From Alphaproteobacteria bacterium (GTDB taxonomy: Bacteria; Pseudomonadota; Alphaproteobacteria; GCA-2731375), in contig JAPKBD010000003.1 in assembly GCA_028824965.1 (NCBI GenBank), positions 1-48,962 of the forward strand: DNA of 48,962 nt. Reading direction: 5' to 3'. A program made the translations under genes and the position numbers. The number at the start of each line of letters is the position of its first letter. The first letter of the stretch is position 1. The notes beneath the pieces were generated by a model. That model saw only the letters and a program-made list of their open reading frames with translations. It did not search any database and was not told where the DNA came from. Below are positions 1 through 48,962 of the stretch, one piece after another.

Positions 1-678
1 GCGAATTTGCTTTTCAACAATACCTTCAATATTACCCGATGGCAGATCCTGGCTGCGGCTGCGGATACGTTCAGCAATATCATCCAGGCTCAAATCCAGG
101 CGGCGCAGGGTCTGGGGCGTCATATCGATCCAGATTTCCTCGTCCCTGGCACCAAAAAACAGCACTTGATCAATGCCGCGGGCCAGTAAATCCTCCCTAA
201 TGCGCTTGGCGATAGCCTTTAGGGCGGTTTCGCTGAATGGACCAGACAAGGCAATCCGCGAGATGGTGTCAAAGCGGGCAACCCGGCGAATGATCGGCGT
301 CTCGCTGCCCATCGGCAGCGTGGTCACTTGGGCGACGGCGGATACCACGTCCGAGCGCCCGGCCTGCATATCGCTATCAGCATCGAAGCGGACCAATATT
401 GTTGCCGATCCTTCGATCGAGAAGGATTCAATGTGGTCGACATTGTTCAGATAACGGACTTCCGGTTCGATGGCCGTGACGATATTGGCTTCAATATCTT
501 CAGCGCTGGCACCGGGCCAGACCACATTGATAGACACCACGTCGATGCCGAAGTCGGGAAAGAACTGCGTGTTCATCCGGGACAGGGCGACCCCGCCCAG
601 AACCATCATGATGATCATCAGCAAATTCGCGGCATTGCGATGACGTACAAACAGACGGACCAGATCAGCAGGGGACAT
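1..678 (-). CDS. RND-family efflux pump, inner-membrane subunit (N-terminal part, runs off left edge)
   Basis: Translating the minus strand from the ATG at 678 gives 226 residues with no stop before the window edge, so only the N-terminus is present. It begins with a short cytoplasmic helix and first membrane segment (NLLMIIMMVLGGVAL), then FFPDFGIDVVSINVVWPGAS and AEDIEANIVTAIEPEV, the porter-domain start typical of AcrB/MexB-like proton-driven exporters. A full pump is about 1000-1050 residues. The ATG follows the TAA of the adaptor gene without a spacer (TAAATG), so the two are translationally coupled. Substrate cannot be told; the sequence is of the divergent HAE1-like group common in alphaproteobacteria rather than an obvious heavy-metal CusA type. 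Confidence 0.9.
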   Translation of the reverse strand, partial: MSPADLVRLFVRHRNAANLLMIIMMVLGGVALSRMNTQFFPDFGIDVVSINVVWPGASAEDIEANIVTAIEPEVRYLNNVDHIESFSIEGSATILVRFDADSDMQAGRSDVVSAVAQVTTLPMGSETPIIRRVARFDTISRIALSGPFSETALKAIAKRIREDLLARGIDQVLFFGARDEEIWIDMTPQTLRRLDLSLDDIAERIRSRSQDLPSGNIEGIVEKQIR

Positions 679-1920
679 TTAGCGTACTTCTACCTTTTGT
701 CCGGGACTGATCTCTGCAAATCGGGTGACCACAACCTGATCACCATCCTTAATCTCGCCACGCAATAGAACATCGTTGCCAACCCGCGCCACCAATTCGA
801 CCGTACGCTTCTCCAGACGCTCCCCGGCGATCACATAGACTGTGTCGCTGTGGTACAGAGCACTTTCAGGTAACTGTGCCACCTTGCGAAACGTACGGTC
901 AGGCATGGCGATGGTGACAAACGCACCGGGCCGCAAAGGTTTGTTCAGACCCACATCATTCAGGCGGATATAGACCTGCACGCCGCCACTGGCACTGTTG
1001 ATACGTGCACCGACCCGGTCCAGACGCCCGGCATAGACAAAAATTTTCGGACCGACCTGCCAGGTAATTTCCACCATGCGCCCAATCACTGATCCAACGG
1101 ATACCAGGCGACCATACTGGCGGTCAGACAATGTTACCCGTGCTTCCAGACGGCCTGCATCGATCAACCGGGCGACCCGATCATTGGCGCTTAACCGCAT
1201 TCCCACCTGGGCCTGCACGTCCGCCAAAAAACCATCGAACGGCGCGATAAGGCGCACCCGTTGCAAATCCCGCTCAGCCCGGCGCAGGCCCACGGCAAGA
1301 CGATTGATCACTGCGCGCTGCTGTTTAACATGGGCGGCCTCAGCTGCCAGATCACTTTGCCGCATCTCGGTCGCTTTTTGCTGGCGGGTCAGATCCATCC
1401 GTGCGGTATCGAGCCGTTTTTCGGAAACCGAGCCCCGGCCCGAAAGATCGCTCATGCGCTTCACGTCCCGTTGATGCAGGGAAATCATTTCCTGATCCCG
1501 TCGCAAGGCCACAGAATAGGAATTTCGGCGCGCCTGGATCTCCTCCAAACGGGCCTTGGCTTCGTTCACTTGCGCCGTCAATTCATCCAATTTTGCCCGG
1601 TAGTCGAATTCATCAATGGCAACGATCAAATCGCCTTTGCGCAGGCTGCCGCCGTCAACGAATTTATCTGCAACTGCGACCACTTCACCTGCGACAAGGG
1701 CGCGCAACTCAACCTCGCGCCCAGGGACGATTTCACCATACAGATGCATCTTGGGCTGAACATCGGTTAAACCAACCTGGCTTGCCGAGACCAGCCAGGG
1801 TTCTTCCACCTTGTCCAATGGCTCGACAACCGGTTTGGTCCGCACCAAATAGACGGCGCCCATCACTGCGGCCAGAACCAGAATCCCGGGAATTACTGCT
1901 TTACGTACCTGCCATGCCAT
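679..1920 (-). CDS. RND efflux periplasmic adaptor (membrane fusion protein)
   Basis: This 413-residue protein links an inner-membrane RND pump to an outer-membrane channel. The N-terminus carries one membrane anchor (VIPGILVLAAVMGAVYLV) near residues 9-26. A lipoyl-type half follows (LYGEIVPGREVELRALVAGEV, with IVAIDEFDYRAKL), then a long heptad-rich coiled-coil hairpin (about residues 110-220), the second lipoyl half (IAPFDGFLADVQAQVGMRL) and beta-barrel and membrane-proximal domains. It ends one base before the pump's ATG. It is first in the two-gene operon; transcription would start in the 120-base gap shared with the divergent argE. No TetR- or MarR-type regulator lies beside it in the window. 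Confidence 0.9.
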   Translation of the reverse strand: MAWQVRKAVIPGILVLAAVMGAVYLVRTKPVVEPLDKVEEPWLVSASQVGLTDVQPKMHLYGEIVPGREVELRALVAGEVVAVADKFVDGGSLRKGDLIVAIDEFDYRAKLDELTAQVNEAKARLEEIQARRNSYSVALRRDQEMISLHQRDVKRMSDLSGRGSVSEKRLDTARMDLTRQQKATEMRQSDLAAEAAHVKQQRAVINRLAVGLRRAERDLQRVRLIAPFDGFLADVQAQVGMRLSANDRVARLIDAGRLEARVTLSDRQYGRLVSVGSVIGRMVEITWQVGPKIFVYAGRLDRVGARINSASGGVQVYIRLNDVGLNKPLRPGAFVTIAMPDRTFRKVAQLPESALYHSDTVYVIAGERLEKRTVELVARVGNDVLLRGEIKDGDQVVVTRFAEISPGQKVEVR

Positions 1921-2040
1921 GGCGCATAACTATTGAGATTGGTCTAAACAATCAAGTATTGATAAATGGATGCGCTCGACTGCTAGACCAACGTCGACAT
2001 GGCGGTTATCCTGCGTGAAATTATTCATTGGGGAAAAGGC

Positions 2041-3198
2041 ATGTCCGCTCAAATCTACACGCCGCGTGAAATGATCGACCGTCTGATCGCCTTCGATACG
2101 ACCAGCCGCTTTTCGAATTTGGAGTTGATCCACTTTGTGCGGGATTATCTGGCGGACCACGGTGTGGAATCAACCTTGATCCATGACAAAACCGGTACCA
2201 AGGCAAACTTGTTTGCCACTGTGGGCCCGATGATCGATGGCGGCGTGGTGCTGTCCGGCCACACAGACGTGGTACCCGTGGACGGCCAGGATTGGTCATC
2301 TGATCCATTTCAGGTCGATGAACGGGATGGCAGGCTATATGGCCGGGGCACCTCGGACATGAAAAGTTTCTGCGCCATTGCCTTGGCCCTGGTCCCGGAC
2401 ATGGTTGCAAAAGGCCTGACCCTGCCGATCCATTTCGCCCTGTCATATGATGAGGAGATTGGCTGCCTGGGCGCGCCGGACCTGTCGCGCCATATCCAGG
2501 GTCTGCCCGTCAAGCCACAAGCCCTGATCGTTGGCGAACCGACCGAGATGAAGGTGGTCAACGCACATAAAGGTTGTTGCGCCATCAGAACGACAATTAC
2601 GGGACGTGAAGGCCATTCATCGGAAACCCACAAAGGGGTCAATTCAATTTTCGCAGCTGCAAAATTGATCGGTTACCTGGATGATCTGGCAGAGGGTTTA
2701 AAAACCTCGAACATTAATGAGCGTTTTGATCCACCCTACACAACGGTACAGGTTGGCACTATCACGGGCGGCACCGCCGGTAATATCATTCCCAAAGAAA
2801 CAACATTCTGGTGGGAATATCGTGCCCTGCCGGAAGTTGATGGCGCTGCCATCGTCGCTGACTTCAGGGCCTTTGCCGAGGAACAGGTCCTGCCAAGAAT
2901 GCGCGCGGTCCATCCAGAAGCCGATATCCGCGTCGATGTTCGGGGTGAGGTGATACCGCTGTTGCCGGAGGACGGATCACCTGCGGAAACCCTGGTCCTC
3001 GCCCTGATGGGCAGCAACCAAGCCTATGCGGTGTCCTACGGCACCGAAGCGGGCATTTTTCAGAAAGACGGCGTCGCATCCGTGATTTGCGGGCCGGGCA
3101 GTATTTCCGTCGCCCATCGCCCTGATGAGTTTATTGAAATTTCCCAAGTGGAAGAATGCATAGCCCTCATGCGCCGTCTGATCGATCACTTGGGCTAG
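2041..3198 (+). CDS. argE: Acetylornithine deacetylase (M20 family)
   Basis: ArgE hydrolyses N-acetyl-L-ornithine to ornithine and acetate in arginine synthesis. The 385-residue length fits. M20 metal motifs are clear: LSGHTDVVPVDG (first His/Asp), GRGTSDMKSF (bridging Asp), and YDEEIGCLG (catalytic Glu pair); the dimerisation domain lies in the middle and SYGTEAGIFQ near the C-terminus. An in-frame ATG exists 42 bases upstream, but the ATG at 2041 is preferred because it has a purine-rich ribosome site (GGGGAAAAGG) just before it and the family begins there. The gene is divergent from the efflux operon and convergent with the argD-argF operon, so three of the arginine steps are grouped within 5 kb. 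Confidence 0.9.
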   Translation: MSAQIYTPREMIDRLIAFDTTSRFSNLELIHFVRDYLADHGVESTLIHDKTGTKANLFATVGPMIDGGVVLSGHTDVVPVDGQDWSSDPFQVDERDGRLYGRGTSDMKSFCAIALALVPDMVAKGLTLPIHFALSYDEEIGCLGAPDLSRHIQGLPVKPQALIVGEPTEMKVVNAHKGCCAIRTTITGREGHSSETHKGVNSIFAAAKLIGYLDDLAEGLKTSNINERFDPPYTTVQVGTITGGTAGNIIPKETTFWWEYRALPEVDGAAIVADFRAFAEEQVLPRMRAVHPEADIRVDVRGEVIPLLPEDGSPAETLVLALMGSNQAYAVSYGTEAGIFQKDGVASVICGPGSISVAHRPDEFIEISQVEECIALMRRLIDHLG

Positions 3199-3213
3199 AA
3201 TATTTCCAATCAA

Positions 3214-3825
3214 TCAGGGCGCCGATTTGAATGAACTTAGATGACGGTCGATATTTGCTGTCATTGTTTTGTCAAAGTCATTTGATGCAGCCTCTACAAA
3301 GCGGTAGAGGATATCGTCACGATCATTCAGGCTGATCCTCTCCGGCAGGGTGCGGGTGCGTGTTGCCGTTGCGGTTGCGAAGCCTTTTGACAGACCACCG
3401 GTGTTCTCCACCTCTAACTTCGCCTCTAGGCGTGCGTCATAGCGGGCTGCCTGATCCAAGGTAAAGGCCGCTTTCAGGCCTTTCTTTTTGACCAAAGCCT
3501 CAGCCTTCACGGAGGCATCCATAATTATAAACCTAGCGATGCCGGTATTTCCCACCGCACGCAATCGGTCTTGGGCCCAGGTCCGCATTGCCTTGGCCGG
3601 TGCCAGGGGCAGTTCATGCTCCACGTTCGGGGCCCGCAGGGGGGAGCGGAATTGCTCAACCACCTCTATCCGGGCCACATTCAGCTCTATCACCGGCAAA
3701 TGATTAAAACGCAAATCGGGATAATTGACGACAGGCAGGGGGCTTTCGCATGCTGTCAGCAGATAAAAAAGACACAGGGCCGGAACAGACGCCGGAACTA
3801 TGGACAGGAAGCGGGGGAGTTTCAT
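3214..3825 (-). CDS. Predicted lipoprotein of unknown function
   Basis: A 203-residue protein I cannot assign to a named family. The N-terminus is a lipoprotein signal: basic start, hydrophobic run, then LLTAC with the lipid-modified cysteine at about residue 26. The mature part is soluble, begins LPVVNYPDLRFNHLP, and alternates beta-like stretches (IELNVARIEVVEQF, RLEAKLEVEN). Start ATG at 3825 has AAAGG eight bases upstream. It lies 11 bases after hslO, last in argD-argF-hslO, so it is probably co-transcribed with them. Similar small lipoproteins follow hslO in other alphaproteobacteria by my recollection, but no function is established. Confidence 0.65.
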   Translation of the reverse strand: MKLPRFLSIVPASVPALCLFYLLTACESPLPVVNYPDLRFNHLPVIELNVARIEVVEQFRSPLRAPNVEHELPLAPAKAMRTWAQDRLRAVGNTGIARFIIMDASVKAEALVKKKGLKAAFTLDQAARYDARLEAKLEVENTGGLSKGFATATATRTRTLPERISLNDRDDILYRFVEAASNDFDKTMTANIDRHLSSFKSAP

Positions 3826-3836
3826 CACCAGAACCT

Positions 3837-4760
3837 TTAATTGGATGGGCTGAATTGATCTAATGTGAAAGTGTAAGACGCATTGCAGAATTCACAAGTG
3901 ACGATCAACTGACCATCGACGGCCAAATCCGGCAATTCAGTTGCAGGCAGCTGCTGCAATATCCGCTCCGCCCGCTCGTGGGAGCATCGACAACCAGGTT
4001 GCAGCGCTGTCGGGTCGAAAATCCGAACACCATCTTCGTGGAACAGACGAAACAGCAGATCGTCAGCGGACAAAGTCGGATCCGTTAATTCTGCGTCCTT
4101 GGTACTGGCCAGCATCGTCACGACGCGACGCCAATCATCCTCGGAAATCTCGTCCCGCTCCACCTCAACCCCACGGGCCAGTAAACTTGGGTCACCTTCG
4201 GGCAGACGTTGCAGCATAATTGCGCCACCGCGCCAGGGCCCATTGTCCGCGGTCTTCACACAAGTCAGTGCAATCGCTGTCTCAATCTGTTCCGATTCCC
4301 GGAAATAGTTGTGGGCGCAATCTGCCAGGCTGTGACCTTCCAATGCAACAATGCCTTGATAACGTTCCGTGTCCGCACCCTGATCAACGGTAAAGGCAAT
4401 ATGGCCCGCACCCTGGAGACGGGGAATTGAGGGTTTGATGGTAGTATCGATACTTTCCACGGCCTTAGCATCAAACTGCGCATAGCCGCGCAAATCGCCA
4501 GGTGACCGATAGTCGGCAACCAGCGTCGAAATTGGTCCGTCACCTTTGGTTTGCAGGGTGAATATGCCATCGAACTTTAAGGCACTGGCCAACACACACG
4601 ACAGTGCCACGGCCTCTCCCAGCAATTGGGCCACGGGGTCGGGATAGTCATGACGGCCTAATATTTCGTCCAACGCAGGGCCCAGGCGAACCAAGCGGCC
4701 GCGCACGCCAACGCCTTCAATTTGAAAGGGGCGGATCAGATCGTCAGGCACCGATGTCAT
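3837..4760 (-). CDS. hslO: Hsp33 redox-regulated holdase chaperone
   Basis: Hsp33 binds unfolding proteins in the cytoplasm when oxidants release zinc from its C-terminal cysteines. The 307-residue protein has the N-terminal Hsp33 fold (VRGRLVRLGPALDEIL) and the four zinc cysteines as CRC (GCRCSHERAERIL) and CEFC (VTCEFCNASYTF) near the C-terminus, so the redox switch is intact. The ATG at 4760 is preferred over an upstream TTG. It sits 13 bases after argF, inside the arginine operon, an arrangement I recall from other Rhodospirillales; the functional link, if any, is not known. Confidence 0.93.
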   Translation of the reverse strand: MTSVPDDLIRPFQIEGVGVRGRLVRLGPALDEILGRHDYPDPVAQLLGEAVALSCVLASALKFDGIFTLQTKGDGPISTLVADYRSPGDLRGYAQFDAKAVESIDTTIKPSIPRLQGAGHIAFTVDQGADTERYQGIVALEGHSLADCAHNYFRESEQIETAIALTCVKTADNGPWRGGAIMLQRLPEGDPSLLARGVEVERDEISEDDWRRVVTMLASTKDAELTDPTLSADDLLFRLFHEDGVRIFDPTALQPGCRCSHERAERILQQLPATELPDLAVDGQLIVTCEFCNASYTFTLDQFSPSN

Positions 4761-4773
4761 GGAACTCAATCTG

Positions 4774-5706
4774 CTAACCCAGACACCAGGTCAGGATGCC
4801 TTTCTGCGCATGCAAACGGTTCTCGGCCTCATCCCAGACCAGAGACCGTGGTCCGTCAATAACCTCCGCCGTGACTTCTTCGCCACGATGGGCGGGTAGA
4901 CAGTGCATGAAGACAGCGTCTGCTTTCGCATGGGCGATCAATTGGTCGTTCACTTGATATGGTGCGAGCAGGTTATGGCGCTGACGGCCGGTTTCTTCAT
5001 CATCATGCATGGAGACCCAAGCGTCCGAGACGATGCAATCGCTACCGCGTACAGCGTCTTCAGCCGATTCCGTAACCGTGATTGTGGCGCCATTCTCCCG
5101 GGCCCACTGCACCGCACTGGCTGATGGACTTAAGCCTTCCGGGCAGGCCAGGCGCATCTCGTAGCCGAATTGAGCGGCCCCATGGATCCACGAAGTGGCA
5201 ACATTGTTACCATCGCCGGCCCAGGTAACGATCTGTCCACTGGCATCGCCACGGTGTTCTTCCAAGGTCATCACATCGGCCATCAATTGGCAGGGATGGC
5301 TGGTATCCGTCAAGCCGTTGATCACGGGCACAGTCGCGTGTTGCACCAATTCTTCCAGCATCTCGTGGGATTTGGTGCGCAACATGATGGCATCCACATA
5401 CCGGGATAGAACCCGCGCCGTGTCGGCCATGGACTCACCCCGATCAATTTGCAGATCGTCCGAGTTCAAAACGATGGTCTCGCCGCCCAGCTGGCGCATC
5501 CCAACATCAAAAGATACCCGAGTGCGGGTCGATGGCTGAATGAACACCATGGCCAGGATTTTACCCGCCAAGGGCTTGTCATCGTCAAGCGTGCCTTTCG
5601 GTCGGCCGGCACGGGCATCTTTACGGGCCTTGCCGCTGTCCAGGATGCCGCGCAGCGCAGTGCCGTCAATCTGGTCAATATCCAGAAAATGACGCAGTTG
5701 GCTCAT
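4774..5706 (-). CDS. argF: Ornithine carbamoyltransferase
   Basis: ArgF joins ornithine and carbamoyl phosphate to give citrulline. The protein is 310 residues, usual for anabolic OTCases. Carbamoyl-phosphate motif [11 protein letters not shown], the HPCQ loop ([11 protein letters not shown]) and the ornithine-side [11 protein letters not shown] are all present. The start ATG (5706) overlaps the TGA of argD as ATGA, which fixes the start and implies translational coupling. An upstream TTG would add six residues but is not needed. Second gene of argD-argF-hslO-lipoprotein. Confidence 0.95.
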
Positions 5707-6875
5707 TGTCCCAAATCCCGGCAAACATCTTCCAACGCCGCGATGGCTTCATCTATATTCGCTTCTTCAATATTCAATGGCGGCAGCATACGCAGCACAT
5801 TGTCACCTGCGGGCGGTACCAGAACACCCTTGCCGCGCATGGCCGTGACCAGGTCCATATTGGGGAATTTGCATTTGATACCTAACAGCAACCCCCTGCC
5901 GCGCACTTCTTCAACGACCGAGTCGTTGCGCTTACAAACATCTTCCATACGCGCCCGCAACAGATCACCTAGACGTTCGACATTCTCGATAAAGCCATCC
6001 GCTAGAATAATATCCAGCACCGCGTTACCGGCAGCTGCCGCCAGCGGGTTGCCGCCGTAAGTGGAACCATGGGTTCCTGCGACCATGCCTTTCGCAGCGT
6101 CTGCCGTGGCCATACAGGCGCCGATGGGGAAACCACCGCCAATGCCTTTGCCCAAGGTTGCGATATCCGGCTTGATGCCGGACCATTCATGAGCCAGCAA
6201 TTTGCCCGTCCGACCCATACCTGTCTGAACTTCATCAACAATCAACAACAAGCCGTTGTCGTCACAAACCTGGCGCAATTGTACCATCACTGCATCATCA
6301 ACAACCATCACGCCGCCTTCAGCCTGGATAGGTTCAATCATAATAGCAGCCGTGTTCGGGCCAATGGCCGCATCCAGTGCCGCCCAATCACCCACAGGCA
6401 CATGGTCGAAACCGTCCATTTTTGGACCAAAACCGTCGAGGATTTTTTCCGTACCTGTTGCAGCGATGGTCGCAAATGTGCGGCCATGGAAACAATCATT
6501 GAAGGTAATGACCCGATAGCGTTCGGGATTTCCGTTGGTGTGATGATAGCGCCGCACCATTTTCAGCGCGCATTCATTGGCCTCAGCCCCTGAATTACAG
6601 AAGAAAACCGTATCGGCAAAACTGTTGGCGACCAGACGTTCGGCCAGGCGCTCCTGCCCCGGAATATTGTACAGGTTCGATGTATGCATCAACGTGGCGG
6701 CCTGCTTTTGGATTTCGGCCACCACATGGGGGTGGCTGTGGCCCACGCACAACACGGCTAATCCGGTGGCAAAATCAAGATACTTCGCCCCCTTGGTGTC
6801 ATACATGTAGGCACCTTCGCCCCGTTCGAATGCGATATCAATTCTGCCATAGGTCGACATGACTGCTGCGGTCAC
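5703..6875 (-). CDS. argD: Acetylornithine/succinyldiaminopimelate aminotransferase
   Basis: ArgD is the PLP-dependent transaminase that makes N-acetylornithine from its semialdehyde, and often also acts in lysine synthesis. PLP lysine is in [14 protein letters not shown]; the cofactor aspartate is in [23 protein letters not shown] marks the phosphate-binding turn. I chose the GTG at 6875 (390 residues) because AGGAGGG lies seven bases upstream and the family often begins xTAAxMPTYxR; the internal ATG at 6860 is the alternative. It heads the operon with argF, hslO and a lipoprotein gene. No ArgR-type box was recognised in the 138-base gap upstream. Confidence 0.94.
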
Positions 6876-7013
6876 GGCAGTACCCTCCTGCACTAATTTA
6901 AGCGGCGGACACAACCGCCTGGGAAAGGGGCCGGATTATCAATGCAATCGCGCCGGTGTCAAGCGGCTCTCGCTGCCGACTTCAATACAGACAGCCGTGT
7001 GGACTGCCAGGTA

Positions 7014-9098
7014 CTATTCAGACTCGGGCGGAATTCCAAAATGCGCCCACCTTTGACGCCCGCCTTCAATATCAAGATAGTGCAGCAGGGCGGAGACGGG
7101 GCGGGTGTCATAGGCGGTGCCCGTACCGGTCATCAAGGCCTTGGACGCCTCACCAAACGACATGCCAGGGCGGTATGCGCGGGCGCTGACCATGCCGACA
7201 AAGGCGTTGGCCACGGCGACAATCCGGGCGGTCGGCAATATTTCTTCCGATGCCAGATTGGCCGGCTGACCTTTACCATCCCAGCGTTCCTGAATTTGCC
7301 GAATAGTGTCGGCGACAGGGCCGTCGAATTCCACACCTTCGATTAAATCAGCACTGGTCAGAATGGATTCTCTGATCAAGGCAAGTTCTGCATCGGTCAG
7401 CTTTTCAGTCTTGGTTAAAACGCCGCTTGGCACCGTGACCTTACCCAAATTCATCAAGGCACCGGCAATGTCGCAAGTTTCAACCGCGGCTTCATCCATA
7501 TGCATGGCCTCTGCAATGGCGCGGGATACTTCGGCGACGCGGGCGGAATGATGGGCCGAGAACGGGTCGCGCCGATCAACCACGGCAACGCAGGTCTGGA
7601 CCAGCTCACGCAATATACGGGCACGACGCTCCCGCTCATCCACAAGGTCGGTGATATCCTCCATTATCATCAAGACACCGGAAGGATCTTGACCCTCAGA
7701 TCGCAGCGGAATGTGGTCGGTCTTTATAACCCGGCGACCTGTGGGCCTGGCTTCTGCACGCCATTCCGTCAGGGGTGTGCCCTTGTCTATGACCTGGGCG
7801 TTGGCACGCTGAAAATGCGCGGCCTTATCTGCGCCCATGAAGTTAAGCAAAGATTTACCGATCAATTCATTCGCGGCCATGCCGGTTTCTTCGCCGCTTT
7901 TCGAATTGGCGAACATCACCTGGCCCGCACGGTCCACGGCGACGATGGCCGTTGGCTGGCTGTCGGTGACAACACGGAGAAAGTCGCTGACGGTCTGCAA
8001 TTGAGCGTTCGATTGGCGCAAGCCTTCTGCCGCTGCGGCCACCCGGACAGAGGAACCATGACGCCACACAGCGAAAATAGCCGCCGTCACCACAGCGATG
8101 ACCAACCATAATCCGATCAACAGGGTCAATTGGCGGCGATCAGACACGGCCAATGCCTCCGCCCGATCAACACTTCGGATCAGAACCCAAGGTAAACCCT
8201 GGATGCTTCTGCTGGTCGCCAGCACCTCCCGACCCTAGTAGTTATTGAAGATGCCGAAACCACCGGCCCGGGACATCAATTCAGCGCCTGCCAGGTTTTT
8301 CGTATCAAGGGCCAGGGATTGCTTCAAAGGCGGTGTGCCATCCGCCAGGGGCGAGATATATTCCACCGTCGAGCCATTTTTCCGCACCATATATGTATGA
8401 CCGCTGCGCAAAGTTTCGCCTGGCTGCGCCAGACGCCCAAACAGACCACTGCCAACCGTGCGAATACCAATGATCGCGCCGACCTGGTCAGCCGGTCGGT
8501 TTTCGCCCTGAACCGCAAAAATGGGTTGCAGGAATGCCATCGTCGCCTCCCCCGTGGGGCCGGCATAAAGGTCCAGCGCGCCGCGTGTACCTAATTTCGT
8601 CCCCCGCACGAAGTCATGCAATCGAGCGTCTAATGCCGGCGTACCCGGGGTGGTGACCAAAATTTCGCCCTTTTTGTCCAACAGAGCCAAACCGGCAATC
8701 CCGACCCGTTTTACATTCGCCTGAACGTCGGCGCCCTGTATAGGTTCGCTGAAACCAGACTGATCCGCCGTCACAATTAGTAGATTTGCCAGATATTCCG
8801 CCTGTGCGGATTGGTCAGTAACCGCCCCGGATTGACCGCCCGAAAGTGACAGTTCCGTCAGATAAAGTTGGAGCGACAAATTGTCGGCAAGGCCGGACAG
8901 CGTATTAAATTGCTGATCGCGCCATTGCCGCACAGCCTGGGCCCGGCTGGCGGCGACTATACCAAGGCGCACCTGCCATTGCTGCAGATCGCGCTCCCCC
9001 TCGGCCCTAACAAAAGTGTGCACCGCAAACATGCCCAAGACCGCGCATAGCAACAGCAAAGCGCCTGCTGCAACGACATTCCTGTTAATTTTGCTCAC
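7014..9098 (-). pseudogene. Membrane Cache/PAS sensor with degenerate HD-GYP domain, interrupted by an in-frame TAG
   Basis: Two open stretches (8235-9098 and 7014-8225) lie in the same frame, separated only by the TAG at 8237-8235 and a few codons, and together make one 694-codon sensor. The start GTG (9098) has GAGGCG upstream. Order: membrane helix (VVAAGALLLLCAVLGMFAV), periplasmic Cache-like domain, second membrane helix (LTLLIGLWLVIAVVTAAIF), PAS domain (FLRVVTDSQPTAIVAVDRAG), then an HD-GYP-like domain. The stop falls at the end of the Cache domain (FNNY-stop-GREVLATSR), where relatives usually have a DYRG-type turn. The HD-GYP residues are also altered: HD is MN (ALMNLGK), HHE is IQE, GYP is GQP. 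The 3' part could be separately translated from a GTG just after the stop. Confidence 0.75.
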
Positions 9099-9241
9099 TG
9101 CTTCGCCTCTATCATTTTTGATTTTGCCAGCCAAAAACGGCCTTTTGCCATAAATCCAACGCTATAGCACTCGAATATAGTAAAAAAATCGGTATACATT
9201 AGGCTGAAATTCGACATTTCCTACGCTTTTAGGGCACAATT

Positions 9242-10135
9242 ATGCAAATTCCGCTGCTGGCCATTGCCACAGCCATAGGGATCAACATCCTTTGGGGTGC
9301 CAATCCTGTCGCAGTAAAGATAGGTCTGGTCGCATTTCCCCCATTTTGGAGCGCCTTTCTACGCTTTGCCATCGGGGCCCTATGCATCATCATCTGGGCG
9401 CGTCTGAACAAAATTCGAATTTGGCCTACGGCGCCCGAATGGCCCGGTTTGTTGCTCCTCGCGCTGCTGTTCATAACACAGATCGGCCTGATGAATTCAG
9501 GCATCAACATGACCTCAGGCGCATCAGCCTCTGTGATGACGGCGACCCACCCCTTATTCGCAGGCCTATTCGCCCATTTCCTGATTGCCGGCGACCGGAT
9601 GACCCTTGGGAAGACTGCGGGTCTGCTTGTTGCCTTCCTCGGTGTTGGTCTGATCCTTACGGGTGGCGTCGTTCCGGAGCAATTTTCCCGCGCCAACTTT
9701 GGTGATCTTGTCATATTGGCAAGCACATTTTTGTTAGGCGGACGCATGATCTGGACCGCGCGGCTGGTCAGCAACATGGATCCCGCGCGTGTCATGTTGT
9801 GGCAGATGTTATTGTCCCTCGGTGTGTTCGCTGCGGGTGCCGTCCTGTGGGAAGAGGTGAATTGGGACGCAATAGGTTGGCAACCGATCATGGCATTGGC
9901 CTATCAAGGGATTGTCATTGCCGGCCTTGTTTTCGTGGTCAACGCCTGGCTGATTAAGCACTATAGTCCAACCGTGATTGTCGGATTTGGGTTCGTCTCC
10001 CCCTTGTCCGGCGTGTTATTAAGCGCATTATTGTTAGGCGATTCCCTGACCTGGGATCTTGCTGCAGGCACGGCACTGGTTGGTATAGGTTTGGTCATAT
10101 TGGCGCGACAGGCCCAACTGCGTCCAAAAAACTAG
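9242..10135 (+). CDS. EamA/DMT-superfamily permease
   Basis: A 297-residue inner-membrane protein with about ten hydrophobic segments in two EamA-like repeats. Repeat one opens IATAIGINILWGANPVAVKIGLV, the family's signature start (WGxNxVxxK); repeat two begins near FGDLVILASTFLLGGRMIWTARL. Members export amino acids or other metabolites, but substrate cannot be read from sequence. The gene has its own start (ATG at 9242) after a 143-base gap divergent from the sensor gene, and is followed 47 bases later by the molybdoenzyme gene in the same direction. Confidence 0.88.
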   Translation: MQIPLLAIATAIGINILWGANPVAVKIGLVAFPPFWSAFLRFAIGALCIIIWARLNKIRIWPTAPEWPGLLLLALLFITQIGLMNSGINMTSGASASVMTATHPLFAGLFAHFLIAGDRMTLGKTAGLLVAFLGVGLILTGGVVPEQFSRANFGDLVILASTFLLGGRMIWTARLVSNMDPARVMLWQMLLSLGVFAAGAVLWEEVNWDAIGWQPIMALAYQGIVIAGLVFVVNAWLIKHYSPTVIVGFGFVSPLSGVLLSALLLGDSLTWDLAAGTALVGIGLVILARQAQLRPKN

Positions 10136-10182
10136 TGTCGAAGGATTAGTCGCGACAAACCCGTCGCATGGAGTTTTTGAGA

Positions 10183-12261
10183 ATGAATATTAAACCAGAC
10201 ATACATTTCAGCGCCTGCCCACATGACTGTCCTTCGACCTGTGCCCTCGAGATAGAGAAGCTGGATGACAGAACCATCGGCAAGGTGCGCGGTGCGAAGG
10301 ACAACGATTACACTGCCGGCGTCATCTGCGGCAAAGTCGCCCGCTATGCAGAACGTATCCATCATCCGGACCGACTAACCCAGCCGTTGCGTCGTAAGGG
10401 CGCTAAAGGTTCCGGCGAATTCCTGCCCGTTAGTTGGGACGACGCCCTTGATGACGTGGCGGAGGCGTTGTTGCAGGCCGAGCAGAAACATGGTTCCGAA
10501 ACTGTCTGGCCGTATTTTTATGCGGGCACCATGGGGCTGGTCATGCGCGACAGCATTCATCGCCTGCGCCATGCCAAAAATTATTCCGGCATGTATGCAA
10601 CCATTTGCGTCACCTCCGCCTGGAACGGCTTCATCGCCGGCACGGGACGCCTGGCAGGCGCCGACCCGCGGGAAATGGCAAAGGCTGATTGTCTGGTGAT
10701 TTGGGGCACTAACCCGGTTAACACCCAGGTCAATGTCATGACCCACGCCGCAAAGGCGCGCAAAGGCGGTGCCAAGATCGTGCACATCGATACCTACCGC
10801 AATGACACGGCAAAACAGGCAGATCTGTTCCTGTGCGTGCGCCCTGGTACAGACGGTGCCCTGGCCTGTGCCGTCATGCACATTCTGTTTCGCGATGGCC
10901 TGGCAAATCGCGCCTATCTGGAGAAATACACGGACTGCCCTGCCGAGCTTGAGGCCCATTTGAAAGATAAGACGCCTGCCTGGGCGGAAGCAATTTCCGG
11001 CGTGCCGATCGCGGATATTGAGACATTCGCAAAGATGGTAGGTGAGACGCCAAAGACATTTTTTCGCCTGGGCTATGGCTTTTCCCGGCAACGCAACGGC
11101 GTCGTCAATATGCACGCCGCATCCTGCATTGCTGCTGTGACCGGGTCATGGCTGGAGGAAGGCGGCGGTGCCTTCCATAATAACGGCGCGATCTATCACT
11201 GGAACAAAAGCATGATCGAGGGCACGGATCTGCTGGACCCAAAAATTCGTGTGCTGGATCAATCCCGTATCGGCCCGGTGCTGACGGGCGACAGTGAAGC
11301 ATTGGCCGGCGGACCACCTGTAACCGCACTGTTTATTCAAAACACCAATCCCATGCGTGTGGCCCCGGATCACAATCTCGTTCGTGAAGGCTTTGCCCGG
11401 GACGATTTGTTCACCTGTGTCCATGAACAGTTCATGACGGAGACAGCCAAGGTGGCCGATATCGTGTTGCCGGCAACCATGTTCATGGAGCATGACGATG
11501 TCTATCAGGGCGGCGGTCATCAGTTTATTACCCTGGGGCCCAAAATAATTGAAGCGCCAGACGAATGCCGGTCTAACTTGGATGTCATCAATGCCTTGGC
11601 CAAACGGTTGGGGGCCGAGCATCCGGGTTTCGATATGAGCGCGTTGGAGTTGATCGACTGGACCTTGCAAAAATCCGGCTGGGGCGATGTAGAAAACCTT
11701 CGCAAAGAGCGCTGGATAGACTGTCAGCCCGAATTTAACGAAGCCCACTATATTGATGGGTTTGCCCACGCGGATAAAAAATTCCACTTTGCGCCGAAAT
11801 GGACGGAGGTTTTGCCTCATGGGTTCACCTCCAATAGCCTGACCAGCCAAATGCCGGCCCTGCCCGATCATTGGGCGGTAATCGAAGACGCAACTGAGGA
11901 GATGCCCTATCGCCTGGTCACCGCACCGGCGCGCAGCTATCTGAATTCCACATTCTCTGAGACACCCTCATCCATTGCCCGCGAAGGCAAACCTACTGTC
12001 ATGATTCACCCCGATGATGCTGCTGATCTGGGCGTTGGCAACGACGACGTGGTTAAATTAGGCAATAATCGGGGCGTCGTGCCAATTGCAGTGGAAATCT
12101 TTGACGGGCTGCAACGGGGTGTGGTCGTAGTCGAAAGCATTTGGCCCAATGCGGCCTTTGAAGGTGGGAAGGGTATCAATGCTTTGACCGGCGCAGATGC
12201 GGTGGCACCTGTCGGCGGGGCTGCCTTTCACGATAATCGCATTTGGATCAAACCAGCCTGA
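10183..12261 (+). CDS. Cytoplasmic molybdopterin-dependent oxidoreductase with one [4Fe-4S] site
   Basis: A 692-residue member of the DMSO-reductase superfamily. The N-terminal Fe4S4 domain has Cys12, Cys16, Cys20 (CPHDCPSTC) and Cys49 (GVICGK). Molybdopterin-binding half follows (LVIWGTNPVNTQVNVM, FIQNTNPMRVAPD), then an assimilatory-type C-terminal molydopterin dinucleotide domain (MIHPDDAADLGV). There is no Tat signal, so it should stay in the cytoplasm, unlike TorA/DmsA. The Mo ligand was not assigned. ATG 10183 is favoured over 10168 because GGAG lies nine bases upstream of it. The substrate is unknown; it sits directly before an aminotransferase gene (23-base gap). Confidence 0.88.
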   Translation: MNIKPDIHFSACPHDCPSTCALEIEKLDDRTIGKVRGAKDNDYTAGVICGKVARYAERIHHPDRLTQPLRRKGAKGSGEFLPVSWDDALDDVAEALLQAEQKHGSETVWPYFYAGTMGLVMRDSIHRLRHAKNYSGMYATICVTSAWNGFIAGTGRLAGADPREMAKADCLVIWGTNPVNTQVNVMTHAAKARKGGAKIVHIDTYRNDTAKQADLFLCVRPGTDGALACAVMHILFRDGLANRAYLEKYTDCPAELEAHLKDKTPAWAEAISGVPIADIETFAKMVGETPKTFFRLGYGFSRQRNGVVNMHAASCIAAVTGSWLEEGGGAFHNNGAIYHWNKSMIEGTDLLDPKIRVLDQSRIGPVLTGDSEALAGGPPVTALFIQNTNPMRVAPDHNLVREGFARDDLFTCVHEQFMTETAKVADIVLPATMFMEHDDVYQGGGHQFITLGPKIIEAPDECRSNLDVINALAKRLGAEHPGFDMSALELIDWTLQKSGWGDVENLRKERWIDCQPEFNEAHYIDGFAHADKKFHFAPKWTEVLPHGFTSNSLTSQMPALPDHWAVIEDATEEMPYRLVTAPARSYLNSTFSETPSSIAREGKPTVMIHPDDAADLGVGNDDVVKLGNNRGVVPIAVEIFDGLQRGVVVVESIWPNAAFEGGKGINALTGADAVAPVGGAAFHDNRIWIKPA

Positions 12262-12284
12262 ATGCACGAGTGGGCGCGAGGGAT

Positions 12285-13178
12285 ATGAGCCAATCTGACG
12301 GCATCGCATTTATCGAGGGCGCTTTAGTGCCTATCGCCGAGGCGCGAATACCAATAACGGATTGGGGCTTTCTGCGATCAGATGTGACCTACGATGTGGT
12401 GGCTGTCTGGCAAGGCGGGTTCTTTCGTTTGGACGACCACCTGGATCGTTTTTTTCGCAGCATCGAGAAACTTCACATGCATTCACCCCATGATCGGGAC
12501 GAAGTTACCGCCATATTGACCGAATGCGTCAAGCAATCCGGTTTGCAGGAATCCTATGTGGAAATGATCCTGACCAGGGGGACGCCGCCTATGGGTAGCC
12601 GTGACCCAAGGGAGTGTGAGAACCGCTTTTATGCATTGGCCATCCCCTATGTTTGGATCGCACCATGGGAGAAACAGGAACAAGGCACCCATCTAACCAT
12701 CAGCAGCGTGCCTCGCATTGCACCGGCCTCTGTTGATCCCACCGTGAAGAATTTCCACTGGGGCGACATGGTGCAGGGTTTGTTTGAAGCCTTTGATCGC
12801 GGCGCGGAGACAGCTGTTCTGACCGATGGCAACGGTAACATTACGGAAGGCCCCGGCTTTAACCTGTTTGCCAGTATCGGCGGGCGCTTGGTCACGCCGG
12901 CAAGTGGTGTGCTACAGGGCATCACGCGAAAGACGGTGATCGAGCTGGCGAAAACACTGAACGCGAAAGTCGACGTCGGTGTCTTGACTGAGCACGAATT
13001 GCGTCAGGCGGACGAAATATTTATCTCCAGCACCGCAGGGGGCGTAATGCCCGTATCCCGCCTGGACGGCACACCGGTGGGTGATGGCAGTCCCGGCCCG
13101 CTGACGCTGCGACTGCGTCAAATGTATTGGGATGCGCACAAAAGCGGAAAATACGTCACGCCGATTGACTATCCATAG
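12285..13178 (+). CDS. Class IV PLP aminotransferase (branched-chain / D-amino-acid aminotransferase-like)
   Basis: A 297-residue fold-type IV PLP enzyme. The Schiff-base lysine is in DPTVKNFHWGDMVQG; the glutamate and phosphate-binding loop are in NITEGPGFNLFAS; VLQGITRKTVIEL is the C-terminal phosphate cup. The N-terminus (IAEARIPITDWGFLRSDVTYD) matches this group. The ATG at 12285 has GCGAGGG close upstream. It is shorter than IlvE (about 305-310) and has no neighbours of branched-chain synthesis, so amino-acceptor preference is open; lyase or D-amino acid activity is possible. It overlaps the convergent MFS gene by 23 bases. Confidence 0.85.
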   Translation: MSQSDGIAFIEGALVPIAEARIPITDWGFLRSDVTYDVVAVWQGGFFRLDDHLDRFFRSIEKLHMHSPHDRDEVTAILTECVKQSGLQESYVEMILTRGTPPMGSRDPRECENRFYALAIPYVWIAPWEKQEQGTHLTISSVPRIAPASVDPTVKNFHWGDMVQGLFEAFDRGAETAVLTDGNGNITEGPGFNLFASIGGRLVTPASGVLQGITRKTVIELAKTLNAKVDVGVLTEHELRQADEIFISSTAGGVMPVSRLDGTPVGDGSPGPLTLRLRQMYWDAHKSGKYVTPIDYP

Positions 13179-14409
13179 ACCCAGCAGTTGCAGCAAGCGG
13201 ACCGCGCAAGGCCAGAGCCAGAGGCACCGTTGTCAGGGCTAATAGGCCGACGATGGCCAGTGTCGGGGACACACCATTGATATCACTAAGAAAGCCAAAG
13301 AATAATGGTGAAGCGGCCCAGGCAGCGGTGGAAATGGTCATAAACAAACCAAAGCCGCGGCCTTACCGTTCGGGTGCGACAAACTCCGCCACCGTGGCGT
13401 AAAGTACCGATGACGTTCCGTTCAGGGCGAGACCAACAACGGGCAACAGGACCATAGCGGCCTCCAAAGGCAGTGCCAACAACAACAATATACTGCCTCC
13501 TGTCGCCAGCTCGGTCAGAACAGCAGTACGGACGATGCCCAGACGCTCCGCCATTAAGCCGCACACCAGCTTACCGGCGGCACCACCGGCAAAGACCAGA
13601 ACCAAAGCAAAGCCGATGGTTCCGATAGCCGCCCCTTTTCCCATCAACAAGAACGGCAAAAATGTCATAAAAGTGGCGCGTACGGCCCCATCGATCATCG
13701 ACGTCGCAGATAACAACGCAAAACCACGTCGTTGCCGAATACCCCAATCACCAAATTTTCCAGACTTAACAATCTTGGCCTGGGGCGGTGCCGCGCTTGC
13801 GGGTAGGACAGTGGGACGACCACCGAAATTCAACCCTCTGAGCAGGAACAAAATTCCAAAGGCCGCGAAGGTCCCGATCACACCATACGAGGTTGTGATC
13901 GTGCGCCAATCCATCGTGACCAGGGCCAGCGCTGCCAGCCCCGGCACCGCCATTTTCCCCAAGTCGCCAGAAAAATTGTAGACCCCCAAAGCAGCCCGAC
14001 GGGGACCACCTTCATAGGCGCGCGCGACCAGGGTCGAATTCAAGGGATGTTGAGTGCTGTTGCCAATGCCGCCAATTGCTAAGGCAAAGGCCAAGCCCAA
14101 AACACCGCCAGCAAACTGCAACAGACAAAAGCCCAGGCCCACCAATATGGTGCCAAGGACCAGGATACGCCGCTCTCCCCACCGTTCCGAGGCGAGGCCG
14201 GCGGGTAGTTGCCCAATGGTCATGGCACCGTGATGGGTTGAGGAAATGGCACCGACCTGGGCCAGGCTCAAGGCGAACTCCGCCTGCCAAAGGGGCAACA
14301 ACAGTACTATAAGATCCGTGAATCCGTCGTGCACAAAATGCGTTGAGCAGGATACGCCCAAAATTCGACGTCGGCGTCGAACCCCGGTCCCTGCAGCCGT
14401 CGCTACCAT
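13156..14409 (-). pseudogene. MFS transporter interrupted by an in-frame TAA
   Basis: The two open stretches 13363-14409 and 13156-13362 are in one frame with a single TAA at 13365-13363 between them. Joined, they give a 417-codon MFS permease of normal length. The stop lies in the loop before the last membrane helices (EFVAPER-stop-GRGFGLFMTISTAAW), where relatives have a conserved R/K/Q then GRxFGLFYT-type sequence, so a C- or A-to-T change in one codon explains it. As read, the product would lack the last two helices (SPLFFGFLSD and LAIVGLLALTTVPLALAL) and is unlikely to work. Earlier motifs are intact (RWGERRILVLG loop, GNSTQHPLNSTLVARAYEG). The start ATG overlaps the cysQ-like stop by seven bases. 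Confidence 0.75.
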
Positions 14410-15209
14410 GTAGCGCCGGGTGGCCGTTCTATGGTTTCCAGGAATTCCAGAATATGGGCATGCAGGGCCGGCCCCGCGCTGATCACGGATTTATGCCGGG
14501 TATCGGGCCGATTATATTTGAAGCCTTCACCGCTGGAGTTGGTGTTGACACCACCGGCTTCCGCCAAAATCAATTCCGCCGCCGCGATATCCCAATCACA
14601 CTTCCCGGACAGAGATATGCAAGCATCGTAGCGGCCCTCGGCCGCCAGGCACATTCTGTAGGCAATGGAGTTGACCATATGAATGGTCACGTCCTTTGGT
14701 TTTTCGCCGGCGGGGGCATTTTTGAAAATATGCCGTCCCGTTAACAGGCGCGATCCTTCAAAATCCGAAGCCGTGCTGACATGAATGCTTTTGCCGTTCA
14801 GGCGTGCACCACCGCCCAATACCGCCTCGTAAAACTCTTCCGTCGCAGGGTTGTAAACCGCGCCCGCCAAAGGCCTGCCGTCGCGCACCAAAGCGGCACA
14901 AACTGTAAATTCTTCACGTTGTTGGATAAAGGCGCGGGTGCCATCAATGGGATCGACGACCCAAACATCGCGGCAATCAAGGCGCTTTGCATCGTCCTCT
15001 GTCTCTTCAGACAGCCAGCCATAGTTTGGCCGCGCGGCTAACAGCTTGTTCCGCAGCAGGTCATCGACCGCATGGTCGGCTTCCGAAACAGGATCGTCCG
15101 GACCCTTTTGCCAATGTTTCACGCCGTCATGAAAATAACTCAACGCCAGGGCACCACCTTCGCGGACAGTTTCCAGCAACAAAGCGTAATCTTGATCCAG
15201 CTGGCTCAC
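14403..15209 (-). CDS. cysQ: 3'(2'),5'-bisphosphate nucleotidase / inositol-monophosphatase family protein (CysQ-like)
   Basis: A 268-residue Mg-dependent phosphatase. The family metal motifs are complete: DPVSEADHAVD, WLSEETEDD (catalytic Glu pair), WVVDPIDGTRAF (metal Asp-Asp) and WDIAAAELILAEAGG. CysQ removes 3'-phosphate from PAP made during sulfate activation; inositol monophosphatases share the fold, so the CysQ name is the likelier but not the only reading. The start is a GTG at 15209 that overlaps the TGA of pmbA (GTGA), a sign of coupling. No cys genes are in the window. Confidence 0.82.
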   Translation of the reverse strand: MSQLDQDYALLLETVREGGALALSYFHDGVKHWQKGPDDPVSEADHAVDDLLRNKLLAARPNYGWLSEETEDDAKRLDCRDVWVVDPIDGTRAFIQQREEFTVCAALVRDGRPLAGAVYNPATEEFYEAVLGGGARLNGKSIHVSTASDFEGSRLLTGRHIFKNAPAGEKPKDVTIHMVNSIAYRMCLAAEGRYDACISLSGKCDWDIAAAELILAEAGGVNTNSSGEGFKYNRPDTRHKSVISAGPALHAHILEFLETIERPPGATW

Positions 15210-16561
15210 GTCCCGGCCACCATCAACCCGTCAATGCGCAGGGTTGGTGCGTTGGAGCCATATCGGAAGTTCAAATCATCTGCCGGCGTCATATTCAGAA
15301 ACATATCTTTCAAATTACCGGCGATGGTAAGTTCGGATACGGGGTGTGTCAGAACGCCATTTTCAATCCAGAAGCCGGAGGCACCGCGACTGTAGTCGCC
15401 GGTCACGCCGTTGACGCCAAAGCCAATCAGCTCGGTTATATAAAGGCCCGCGGTAACACCTGCCAGCAGGTCATCGCGGCTACAGGTACCGGGCTGCATA
15501 TACAAATTCGTGGTGCTGGGTGATGGTGGCCCTGATGTGCCGCGGCTGGCATGACCGGTCGTTTCCAGGCCAAGCTGACGGGCGGATGCGCTATCCATGA
15601 TCCAAGTTGCCAGCTCTCCCTTATCAGCCAGCAGCCATTTTTTGTTGACCACACCTTCGCCATCAAAGGGTTTGGATCCGAGACCCCGTTTTCGGTGAGG
15701 CTCATCAACAATTGTGATGCCGGGCGCAAACACCACTTTGCCCAGGCTGTCCTTTAAAAACGATGTGCCCCGGGAAACCCCTGCGCCGTTGATGGCACCA
15801 ACAAAATGCCCCAGTATGGAATTGGAAACACGTGGATCAAAAATCACTGGCACTTGCTGGCTTTCAACCTTGCTGGGATTAAGGCGGCGAACCGCCTTTT
15901 CACCGGCAGCCTTGCCGATACCAACCGCATCGGACAAATCCGCCCCGTGATGAGCGGATGTGAAATCGTAGTCCCGCTCCATACCCGTGCCCTCGCCCGC
16001 AATAACGGATGCGAACAATGAATGGGATGAGGTGGCATAGCCGCCTGCGAAGCCGGATGACGTCACCAAAGCAATTCGATTTTGGCCCCACCCGGCACCC
16101 GCACTTTCGGAATTGCTGACGCCTTCAACGGCAAGGGCAGCTGTTTCAGCCGCCGCCGCCATGTCGTATAGCGCTTCCGGCGTCGGTTCCACCGCATCAT
16201 AAAGGTCTAAATCTGGGATGTCTTTGCACAGACGATCAGGGTCGGCCAAACCGCAATAGGGATCCTCGGGCATAGCCGTTGCCATGGCCAAACCACGTTC
16301 CAGCAACTCTTCCAGACTGTTGGCTGACATATCCGTGGATGAAACGATGGCCTGCTTCTTTCCCTTAAAGACGCGCAGGCCAAGGTCTCTACTCTCGGAT
16401 CGCTCCAAATCTTCGCGTTTGCCCAGGCGATAGCTCACCTCCAGAGAGGCGCTTTCAAACATCACCGCATCGGCAGCATCGGCGCCGGCCTTCTTCGCCT
16501 TGGCGACAAGGTCCGACAATATGTCCAGGTCGTTGGCCGTCTCGGCCGATAGTTGGCTCAT
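15206..16561 (-). CDS. pmbA: TldE/PmbA-type metalloprotease partner
   Basis: PmbA (TldE) forms with TldD a heterodimeric zinc protease that processes modified peptides and unfolded substrates in the cytoplasm. The 451-residue protein starts at ATG 16561 (GGAG seven bases upstream); an upstream in-frame start would add 13 residues without support. Recognisable blocks are LGLRVFKGKKQAIVSSTD, AGAGWGQNRIALVTSSGF, and the C-terminal LIGFGVNGVTGDYSRGASGFWIENG typical of the TldE subunit, which itself lacks the HExxxH zinc motif. TldD is not in the window. It heads the pmbA-cysQ-MFS run. Confidence 0.9.
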   Translation of the reverse strand: MSQLSAETANDLDILSDLVAKAKKAGADAADAVMFESASLEVSYRLGKREDLERSESRDLGLRVFKGKKQAIVSSTDMSANSLEELLERGLAMATAMPEDPYCGLADPDRLCKDIPDLDLYDAVEPTPEALYDMAAAAETAALAVEGVSNSESAGAGWGQNRIALVTSSGFAGGYATSSHSLFASVIAGEGTGMERDYDFTSAHHGADLSDAVGIGKAAGEKAVRRLNPSKVESQQVPVIFDPRVSNSILGHFVGAINGAGVSRGTSFLKDSLGKVVFAPGITIVDEPHRKRGLGSKPFDGEGVVNKKWLLADKGELATWIMDSASARQLGLETTGHASRGTSGPPSPSTTNLYMQPGTCSRDDLLAGVTAGLYITELIGFGVNGVTGDYSRGASGFWIENGVLTHPVSELTIAGNLKDMFLNMTPADDLNFRYGSNAPTLRIDGLMVAGT

Positions 16562-16764
16562 ACGGTATCTCCGCCTTTGCAAGAAAATTTGATGTCCCAA
16601 TAGATGACCCTATATAGGGCTTCCGGGCCGTCAATGCGACTGCCGCACCCCAAAATGCGGAAAAATTGCTAAAGAAGAATGTAGGAGATGCAATTCATGA
16701 CGTCGTAGTAGATGCCATAGGGCTAAGATATGGGTCGAGAGTTATTGAGTTATGGGAGGACGGC

Positions 16765-17553
16765 ATGGAAATCAACATGAAGGGGCGGATTGCGCTCATC
16801 ACCGGTGGTAGTGAGGGCTTGGGCAAGGCCATGGTACTGGGGTTTGCCCAGGCCGGTGCGGATATTGCCATCGCGGCCCGGCGTACGGACCTACTGGAAG
16901 AAACCAGGGATGAAATAGCCCATGCAACAGGGCAGCGTATTATAGCCTATTCAGCAGATGTCAGCGACGCCCAGCAGATTTCTGACTTGTTTGGTAAAGT
17001 TGTGGCTGATTTCGGCCAAGTCGATGTTTTGGTTAACAACGCGGGCACATCACAAAGAGGTACGTTTGAAGAGATTACTGACGAGATTTGGCAGTTCGAT
17101 ATCGATCTCAAATTGATGGCGGCGGTACGCCTGTGCCGTCTCGCACTGCCCGGTATGAAGGCGCGGAAATGGGGCCGGATTATCAACGTCCTCAACACCG
17201 CTGCGAAGGCACCCCGTGGCGGCAGTGCACCAACTGCCGTAACCAGAGCCGCCGGCATGGCCTTGACCAAGGTTCTGGCGGGCGAAGGTGCGCCCCATAA
17301 TGTATTGGTCAACGCCTTGTGCACAGGGATCATCGAAAGCGGGCAATGGGAGCGCCGTCACAAGGCGCTGTCACCGGATATGCCTATGGATGATTTCCTC
17401 TCGGGCATGGCAAAAGACCGTGGTGTGCCAATGGGCCGTTTGGGCACAGCGGAAGAATTCGCCAACATGGCCTGCTTCCTGGCCTCCGATGCGGGGTCAT
17501 ACATCACTGGAACGGCAATCAATGTGGATGGGGGACTATCCCCGGTCGTTTGA
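16765..17553 (+). CDS. SDR-fold protein with substituted catalytic residues
   Basis: A 262-residue short-chain dehydrogenase fold. The cofactor end is normal: TGGSEGLGKAM (residues 13-23) and NNAG (91-94). The catalytic end is not: where SDRs have Ser about residue 144 and Tyr-x-x-x-Lys about 157-161, this has INVLNTAAK and PTAVTRAAG, so Ser is Asn/Thr, Tyr is Thr157 and Lys is Arg161. The rest (NALCTGIIESGQWERR, GTAINVDGGLSPVV) is well kept, so this looks like a conserved non-classical branch rather than decay. ATG 16765 has GGGAGGA just upstream. It is monocistronic between pmbA (divergent) and the SDHAF4-like gene (convergent). Confidence 0.85.
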   Translation: MEINMKGRIALITGGSEGLGKAMVLGFAQAGADIAIAARRTDLLEETRDEIAHATGQRIIAYSADVSDAQQISDLFGKVVADFGQVDVLVNNAGTSQRGTFEEITDEIWQFDIDLKLMAAVRLCRLALPGMKARKWGRIINVLNTAAKAPRGGSAPTAVTRAAGMALTKVLAGEGAPHNVLVNALCTGIIESGQWERRHKALSPDMPMDDFLSGMAKDRGVPMGRLGTAEEFANMACFLASDAGSYITGTAINVDGGLSPVV

Positions 17554-17564
17554 TCGCGGAGCCC

Positions 17565-17741
17565 TTAGAAATCGGAAACGATACCCTTGCGCTCCCAATC
17601 GCCATAGCGGGTGGGCTCAAGCCCTTTTGGGCCGCCGATTTCCTTGACACGTTTAGGGATTTTTTCTAACGCGTCTTTGTCCAAGGCCTGCTCGACGGTG
17701 TCTTTTTTTGATCGCGCTGAATCTGGTGTTTCTGTCGGCAT
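17565..17741 (-). CDS. SDHAF4-like small protein (DUF1674), succinate dehydrogenase assembly factor
   Basis: A 58-residue protein found by translating the gap between the SDR gene and rsmB. Its C-terminus reads [18 protein letters not shown] followed by IVSDF, the hallmark of the SDHAF4/DUF1674 family, which helps flavinylated SdhA mature. The N-terminal half is charged and probably flexible, as usual. AGGAGAC lies nine bases before the ATG. The sdh genes are not nearby; in alphaproteobacteria this gene is commonly next to rsmB, as here. It converges on the SDR gene (11-base gap) and is divergent from rsmB. Confidence 0.88.
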
Positions 17742-17860
17742 CAAATCTGTCTCCTACACAGGTTCCATTACTGTGCTACATGTCCGCTGAGCCTGAACGT
17801 ACCAGTGTCGGGCGATAGACGCCAGCTGACAGAAAGACCTTTGGATGAGCGATAATAGCT

Positions 17861-19159
17861 ATGAATGATACTGGGCATCGATCGCGGGCTGCCGCAGCGC
17901 GCTTGTTGGGGCAGATACTGGACCGCGGTCAAATGCTGGATCAGGCCCTGGCTGATGAATTGGAGACGGGCGGTCGCCTGGCATCCCTGGAACCACGGGA
18001 TCGGGCCTTTGCGCGATTGCTGACCATGACCGTGCTGCGACGCCTTGGCCAAATTGACGATGCGATAAACCGTTGCTTGGATAAGCCGTTGAACCGGGCG
18101 GCAAAACCTGCCCTGAATTCCCTGCGTCTTGCGGCCGCACAGGCGATGTTTCTAGGCACCCCTGCGCACGCCATAGCGGACGGCGCCGTCCGCCTGATGG
18201 GACCGCACCGACGCCATTTGACCGGCCTGGTTAATGCGGTGGCCCGGCGTTTGATACGCGAAGCGCCAGCCATATTGGCAGATCAGGATGCCGCGCGGCT
18301 GAATTGCCCAAAATGGCTGTGGCAGACATGGAAAAAAACCTATGGCGTGGAAACAACAACAAAAATGATGGACATTATGTTGTCAGAACCTCCCCTAGAT
18401 CTGACGTTTAAAAATGAGCCGGAAAAATGGCGGGAAGCTTTACAGGGGGAAATGCTGCCAACGGGCAGTATGCGCCGTACGGCGGGTGGGGCGATCCAGA
18501 CATTGCCTGGATTTTCAGAGGGGGAATGGTGGGTCCAGGATGCGGCTGCGGCGCTGCCTATGGCTTTGCTGGGCAAAGACATAAAGGGCCGGGCGGTGTT
18601 GGACCTATGTGCGGCACCGGGGGGCAAGACCGCGCAAATGGCGGCGGCGGGTGCGCAGGTAACGGCTGTTGATAATGAGCAGAATAGAATGGCGCTGGTG
18701 GAAGCCAATTTGGAGCGTCTGAATTTACAAGCGGAGACAATTGTCGCCGACATTATAACCTGGCGACCGGAAAAACCGTTTGATTTCATACTGCTGGATG
18801 CACCGTGTAGTGCCACGGGCACCATACGCAGGCATCCAGATATCTGGCATTTGCGGACCGCTAAGGTGCCAAAGGAAATGGCCTTGGTGCAGGATGGTAT
18901 GTTGGCGGCTGCGGTGGATATGCTGGCGCCAGGTGGCATATTAATTTTTTGCACCTGTTCCCTGCAGCCAGAGGAAGGCGAAGCGCGCATCGAAGCGTTA
19001 TTTGCGACTGATGCCCCGGTCTCCAGACAGCCAATTACAGCTGATGAACTATTTGGCCTGGAACAGCTGATAACACCCCTTGGGGATATGCGGACCCTAC
19101 CTCATTACCTAGGCGGAATGGATGGATTTTATGCCTGTCGCCTTGTACGGGACGCTTAG
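17861..19159 (+). CDS. rsmB: 16S rRNA (cytosine-C5) methyltransferase RsmB
   Basis: RsmB uses S-adenosylmethionine to methylate C967 of 16S rRNA. The 432-residue protein has an N-terminal NusB-like RNA-binding domain (to about residue 140; RAAAARLLGQILDRGQML, ARLLTMTVLRRLGQIDDAI) and the methyltransferase domain with motif I VLDLCAAPGGKTAQMAA, motif IV DAPCSATGTIRRHPDI and the catalytic cysteine in FCTCSLQPEEGE. It is followed by rpe and the heparinase-like gene in the same direction with short gaps, a common alphaproteobacterial neighbourhood. Confidence 0.93.
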   Translation: MNDTGHRSRAAAARLLGQILDRGQMLDQALADELETGGRLASLEPRDRAFARLLTMTVLRRLGQIDDAINRCLDKPLNRAAKPALNSLRLAAAQAMFLGTPAHAIADGAVRLMGPHRRHLTGLVNAVARRLIREAPAILADQDAARLNCPKWLWQTWKKTYGVETTTKMMDIMLSEPPLDLTFKNEPEKWREALQGEMLPTGSMRRTAGGAIQTLPGFSEGEWWVQDAAAALPMALLGKDIKGRAVLDLCAAPGGKTAQMAAAGAQVTAVDNEQNRMALVEANLERLNLQAETIVADIITWRPEKPFDFILLDAPCSATGTIRRHPDIWHLRTAKVPKEMALVQDGMLAAAVDMLAPGGILIFCTCSLQPEEGEARIEALFATDAPVSRQPITADELFGLEQLITPLGDMRTLPHYLGGMDGFYACRLVRDA

Positions 19160-19206
19160 GTCTTCCCCGCTTGCGGCCAACAATGCAAACTGCTACCTAA
19201 CCGACC

Positions 19207-19875
19207 ATGCAACAGAAAACCCGTATCGCGCCTTCTATTCTATCAGCTGATTTTGCCGCCCTGGGCGAAGAGGTCCGCGCGGTAAGTGCTGCTGGTGCCG
19301 ACTATATTCATATCGATGTGATGGACGGCCATTTCGTGCCCAATCTGACCATTGGGCCGGCTGTCGTCGCGGCCCTGCGCCCGCACAGCGATTTACCGTT
19401 TGATGTGCATCTGATGATCAGTCCCGTTGACCCCTATATTCCGGATTTTATCTCTGCCGGGGCAGACATCATTACGGTTCATGCAGAAGCCGGGGCCCAT
19501 TTGCACCGCACAATCCAATTAATCAAAGACCAAGGGGCAAAAACAGGCCTGGCGATAAATCCAGGCACTTCCACCTCCGCCATAACGCCTTTGCTGGATG
19601 ATTTGGACCTTGTCCTGGTGATGAGCGTCAATCCAGGCTTTGGTGGGCAATCATTCATTGAGGGGCAGTTACAAAAAATTGCTGAATTGAGAGCCCTCAT
19701 TGATGCGACGGGACGGACGATCGACTTGCAGGTTGATGGCGGCGTGAACGCTGAAAACGCAGCAACGGTTGTCGCAGCAGGTGCCGATGTCTTGGTTGCC
19801 GGTTCCGCCACATTCAAGGGTGGCGCGGAGCATTATGCCACCAATATAAAGGCTTTACGGGCGACGGCAGCCTAA
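19207..19875 (+). CDS. rpe: Ribulose-phosphate 3-epimerase
   Basis: Rpe interconverts ribulose 5-phosphate and xylulose 5-phosphate in the pentose phosphate pathway. The 222-residue TIM barrel is full length. Metal and catalytic residues are in [59 protein letters not shown] and [12 protein letters not shown], all family signatures. It starts 47 bases after rsmB. RpiA, the partner isomerase, lies 1.6 kb downstream on the other strand. Confidence 0.95.
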
Positions 19876-19899
19876 CAACAAAAAGTGGGTCACGGTGAT

Positions 19900-21519
19900 A
19901 TGAACGAAGGCTGGGTCAAGCTGAAGAACGCCGGTTATCGGACCCGCCTTTATCGCCTGACCCTGGAACGCCGGTCGGTTGAGCAATTGGCATTTCTGCC
20001 CCATCATCCGTGGCCAGGCGATCAGAGCCGGGCGGATGAGCTGTTTCGCGGGCGCTATCGGTTTGCCGGCCGGGAAGCCAACGCACCGAACCAGCCACCG
20101 TGGCGCTTACGTCCTGACGATCATGAATGGTTGGCGGAATTACACGGTTTTGAATGGCTTTGCCATTTCGAAGCATCGGGCGGCGAGACCGCTCTTGCGC
20201 TCGCCCGCCGGATGGTTCGGTCCTGGATAGATCTGTGTAGCGAGATTGATGCGATCACCTGGTCGCCGGGCGTACTGGGCCAGCGTGTGATATCCTGGTT
20301 AGGTCATGGCCGGTTTTTACTGCAGGATGCGGATGCTGAATTTGCCGAAGCATATTTGACCTCCCTGTCCCTACAATGGAAACATCTGCAACGCACTGTT
20401 GGCGATGCGCAATTTGGTGCGGATCAATTGGTGGCGATGCTGGGACAAATCTATGGTGCCATTGCGTTGCCTGACGAAGACACCGCGCTAAAAAAAGCGT
20501 TGCGGCAAATCGAAGCGCTTATTGAAAATCAGGTCATGCCAGATGGTGGCTATGCCAGTCGCGCACCATCAGATTTGATGTTGATGTTACGGCAATTGAT
20601 CGCACTGCGGGACGCTATTGCGGCATCAGGGCGGTTGGTGCCCGATTGGCTGCACAGTGCAATCCGCCGCACCGCCCCAATGCTGGCAGGACTACGTCAT
20701 GGCGACGGCGGCCTGGCGCTGTTCAACGGCGGCGTCGAGGAAAGCAACGACCGTGTTGAAGCGACCTTGGCCCGCGCTGAGGTGACGATTAAGCCGGTGT
20801 TGAGTGCGACCCAATCCGGGTTCCAGCGACTTGTCGCAGGGGACGCGGTTCTTTTGGCGGACACAAGCGCCCCACCGCCGGGAAAATGGGGCCGTCTTGC
20901 CCATGCGGGCGGTGCCGGGTTTGAGCTGTCCATCGGCAAACGGCGTCTGATAGTCAATTGCGGCAGTGGTCGACAGCGCAATGGGGAATGGCACGAAGCA
21001 GCGCGGGGCACCGCGGCCCATTCAACATTGCATCTGGGGAATGCCAACGCCTGGCCGATCAAGGACAGTGGTGAATTTGGCCCCAAACCAGAACGACTTC
21101 ACTGCCGCCGTCACGAAGATGAGCAGGGCAATAGCTGGCTGAACCTGCATCATGACGGTTATAGCGGACGCTTTGGCCTTATTCATCGACGGCGACTGTA
21201 TCTTGGAGCATCCGGTGAGGACATTCGAGGCGAAGACAGTTTGGAAGGTGTAGGTGTATCGAGCGGACATGACGTTGCTGTGCGTTTTCATTTACACCCC
21301 GATGTCCAAGCTTCTGCCCTGCACGGCGGTTCAGCCGTCTTGTTGCGGATGGCTGATGGCCAGGGTTGGCGTTTTCGGGCCAGCGGTGCCGAAATCTCCA
21401 TAGCGGATAGCGTCTATTTGGGACAAAAGGATCGCATTCGTCGCAGCCAACAGATTGTCCTATCCACAACCACGCAAGAGGCGGGCTGTATTATCAAATG
21501 GGCCTTTCGGCGAGTCTAG
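19900..21519 (+). CDS. Heparinase II/III-like protein
   Basis: A 539-residue protein of the bacterial heparinase II/III-like family. An alpha-helical N-terminal half (GRYRFAGREANAPNQPPWRL, LHGFEWLCHFEASGG, ISWLGHGRFLLQDADAEFAEAYL) is followed by the beta-sandwich half with NCGSGRQRNGEWHEAARGTA and HSTLHLGNANAW. No signal peptide is visible, so it is probably cytoplasmic, which fits poorly with degradation of external glycosaminoglycans; the substrate is unknown. The ATG at 19900, 24 bases after rpe, is preferred over an upstream start that would add five residues. Its stop shares the four bases CTAG with the stop of convergent rpiA. Confidence 0.85.
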   Translation: MNEGWVKLKNAGYRTRLYRLTLERRSVEQLAFLPHHPWPGDQSRADELFRGRYRFAGREANAPNQPPWRLRPDDHEWLAELHGFEWLCHFEASGGETALALARRMVRSWIDLCSEIDAITWSPGVLGQRVISWLGHGRFLLQDADAEFAEAYLTSLSLQWKHLQRTVGDAQFGADQLVAMLGQIYGAIALPDEDTALKKALRQIEALIENQVMPDGGYASRAPSDLMLMLRQLIALRDAIAASGRLVPDWLHSAIRRTAPMLAGLRHGDGGLALFNGGVEESNDRVEATLARAEVTIKPVLSATQSGFQRLVAGDAVLLADTSAPPPGKWGRLAHAGGAGFELSIGKRRLIVNCGSGRQRNGEWHEAARGTAAHSTLHLGNANAWPIKDSGEFGPKPERLHCRRHEDEQGNSWLNLHHDGYSGRFGLIHRRRLYLGASGEDIRGEDSLEGVGVSSGHDVAVRFHLHPDVQASALHGGSAVLLRMADGQGWRFRASGAEISIADSVYLGQKDRIRRSQQIVLSTTTQEAGCIIKWAFRRV

Positions 21520-22193
21520 TTCACAATCGTTCGAACGCCATCGTCACTGCCAAGTAAAATACACTCTGTCATGCCACAAAACAGGCCGTGCTCTACAACG
21601 CCAGGCCACAAAGATATTGTTCGGGCCAGGTCAGCCGGTTTCGAAATTGTGGCACCAAACGCGCAATCCAAGATCCAGTGATTTTCATCCGTGCGAAACG
21701 CCGTGCCGTCCGCAGCTTGGCGCAACGTCACCTTGGCGCCCATATTGGACAAACGTTGGCTCAACGGCTGGCGGGCCATGGGAATAATTTCCACAGGTAA
21801 GGGAAACTGCCCCAATGCTGCCACTTCCTTGCTGGCATCGGCAATGACGACGAAGCGTTTTGCGGCCCCTGCGACAATTTTCTCCCGCAGTAACGCACCG
21901 CCACCGCCCTTTATCAGATTGAGGGCGCCGTCAAACTCATCTGCCCCATCGACTGCTAGATCCAAGATTGGCGTATCGTCGAGATTGGTCAATGTAATGC
22001 TAAATTCACGACATAAGTCAGCGCTGCGGTCCGACGTTGGGACGCCGGAGACAGACAATCCATCGGCCACCCGAGCACCAAGCAAACGGATAAAATGTTC
22101 CGCCGTTGACCCCGTGCCAATGCCAAGAAGCATGCCATCCTGCACCAATTCCACAGCTGCCGCAGCGGCCAAACGTTTTGCCTCATCACTCAT
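21516..22193 (-). CDS. rpiA: Ribose-5-phosphate isomerase A
   Basis: RpiA interconverts ribose 5-phosphate and ribulose 5-phosphate. The protein has 225 residues from ATG 22193. Family motifs: [63 protein letters not shown] and [15 protein letters not shown], with catalytic Asp and Glu present. An upstream start would add 16 poorly conserved residues. It is divergent from yciB (63-base gap) and ends on the same CTAG as the heparinase-like gene. Confidence 0.94.
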
Positions 22194-22256
22194 GCGTGGA
22201 ACCTTTTTTCTATGGTCATCGTATGTAGCGTTTCCGTTCACTTCGATCCAGGCTAT

Positions 22257-22874
22257 ATGTTCGCCATGTCAAAATCTGTAAGTAATACCTCCTCCATAAA
22301 TCCAATTCTCAAACTGGCTTTGGAAGTCGGGCCTTTGGCGCTGTTTTTTGTGTCCAATGCGCGCCTCGGAATTTTTTGGGCGACGGGCGTTTTCATGGCC
22401 GCGATCTTTGTCTCGCTATCCATAACCTGGATGCTGGAACGTCGATTGCCGACCCTGCCACTGGTCACGGGTGTATTTGTCCTGGTTTTCGGCGGCCTGA
22501 CCCTAATTCTGCAGGACGAGCTGTTCATCAAGCTGAAGCCCACCATCGTCAATACCTTGTTCGCCGTAATCCTTTTAGGCGGATTGTTCTGGGGTAAATC
22601 GTTTTTGAAAACCGTGATGGGCTCAATGTTCCCCATGACGGATCAAGGCTGGCGCATACTGACATTTCGCTGGGCCTTGTTCTTTGTCTTTTTGGCAATC
22701 GTGAATGAGATTGTATGGCGCAATACATCGACGGATGATTGGGTCAGTTTTAAGGTTTTTGGCATTATGCCGATGACCATTCTGTTTTCTCTTGCGCAAC
22801 TGCCGACAATGAATCGCCACAAACTGCCCGAAGATGTGCCCGAAGATGTGCATTTTGATGGAAATGGAACCTGA
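22257..22874 (+). CDS. yciB: YciB/IspZ-type inner-membrane septation protein
   Basis: A 205-residue polytopic membrane protein with five or so hydrophobic segments. Signatures are [20 protein letters not shown] at the N-terminus and [20 protein letters not shown] and [20 protein letters not shown] further on, characteristic of YciB (formerly IspZ), linked to envelope integrity and septation. ATG 22257 has a weak AGG upstream; ATG 22266 is a possible alternative. Its TGA overlaps the ATG of ccmA by one base, so it leads the ccm run. Adjacency of yciB and ccm genes is seen in other alphaproteobacteria. Confidence 0.88.
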
Positions 22875-23482
22875 TGTTTCAGGGCCGGGATATCGCATGT
22901 GAGCGAGGCGAACGGCGGATATTTACGGGTCTGAATTTTGTGATCACGCCCGGTCAGGCGCTGGTTCTGCGCGGGCCCAACGGTTGCGGCAAGACAAGTT
23001 TACTGCGCATCTCCGCAACCCTGCTGACGGCAGCCGATGGGGCATTAACCTGGAATGGCAGCGATATTGCAGAAAACCCCGAAGGCCATCGGGCCAATCT
23101 GCACTACATCGGTCACCAAGACGCTGTAAAGGGCGCCCTGACAGTCCGTGAGAACATCGCTATGTGGGCCAAAATCAGGGCGACAGCCACTGATCATACA
23201 GAGGCAGCTATGGCGGCATTCGATATCACGCATCTGGCAGATACGCCGGCACAGTATTTATCAGCAGGCCAGCACCGACGCACCGCATTGGCGCGCCTGG
23301 TTGCCAGCCCGGCGAAACTTTGGCTGCTTGATGAACCTACCGTGTCCTTGGACCAGGCAGGCACTGAATGTTTGCAGCAAGCCATTGCGACCCATCAAGC
23401 CAAGAACGGCATGGTTATGGCCGCAACCCATATTGAACTGGGTTTGGATGACGCGGAAATATTGCAGTTGAAACCACAATGA
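22874..23482 (+). CDS. ccmA: Cytochrome c maturation ABC transporter ATPase CcmA
   Basis: CcmA is the ATPase of CcmABCD, which powers release of heme-loaded CcmE in System I cytochrome c assembly. At 202 residues it is normal length. Walker A is LRGPNGCGKTSLLRI, the Q-loop YIGHQDAVKGALTV, the signature LSAGQHRRTALARL and Walker B LWLLDEPTVSLD. LSAGQ with a following HRR replaces LSGGQ, as is typical for CcmA. It overlaps yciB by one base and ccmB by four (ATGA). Confidence 0.95.
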   Translation: MFQGRDIACERGERRIFTGLNFVITPGQALVLRGPNGCGKTSLLRISATLLTAADGALTWNGSDIAENPEGHRANLHYIGHQDAVKGALTVRENIAMWAKIRATATDHTEAAMAAFDITHLADTPAQYLSAGQHRRTALARLVASPAKLWLLDEPTVSLDQAGTECLQQAIATHQAKNGMVMAATHIELGLDDAEILQLKPQ

Positions 23483-24144
23483 AGATATTTCTGGCGATCA
23501 TCTCCCGCGATATGCTTCTTGCCGTCCGCCAGGGAGGCGCTACATTTCTTGCGCTTATCTTCTTTCTTTTGACTGTTACCTTATTCCCATTAGGCATTGG
23601 CCCGGAACCAGCCATTCTGGCGCGGGTTGCGCCGGGCGTTCTTTGGGTTGCCGCACTTTTGGCTGCAATGTTGTCCCTTGACCGGCTTTTCCAGGCGGAT
23701 TTCGAAGACGGCAGCCTGGAACAATTGACCCTTTCGGGCCTGCCGCTCAGCCTGATCGTTCTGGCAAAAATCATCACACATTGGCTGACTACTGGTTTAC
23801 CATTGCTGTTGGCGGCACCTGTATTGGCTGTATTATTGAACATGAACGATGAAGGCTTTGAAGCGTTGCTGCTGACCATGTTGATCGGCACGCCGGCATT
23901 GAGCCTGATCGGTGCCATTGGCGCAGCCTTAACCTTGACCGTACGGAGAGGCGGTGTCTTGCTATCACTGTTGGTTCTGCCGCTCTATATTCCTGTGTTG
24001 ATTTTTGGTGTTTCCGCTATCGATGCCGCCGTTCATGGCTTGAATGCCAAGCCTCATTTACTGCTTTTGGCCGCCCTGACCGTGGCTGCTATACCGCTTT
24101 GCCCGTGGGCTGCCGCCGCAGCTGTAAAATTGTCGTTGGAATAG
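23479..24144 (+). CDS. ccmB: Heme exporter membrane subunit CcmB
   Basis: A 221-residue membrane subunit of the CcmABCD complex with six predicted helices. The N-terminus has the family feature FLAIISRDMLLAVRQGG followed by the first helix; FLLTVTLFPLGIGPEP and SLDRLFQADFEDGSLEQLTL are conserved CcmB blocks. It starts inside the ccmA stop (ATGA), so the two are coupled. Eighty-four bases separate it from the best ccmC start. Confidence 0.94.
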   Translation: MKIFLAIISRDMLLAVRQGGATFLALIFFLLTVTLFPLGIGPEPAILARVAPGVLWVAALLAAMLSLDRLFQADFEDGSLEQLTLSGLPLSLIVLAKIITHWLTTGLPLLLAAPVLAVLLNMNDEGFEALLLTMLIGTPALSLIGAIGAALTLTVRRGGVLLSLLVLPLYIPVLIFGVSAIDAAVHGLNAKPHLLLLAALTVAAIPLCPWAAAAAVKLSLE

Positions 24145-24228
24145 TGCATTTACACCTCACCAAACCGCGACAATTTGTTACCCTTCCGGTGCTTGCACCT
24201 AACGGAAGAGGGGTCTAAACCTCGAACC

Positions 24229-24954
24229 ATGTCGATACATTATTTTGCAAATCCCACACGATTTACACGGCTGGCTGGACGCGTCCAACCTTGGGCCGCT
24301 GGTTTAACTGTCGTCTTGCTGTTGATTGGCCTTTATCTGGCGTTGATTGAGGCGCCGGCGGACTATCAACAGGGCGATACGGTTCGGATCATGTTTGTAC
24401 ATGTGCCCGCCGCATGGATGGCAATGTTCTGCTATTCGTTCCTGGCTGTGGCAAGCGCTATCGCGTTGATCTGGCGGCACCCATTGGCGGATTTAGCCGC
24501 CAAGGCATCAGCTCCCATTGGTGCCAGCTTTACATTTCTGGCTCTGGTTACAGGCTCCATCTGGGGCAAGCCTATGTGGGGTACGTGGTGGGTATGGGAT
24601 GCCCGGCTAACGTCCGTGTTGATCTTGTTCTTTCTATACCTGGGCTATATGGCCCTATGGGAGGCTATAGAGGATGGGCAAAAGGCGGGCAAAGCGGCAG
24701 CCGTACTGGCACTGGTTGGTGCAGTAAATGTACCGATTATCAAGTTTTCGGTGGATTGGTGGAACACCCTGCATCAACCCGCCAGTGTTATGCGCATGGA
24801 TGGGCCTGCGATCCATCCTTCAATGCTGTGGCCGCTATTGATTATGGCTCTGGCGTTCCAGACCTATTTCGTCACGTTGTTGCTGGCCCGCATGCGCATG
24901 GAATTGAATTTGCGGCGTATTCGCGCCCTGCGCCTGGCAGAACGAACGAGCTAG
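24229..24954 (+). CDS. ccmC: Heme-handling protein CcmC
   Basis: CcmC presents heme on its periplasmic tryptophan-rich loop and loads it on CcmE. This 241-residue protein has six helices and the WWD motif TWWVWDARLTSVLILFFLYL; histidine ligands are in FVHVPAAWMAMF and STLHQPASV-like WWNTLHQPASVM. ATG 24229 gives the usual N-terminus (MSIHYFANPTRFTRLA); the purine-rich GGAAGAGGGG lies about 16 bases upstream, farther than normal, so the exact start is not certain. Confidence 0.93.
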   Translation: MSIHYFANPTRFTRLAGRVQPWAAGLTVVLLLIGLYLALIEAPADYQQGDTVRIMFVHVPAAWMAMFCYSFLAVASAIALIWRHPLADLAAKASAPIGASFTFLALVTGSIWGKPMWGTWWVWDARLTSVLILFFLYLGYMALWEAIEDGQKAGKAAAVLALVGAVNVPIIKFSVDWWNTLHQPASVMRMDGPAIHPSMLWPLLIMALAFQTYFVTLLLARMRMELNLRRIRALRLAERTS

Positions 24955-24963
24955 GGCGAGGAA

Positions 24964-25155
24964 ATGGAAAGCATGGAACAATTTTTCGCGATGGGGGGAT
25001 ATGGCGGCTTTGTCTGGTCCTCATTTGGCATCGCCCTGATAGTCATGGCATTTTTATGGTTTGTATCCATGCGCGGCTGGCGTAAATCTGAAGAAGCGTT
25101 GTTGGTCCTGCGGCAGCATCGGCGGCAGCGGAGGGATATTGAAAATGACGCGTAA
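24964..25155 (+). CDS. ccmD: Small membrane protein CcmD
   Basis: A 63-residue protein with one central helix ([20 protein letters not shown]), preceded by the usual FFAMGGYGG and followed by a basic cytoplasmic tail (RQHRRQRRD). CcmD helps release holo-CcmE from CcmC and CcmAB. GGCGAGGAA just before ATG 24964 supports the start. It overlaps ccmE by 11 bases. Confidence 0.92.
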
Positions 25156-25600
25156 ACGACGGCGGCTATATATCGTCGGCGGTTTCATGCTGTTATTTGC
25201 AACTGCGGCTGCCTTGGTGTTGGCGGCGTTTGAGGAGAATATCGTATTCTTCTATTCGCCAACAGAACTCGCCCGCATAATGGAACAACAACCTATCCCA
25301 CCTGAACGCCGCTTGCGTATCGGTGGCTTGGTTGTAGAAGGCTCCGTTGGCCGCGATACGGATGGCGTCACAATAACTTTTCGCGTAACAGATACAGTCG
25401 AAGTCGTGCCAGTGAAATTTCGCGGCTTGCTGCCGGATCTGTTTCGAGAAGGTCAAGGTATCGTTGCGGAGGGGAACATGGCCAGGGACGGCACATTTGT
25501 TGCGTCAGAAGTCCTCGCCAAGCATGATGAAACTTATATGCCAAAAGAAGTTGCGGAGGCTTTGAAAGCAGCCGGGCAATGGCAGGGGGATCAAGAATGA
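25145..25600 (+). CDS. ccmE: Periplasmic heme chaperone CcmE
   Basis: CcmE carries heme covalently from CcmC to the CcmFH ligase. In this 151-residue protein the N-terminal anchor is residues about 8-28, the OB-fold follows ([20 protein letters not shown]), and the heme-binding histidine is His127 in [13 protein letters not shown] with Tyr131 nearby, as in E. coli-type CcmE. ATG 25145 is used; translation from further upstream has no family support. The TGA overlaps the ATG of the next gene (ATGA), which is not a ccm gene but a 2-hydroxyacid dehydrogenase. Confidence 0.95.
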
Positions 25601-26559
25601 ACGAAACGCCGAATGGGGAAAAGCCATGTGTTCTGTTGATCGAACCAATGCCAAGTTGGACCATCGAGCGGGCCCGGGATGAGTTTGACCTGATAGTACT
25701 GCCGCACGAAAGCAAAAGACCTCAAAAATTTCTGGACAATGTGGATCGCATCCGCGGCATCGCCATGCCCGGCTTTGCCACAGTTGACGCGTCCTTAATG
25801 TCTCTATTGCCGAACCTGGAAATTGTCGCCTGTTTTGGTGTTGGTTATGATGGGGCTGATGTGTCCTACGCACAGGCAAATGGCGTTGCCGTAACCAACA
25901 CACCTGATGTGTTGACTGACTGCGTCGCTGATTTAGGCATGGCACTGATCCTGGCATGCCTGCGTAGAATTGTCGTAGGCGACCGCTATGTACGTGCGGG
26001 ACGATGGAAAAGCGAAGGCATCATGGCATTAAATGATGCACCCCGAGGCCGCTGTCTTGGCATTGTCGGTATGGGCCGTATTGGGTTGGAGCTCGCCAAA
26101 CGGGCGGAAGTTTTTGGCATGTCTATCGCCTACTATAATCGCAGCGAACGGGGCGACGTTCCCTACCCCTACTACGCATCCACCAAGGCTTTGGCAGAGG
26201 CTTGCGACGTCCTGGCCCTGACCTGCCCTGGCGGCGAAGCGACCCAGAATATGATCGATGGCGATGTATTGCAGGCCTTGGGGCCGAAAGGATATCTCGT
26301 CAATATCGCCCGTGGCACTGTCGTTGATGAAGCTGCATTGGTACAGGCCTTGTCAGAGCAAACGATCGCTGGTGCCGGCATTGATGTTTTTGTTGATGAA
26401 CCAAATGTACCTGAAGCACTGTTTGGGATGGAGAATGTCGTTTTGCAGCCGCATCAGGCCAGCGCAACTATAGAAACCAGAACAGCTATGGGAAATCTGA
26501 CTATCGATAATTTGCTGGCGCAATTTGGCAGCCGGCCTTTACCAAATCAGGTGGCCTGA
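25597..26559 (+). CDS. D-isomer-specific 2-hydroxyacid dehydrogenase (glyoxylate/hydroxypyruvate reductase-like)
   Basis: A 320-residue NAD(P)-dependent dehydrogenase. Rossmann motif [15 protein letters not shown]; catalytic Arg in [11 protein letters not shown], Glu in [14 protein letters not shown] and His in [10 protein letters not shown] are all present, so it should be active. Substrate is probably glyoxylate, hydroxypyruvate or another short 2-keto acid. It begins in the ccmE stop (ATGA) with AGGGGGA as ribosome site, so it is firmly inside the ccm operon, followed four bases later by a second, unrelated 2-hydroxyacid dehydrogenase. Confidence 0.92.
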
Positions 26560-26563
26560 ACTG

Positions 26564-27652
26564 ATGACAGAATTACATCGCGTCCCGGCGGAGACATTGC
26601 GCCAACAATTGCGCAGCATATTTGTTGCATGGGGCATGTCCGAAGATCTGATCGAACCAACGGTCGATGTCATGGCGGAGACGGATTTACGGGGCATCGA
26701 TTCCCATGGCATAGGAATGATGCCACTTTATGCGGAATTGCGCAGCCAAGGCCGTATTACAATGCAGCCCGACATCAAGGTGGTGCGTGAGACACCGGTA
26801 ACCGCATTAATCGATGGCGGCAACAGTCTCGGCCACGGACCATCCACTATAGCCATGAAGCTGGCAATCAAGAAAGCCAAAGCGGCCGGCTTGGCCGCCG
26901 TCACCGTGCGTCGTTCCCGGCATTATGGTGCTGCGGGTGCCTATGCCTTGATGGCAGCGCGTGAAGGCCTGATCGGTTTGGCCAGTACGAATGCGGGCAG
27001 CAAGGCGATTGTCCCCACACGGGCGAAGGAACCGGTATTTGGCACCAACCCAATTGCCTTTGCCGCACCTGCCAAAAACAACAAACCGTTCGTAATCGAT
27101 ATGGCGACGAGCACGGTCGCCGTCGGCAAGGTCAAACTGGCTGTCTACAATGACAAGCCACTACCAGATGGCTGGGTCGTAGATCCCAATGGTGCAGGTG
27201 TTGGCAATGCTGCGGATGCCTTCGATGGCTTTGGCCGTCTGGCGGAAGGCTATGGCGTTACGCCCTTAGGCGGATTAGCATCGTTAAGCAGCCACAAAGG
27301 CTATGGCTTGGCAGGAATGGTGGAAATCTTGTGTAGTATGTTGCCTGGCGCGCCATTTATTGGCGCGATGGATGATAAGAGCAAACATCATACGGGGCAT
27401 TTTTTCCTTGTTATCGATCCTAGCGCCTTTCGGGATGAAGGTGAGTTTGAGGGAGAGGTTGATGATATGATCAATCATCTGCGTGGGCTGGCGCCTGCCG
27501 ATCCGAACCTGCCCGTCCTGGTGCCGGGCGATCCGGAAGATTTGGCCTATGCAGACCGGATGGAGAATGGCGTGCCAGTCCCCGAAATGTTGATGCAAGC
27601 CATGGCGGGTGTCTGCCGGGACGCCAATGTTGAATTCCTATTACGCGGATAA
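26564..27652 (+). CDS. Malate/L-lactate dehydrogenase family oxidoreductase (Ldh_2)
   Basis: A 362-residue member of the NAD(P)-dependent malate/L-sulfolactate/ureidoglycolate dehydrogenase family, a fold unrelated to the preceding gene. Signatures: GIDSHGIGMMPLYAELRSQG (catalytic His), VTVRRSRHYGAAGAYALMA (His in substrate site), PVFGTNPIAFAAPA and SHKGYGLAGMVEILCSMLPG. Substrate is a 2-hydroxy acid of L configuration or similar. The gene starts four bases after the D-specific enzyme; a 38-base gap then leads to ccmF. The pairing of a D-type and an L-type enzyme suggests a two-step conversion or shared substrate pool, but this is inference. Confidence 0.9.
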   Translation: MTELHRVPAETLRQQLRSIFVAWGMSEDLIEPTVDVMAETDLRGIDSHGIGMMPLYAELRSQGRITMQPDIKVVRETPVTALIDGGNSLGHGPSTIAMKLAIKKAKAAGLAAVTVRRSRHYGAAGAYALMAAREGLIGLASTNAGSKAIVPTRAKEPVFGTNPIAFAAPAKNNKPFVIDMATSTVAVGKVKLAVYNDKPLPDGWVVDPNGAGVGNAADAFDGFGRLAEGYGVTPLGGLASLSSHKGYGLAGMVEILCSMLPGAPFIGAMDDKSKHHTGHFFLVIDPSAFRDEGEFEGEVDDMINHLRGLAPADPNLPVLVPGDPEDLAYADRMENGVPVPEMLMQAMAGVCRDANVEFLLRG

Positions 27653-27690
27653 TTCAAAATAGTGATGTTGGATAGACAGGGGATACGCAG

Positions 27691-29700
27691 ATGATCGCAG
27701 AATTAGGGCACTACGCACTTGTACTGGCGCTATCGGTTGCGATCATACAAGCAACCGTCCCCTTGATTGGTGCCTGGCGCGGCGATCCCGGATGGATCGG
27801 TCTGGCAAAACCGTCGGCAATTATACAATGTCTGCTGGTCACGGTCGCCTTTGCCGCATTGATGCATGCCTATATTACCTCTGATTTCTCAGTTCTGAAT
27901 GTTGCAACCAATTCCCATTCCGCAAAGCCATTGCTTTATAAGATCTCCGGCGTTTGGGGCAATCATGAAGGCTCGCTGCTGTTATGGTTGCTGATCCTGG
28001 TGTTGTTTGGTGCAGCCGTGGCGGTATTTGGCGGCAATCTTCCCGCACCATTCCGGGCGCGGGTACTATCCGTGCAGGCGATGATCGGTGTTGGGTTTCT
28101 GTGTTTTGTGCTTTTCACCTCGAACCCGTTCGAAAGACTTTTGCCCGCGCCTATCGATGGCAGTGGACTGAACCCGTTATTGCAGGATCCCGGATTGGCA
28201 TTCCATCCACCGTTCCTGTACCTCGGCTATGTAGGTTTCTCCATGGCATTTTCATTCGCTGTTGCGGCCTTGATCGAGGGCCGGGTGGATGCAGCCTGGG
28301 CCCGCTGGGTCCGGCCTTGGACCCTGGCCGCATGGTGCTTCCTGACGACCGGCATCGCAATGGGGTCCTGGTGGGCCTATTACGAATTGGGTTGGGGCGG
28401 CTGGTGGTTCTGGGATCCCGTCGAAAATGCGTCATTCATGCCTTGGTTGGCGGGCACCGCACTGCTGCATTCATCCATCGTTGTGGAAAAGCGGGACAGC
28501 CTGAAAAACTGGACGGTGCTGTTGGCCATTTTGACATTTTCGTTGAGCCTACTGGGAACATTTTTGGTTCGTTCCGGCGTACTGACATCGGTTCATGCCT
28601 TCGCCACTGATCCAGCCCGGGGTATATTTATTCTGGCCTTCCTTATTGCAGTCATCGCTGGCTCATTGACCCTGTATGCTTTCCGGGCACCCGCCATAAA
28701 GGGCGGCGGCCTGTTCGCGCCTATCAGCCGAGAAGGCGGACTGGTGTTGAATAACCTGCTTCTTTCGACAGCCTGCGCCACTGTTTTGCTGGGAACATTG
28801 TATCCATTATTCTTGGACGCCCTGACGGGAGAAAAAATTACCGTCGGACCGCCTTATTTCAACGCAACGTTCGGGCCCCTTATGGTTCCGGTGTTTCTGG
28901 CTATGGCTTTTGGGCCTATGCTGCATTGGAAGCGCGGCGATCTACAAGGTGCGATGCAAAGATTGAAGTTTGCCGTTTCTGCATCCGTCGTCGCCCTTTT
29001 CGCAACCCTGATTTTTGCGTATGACGGCCCTTGGCTTGCTATCCCTGGCATCGCCATAGGTGTGTGGATGATCGCCGCCGCATTGGAGGAAGCCGCCTAT
29101 CGCATACGATTGTTCCGGGTGCCGGTTACCGAAAGTCTGCGCAGGCTTTGGCGCTCCCCCCGCTCTGCCTGGGGCACTACTTTTGCCCATGCTGGTGCTG
29201 GCATGGTGATTATTGGCATCGTTGCATCCTCCGCCTGGCAGGTGGAAAAGCTACAAATCATGAAGCCGGGGGAAAGTGTTTCTGTCGGTGGCTATGATTT
29301 TACCTTTGAAGGCGCCGCACCTATACCAGGCCCGAACTATTCTGCCGTACGGGGTGTCTTTCAAATCAGTCGCGATGGCGTTGATATTGCGGTGCTACAG
29401 CCCGAATCCCGCACCTATCAGGACCCGCCCATGGACACTACAGAGGCGGCGATCCGCACCAGCTGGGGTGGCGATCTGTATGCGGTAATCGGCGACCCAA
29501 CGGGCGATGGTTCGTGGTCCACACGATTTTACAACAAACCCATGATCCACTGGATCTGGATGGGTGCGTTGATCATGGTCTTTGGTGGCTTGGTCTCGTT
29601 AAGTGATCGCCGCCATCGCGTCGGTGCACCCGTGCGCGGCAAGGCAGCCAAGGTGGCGGCGCAATCAAAATCACCCTCAACACCGGTGGTGGCGAAATAA
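27691..29700 (+). CDS. ccmF: Cytochrome c heme ligase subunit CcmF
   Basis: CcmF, with CcmH and CcmI, attaches heme to apocytochrome c. The 669-residue polytopic protein has many helices, the tryptophan-rich heme loop GGWWFWDPVENASFMPWLAG, GVWGNHEGSLLLWLLIL near the N-terminus (His ligand) and LLGTFLVRSGVLTSVHAFA. Length matches the family. A weak ribosome site (GACAGGGGAT) precedes ATG 27691. It overlaps ccmG by one base (TAATG). Confidence 0.95.
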   Translation: MIAELGHYALVLALSVAIIQATVPLIGAWRGDPGWIGLAKPSAIIQCLLVTVAFAALMHAYITSDFSVLNVATNSHSAKPLLYKISGVWGNHEGSLLLWLLILVLFGAAVAVFGGNLPAPFRARVLSVQAMIGVGFLCFVLFTSNPFERLLPAPIDGSGLNPLLQDPGLAFHPPFLYLGYVGFSMAFSFAVAALIEGRVDAAWARWVRPWTLAAWCFLTTGIAMGSWWAYYELGWGGWWFWDPVENASFMPWLAGTALLHSSIVVEKRDSLKNWTVLLAILTFSLSLLGTFLVRSGVLTSVHAFATDPARGIFILAFLIAVIAGSLTLYAFRAPAIKGGGLFAPISREGGLVLNNLLLSTACATVLLGTLYPLFLDALTGEKITVGPPYFNATFGPLMVPVFLAMAFGPMLHWKRGDLQGAMQRLKFAVSASVVALFATLIFAYDGPWLAIPGIAIGVWMIAAALEEAAYRIRLFRVPVTESLRRLWRSPRSAWGTTFAHAGAGMVIIGIVASSAWQVEKLQIMKPGESVSVGGYDFTFEGAAPIPGPNYSAVRGVFQISRDGVDIAVLQPESRTYQDPPMDTTEAAIRTSWGGDLYAVIGDPTGDGSWSTRFYNKPMIHWIWMGALIMVFGGLVSLSDRRHRVGAPVRGKAAKVAAQSKSPSTPVVAK

Positions 29701-30290
29701 TGTCAGTCGAACCAAATCAGCCTCTGCCAGAGGAAACGCCGCGGCGAATTTGGTTTCGGCTGGTGCCTCTTGCCATCGCCTTGATTATCGGCGGTTTCCT
29801 ATTTGCGGGTTTAAGCTTACGACCCAAAGAAATCCCGTCTGTCCTGATTGGCAAAGACGTACCGATATTTGACCTTCCCGCCCTGCCAGGACGCCCGAAC
29901 GGCCTGAAATCAGCGGATTTGAAGGGCCAGGTATCTTTGATCAATGTCTTTGCGTCCTGGTGCGTTTCATGCCGGGCGGAACATCCGCTTTTCATGAAGC
30001 TGAAGGCCCAGAATATCGTGCCGGTGCATGGCCTCAGCTACAAGGACGAGGGCCCCGCCGCCATGGGTTGGCTGCAACGATATGGCGATCCCTATGATCG
30101 GGTCGGTGCGGATTTGACGGGCCGGGTTGGCATTGACTGGGGCGTTTATGGCGTGCCGGAGACTTTTTTGATCAACGCGGAAGGGCGCATCGTTTGCAAA
30201 CACATTGGCCCTGTCATGGATCGCGACCTGCAGGAAAAGCTATTGCCGGCAATTGCCGCTTTGAAACAAGGTGGCACAGCGAAATGTTGA
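29700..30290 (+). CDS. ccmG: Thiol:disulfide oxidoreductase CcmG (DsbE)
   Basis: CcmG keeps apocytochrome CXXCH cysteines reduced for heme attachment. The 196-residue protein has one anchor helix (ALIIGGFLFAGLSL, about residues 21-38) and a periplasmic thioredoxin fold with redox motif FASWCVSCRAEHP; the family's cis-Pro loop is YGVPETFLINAEG. Active site is CVSC, against CPTC or CVPC in many relatives, still a normal variant. It overlaps ccmF by one base and ccmH by seven. Confidence 0.94.
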   Translation: MSVEPNQPLPEETPRRIWFRLVPLAIALIIGGFLFAGLSLRPKEIPSVLIGKDVPIFDLPALPGRPNGLKSADLKGQVSLINVFASWCVSCRAEHPLFMKLKAQNIVPVHGLSYKDEGPAAMGWLQRYGDPYDRVGADLTGRVGIDWGVYGVPETFLINAEGRIVCKHIGPVMDRDLQEKLLPAIAALKQGGTAKC

Positions 30291-30778
30291 TCCCCTTTCT
30301 GCGCCATCTAATCACAGTCTTTTTTGTTCTTGGTTTGGCGGGGTCTGCAGGATCCGCGGGGGCCGTCGCTGTCGACAGACCGATGGACGACCCGGCTCTT
30401 GAGGCCCGGGCGCGCGCCATTCACAAACAGCTGCGCTGTCTGGTTTGTCAAAACCAGTCCATCGAGGATTCCAATGCATCGCTGGCCCGGGATCTACGTA
30501 TTTTGGTGCGCGACCGCATTGCGATGGGTGATAGCGACGATGCTACCATTCGCTACATCGTAGAACGTTATGGTGATTGGGTACTTCTGCGACCACCTGT
30601 AAAAGCCGGAACCATTCTACTTTGGCTTGGTCCAGTGCTTTTTTTGGCGCTGGCGGTCATGTTGATCATCGTTTGGTATCGACGGCAAAAAGCGCCCATT
30701 GCGGCGATTAACACGCCGCTTGACGAGGTGGAACAAGCACGCCTGAAAGCCATTATGGGAAATGAGGACCGAGTATGA
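30284..30778 (+). CDS. ccmH: Cytochrome c assembly protein CcmH (CcmL-type)
   Basis: A 164-residue protein with signal sequence (to about residue 26), the redox motif LRCLVCQNQSIEDSNA, a three-helix periplasmic domain and a C-terminal helix (TILLWLGPVLFLALAVMLII). It reduces the apocytochrome or transfers it to CcmF. ATG 30284 starts inside ccmG; further upstream starts lack a signal peptide. It overlaps ccmI by four bases (ATGA). Confidence 0.94.
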   Translation: MLIPFLRHLITVFFVLGLAGSAGSAGAVAVDRPMDDPALEARARAIHKQLRCLVCQNQSIEDSNASLARDLRILVRDRIAMGDSDDATIRYIVERYGDWVLLRPPVKAGTILLWLGPVLFLALAVMLIIVWYRRQKAPIAAINTPLDEVEQARLKAIMGNEDRV

Positions 30779-32220
30779 GCGTTTGGTTGGGGATTGGCGG
30801 CCTTACGCTCGTTGCTATGTTGCCAATATTGTGGCCGCTATTGCGTCCTTCACAAACGGTGAATGATCGCCTGGACCATGACTTAGAGGTCTACCGCGAT
30901 CAAATTCGGGAAGTAGAGGCCGAACTTGCCGCTAATGCGTTGACCGTGCAGGAGGCGGATGAAACGAAGCGGGAAATCGAACGGCGCATATTGCGTGCCG
31001 CAGACCATGGTCAAAGCCCAAAAGAGCCTGCGGCACCTGCAGCAATAACGGCCGTTGTGATCGCCTTATTGCTGCCGGCGCTTACCTTTTTGCTGTACAC
31101 CCAGCTTGGCCAACCGACAGAAAAAGATCAGCCACTGGCTGAACGAGATATTACGGCACCGGCGCCGGCACCACAGAATTTATCCAAAGACCAAAATCAG
31201 CAAATCAATGAAATGGTGGCACGCCTGGCTACGCGGCTTGAAAACCAACCAGATGACCGGGATGGCTGGATTTTACTGGGCCGGTCCTACGCTTCAATGG
31301 ATCGATTTGAGGATGCCGCTAACGTACTGCGCAAGGCGCTGGCGCTGTCCAACGATGATGCTGAATTGCAGGTGGCGTTCGGCGATATCCTTACCAAAGC
31401 TGCAGGCGGCACAATCACACCGGAAGCCTTGCGCGCGTTTAAGACTGCACTGACCCTGGCACCACAGCAATTGGCTGCGCGCTATTTCCTGGCCTTGGCA
31501 GACTTACAGGCCGGCCAGCCAAAAAGTGCCTATGATGCGTGGCTGGCACTTTATAAGGAGCTGCCGGCTGACAGCGATAATAGAGTCGCCCTTGCCGAAC
31601 AGATCCGTCGGGTCGCACAACAAATCGGCGTGGACCCGGCAAGTGATCTAGCGGATGCCGGACCGGCCAATCGCCCTGCAACATCCTCTGCGACATCCTC
31701 TGCGCCAAAGTCTGATGCGGCACCTGGACCTGACCGCGCTGCCATGGCCGCCGCAGCTGAATTATCACCTGCTGAGCGCCAGGAATTCATCCAATCCATG
31801 GTCCAGCGCTTAGCAGATCGCCTGAAAGATGACCCGGATGACTTTTCGGGCTGGATGCGTTTGGGCAAAGCCTATGGCGTGCTAGGTAAAACACCGCAAT
31901 CAGCAGATGCGTATGGCCATGCGGCCTCCTTGCGGCCAAATGATCCCGGTCCATTGAACGCCCAGGTGATGGCTCTGATACAAGACGCCTCGTCGGAGCA
32001 AATTTTACCAATTGCGACCCTGGACATATTTCGAAAACTGGAGAAATTGCAGCCGCGCAACCCGCGCGCCCTGTGGTTCTTAGGCATGGCAGATGCAGAT
32101 GCGGGCCGTTCGAAGGCCGCCCTGGAACGCTGGCAACGTTTGCACGACCAACTGCCTAAGGGCAGCAAGGAACGTGAAAACATTCGAACTGCAATCGATG
32201 GTTTGGGAGCCGCCAAATAG
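30775..32220 (+). CDS. ccmI: Cytochrome c biogenesis TPR protein CcmI (CycH)
   Basis: CcmI binds the C-terminus of apocytochrome c and hands it to CcmFH. The 481-residue protein has two N-terminal helices (VWLGIGGLTLVAMLPILW and AAITAVVIALLLPALTFLLY) flanking a cytoplasmic leucine-rich loop with the family block DLEVYRDQIREVEAEL, then a periplasmic TPR region with two similar blocks (ENQPDDRDGWILLGRSYASM and LKDDPDDFSGWMRLGKAYGV), separated by an Ala/Ser/Pro linker near residue 300. It ends the ccm operon; a 189-base gap with a riboswitch follows. Confidence 0.93.
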   Translation: MSVWLGIGGLTLVAMLPILWPLLRPSQTVNDRLDHDLEVYRDQIREVEAELAANALTVQEADETKREIERRILRAADHGQSPKEPAAPAAITAVVIALLLPALTFLLYTQLGQPTEKDQPLAERDITAPAPAPQNLSKDQNQQINEMVARLATRLENQPDDRDGWILLGRSYASMDRFEDAANVLRKALALSNDDAELQVAFGDILTKAAGGTITPEALRAFKTALTLAPQQLAARYFLALADLQAGQPKSAYDAWLALYKELPADSDNRVALAEQIRRVAQQIGVDPASDLADAGPANRPATSSATSSAPKSDAAPGPDRAAMAAAAELSPAERQEFIQSMVQRLADRLKDDPDDFSGWMRLGKAYGVLGKTPQSADAYGHAASLRPNDPGPLNAQVMALIQDASSEQILPIATLDIFRKLEKLQPRNPRALWFLGMADADAGRSKAALERWQRLHDQLPKGSKERENIRTAIDGLGAAK

Positions 32221-32317
32221 GCTGTTTGGATAACAGTTTACAATTCCTTAAATGAATCGATGCTAGGCTAATACTTCAATACGATGTGGTGGCCCAAAAG
32301 GCACATCACCAGGAGGG

Positions 32318-32400
32318 AAATCGAAAAGGCATACCGTCGGCGACGGCGGGACGCAAAGTCACCGGTCTGAGTATTTCAGATAGCGGGGCCGCCGAAGGGA
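32318..32400 (+). promoter_or_regulatory. Class I cyclic-di-GMP riboswitch (GEMM-I)
   Basis: The leader matches the GEMM-I aptamer in order: AAAAGGCATACC; a hairpin CCGTC-GGC-GACGG (32334-32346); the core GGGACGCAAAG (32348-32358) with ACCGG after it; a second hairpin TCTGA-GTATT-TCAGA; then TAGCGGGGCCGCCGA. In the family the first hairpin docks on the second and the core binds one cyclic-di-GMP. A ribosome-site sequence GAAGGGA (32394-32400) lies at the aptamer's 3' edge, nine bases before the ATG at 32410, so control is most likely at translation. A covariance-model search would settle the class, including the cGAMP-selective variant. Confidence 0.88.
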
Positions 32401-32409
32401 AATACGCTA

Positions 32410-32820
32410 ATGTCGACGGAAATGCCTGTATCGCTGCGCGCGATGATTGTTGATGATCAGCGCACAATGCGCTCAATTGTTCGTACACTATTGTCCCAAG
32501 TGGGAATTACCGATGTCATCGAAGCCGCTGATGGCGCGGAAGCGTATGCGAAGCTCGAGATGCCAGGCGAAACACCCCCCGATATTGTGATCTGCGATTT
32601 GCATATGAAGGATGGCGACGGGATGGCATTTTGCAACAAGCTGCGCCGTCACAAAAATGCTGACTTGGCACAGATCCCCGTTCTCATTCTAACCGGTGAT
32701 AGCGACGGCCTATTGCACGAGGTCGCGATGCAGATTGGCGCTGCTAAAGTATTGACCAAGCCTATATCCGCCCCTGATCTGGGGCGAGAGATCAGCCAGG
32801 CAGTGGGTTTCGCTGCCTAA
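32410..32820 (+). CDS. Stand-alone CheY-type response regulator under riboswitch control
   Basis: A 136-residue single receiver domain without output domain. The acidic pocket is Asp15-Asp16 (IVDDQRTMR), the phosphorylated residue Asp63 (ICDLHMKDGDG), Thr95 (LILTGDSDG) and Lys117 (LTKPIS), so it should be phosphorylated normally. It may act like CheY on a motor or as a phosphate relay or sink; the DLHMKDGDG block resembles receivers outside classic CheY. No histidine kinase is next to it. A cyclic-di-GMP riboswitch ends nine bases before the start, linking its level to the second messenger. The next gene, an acyl-CoA dehydrogenase, converges on it (12-base gap). Confidence 0.9.
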   Translation: MSTEMPVSLRAMIVDDQRTMRSIVRTLLSQVGITDVIEAADGAEAYAKLEMPGETPPDIVICDLHMKDGDGMAFCNKLRRHKNADLAQIPVLILTGDSDGLLHEVAMQIGAAKVLTKPISAPDLGREISQAVGFAA

Positions 32821-32832
32821 ATAAAACTCCGT

Positions 32833-33999
32833 TTAGTGGAACGCCCCACCGATCAGATCCCGGGCGATGATAAGCCGCTGGATCTCATTCGGCCCTTCGC
32901 CAATCCGACGTATTCTCATTTCACGGAACCAGCGTTCAAAGGGAAAATCCTTTGTTACGCCATAGCCGCCGTGAATTTGCATGGCGCGGTCGACCACCCT
33001 GCCGCCCGCTTCCGTCGCCGCTATTTTTGCCATTGCCGCTTCAGTACGAAACGCCTCTCCCTTATCTGCTTTGTGAGCTGCCGCCAATGTTAGCCAGCGC
33101 GCCGTGCGAATATCCAATTCATTGTCGATCAACATATTCTGGACCGTCTGGCGCGTTGCCAGAAGATCGCCAAACGTCTCTCTGACCTTTACGTACGCGA
33201 CGGCCATATCCTGGGCCCGCATGGCCACGCCAAGGCAGGCTGCTGCATAAGGTATGCGGTTACGGGTCAAACGCTCGTTCGCGATTGCGAAACCGCCATC
33301 TACACGACCAAGAATATTCTCCGCCGGGACCCGAAGATCTTCAAACTGCAGCTCCGTCGCGTAATGGGTAGAACGCAGGGTATGGACGATGCGCCGCACA
33401 TGAAAGCCCGGCATATCCGTATCAACGATAAAACAGGTGACCCCGGCACGGCCCTTATCCGGGCTGGTCCGGGCAAAGACCAGGCCGAAATCCGCCCGGT
33501 CTGCGCCGGATATGAATATTTTTTGGCCATTAATAACCCATTCATCACCGTCTTTTACCGCACGGGTTTGAATGGCACGGGCCGGATCACTGCCGCCCGA
33601 CGGCTCCGTCAGGCCAAAAAAGCCACGCTTTTCCCCCCGCAACGTGGGCAGCAAATAGCGCTCCTTCTGATCATCATTGGCATCATAAAGCTGCGCCAAC
33701 CCCATGCTACCAAAAGTGCCGTAGCAGGGTGCATATAGGCCGGCACGATGTTGGGACATTTCCATGGCCAGCAAAGTCCGGGTCATCACATCCAGGCCCG
33801 CACCGCCGAATTCTTCCGGCACATCCATTTGATAGAGGCCCATGCCAGTCGTGATACCGACCAGTCGTTCATGGTCCTCAGCCGTCAGTTCGCTCGCATC
33901 CGGGTCCAAATCGGCCTCAAGTGGGTCGATTTCCTGTCGGACGAAGCGCCGCACCTGTTCGACCAACATCCGTTGTTCATCGGAAAGATCCAAATCCAT
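32833..33999 (-). CDS. Acyl-CoA dehydrogenase
   Basis: A 388-residue FAD-dependent dehydrogenase that introduces the alpha-beta double bond in an acyl-CoA. Family signatures: GLTEPSGGSDPA (FAD/substrate loop), WVINGQKIFISGA, and QIHGGYGVTKDFPFERWFRE with the following GPNEIQRLIIARDLI near the C-terminus. The catalytic base position cannot be fixed without alignment. It is last of a three-gene minus-strand operon with a GIY-YIG-like gene (11-base gap) and an enoyl-CoA hydratase, giving two successive beta-oxidation-type steps. Chain length preference is unknown. Confidence 0.92.
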   Translation of the reverse strand: MDLDLSDEQRMLVEQVRRFVRQEIDPLEADLDPDASELTAEDHERLVGITTGMGLYQMDVPEEFGGAGLDVMTRTLLAMEMSQHRAGLYAPCYGTFGSMGLAQLYDANDDQKERYLLPTLRGEKRGFFGLTEPSGGSDPARAIQTRAVKDGDEWVINGQKIFISGADRADFGLVFARTSPDKGRAGVTCFIVDTDMPGFHVRRIVHTLRSTHYATELQFEDLRVPAENILGRVDGGFAIANERLTRNRIPYAAACLGVAMRAQDMAVAYVKVRETFGDLLATRQTVQNMLIDNELDIRTARWLTLAAAHKADKGEAFRTEAAMAKIAATEAGGRVVDRAMQIHGGYGVTKDFPFERWFREMRIRRIGEGPNEIQRLIIARDLIGGAFH

Positions 34000-34010
34000 C
34001 TGTCTATCTC

Positions 34011-34346
34011 CTAACTCAAACTCAGTTGGCCGATCCGTCGCGGTCGGTGATCATTATTCTCAGGCGGCAGGGCATTATGATCAGCCTTATGAACCTTCAA
34101 TAATTCCTCCCATCGGCTAAGGTATTGTTGGTTTATTTCGACCCTGAAACGAAAACCTTCGCCGCGCTTTGCTAATTCATCCTGCAATATACCGCGCAAC
34201 CCAAAAAGACTGCGTCCGCCAGCAAAGCCGATATAGAGGATTTCATCTGCATCGTTGGAAATCTGATAGACTCCAAGTTGGCCCAGCAGCTTTTTTGCAT
34301 TAGTAGCATCTAGCGATTGCCACGGCTTTTCCATTCGTATGGACAT
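34011..34346 (-). CDS. Small GIY-YIG-like protein
   Basis: A 111-residue protein with the two GIY-YIG half-motifs: GVYQISNDADEILYIGFAGG, then RSLFGLRGILQDELAKRGEG (Arg of the first helix). A glutamate in the WEELLKVHKAD region may match the metal-binding Glu of the nuclease family, but spacing and the absent DNA-binding part make nuclease activity doubtful. Similar stand-alone proteins are seen beside acyl-CoA genes in alphaproteobacteria, by my recollection. It lies 16 bases after the enoyl-CoA hydratase gene and 11 before the acyl-CoA dehydrogenase gene. Confidence 0.75.
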   Translation of the reverse strand: MSIRMEKPWQSLDATNAKKLLGQLGVYQISNDADEILYIGFAGGRSLFGLRGILQDELAKRGEGFRFRVEINQQYLSRWEELLKVHKADHNALPPENNDHRPRRIGQLSLS

Positions 34347-34362
34347 TGTATCGACCTAATCC

Positions 34363-35118
34363 TTACTCACCACGAAAATTGGGCTTGCGTCGCTCCAACC
34401 TGGCTTTGACGCCTTCCAAGGCGTCCGCCGATGCCGCCACTTTGGCCACATCCGCGTTCAGGTCGTCATACGAGGTTGCCTCTCGGAAAGCCATTTGCCG
34501 AACCATCATAGCCTTCATACTACGAAGCGACATGGGCGCATTGGCGGACAATCGATCTATGATTTTCTGCGCCTCGGCATCAAGAGCATCGGGTGCTGCT
34601 ACCCGCGCAATGAGGCCCAGTTCGTACATCCGGGTCGCCGGCAGTGGGTCACCCAACAAAAGGAATTCGCGCATGGCCACGGGCCCTGCGACTTCCATCA
34701 ATTTTTTGGCCAGAAACCAGGTCGGTGCCAGGCCGATCTGGGCCAGGGACATGCCAAATATGGCGGTATCGGCCGCGACAACGAAATCACAATGGAGGGC
34801 CAGCTCGTTACCACCTGCGATGGCCGGGCCATGCACCACGGCGACTACGGGAAGGGGATAAACCTCAATCCGGCGCAACATAATTTCAATCGCACCGGGT
34901 TTGCCCAGGCCGGCGGCCTTTTGGCTCAAATCCATACCGGAACAAAATGATGGCCCGTTGGCGCGGATCACGGCGACCCGTTCATTGGGCCCAGGTTCAT
35001 CGGGGAAAGCAGCGCTCAAACCATCCAAAGTTTCCGGATCCAAAGCATTTCGTTTCTCCGGCCGGTTCAAGGTGATGGTCCGTACGGGGCCATCAATTTC
35101 CACAATAACCTTGCTCAT
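34363..35118 (-). CDS. Enoyl-CoA hydratase/isomerase family protein
   Basis: A 251-residue crotonase. The oxyanion-hole segments are SFCSGMDLSQKA and HGPAIAGGNELALHCDFVVAAD, and LNRPEKRNALDPETLDGL is the conserved N-terminal block. The catalytic glutamate at the first canonical position is absent from FGMSLAQIGLAPTWFL (Glu usually precedes or follows GL.P), so true hydratase activity is uncertain; isomerase or other crotonase chemistry is possible. It leads the minus-strand operon with the GIY-YIG-like protein and acyl-CoA dehydrogenase, upstream of which lies a 72-base gap to mutM. Confidence 0.9.
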   Translation of the reverse strand: MSKVIVEIDGPVRTITLNRPEKRNALDPETLDGLSAAFPDEPGPNERVAVIRANGPSFCSGMDLSQKAAGLGKPGAIEIMLRRIEVYPLPVVAVVHGPAIAGGNELALHCDFVVAADTAIFGMSLAQIGLAPTWFLAKKLMEVAGPVAMREFLLLGDPLPATRMYELGLIARVAAPDALDAEAQKIIDRLSANAPMSLRSMKAMMVRQMAFREATSYDDLNADVAKVAASADALEGVKARLERRKPNFRGE

Positions 35119-35190
35119 GGGGTCGCTCCTACCTGTCGTTTTTTCTAGACTAATTATAGCGACTATAGCAAAGCTGACGCATAGGGCACC

Positions 35191-36015
35191 CTACCGCTGA
35201 CATTTTGAACAAAAGAATGTGGAGCGCCCCGCCTGCACCAAGCGCTTAATCGGCTGGCTGCACTGAGTGCACGGCTCCCCCTCCCGCCCATAAACCGTGA
35301 ATTCGTGCTGGAAATAGCCCAATTCCCCTGACGCCTGGACGTAGTCCCGCAGGGTGGAACCGCCCTTGGCAATCGCTTTGTTAAGGACATCGCGAATAAC
35401 AGGCACCAAACGTTCGGCCCTGCGGCCGGCAACCGACGCGGCAAGGCGTCGCGGTGAAATACCGGCGTGAAACAACGCCTCACAAACATAGATATTACCC
35501 AAACCGGCAACAATTTTTTGATCCAGCAAGGCGGATTTGATAGGCGTACGCCGGCCCCGCAGGGCATCAGACAGGACCACACTGTTAAATTCATTGCCCA
35601 AAGGCTCAGGCCCAATATCCCGTAACAGGCGGTGGAGGTTCAGGTCTTTTGCCAAGACCAAATCCATCATGCCAAAACGGCGATGATCCTGATAGACGAC
35701 CGTGTGCCCACCATCTGTTTCCAACAATACATGATCATGTTTCGCAGGCTCAGGGGCCAGACCATCGTGGATAAACATCCGCCCCGACATGCCCAGGTGG
35801 GTCATCCAAATCCAACCATCATCCAGATCGGCCAGGATGAACTTCGCCCGACGGTAAAGGCGCACAACAGTACGCCCTTCTAATCGAGCGGCAAAATTAT
35901 CAGGCAACGGCCAGCGCAATGTATCACGGCGTTGGGTGACCTTGGTCAAACGCTGCCCCACAAGGGGTGCTTCAAGGCCACGGCAAACAGTTTCAACTTC
36001 AGGGAGTTCAGGCAT
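35191..36015 (-). CDS. mutM: Formamidopyrimidine-DNA glycosylase (Fpg)
   Basis: MutM removes 8-oxoguanine and formamidopyrimidines and cuts the abasic site. The 274-residue protein begins [14 protein letters not shown], with Pro2 as nucleophile after Met removal and Glu3. [13 protein letters not shown], the helix-two-turn-helix ([18 protein letters not shown]) and a complete zinc finger (CTQCSQPI and FFCSKCQR) are present. An upstream start would add two residues in front of the catalytic proline, so ATG 36015 is right. It is divergent from ubiE with a 109-base gap. Confidence 0.96.
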
Positions 36016-36124
36016 AGTCAATTAGTAGCCGATCTTTCCCAGATATGCCAAGCGCCACTGCCAAGCGTTCAACGAAATATGCTATAAAGTATTCAAAATG
36101 ATTGAACTGTGGAGAGACCCTGTC

Positions 36125-36868
36125 ATGGCACCAGGCGCCAACACCGATTTCGGGTACGAGTCCGTTCCCTGGGGCGAAAAAGCATCCCGTGTGCGCGACG
36201 TGTTTGATTCTGTTGCCGGACGGTACGATGTGATGAATGACCTGATGTCAGGTGGCATGCATCGCCTGTGGAAGGCTGCGTACATCACATGGCTGCGGCC
36301 TAGAGCGGATATGCATTTGTTGGATCTAGCGGGGGGTACCGGGGACATTGCCTTTCGGTTTCTGGATGCAGGCGGCGGCAGGGTCACTGTGGCGGACATC
36401 AATCAAGAAATGTTGTTGGTTGGCAAGAAACGCGCACAGGGCCGTCGCATCGACAGTGCCATTGAATGGCTCTGCGCGAATGGGGAGGACCTGCCTATTC
36501 CCGATGCATCAATTGATGCGGTCACCTGTGCCTTTGGCATTCGGAATATGACCGATAAACCAAAAGCGCTGGCAGAGATGCGACGTGTCCTAAAGCCAGG
36601 CGGTCGGTTCCTCTGCCTGGAGTTCTCACGTCTTGCTTTGCCGGGTTTAGAAGGTTTGTACGATAAATATTCGCTTGAGATTGTACCGCGTATCGGCCGC
36701 TTGGTAGCAGATGATGAGGCATCTTATCGATATCTGGCGGAAAGCATTCGCACATTTCCGGATCAGGATAAATTTGCCGCCATGATCGCGGATGCAGGCC
36801 TGGGCAACGTGGCCTATCGCAATCTATCTGGTGGCATCGCCGCCATGCACTCTGCCTGGCGGATTTGA
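36125..36868 (+). CDS. ubiE: Ubiquinone/menaquinone C-methyltransferase UbiE
   Basis: UbiE C-methylates the demethoxy-ubiquinone ring using S-adenosylmethionine. The 247-residue protein has VAGRYDVMNDLMSGGMHRLWK, motif I LLDLAGGTGDIAF, and AFGIRNMTDKPKALAEMRR with GGRFLCLEFS, all family blocks. ATG 36125 is preferred to 36098 because GGAGAG lies eight bases before it. The usual partner ubiB is not next to it; phage-derived genes on the opposite strand follow, suggesting an insertion here broke up a mutM-ubiE-ubiB neighbourhood (inference). Confidence 0.93.
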   Translation: MAPGANTDFGYESVPWGEKASRVRDVFDSVAGRYDVMNDLMSGGMHRLWKAAYITWLRPRADMHLLDLAGGTGDIAFRFLDAGGGRVTVADINQEMLLVGKKRAQGRRIDSAIEWLCANGEDLPIPDASIDAVTCAFGIRNMTDKPKALAEMRRVLKPGGRFLCLEFSRLALPGLEGLYDKYSLEIVPRIGRLVADDEASYRYLAESIRTFPDQDKFAAMIADAGLGNVAYRNLSGGIAAMHSAWRI

Positions 36869-36892
36869 GCGAAGCCTTCCGGAGGCAAAGTC

Positions 36893-37336
36893 TTAGCTCA
36901 GCCACAGCCTCTGTTCTGCTGCCCGCCGGCGTACCAGGCCAGGCAGGATACGACCACCGGCCCGTCGCCATTTTGGGAATTCAGCTGCGGCCCCGGTCAT
37001 GTCGCCACGATTGGCCTTCATGCGCAGGGTTGAACGCTGCAAATTGCCAGCCCCCAGATTGTAGGTGAAGGATATCAGAGCGGAGAATTCATTTGATGTC
37101 AGGGGCTCGATAATCAATCGACGCACCGCGCGCTCGGTGTGCAGCAAAATTCTGAACAGCATAGCCTCGCCCTCAACCTGGGTAATTTTCCTATGCGCCA
37201 TTGTAAGTCGATTTCGATCCAGGCCCCAGATGGAGCCGTAGCCTATTGTTGGGATGCCGATAGGATCCCAATAGGGCCGCGGGGACCAGCCCTCAAAACG
37301 CTTGATAATCGACAAACCTTCTTTGCTGGTATTCAT
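36893..37336 (-). CDS. Phage-type lysozyme (glycoside hydrolase family 24, T4-like)
   Basis: A 147-residue muramidase. The catalytic triad Glu15, Asp24 and Thr30 (FEGW, YWDP, PTIGYG) keeps exactly the 9- and 6-residue spacing of T4 lysozyme E11-D20-T26. ALISFTYNLGAGNLQRSTL is the C-terminal-lobe signature. There is no signal peptide, so it needs a holin; the small membrane protein encoded just upstream (overlapping start ATGA) could serve. It is the last gene of the phage-like minus-strand block and ends 25 bases from the ubiE stop. Confidence 0.9.
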   Translation of the reverse strand: MNTSKEGLSIIKRFEGWSPRPYWDPIGIPTIGYGSIWGLDRNRLTMAHRKITQVEGEAMLFRILLHTERAVRRLIIEPLTSNEFSALISFTYNLGAGNLQRSTLRMKANRGDMTGAAAEFPKWRRAGGRILPGLVRRRAAEQRLWLS

Positions 37337-37521
37337 ATTCTTTGGAAACTTTTAAGGGCCCGGTGGCCGAACCAGAAACTCAAGATTGCCGCAAACAAAG
37401 CCCGGGTCTCGTCATCCCAGACCATGTCCAGGGTCTCTATCGTCACACCGTCAGAGCCGAAAATCAGATACATTGCAGTGGACTTAATAAAGACAAATTC
37501 CAGTACCAAGATATAGGTCAC
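37333..37521 (-). CDS. Small holin-like or phage membrane protein
   Basis: A 62-residue protein with two hydrophobic stretches (YILVLEFVFIKSTAMYLIF and LFAAILSFWFGHRALKS) and an acidic middle. It starts at a GTG one base inside the stop of the tail-fibre-like gene and its TGA overlaps the lysozyme ATG (ATGA). Place and size suit a holin for the adjoining lysozyme, but the FWFGHRAL ending is also seen in phage membrane proteins of unknown role. No homology can be claimed. Confidence 0.55.
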   Translation of the reverse strand: MTYILVLEFVFIKSTAMYLIFGSDGVTIETLDMVWDDETRALFAAILSFWFGHRALKSFQRI

Positions 37522-37847
37522 TACAGGGCGGACAGAGCCGCGTAGACCATCAACCCAAACGATGCCGACCTTTGGCTGGGCAGGTCATCCGGTTGGTCCA
37601 GGGGTAGAGCGCGTTTGCAGGTGATCGTCACTGCAGCAGCCCCTACTGCCCTGGGTGCTGTCGAATAAGTGACGTTGCCACCCGTATCAGAGCCGACGCC
37701 CGAAACTGAAAATCCCGTCGTAACCTCCGTTTCGTTCTCATAGATTTTTAGATGCGTCGCATCCAAAATTTTGAATGTATAGGGAAACAAAATTTGTCCC
37801 TCAGCCGCCGCATAGCGATCGACTGCCGTTGAAGCAGATAGCGTCAT
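37521..37847 (-). CDS. Phage tail-fibre/tail-spike N-terminal domain protein, C-terminally truncated
   Basis: A 108-residue protein whose first 90 residues look like the virion-binding N-terminal domain of podovirus-type tail fibres: RYAAAEGQILFPYTFKILDA, TEVTTGFSVSGVGSDTGGNV, PRAVGAAAVTITCKRALPLD. Such proteins usually go on for hundreds of residues; this one ends soon after QPDDLPSQRS. So it is either a fibre cut short during prophage decay or a stand-alone adaptor. AAGGAG seven bases before ATG 37847 gives a strong start. It leads into the holin-like gene. Confidence 0.65.
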   Translation of the reverse strand: MTLSASTAVDRYAAAEGQILFPYTFKILDATHLKIYENETEVTTGFSVSGVGSDTGGNVTYSTAPRAVGAAAVTITCKRALPLDQPDDLPSQRSASFGLMVYAALSAL

Positions 37848-37991
37848 CTGCATCTCCTTTGCGCTCGTGTGCCCAACAGGCACGGTTATCCACACCCCAA
37901 CCCAGGCTGGGACGCGGCTCCATAAACCAACCGAACGCCCTTAACGGACGCTGGGTCGGCAAATTCAATTTTTCAGATTTCGTTCGGGCTC

Positions 37992-38294
37992 TCAGCGTCG
38001 GCGCAACCCACCGCCACAAGCGGTGTGGCGGCAGCGTAGAGGTAGGCGGCGCCTTTGTTTTGTTCGGCCAGGGTCACCGCCATGATCAAGCAGTGCGTCC
38101 ATATGGGTGAACAGCCTCGGCGCGCGGCTCTTTTTGCGGCGTCGGCCTTCAGGTCCGGCGAAGGGGTCGATAACGTGATCCCTGCCAACCATTTCAAACT
38201 TGTTGTCTGCTTGCATCAAATAGTCGGTGGCGAAGGGATCATCTTCCCAATCCATGCCTTCGTCCGGTTTGCCGTTGGCAAATATGTCGATCAT
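37992..38294 (-). CDS. Hypothetical protein in the phage block, possible frameshift near its end
   Basis: A 100-residue protein of unknown family. The first 75 or so residues are acidic and ordered-looking (MIDIFANGKPDEGMDWEDDP, KFEMVGRDHVIDPFAGPEG), then the frame turns Arg-rich (RTKQRRRLPLRCRHTACGGG), which looks like a shadow. The neighbouring frame over the same bases reads MAVTLAEQNKGAAYLYAAAT to a TGA at about 37973. AGGAA nine bases before ATG 38294 supports the start. A frame change near 38080 (decay, error or programmed shift) would join the two. Confidence 0.4.
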   Translation of the reverse strand: MIDIFANGKPDEGMDWEDDPFATDYLMQADNKFEMVGRDHVIDPFAGPEGRRRKKSRAPRLFTHMDALLDHGGDPGRTKQRRRLPLRCRHTACGGGLRRR

Positions 38295-38447
38295 TTTTGT
38301 GGTTCCTGTCTGTGTTAAGTATGGGGAATGCCGTGTGTCGCCGAAGGCGAAAGGACCCAAAACAACGCCCAAACGAAATGGGGCCCAGCGCGATTGCTCG
38401 CGCGGGCCCTGTTCTGAGGCATTCGATTATTTGCAGAAATTTGACAC

Positions 38448-38478
38448 AAAAAAAGCGCCCAAAATAGCGGGGGCGCTT
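38448..38478 (-). terminator. Rho-independent terminator downstream of trcR
   Basis: On the minus strand the stem AAGCGCCC/GGGCGCTT (38471-38478 with 38453-38460) with a ten-base loop is followed by a run of seven T. It would end transcription from trcR before the phage block. The 315-base stretch 38295-38609 holds this, the hairpin at 38569-38593, and no gene that I can support. Confidence 0.75.
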
Positions 38479-38568
38479 GATTGTGAAGCGGTGCCGAATT
38501 TGAACGGCACGATTTCAGTTTGGAAATACTACACTATACAAATTGAAATTGCAATTAAAATCTGCATT

Positions 38569-38593
38569 AAACGCCTGAAACACAGGCGTTTTT
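38569..38593. terminator. Hairpin directly after trcR, possible terminator
   Basis: Perfect nine-base stem AAACGCCTG/CAGGCGTTT (38569-38577, 38583-38591) with five-base loop and T-runs on both strands (better on plus). Lies 17 bases past the trcR stop. It may work in both directions or with the stronger one at 38448. Confidence 0.5.
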
Positions 38594-38609
38594 AGTGCGC
38601 CTTAGGCTA

Positions 38610-39437
38610 TCAGTTGCCGAATACGTCCTCGGCGCTGGGGGCTGCTTCCTCTGTCTCGGCGTCAGGCTCCGGCGTTTCGCCGAAGATATTGTCGGCAGAG
38701 GGTTCTACTGCTGGCTCCGGGGCAGGTTCCGGTGCTGGCTCAAGAACAGAGGCCGGCTCAAGAACCGCCGCTGGTGCCATTTCGGCCGCGGTGGCTTCCA
38801 GTTCGGCGTCCGCATCATCCGCTTGGGCTGAGGGCTGGCCGGCGGCTTCTGCCGCACTTAAGTTCGCAGCACGTTTTTTGGCCAGTTCCTTGTCTATCTT
38901 GGCTTGTTGTTTTTCCAACTTGGCCTGAGCCTTTTGCACGGCACCATCGAGATCAACCTGAGAGCTTAACCCCAGGGTCACCGGATCCTGCGGCGTGATG
39001 TTGGAGATATTCCAATGGGTCCGATCCCGCACAGCGGCGATGGTCTGCTTGGTGGTGCCCACCAGCTTGGAGACCTGGGCATCCGTCAATTCGGGATGAT
39101 ACCGCACCAACCATGCAATGGCGTTGGGGCGGTCCTGACGTCGGGATAGCGGCGTGTAACGAGGGCCCTTGCTGCGCCGTTGGGTCTCCCGCAGGCGGGC
39201 GTCAGAGCGGCGTAAACGTTGGGCGGCGTCAGAGGCACAACGATCGATTTCATCCTGGGTCAACTGGCCGGTCGCAATGGGATCCACAGCCTTGATCCCC
39301 ATAGCGACTTCGCCATCGGCTATGCCCTGTACTTCGAGGGCATGCAAATTACAAAATGTCGCGATCTGATCAAAGGTCAGCATGGTGTTGTCAACCAACC
39401 ACACGGCCGTTGCTTTGGGCATCAATACTTCGGTCAT
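38610..39437 (-). CDS. trcR: Cell-cycle transcriptional regulator TrcR (DUF1013) with long acidic C-terminal tail
   Basis: The first 190 residues match the DUF1013/TrcR family found across alphaproteobacteria: LMPKATAVWLVDNTMLTFDQ, HALEVQGIADGEVAMGIK, KGPRYTPLSRRQDRPNAIAW, HPELTDAQVSKLVGTTKQTI and QDPVTLGLSSQVDLD. The last two contain helix-turn-helix-like parts. From about residue 195 comes a coiled-coil Lys/Glu/Ala stretch and then a Pro/Glu/Ala tail ending with two alike motifs, PSADNIFGE and PSAEDVFGN. ATG 39437 has AGGAG eight bases upstream. The family is reported to take part in cell-cycle transcription; the tail's role is unknown. Confidence 0.85.
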   Translation of the reverse strand: MTEVLMPKATAVWLVDNTMLTFDQIATFCNLHALEVQGIADGEVAMGIKAVDPIATGQLTQDEIDRCASDAAQRLRRSDARLRETQRRSKGPRYTPLSRRQDRPNAIAWLVRYHPELTDAQVSKLVGTTKQTIAAVRDRTHWNISNITPQDPVTLGLSSQVDLDGAVQKAQAKLEKQQAKIDKELAKKRAANLSAAEAAGQPSAQADDADAELEATAAEMAPAAVLEPASVLEPAPEPAPEPAVEPSADNIFGETPEPDAETEEAAPSAEDVFGN

Positions 39438-39488
39438 ACCTATGACTCCTGAATGCGGCGACCCGAATTCCTGCCACGCCATATAGCT

Positions 39489-39521
39489 GCGTTATTGTGG
39501 CGTTATTTTGGCGTTCTGTGG
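39489..39521. repeat. Three 11-bp tandem repeats upstream of trcR
   Basis: GCGTTATTGTG, GCGTTATTTTG and GCGTTCTGTGG follow each other without gaps, 52-84 bases before the trcR start. A period of 11 bases puts each copy on the same face of the helix, as for repeated protein-binding sites. It may be in the trcR promoter or 5' leader. Confidence 0.6.
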
Positions 39522-39571
39522 ACCGGTCGCGCTCTTCGTAATAATTCAATTAACCTCTATATAACGTGCTG

Positions 39572-39619
39572 GCGCTATAGCGCAAATAACCAGTGCGAAA
39601 TACTGGCATAATTTGCGCT
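39572..39619. repeat. Nested inverted repeats with alternative pairings upstream of trcR
   Basis: A perfect palindrome GCGCTATAGCGC (39572-39583) shares its right half with a larger hairpin: AGCGCAAAT (39579-39587) pairs with ATTTGCGCT (39611-39619), and inside it CCAGT (39590-39594) with ACTGG (39602-39606). The AGCGC at 39579 can pair either left or right but not both. It could be an operator pair or, if transcribed, a two-state leader. Confidence 0.6.
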
Positions 39620-39702
39620 GCAGCTAGAACATTAAAATAGACGGAACAATCCTGGATCGGGCCTGGATCAGGCCAATAGGGCAGCCAATACGGCACCGGG
39701 GC

Positions 39703-40716
39703 CTAAACCGTCAAGACAATCTTGCCAATATGTTCGCTGCCTTCCATGCGGGTGTGGGCACCAGCGGCATCCGTTAAGGCAAATGACTGATCCATAACAG
39801 GGCGAACCGTGCCCTGTTCAAGCAAGGGCCAGACCTGTTCCCGCAGCTCATCCGCAATCACGGCCTTTTGTGCCACGGTACGCGGCCGCAGGGTCGAACC
39901 CGTGACCGTCAGGCGCTTCATCATGATCGGCAGGATGTTAAAGTCAGGCACTTTCGGGCCGTGCAAGGTGGCGATCTGCACCAAACGGCCTTCAACAGCC
40001 AAAGACGCAATGTTGGGAATAAAATAATCCCCGCCCACCATGTCCAGGATCAGGTCGACGCCTTCACCCCCCGTGACCTCCGCTATGACAGCGGCGAAAT
40101 CCTCATCACGATAATTGATCCCGCGTTCAGCCCCCAATTCCTCACAGGCCCGGCATTTTGCATCACTGCCAGCCGTCGCGAAAACCCGGGCGCCAAAGGC
40201 GCGAGCCAGCTGGATCGCCGTTGTGCCGATACCGGAGGAACCGCCATGGATCAGAATGCTTTCGCCACCCTGCAGGCCGCCCCGTTGAAAGACATTGGTC
40301 CAGACGGTAAAGAACGTCTCTGGCAGTGCTGCGGCCTCTGCCATGGAAAGGTTACCCGGCACCGGCAGACACAGAACCGATGGGGCGACGCAATATTCCG
40401 CATAGCCGCCACCCGCGACCAAGGCGCAAACTTTATCACCAACCGCAATGACATCGACACCGGGGCCAATAGCGACCACCTCACCCGCGACCTCCAGTCC
40501 CGGAATATCCGATGCACCGGGGGGCGGTGGATAATTCCCAGTCCGCTGCATAATGTCGGGACGATTGATCCCGGCTGCGGCAACCTTGATCAAAACCTCA
40601 CCATGGCCCGGCGTGGGCATCGGCCTGGTGCCAGGTTGCAGCCCTTCAGGCGGGCCAAAGGTCGCAATTTCAATAGCTGTCATAGATTTAGGCAAGGAGG
40701 CAGGCTGGGTGGTCAT
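39703..40716 (-). CDS. NAD(P)H:quinone oxidoreductase, zinc-free MDR family (PIG3/QOR-like)
   Basis: A 337-residue medium-chain dehydrogenase/reductase without the catalytic or structural zinc ligands, so a quinone-oxidoreductase type. Family blocks: [56 protein letters not shown] and the NADPH site [17 protein letters not shown]. Likely substrate is a small quinone or enone. Three ATG codons are possible (40728, 40716, 40683); 40716 is chosen though its ribosome site is weak. It is divergent from the DUF1192 gene, with which it is often paired in alphaproteobacteria. Confidence 0.88.
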
Positions 40717-40794
40717 ATGTGTTCTCATTTGTTTGCAGATAGATCAAACTATTGGTCTAATATCATATCTGATACTTGGCAATGGCGCGAGGCT

Positions 40795-40980
40795 ATGATG
40801 GATACGGATGATCTGGAACCGCCAAAAATTTCGGCTGATAAGCCTGACCTGGAATTGATGTCCCTTGAACAGCTGGAAGACCGCATCCTGGCATTGGAGG
40901 GGGAAATCGCCCGAATGCACGTAGCCATCGCCGGCAAGCAGACCGCGCGCGGCGCTGCCGACGCGGTCTTCAAGGTTTAG
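40795..40980 (+). CDS. DUF1192 small protein
   Basis: A 61-residue protein: acidic start (MMDTDDLEPP), then MSLEQLEDRILALEGEIARM, a short coiled-coil typical of DUF1192, and a C-terminus AIAGKQTARGAADAVFK. Members are small cytoplasmic proteins of unknown function in alphaproteobacteria. GCGAGG just before the ATG at 40795 supports the start; a second ATG follows at once. It converges on the ChaN-type gene with a 24-base gap. Confidence 0.82.
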   Translation: MMDTDDLEPPKISADKPDLELMSLEQLEDRILALEGEIARMHVAIAGKQTARGAADAVFKV

Positions 40981-41004
40981 AGCGGAAAACCCCCTTCAGG
41001 CTTC

Positions 41005-42435
41005 CTAAGGCTTCTTTGTTGGACGGGGCGGCTTTGACCGCGGGACAGGCGGCGAATTGGGCTTCGCATCTACGGGTGTGACATCGATCGCAGGCCGTTC
41101 CTCGGGATCCGCCATTTCCGGCTGATCTTCCATTGATGCGGGCGTGGCCGATTGTTGTTCGTCACCAGTTTCCGCCCCAAGTTCGTCTTCATCCAAGTCG
41201 GGCTGCCCATTGGCATCCGGTTTCGCGGCTGGTTCCGCTTTCGGTTCCGGTTCGGGATTAGGCTCGGGTTTAGGCTCGGGCTCGGACTTTGGCGCAGCTT
41301 TTGGTTCCGGTGCCGGCGCTGCATCATCCAACGCTTTTCTCGACGGCTTTGCGGCCTCGGCCTTCTCCGTCCCCGGCTCCGGCTTTTGCCATTTCTTGCG
41401 CAAGGCAGCACAATGATCCTTGGCATCGGCGCGGGGCGTGAACCAAACATAATCGAACGGCATAACGGGAGCGGAAAAATTCTCCGCATAGTCGTCGGGG
41501 TCCAGAACGCCATCCTGGACTTCCACGAAGGCCACCGTCGTAACTTTAACATTCGGTTGATGGCGGATCAGAAACAGGGGCACACCGATGTCTTTGCGCA
41601 CATGGCCATCACCGGCGATAAGCAGTGCCCCATCATCAAGGCCGCCGGTCAGCATATGCTCGGCAAAGACGGCGTCTCTGGCGCGCTGAACATTAAACAA
41701 CGGCCCCAGGGCGGATTGGGGCATCAATTCGCAATGGCCGATATACAATTGGTCAATACTGCGCTGGCGAAGTTTTTTCGGGAAGGGTGCCAACAGCCCC
41801 AGGCGACGTCGGCGTCGGGCAAATTCAAATGAAGGCTTGCCCCGCGCTATCGAGCGAATAGCTGATTTTGACAAACTGGCCGCATACATGGGCAAATGCG
41901 CAGCCATTGCCTCGTGTGCGACCGGTTTGTATATGCTCCAGGCCGGCCAACCGCTGATATCCCAACCAAGAACAGCGCCCAAAGCGTCCGCATCCTTTGC
42001 GTAGCGCGCCCAGGACTCGTCCAGAATATACTGTTTGGATTCGGGGATCATCTCCCAAACGATCGAGGGCCGGCGACCAAGGGTTGCCAGCATTTTGATA
42101 AGGCGCGCCTGCAGAATGTGATGATCCGGGTTATCGTGCTTTTCCCCCAGCAGGATAAAGGCCGATCTGATCAAGACTTCCGCTAGCTCATCCTGCTCAA
42201 TAAATTGACCGCTGGAGGGGTGCCAGATACGGCCCACGAGGTGATGTTTTTGAAACAACGGTGATTGCCACACCGGCTTCTTGTCGGATAGCGCCGTCAG
42301 CGCCGCCACACTGGACAATGATAATGAGGTTGGTAATTTTTCTTCTACCCAGCCGCAACCGGCCAGCATTAGCAAAAACAGGATGCAGAGTACGCGAATG
42401 GGAACGAGAGTGGCAACGCGTGCAGAGGTTTTCAT
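41005..42435 (-). CDS. ChaN-family haem-binding-type lipoprotein with long Pro/Glu/Lys tail
   Basis: A 476-residue lipoprotein. The signal peptide ends LLMLAGCGW (lipid Cys). The ChaN (DUF399) domain follows: FILLGEKHDNPDHHILQARL, IVWEMIPESKQ, LGWDISGWPAWSIYKPV and IAGDGHVRKDIGVPLFL. ChaN of Campylobacter binds heme and acts in iron uptake; the family elsewhere is less clear. After about residue 355 comes an extended acidic tail of Pro-Glu/Lys repeats (PEPKPEPNPEPEPKAEP) and a basic end (PPVPRSKPPRPTKKP), together about 120 residues, like the periplasm-spanning part of TonB-type proteins. The start ATG 42435 gives a proper signal; a longer frame upstream does not. Confidence 0.8.
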   Translation of the reverse strand: MKTSARVATLVPIRVLCILFLLMLAGCGWVEEKLPTSLSLSSVAALTALSDKKPVWQSPLFQKHHLVGRIWHPSSGQFIEQDELAEVLIRSAFILLGEKHDNPDHHILQARLIKMLATLGRRPSIVWEMIPESKQYILDESWARYAKDADALGAVLGWDISGWPAWSIYKPVAHEAMAAHLPMYAASLSKSAIRSIARGKPSFEFARRRRRLGLLAPFPKKLRQRSIDQLYIGHCELMPQSALGPLFNVQRARDAVFAEHMLTGGLDDGALLIAGDGHVRKDIGVPLFLIRHQPNVKVTTVAFVEVQDGVLDPDDYAENFSAPVMPFDYVWFTPRADAKDHCAALRKKWQKPEPGTEKAEAAKPSRKALDDAAPAPEPKAAPKSEPEPKPEPNPEPEPKAEPAAKPDANGQPDLDEDELGAETGDEQQSATPASMEDQPEMADPEERPAIDVTPVDAKPNSPPVPRSKPPRPTKKP

Positions 42436-42705
42436 AGGCAGGGACACGCCCCAACAATTTTGGTTGCAGTCTTGTCTGGACGCAAGAATATGGGTGCGAA
42501 GCATTGCATGCGGACATTATCCCTCATCTGTCAAAATTCTCCAATCAATTGCCTTGCACATTTCCGCATAAAAAAATTAGCCATAACTGCACGGCATTAT
42601 CTTTTTATTAATACATCGTGGTTAATGTACACGGTGATGACACACACACCCTGTCATCCATCGGATTGGATTATTCCAGTCTGTTGACGCCTCCCTGTTG
42701 ACTCG

Positions 42706-42737
42706 GAGCCGCCCCACATATGGGCGGCTCTTTTTTT
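42706..42737 (+). terminator. Strong Rho-independent terminator with no upstream gene
   Basis: Stem GAGCCGCCC/GGGCGGCTC (42706-42714 with 42722-42730), loop of seven, then seven T. It can only serve plus-strand transcription. No plus-strand gene lies between DUF1192 (40980) and here, so a short transcript or read-through must end at this site. In the stretch 42436-42705 I see only the divergent leader of the ChaN gene and no supported gene. Confidence 0.8.
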
Positions 42738-42855
42738 GTCTTGAGCCGGGCAAATATGCGATGGGCCATTGGCTATCGGCCCTGAAATCCGGGCCGTTTA
42801 AGTTTGGGGGCGGAATTTCCCGTTCCGAATTTATCATAACATATAGATTTCCCGC

Positions 42856-42869
42856 TTGACCTAGGTCAG
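42856..42869 (+). promoter_or_regulatory. FNR/CRP-superfamily-type palindrome (TTGAC-N4-GTCAG)
   Basis: TTGACCTAGGTCAG fits the FNR/FixK/DNR type TTGAC-N4-GTCAA in all but the last base; the core TGACCTAGGTCA is a perfect 12-bp palindrome. It is about 290 bases before the ATG of the beta-hydroxyacid dehydrogenase gene. TTGACC could also serve as a -35 element with CATAGA 16 bases later. Confidence 0.5.
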
Positions 42870-42894
42870 TCAGGGAACATAGAGTCCCCTTCCT

Positions 42895-42971
42895 ACAGAC
42901 GCGAGTCTGACAGGTTGAGGCAAAAAATAAAAAAAGCCCGGGGGGTCGTCGATAAGACGATCCCCCTTTTT
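42895..42971 (+). ncRNA. Possible small RNA or leader attenuator
   Basis: Downstream of the FNR-type palindrome a short hairpin CAGAC-GCGA-GTCTG (42896-42909), with a GNRA-like tetraloop, is followed by an unstructured A-rich stretch and a strong terminator at 42940-42971. The unit would be about 70-85 bases long. It may be a free-standing sRNA, or a conditional terminator for the operon beginning at 43153. The 5' end is a guess, as no -10 element is clear. Confidence 0.35.
42940..42971. terminator. Bidirectional Rho-independent terminator
   Basis: Stem GGGGGGTCGTC/GACGATCCCCC (42940-42950 with 42956-42966; one G-T pair), loop GATAA, five T on the plus strand and a run of A before it, so it would also end minus-strand transcripts. 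It lies between the FNR-type box and the operon start at 43153. Confidence 0.8.
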
Positions 42972-42987
42972 GTGCGCCCCACAAAAT

Positions 42988-43013
42988 ATTCGAAAAGCAT
43001 TCGAAAAACATTC
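42988..43013. repeat. Direct 11-bp repeats in the leader of the hydroxyacid dehydrogenase operon
   Basis: ATTCGAAAAGC and ATTCGAAAAAC are adjacent and followed by ATTC of a third copy. Each contains the self-complementary TTCGAA. It lies 17 bases after the bidirectional terminator and 140 before the ATG. Confidence 0.55.
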
Positions 43014-43152
43014 TGGCAAATTTCGGTTCAATATTCAGCTCTGCGTTCGCCCTCATGGAAAGCCTTTGGCGATCCGGGTGATCTGTTTCATTCTACGGCC
43101 AACCTGTGCCCTTGTTTGGGGACGACCAAAAACTTTGAAATTGGAGGACGGC

Positions 43153-44058
43153 ATGAAAGTTGGATTTGTTGGATTGGGTATTATGGGCGCACCCATGGCG
43201 GGGCATCTGCAAAAGGGCGGTCATGATCTTTTCCTCCACGATCTTGCGCCAGATTTACCCAAGTCTCTGCTCGATGCCGGTGCCATAGTCTGTGATAGCG
43301 GCAAGGCGGTGGCTGAGGCCGCCGATGTTGTCATCCTGATGGTACCTGATACGCCTGACGTGGAAGCCGCCCTTTTCGGCCCCAATGGTGTCGCGGAAGG
43401 TTTGCAGTCGGGGCAATTACTGATCGATATGAGCTCCATTTCCCCCACCGCCACGACGAAATTTGCCGCCCGGATCAATGACCTGGGCTGCCTCTACCTT
43501 GATGCCCCTGTATCGGGCGGTAGCATAGGGGCGATAAATGCCAAGCTGACGATCATGGTTGGTGGGCCGGAAACAGCATTTGAGCGCGCCATGCCGCTGT
43601 TTGAACTTATGGGCGGCACGGTGACCTTGATCGGCACCCGCAATGGCGACGGGCAGGTTTGCAAGGCCGCCAATCAAATCATCGTTGGCGTCACCGTTCA
43701 GGCGGTGGCAGAGGCATTGGTACTGGCGACCAAGGCCGGTGCCGACCCGGCCAAGGTACGTCAGGCATTGATGGGGGGTGCTGCGTCTTCGATAATCCTG
43801 GAAAATCATGGCGGCCGCATGTTGGATGGTAATTTTGAGCCGGGCTTCCGCGCCGAATTACAGCAAAAGGATCTAAATGTCGCACTCTCCGCCGCACGGG
43901 ATCTGGGCGTTGTCCTGCCTCTTGCTGCGACGGCGGAGAGCCTTTACAACGCCCTGAACGCACGCGGTAAGGCAAAAGCCGATCACAGCGCCGTGGTCAC
44001 GGTGTTGGAAGACCTCGCCAACGTCTCGGTCGGTCCACGGGACGGGAGTGCATCATGA
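43153..44058 (+). CDS. Beta-hydroxyacid dehydrogenase (tartronate semialdehyde reductase / 3-hydroxyisobutyrate dehydrogenase family)
   Basis: A 301-residue NAD(P)-dependent dehydrogenase. NAD motif VGFVGLGIMGAPMAGHL; substrate motif LDAPVSGGSIGA; catalytic lysine in GDGQVCKAANQIIVG; the C-terminal QQKDLNVALSAARDLGVVLP is family-typical. Closest in look to 2-hydroxy-3-oxopropionate reductase (GarR/GlxR), although 3-hydroxyisobutyrate dehydrogenase cannot be excluded. ATG 43153 has GGAGGA four bases upstream. It overlaps the ThDP enzyme gene by four bases (ATGA), so the two probably act in one pathway. Confidence 0.88.
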   Translation: MKVGFVGLGIMGAPMAGHLQKGGHDLFLHDLAPDLPKSLLDAGAIVCDSGKAVAEAADVVILMVPDTPDVEAALFGPNGVAEGLQSGQLLIDMSSISPTATTKFAARINDLGCLYLDAPVSGGSIGAINAKLTIMVGGPETAFERAMPLFELMGGTVTLIGTRNGDGQVCKAANQIIVGVTVQAVAEALVLATKAGADPAKVRQALMGGAASSIILENHGGRMLDGNFEPGFRAELQQKDLNVALSAARDLGVVLPLAATAESLYNALNARGKAKADHSAVVTVLEDLANVSVGPRDGSAS

Positions 44059-45755
44059 GCGAGGGGACAAAAAGCAATTCCATTCCCAATTCCATCACCG
44101 GTCGCAGTGCCTTTCTGGCCCTGTTAAAGGACGAAGGCGTCACCAAGCTGTTTGGCAATCCCGGCACCACGGAACTGCCCATCATGCACGCGATGACGGA
44201 ACAAACGGATATCGGCTATGTTCTTGGCCTACAGGAATCCATCGTTGTCGGCATGGCCGATGGCTATGCCAGGGCATCGGGCAAGATTGCCGCCGTCAAT
44301 GTGCATGTGGCACCGGGCCTGGGCAATGCCATGGGCGCCCTTTACACGGCGAATTTTTCCGGCTCCCCCCTGATCATCACCGCAGGTCAGCAGGAACAGG
44401 GCCACGGCTTGATGGAACCATTGCTGTATGCGCCCCTGGTGCCGATCGCAGCGCCAATGGTGAAGTGGGCGGTGGAGGTCACCCGGATAGAGGACCTGCC
44501 CCGCATCATGCGCCGTGCCGCCAAAGTGGCGCTGACACCGCCGACGGGCCCGGTATTTATTTCCCTGCCCGGCGATATCCTGAATATGGAAGCCGCCATT
44601 GATATGGGTGAGAGCACCCGCGTGAATACCGCCATGCGGCCATCCGATGCCGGGCTTGAACAACTAGCGGCCCGGTTGTTACAGGCGCAAAATCCGGTGA
44701 TCATCGCTGGGCATGAGATCATTGCCTCCGATGCGTTTGAGGAAGCCGACCAATTTGCTGAAATGCTGGGCGCGCCGGTCTATCAGCAAACGGTCAATGA
44801 CGGGGCGCATTTCCCATCAGAACATCCCGCCTTTATGGGCAGCCTGAACAGAGACCAGGAATATGTCCGTGGCAAACTGGCACCCCATGATCTGGTGATT
44901 TGCCTGGGCGCTGATTTGTTACGTATGTCGGTCTACAGCCCGGTCGATCCCTTGCCGAACGATCTGGCGGTTATCCAAATCGGCCAGCGGGATTGGGAGA
45001 TGGGCAAGAACCATCCGGTCGAGATGGCCTTGCGCGCTGACGTTAAGGAGACTGTAGCTGCGCTGCTGCCAGTTCTGGCAGCCCGTGGCGGCCAGAATTT
45101 GAAAGACCGCGCCCAAGCATCCATGGACGATCTGTCGACGCGGAACTGGACCGTGCAGCGGGCGCAAGCCAAGGCGGATGTCGCAAAAATGGCCGATGCC
45201 AGCCCGATAGACCGGGACTGGTTGATGTCGTCCTTGGTGGATTTACTGCCCCGTGATGGCATCGTTGTTGATGAGGGCCTCACCTCTGCCCGCAGCCTGT
45301 TGAAATTCCTGGCCATCCGGGACCGCTATAGCTATTTCGGCAACGCATCGGGCGGCATTGGTTGGGGCATCGCGGCCGCCCTGGGCATTCAAATCGCCCA
45401 TCCTGACCGCCGGGTTGTCGCCATCCTTGGGGATGGCAGTTCCATGTATTCCATTCAGGCATTGTGGACGGCGGCACATCTCAAATTGCCGATTACATTC
45501 GTGATCGCCAATAACGGCGGCTATCGCATCATCAAAGAGAGGCTGTTGGCCTTCCACGGCAACGATACGTTTATTGCTATGGACTTCAAAGATCCCAGCA
45601 TCGAATTTGCCGACTTGGCCCGTTCCCTCGGCGTGAAGGCGGAGCGTATTGAGACCGCCGGCGCGTTCGAGACAGCTTTTCAGGCCGCAGACAAAAGGGA
45701 TGGCCCGGTGTTGTTGGAAGTTATGGTTGATGGCGGCGAAACGAAACGGGACTAG
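44055..45755 (+). CDS. Thiamine-diphosphate-dependent enzyme of the benzoylformate decarboxylase type
   Basis: A 566-residue ThDP enzyme of the acetolactate synthase/decarboxylase superfamily. The cofactor motif is GDGSSMYSIQALWTAA with the closing NNGGY about 27 residues on. The catalytic Glu is present in YVLGLQESIVVGMADGYARA, and His in NVHVAPGLGNAMGALY matches the His found in benzoylformate decarboxylase. True glyoxylate carboligase has Val in place of that Glu, so a carboligase reading based only on the neighbouring reductase is not favoured. Substrate is therefore open: an aromatic or small 2-keto acid. It converges on the Sel1 gene with a four-base overlap. Confidence 0.85.
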   Translation: MSEGTKSNSIPNSITGRSAFLALLKDEGVTKLFGNPGTTELPIMHAMTEQTDIGYVLGLQESIVVGMADGYARASGKIAAVNVHVAPGLGNAMGALYTANFSGSPLIITAGQQEQGHGLMEPLLYAPLVPIAAPMVKWAVEVTRIEDLPRIMRRAAKVALTPPTGPVFISLPGDILNMEAAIDMGESTRVNTAMRPSDAGLEQLAARLLQAQNPVIIAGHEIIASDAFEEADQFAEMLGAPVYQQTVNDGAHFPSEHPAFMGSLNRDQEYVRGKLAPHDLVICLGADLLRMSVYSPVDPLPNDLAVIQIGQRDWEMGKNHPVEMALRADVKETVAALLPVLAARGGQNLKDRAQASMDDLSTRNWTVQRAQAKADVAKMADASPIDRDWLMSSLVDLLPRDGIVVDEGLTSARSLLKFLAIRDRYSYFGNASGGIGWGIAAALGIQIAHPDRRVVAILGDGSSMYSIQALWTAAHLKLPITFVIANNGGYRIIKERLLAFHGNDTFIAMDFKDPSIEFADLARSLGVKAERIETAGAFETAFQAADKRDGPVLLEVMVDGGETKRD

Positions 45756-46438
45756 CGGCCACCTTGTGCGCTGCTTTGATAGTCACGTGCGAAGCGCCGC
45801 GCCTTGGCGATTTCTGCGCGGGTTGGCTCAGCCGCTTTTGGTGTTTCGATCCGTCTGACGATGGATTTTTGCGGTTTGGGTACAAATGCGGGGCCGGTTC
45901 GGCCACTGGCCATGAAGAACCAGGCCCGCGAGCGGCGTAGATCACGGGGTATCATTCGGCCATCCCGGAAAGCTGCACCAAGGGCGTACTGGGCATCGAT
46001 ATTGCCTTGCACGGCTGCCCTGCGCCACCAATTCATCATATGATCTGTGTTTTGCTCCACGCCCACGCCGCGCATATACAAATTGCCAATCCAGAATTGC
46101 GCGATGCTGTGGCCTTGTTGGGCTGCCCGCTCGAACCAAGCGGCGGCCTCAACCGAATCCTGCCGCATCCCTCTACCAGTGGCTAAATAGGCAGCCAGTT
46201 GATGCTGTGCGCCCGAGGAACCTTGTTCGGCGCGAATACGTAAAATCGCCAAACGGTCGAATTCAGCTTGGCCTTGGCCCCGCCCCCGACCTTCTAGGGA
46301 CGCCAAAACGTCTATCGCCGGTTCAACCGCACCCGAAGGCCGATCAGCTAAACTCACACTGGGTCTGCTGACAGCTAAAACGGCTGTCATTACGATAGCG
46401 AATTGTATCGCCATACCTATACGCTTCAGCATAAACAT
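45752..46438 (-). CDS. Secreted Sel1-repeat protein
   Basis: A 228-residue protein with N-terminal signal peptide (IQFAIVMTAVLAVSRPSVSLA; cleavage likely after SLA). The middle contains three to four Sel1-like/TPR repeats: SSGAQHQLAAYLATGRGMRQ, HSIAQFWIGNLYMRGVGVEQ and NIDAQYALGAAFRDGRMIPR. The C-terminus is basic and Pro-rich. These proteins act as periplasmic scaffolds; partner unknown. It stands alone; 130 bases separate it from the amidase gene upstream on the same strand. Confidence 0.82.
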   Translation of the reverse strand: MFMLKRIGMAIQFAIVMTAVLAVSRPSVSLADRPSGAVEPAIDVLASLEGRGRGQGQAEFDRLAILRIRAEQGSSGAQHQLAAYLATGRGMRQDSVEAAAWFERAAQQGHSIAQFWIGNLYMRGVGVEQNTDHMMNWWRRAAVQGNIDAQYALGAAFRDGRMIPRDLRRSRAWFFMASGRTGPAFVPKPQKSIVRRIETPKAAEPTRAEIAKARRFARDYQSSAQGGR

Positions 46439-46568
46439 GCTGCGTACTTACCCTCGTGCCCTACTACTTCTCTCTATGAATGAGTTAAGGGCAAATTCAT
46501 TAAAAAAGGCTTATTTCTGCGCTGAATTCGTTTACGACCACGCGACCAACGCCCATCCCAGGCAATGA

Positions 46569-47987
46569 TCACCAGCCTGGTGGGTGCAATTTGTGCCAAT
46601 CGCTGGCCCGTTCATAGGCCGTGCCGGCTTGCACCAGCAAAGGTTCGCTGAGGGCGTGGCCAACAAATTGCAAAGACAACGGCAGGCCATCGTCAGACAA
46701 GCCACAGGGCAGAGAAATCGTTGGTAAACCAGCATAATCCATGGGTACGGTAAAGCGGGTTTGCCAGGGATCTCGGTCTTTGGGTACGGGGCCATAGGCC
46801 ACTTCAGGCGTCATTGGATAAGCTGCGCGCGCCGTTGAAGGGCAGGCCAGAACATCTACCTCTGCCATAGTTTGGCGCAAAGCACCCACGCAGGCAGCGC
46901 GCAGATTGTTCGCCTGGGCGTAATCGGCAGCGCTATGCCGGTGCCCCTGCTCCAGCCAGCCGCGGAACCAAGGGCCGTATTCGTCCGACCGGGCGGGATA
47001 GGTGGCCCGATGGGCGTCTGCCGCCTCCGCCGTGCACAATATGGTCCAGGCGGGCAGATATTCGCGCAAACGTTCCGGCATCGAAACTTCGATGATCTCG
47101 GCCCCTAAGCCAGCCATAACCTCGATCGCCGCAACAACTGCTGCAGCATAGTCAGGTGCCATGTCCTGGGTGGCATAGGCTTCATCCCAGCCGATGCGTA
47201 GACCTTTAACTTTTGCGTCCCGGGCGGCATCCAGGCCTGCCAGCATATCCGGCACCGGGGCAACAAGGGAGGTGGGATCCTCCGGGTCATGGCCCGCCAT
47301 GGCCTGCAATACAATGCCCGCATCCGCGCAGGAGCGTGTGAGAGGCCCCACATGATCAAGGGATTGCGCCAAATCCAACACACCATGGCGGCTGACCCGC
47401 CCCCAGGTTGGTTTCAGCCCCACAGTGCCGCAAACAGCCGCAGGATGCCGGATGGAGCCGCCGGTATCACTACCCAATGTGGCAAAGGCCAAACCAGCTG
47501 CCGTCGCAGCACCTGAGCCTGAGGAAGAAGCGCCGGACCAATGGCTTTCCTTCCAAGGGTTTTCCGGCACATCAAAGGCGGGATTATAGCCAGCCATGGC
47601 ACCCTCGGTCAGATTCAGCTTACCCAACAAAACAGCGCCCGCATCCCGCAATCGCTGCACCACAGTGGCATCATAGTCGGGGATATGATCGGCCAGCACC
47701 GCCAACCCACCCATGGTTCGGGTCCCTTTTGTAAAACAAAGGTCTTTCACCGCAATGGGAATACCATGCAGCGGGCCGCGATAGTTACCGACTGCAATCT
47801 CCGCCTCCGCCGCCTTTGCCTCCGCCAGGGCCTGGTCCGCCATCACCGTCGCATAGGATTTTAAACGTCCATCCAGCGCCTCTATCCGCGCCAACATCAC
47901 CTCCGTCAGCGCGACGGGCGACAGATCACCGGATTTGATCCGTACGGAGAGTTCAAGAATGGTCTGATAATGCAATTCGTCGCTCAT
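46569..47987 (-). CDS. Amidase signature family hydrolase
   Basis: A 472-residue amidase with the Ser-cisSer-Lys triad: Lys in GIPIAVKDLCFTKG, cis-Ser in WSGASSSGSGAATAAG and nucleophile Ser in FATLGSDTGGSIRHPAAVCG. It hydrolyses amides, but the substrate is unknown; GatA is unlikely, since gatC and gatB are absent and the C-terminus (YAQANNLRAACVGAL, PMDYAGLPTISLPCG) is more like catabolic amidases. ATG 47987 has GAGGCG upstream; earlier in-frame codons are not supported. Sixty bases separate it from the dioxygenase gene upstream on the same strand, so they may share a transcript. Confidence 0.9.
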   Translation of the reverse strand: MSDELHYQTILELSVRIKSGDLSPVALTEVMLARIEALDGRLKSYATVMADQALAEAKAAEAEIAVGNYRGPLHGIPIAVKDLCFTKGTRTMGGLAVLADHIPDYDATVVQRLRDAGAVLLGKLNLTEGAMAGYNPAFDVPENPWKESHWSGASSSGSGAATAAGLAFATLGSDTGGSIRHPAAVCGTVGLKPTWGRVSRHGVLDLAQSLDHVGPLTRSCADAGIVLQAMAGHDPEDPTSLVAPVPDMLAGLDAARDAKVKGLRIGWDEAYATQDMAPDYAAAVVAAIEVMAGLGAEIIEVSMPERLREYLPAWTILCTAEAADAHRATYPARSDEYGPWFRGWLEQGHRHSAADYAQANNLRAACVGALRQTMAEVDVLACPSTARAAYPMTPEVAYGPVPKDRDPWQTRFTVPMDYAGLPTISLPCGLSDDGLPLSLQFVGHALSEPLLVQAGTAYERASDWHKLHPPGW

Positions 47988-48046
47988 GGCTTGGCGCCTC
48001 ATTTTTTGTTGTTTGTTGCAAAGTCTCGATTTAGCAACGCACGCAT

Positions 48047-48916
48047 TTACTCCAGCAAAGTAGAGACCTCTCCGCGCACGCGTGTTTGCCGCATGTAGCG
48101 GCGATATTTGTCCGCATCGTAGCCGGAACCACGATGGAGCAGGCAGCGATTGTCCCAGATAACCAGGTCCTCTGGCTGCCATTGGTGGCTATAGGCGTGT
48201 GCGGGCTGCGTTGCCCGGGCTTGAAGATCGTCCAGCAAGGCGCGGGCCTCGGCCTCCGCCATATCCTGGATTGTCTTGGCGTGGGAGCCGAGATAGTAGT
48301 TCTTGGCCCCCGTTCTGGGGTTTAAGCGCACCAATTTTTGCGCCACGGGCGGCAGGGAGGCGGAGAGCGAGGGACTGACCGCGTCAGGGGCCACTTTGGA
48401 GCGGGAATAGGTATAGTCGTGGATGGCCCGTAAGGGTTCGATACGGGCCTGGGTTTCGGCATCAAGGCGACCATGCGCCGCACGCAGGCTAACAAATTCC
48501 GTGGCCCCGCCTTCATCGGGCACTTCGTAGACGCACATAATGGACAGGCGTGACGGCACCTCGCGGAATGAGCTGTCGGAATGCCACATATTGTTACCGG
48601 TGAGGAAAACCGTTTTTTTATTCTGATTGCCCAATTTCGTGCCATCGGGCTGTACATTGCCGATCGTCCCGAAATAGACAATTTTGCCGCTTTCGCCTTT
48701 CGCCACGTGGCCTTCCTCTGCCTCGCCCAACGCCTTGGTAAAGGCCAGCTGTCGACCATCATCGAAGGGCTGATGGGGGAAATGCAGCAATGAATAGTCG
48801 TCAATGGCCGCCTGAATTTCCTCAACCGCCGCAGCTGACAAAGGTGCAGCCAAATCGATGCCGGTGATCCGGGCACCAAAATCTTCATGGAGCGGTTCAA
48901 TATCGAATAAGGCCAT
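48047..48916 (-). CDS. TauD/TfdA-family Fe(II)/2-oxoglutarate dioxygenase
   Basis: A 289-residue dioxygenase. The iron ligands are His and Asp in NNMWHSDSSFREVPS and the distal His in NRCLLHRGSGYD; the 2-oxoglutarate-binding Arg is probably in YMRQTRVRG. N-terminus FGARITGIDLAAPLSAAAV is conserved in the family. It resembles 2,4-D/alpha-ketoglutarate dioxygenases more than taurine-specific TauD, and no taurine ABC genes are here. With the following amidase it could form a small catabolic unit. ATG 48916 is preceded by GAGGGAG-type ribosome sequence. Confidence 0.9.
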   Translation of the reverse strand: MALFDIEPLHEDFGARITGIDLAAPLSAAAVEEIQAAIDDYSLLHFPHQPFDDGRQLAFTKALGEAEEGHVAKGESGKIVYFGTIGNVQPDGTKLGNQNKKTVFLTGNNMWHSDSSFREVPSRLSIMCVYEVPDEGGATEFVSLRAAHGRLDAETQARIEPLRAIHDYTYSRSKVAPDAVSPSLSASLPPVAQKLVRLNPRTGAKNYYLGSHAKTIQDMAEAEARALLDDLQARATQPAHAYSHQWQPEDLVIWDNRCLLHRGSGYDADKYRRYMRQTRVRGEVSTLLE

Positions 48917-48962
48917 AAGGCTCCCTCACATCCGGTTTTGGGTCTTTGCGCCATCATATGAG

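Follow-up and report, generated by a model that had tools for sequence, protein, structure and literature searches.

A conserved c-di-GMP class I riboswitch aptamer in front of a stand-alone CheY-like receiver gene in an alphaproteobacterial lineage

The locus analysed here raises the question of whether the leader of a small alphaproteobacterial receiver gene is a genuine cyclic di-GMP riboswitch and, if so, how it would act on the gene behind it. The window, i.e. the whole stretch of DNA that was analysed (48,962 nucleotides), contains a single Rfam gathering-level RNA match: the c-di-GMP-I (GEMM-I) covariance model RF01051 at positions 32318-32396 of the forward strand (59.9 bits, E 2.5e-09, all 87 model positions; curated gathering score, 35 bits). 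The original prediction had read the GEMM-I elements in order from the letters and had proposed this covariance check; the elements are all present as written: GGCATACC, a docking hairpin closed by a GCGA loop (a GNRA tetraloop, 32340-32343, forward strand), GGGACGCAAAG, ACCGG, a second hairpin (UCUGA-GUAUU-UCAGA) and UAGCGGGGCCGCCGA. The hallmark of RF01051, a GNRA-loop docking hairpin followed by a second hairpin with the conserved GACGCAAAG and AGCGG core, is found in this leader. Among 47 aptamers of the family, the core is near-invariant, 95% of the cells of the named structure are paired, and the helices are paired in 94-100% of cases, except P1 (86%). Compensatory changes, in which both sides of a pair vary, affect seven pairs and 37 cells of this alignment (shuffled means, 4.2 and 13.9), the covariation score is 0.217 (shuffled mean, 0.157), and four pairs changed on both sides in the eight receiver aptamers alone; the expected conservation of the core bases in relatives was thus borne out. 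The segment 32318-32396 is confirmed as a real, full-length GEMM-I aptamer and an ordinary member of its class, and its conserved placement in relatives rules out a chance match.

The aptamer ends 13 nt before the ATG (32410) of an intact open reading frame encoding a protein of 136 amino acids (32410-32820, forward strand). The only Pfam domain of this protein is PF00072 (82 bits, residues 12-125 of 136), and no kinase or output domain was found in it with Pfam, which agrees with its earlier description as a stand-alone CheY-type receiver. Nine orthologs all keep the acid pair D15/D16, the phospho-acceptor D63, T95 and K117, so the receiver should accept a phosphoryl group; the leader is placed, as had been proposed, where it could set the amount of a phosphorylation-competent receiver. 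The ccmF-G-H-I cytochrome c maturation genes precede the receiver gene, and an acyl-CoA dehydrogenase gene is convergent with it. CheY, encoded in the cheA-cheW-cheY-cheB-cheR cluster, is likewise a single receiver domain and, among proteins of solved structure, the nearest in sequence. However, the window protein is not a canonical chemotaxis CheY: it scores 63.8 bits against a CheY equivalog cut-off of 189, the alignment places a valine (Val114) at the position of CheY Tyr106, the motif KPI replaces KPF, and relatives have a separate CheY in their che cluster (genes named by inspecting translations, except cheA, identified by Pfam). Most relatives have a CheA, whereas no CheA dimerisation domain was found in the whole genome of the window (G000), reflecting either a loss or an assembly gap. 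Single receivers of the CheY type with a link to c-di-GMP are also known from Alphaproteobacteria as the Caulobacter proteins CleA-E, whose arginine-rich C-terminal tail, with tandem [YF]XGP[DE][RK]R motifs, binds the dinucleotide directly (PMC5677366). The window receiver ends instead at VGFAA, would be tied to c-di-GMP through its mRNA, and is not a Cle protein; an arginine-rich tail after the receiver domain is absent from all nine orthologs.

The same leader had been expected before orthologous receivers, and it was found there in the same place. Orthologs of 76-90% identity are encoded in seven other species of the genus; in all eight species, including that of the window, the aptamer lies 12-13 nt before the receiver ATG and ccmF-G-H-I precede in the same order. 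The receiver and its aptamer are either both present or both absent in 11/11 genomes of the genus, the three members devoid of the pair having kept other GEMM-I elements. A ninth case, locus L074 (NZDS01000037.1, a Rhodospirillaceae metagenome-assembled genome), encodes a homolog of 68% identity with the aptamer 13 nt before its ATG in an unrelated neighbourhood, which indicates that aptamer and receiver stay together even without shared gene order. For the remaining 54 homologs, of which nearly all reach no more than 62% identity, a model derived from the family aptamers gave no convincing adjacent match (best score 19 bits, versus 74-85 for the true ones), nor did Rfam detect an aptamer in the 17 of them that were scanned. 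The aptamer-receiver arrangement is lineage-specific.

This switch had been pictured as joining two signalling layers in one unit; the unit does not stand alone, but belongs to a regulon of the family that also takes in flagellin and three further gene families. GEMM-I elements were found in all 15 family genomes examined, five of them in the window genome, and the genes behind them encode a flagellin (272 amino acids, confirmed by Pfam), a Sel1-repeat protein adjoining flagellin, a 76-amino-acid protein, a 56-amino-acid protein and the receiver, which is therefore one of at least five family targets. The 76-amino-acid (MELNLSPS...SAVDSDTGQNIDLSV) and 56-amino-acid (MLSSISFMFDTYWT...FWSPHGAVM...) proteins, neither with a clear Pfam family, follow GEMM-I directly in many family species (L008, G000:C101, and L007, G000:C398, in the window genome; L011-L038 in relatives), and are possibly new motility or surface proteins. 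Such switches are uncommon in Alphaproteobacteria: GEMM-I was found in 25 of 289 sampled genomes. Outside the family of the window, the first gene after GEMM-I often encodes a ParA/MinD-like ATPase (SQKGGSGKTT; L143-L147, L149, L152, L153 and L160, one of them checked with Pfam), other first genes encode some secreted or PilZ-like proteins, and none of the 24 loci read has a stand-alone receiver. At another locus (L148 and L163, G208:C238:625-701 and 1122-1201), two GEMM-I aptamers lie about 500 bases apart, each before an open reading frame of 108 amino acids; one of these has a weak resemblance to PilZ, narrowly missing the Pfam cut-off, and, if the resemblance holds, would be a c-di-GMP-binding protein under a c-di-GMP riboswitch. 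Elsewhere in the window, a phage lysozyme gene (36893-37336, reverse strand; PF00959, 129 bits) and neighbouring open reading frames without a Pfam match, including 37521-38372 (reverse strand), lie between ubiE and a trcR-like gene and might be a phage remnant.

How the aptamer would act on the receiver gene is suggested by the short distance between them. The 13 nt from aptamer to ATG leave no room for an intrinsic terminator, which was ruled out as the expression platform, and control of translation is therefore the natural reading. The Shine-Dalgarno sequence GAAGGGA lies where it had been predicted, nine bases before the ATG (32394-32400, forward strand), and overlaps the 3' strand of P1 as the proposed expression platform; in nearly every family leader this strand (CCGAA) leads straight into the Shine-Dalgarno. 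The extended P1 pairs Shine-Dalgarno G bases in 22/23 cases for the flagellin leaders, 12/12 for those of the 56-amino-acid protein, 12/16 for Sel1 and 11/16 for the 76-amino-acid protein. In the receiver leaders, only 8/22 Shine-Dalgarno G bases lie within P1; the window copy contributes none of these, and its P1 has just three pairs (UCG with CGA); pairing further out encloses the Shine-Dalgarno in several receiver leaders (for example those of G003, G005, G006, G009, G010 and L074). Clamped folds of the P1 extension were only modestly better than shuffles (P = 0.07 for the window, a weak value), and because shuffling also destroys the core of P1, which every aptamer requires, and the sequences share ancestry, these energies alone do not prove the extended helix; a plain comparison of duplex energies gave no discrimination.

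In the proposed mechanism, the aptamer would fold at high c-di-GMP and lock its closing helix P1; as the 3' strand of P1 continues into the Shine-Dalgarno, ribosome binding would be hindered and receiver output would fall, whereas at low c-di-GMP P1 would open and the receiver would be made. Flagellin and the other family targets would follow the same design with stronger Shine-Dalgarno pairing, and this shared design makes the receiver probably a motility-phase protein of the c-di-GMP regulon. The OFF direction is favoured by analogy with the Vc2 GEMM-I riboswitch of Vibrio cholerae, which is described as turning translation off and in which the P1 helix of the GEMM-I aptamer controls the ribosome-binding site (PMC9262584), as is proposed here; Vc2 differs in its downstream gene, and in the window copy P1 itself does not pair the Shine-Dalgarno G bases. 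This weak pairing leaves the direction unproven. Overall, we assign a probability of roughly 60% to the reading in which the receiver leader is a canonical c-di-GMP-I riboswitch acting on translation, OFF at high c-di-GMP, and the receiver works in the motility phase. By the same analogy, the signal for sessile life probably lowers the receiver together with the flagellar filament protein.

The nature of the ligand and the direction of the switch are the points at which other explanations compete with this reading. Positions 32329 (G) and 32392 (C), both on the forward strand, are equivalent to the ligand-contacting G20 and C92 of Vc2, and, as had been anticipated, point to c-di-GMP as the likely ligand. 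Aptamers for cGAMP have an A where c-di-GMP aptamers have a G at the contact position, so the G of the window aptamer speaks against cGAMP. The GGC variant family (RF03167, c-di-GMP-I-GGC) was considered for its near-threshold score, 57.8 with a threshold of 59, and was ruled out: the score stays below the threshold and the window aptamer carries an A at the variant position, where the RF03167 consensus has a G. Together with the score of the classic model, far over its own threshold (59.9 versus 35), these bases make it very improbable that a different cyclic dinucleotide is sensed here, be it cGAMP or what the GGC variant binds, and the classic c-di-GMP reading is favoured. The twelve GGDEF matches in the window genome suggest that the organism probably makes c-di-GMP itself.

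The opposite direction was also weighed. In a translational ON switch, the 5' half of the ligand-free aptamer would pair with the sequence around the start codon (AGGCAUaCCGUCG with CGACGGaaAUGCCU) and c-di-GMP would free the start, so that the receiver would be made at high c-di-GMP. When the window leader is folded without constraint, it gains about 14 kcal/mol over the aptamer fold by pairing with codons 2-6, and about 98% of synonymous recodings of the first ten codons pair less strongly. The pairing is, however, not conserved: in the seven relatives P ranges from 0.05 to 0.94 (median of 0.25 over all eight leaders), the free and aptamer folds differ there by only 0.5-5 kcal/mol, and no conserved alternative structure of the full leader was found across the eight receiver leaders. 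Moreover, the fold model takes in neither tertiary contacts nor ligand energy, and the aptamer is transcribed, and able to fold, before the start codon exists. We consider ON control rather unlikely. It is also quite improbable that the aptamer is a relic, decaying or silent, with no effect on the receiver. The short P1 helix of the window copy and the lack of an aptamer in nearly all homologs with at most 62% identity would fit such a relic, but the core is conserved and sharply bounded, with compensatory changes, across nine genomes, and at L074 the aptamer accompanies the receiver amid unrelated neighbours.

Returning to the translational OFF reading, transcription of the receiver gene may add a further layer. 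CtrA binds the pattern TTAA-N7-TTAA, and a CtrA-like box with one mismatch to it (TTTA-N7-TTAA), a candidate promoter element of the receiver gene, is located at 32237-32251 of the forward strand. Boxes with at most one mismatch occur 71-95 nt before the aptamer in 9/9 receiver leaders and are also present in 10/11 flagellin and 6/7 Sel1 leaders, at about -60 from the aptamer for flagellin and Sel1 and about -85 for the receiver; such a box is contained in 5.3% of AT-matched 120-nt background blocks. The eight syntenic leaders are related and the window as a whole shows no clear excess (13 boxes versus 8 expected), so the evidence rests on the consistent place of the box across gene groups and on L074. 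Relatives, many of them with a close CtrA, encode a regulator recognised by inspection as CtrA-like; the genome of the window, at about 94% completeness, has only a partial match of 60% to it and no full-length copy, owing to a loss or an assembly gap. The receiver would perhaps be transcribed under CtrA, and we advance only tentatively a lineage-specific circuit in which a CtrA phosphorelay would set the transcription, and the c-di-GMP riboswitch the translation, of a phosphorylation-dependent stand-alone motility receiver in step with flagellin.

Placed among known systems, parts of this arrangement have precedents. GEMM-I had been described as known before motility genes, and the occurrence of c-di-GMP riboswitches before motility and chemotaxis genes is indeed established (PMC6366702). 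In C. difficile, the levels of phosphorylation-dependent response regulators are governed by the c-di-GMP riboswitch of cmrRST (PMC12548384), much as is proposed here for the receiver. That switch, found in Clostridia, differs in that its control is positive and acts on transcription, and its target is an operon of several genes, two of them for OmpR-family regulators, whereas the window target is a lone receiver. The earlier claim of novelty for joining c-di-GMP to a phosphorylation-dependent regulator was overstated in view of cmrRST and of the switches before chemotaxis genes. The C. difficile Cd1 switch, also of class I, turns flagellar expression down upon binding c-di-GMP (PMC9262584), although it does so by transcription termination, for which the window leader has no room between aptamer and gene. 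In the papers found on GEMM and CheY, no title or abstract reports a stand-alone receiver as a GEMM target. What is new is the receiver as a target, its lineage-specific conservation and the CtrA-like box upstream.

The receiver, the flagellin and the two small proteins outline a c-di-GMP riboswitch regulon in one alphaproteobacterial lineage. The receiver leader offers a clean, conserved case in which c-di-GMP would act on phosphorylation signalling through an RNA that sets the amount of a receiver, and not through binding to the protein.
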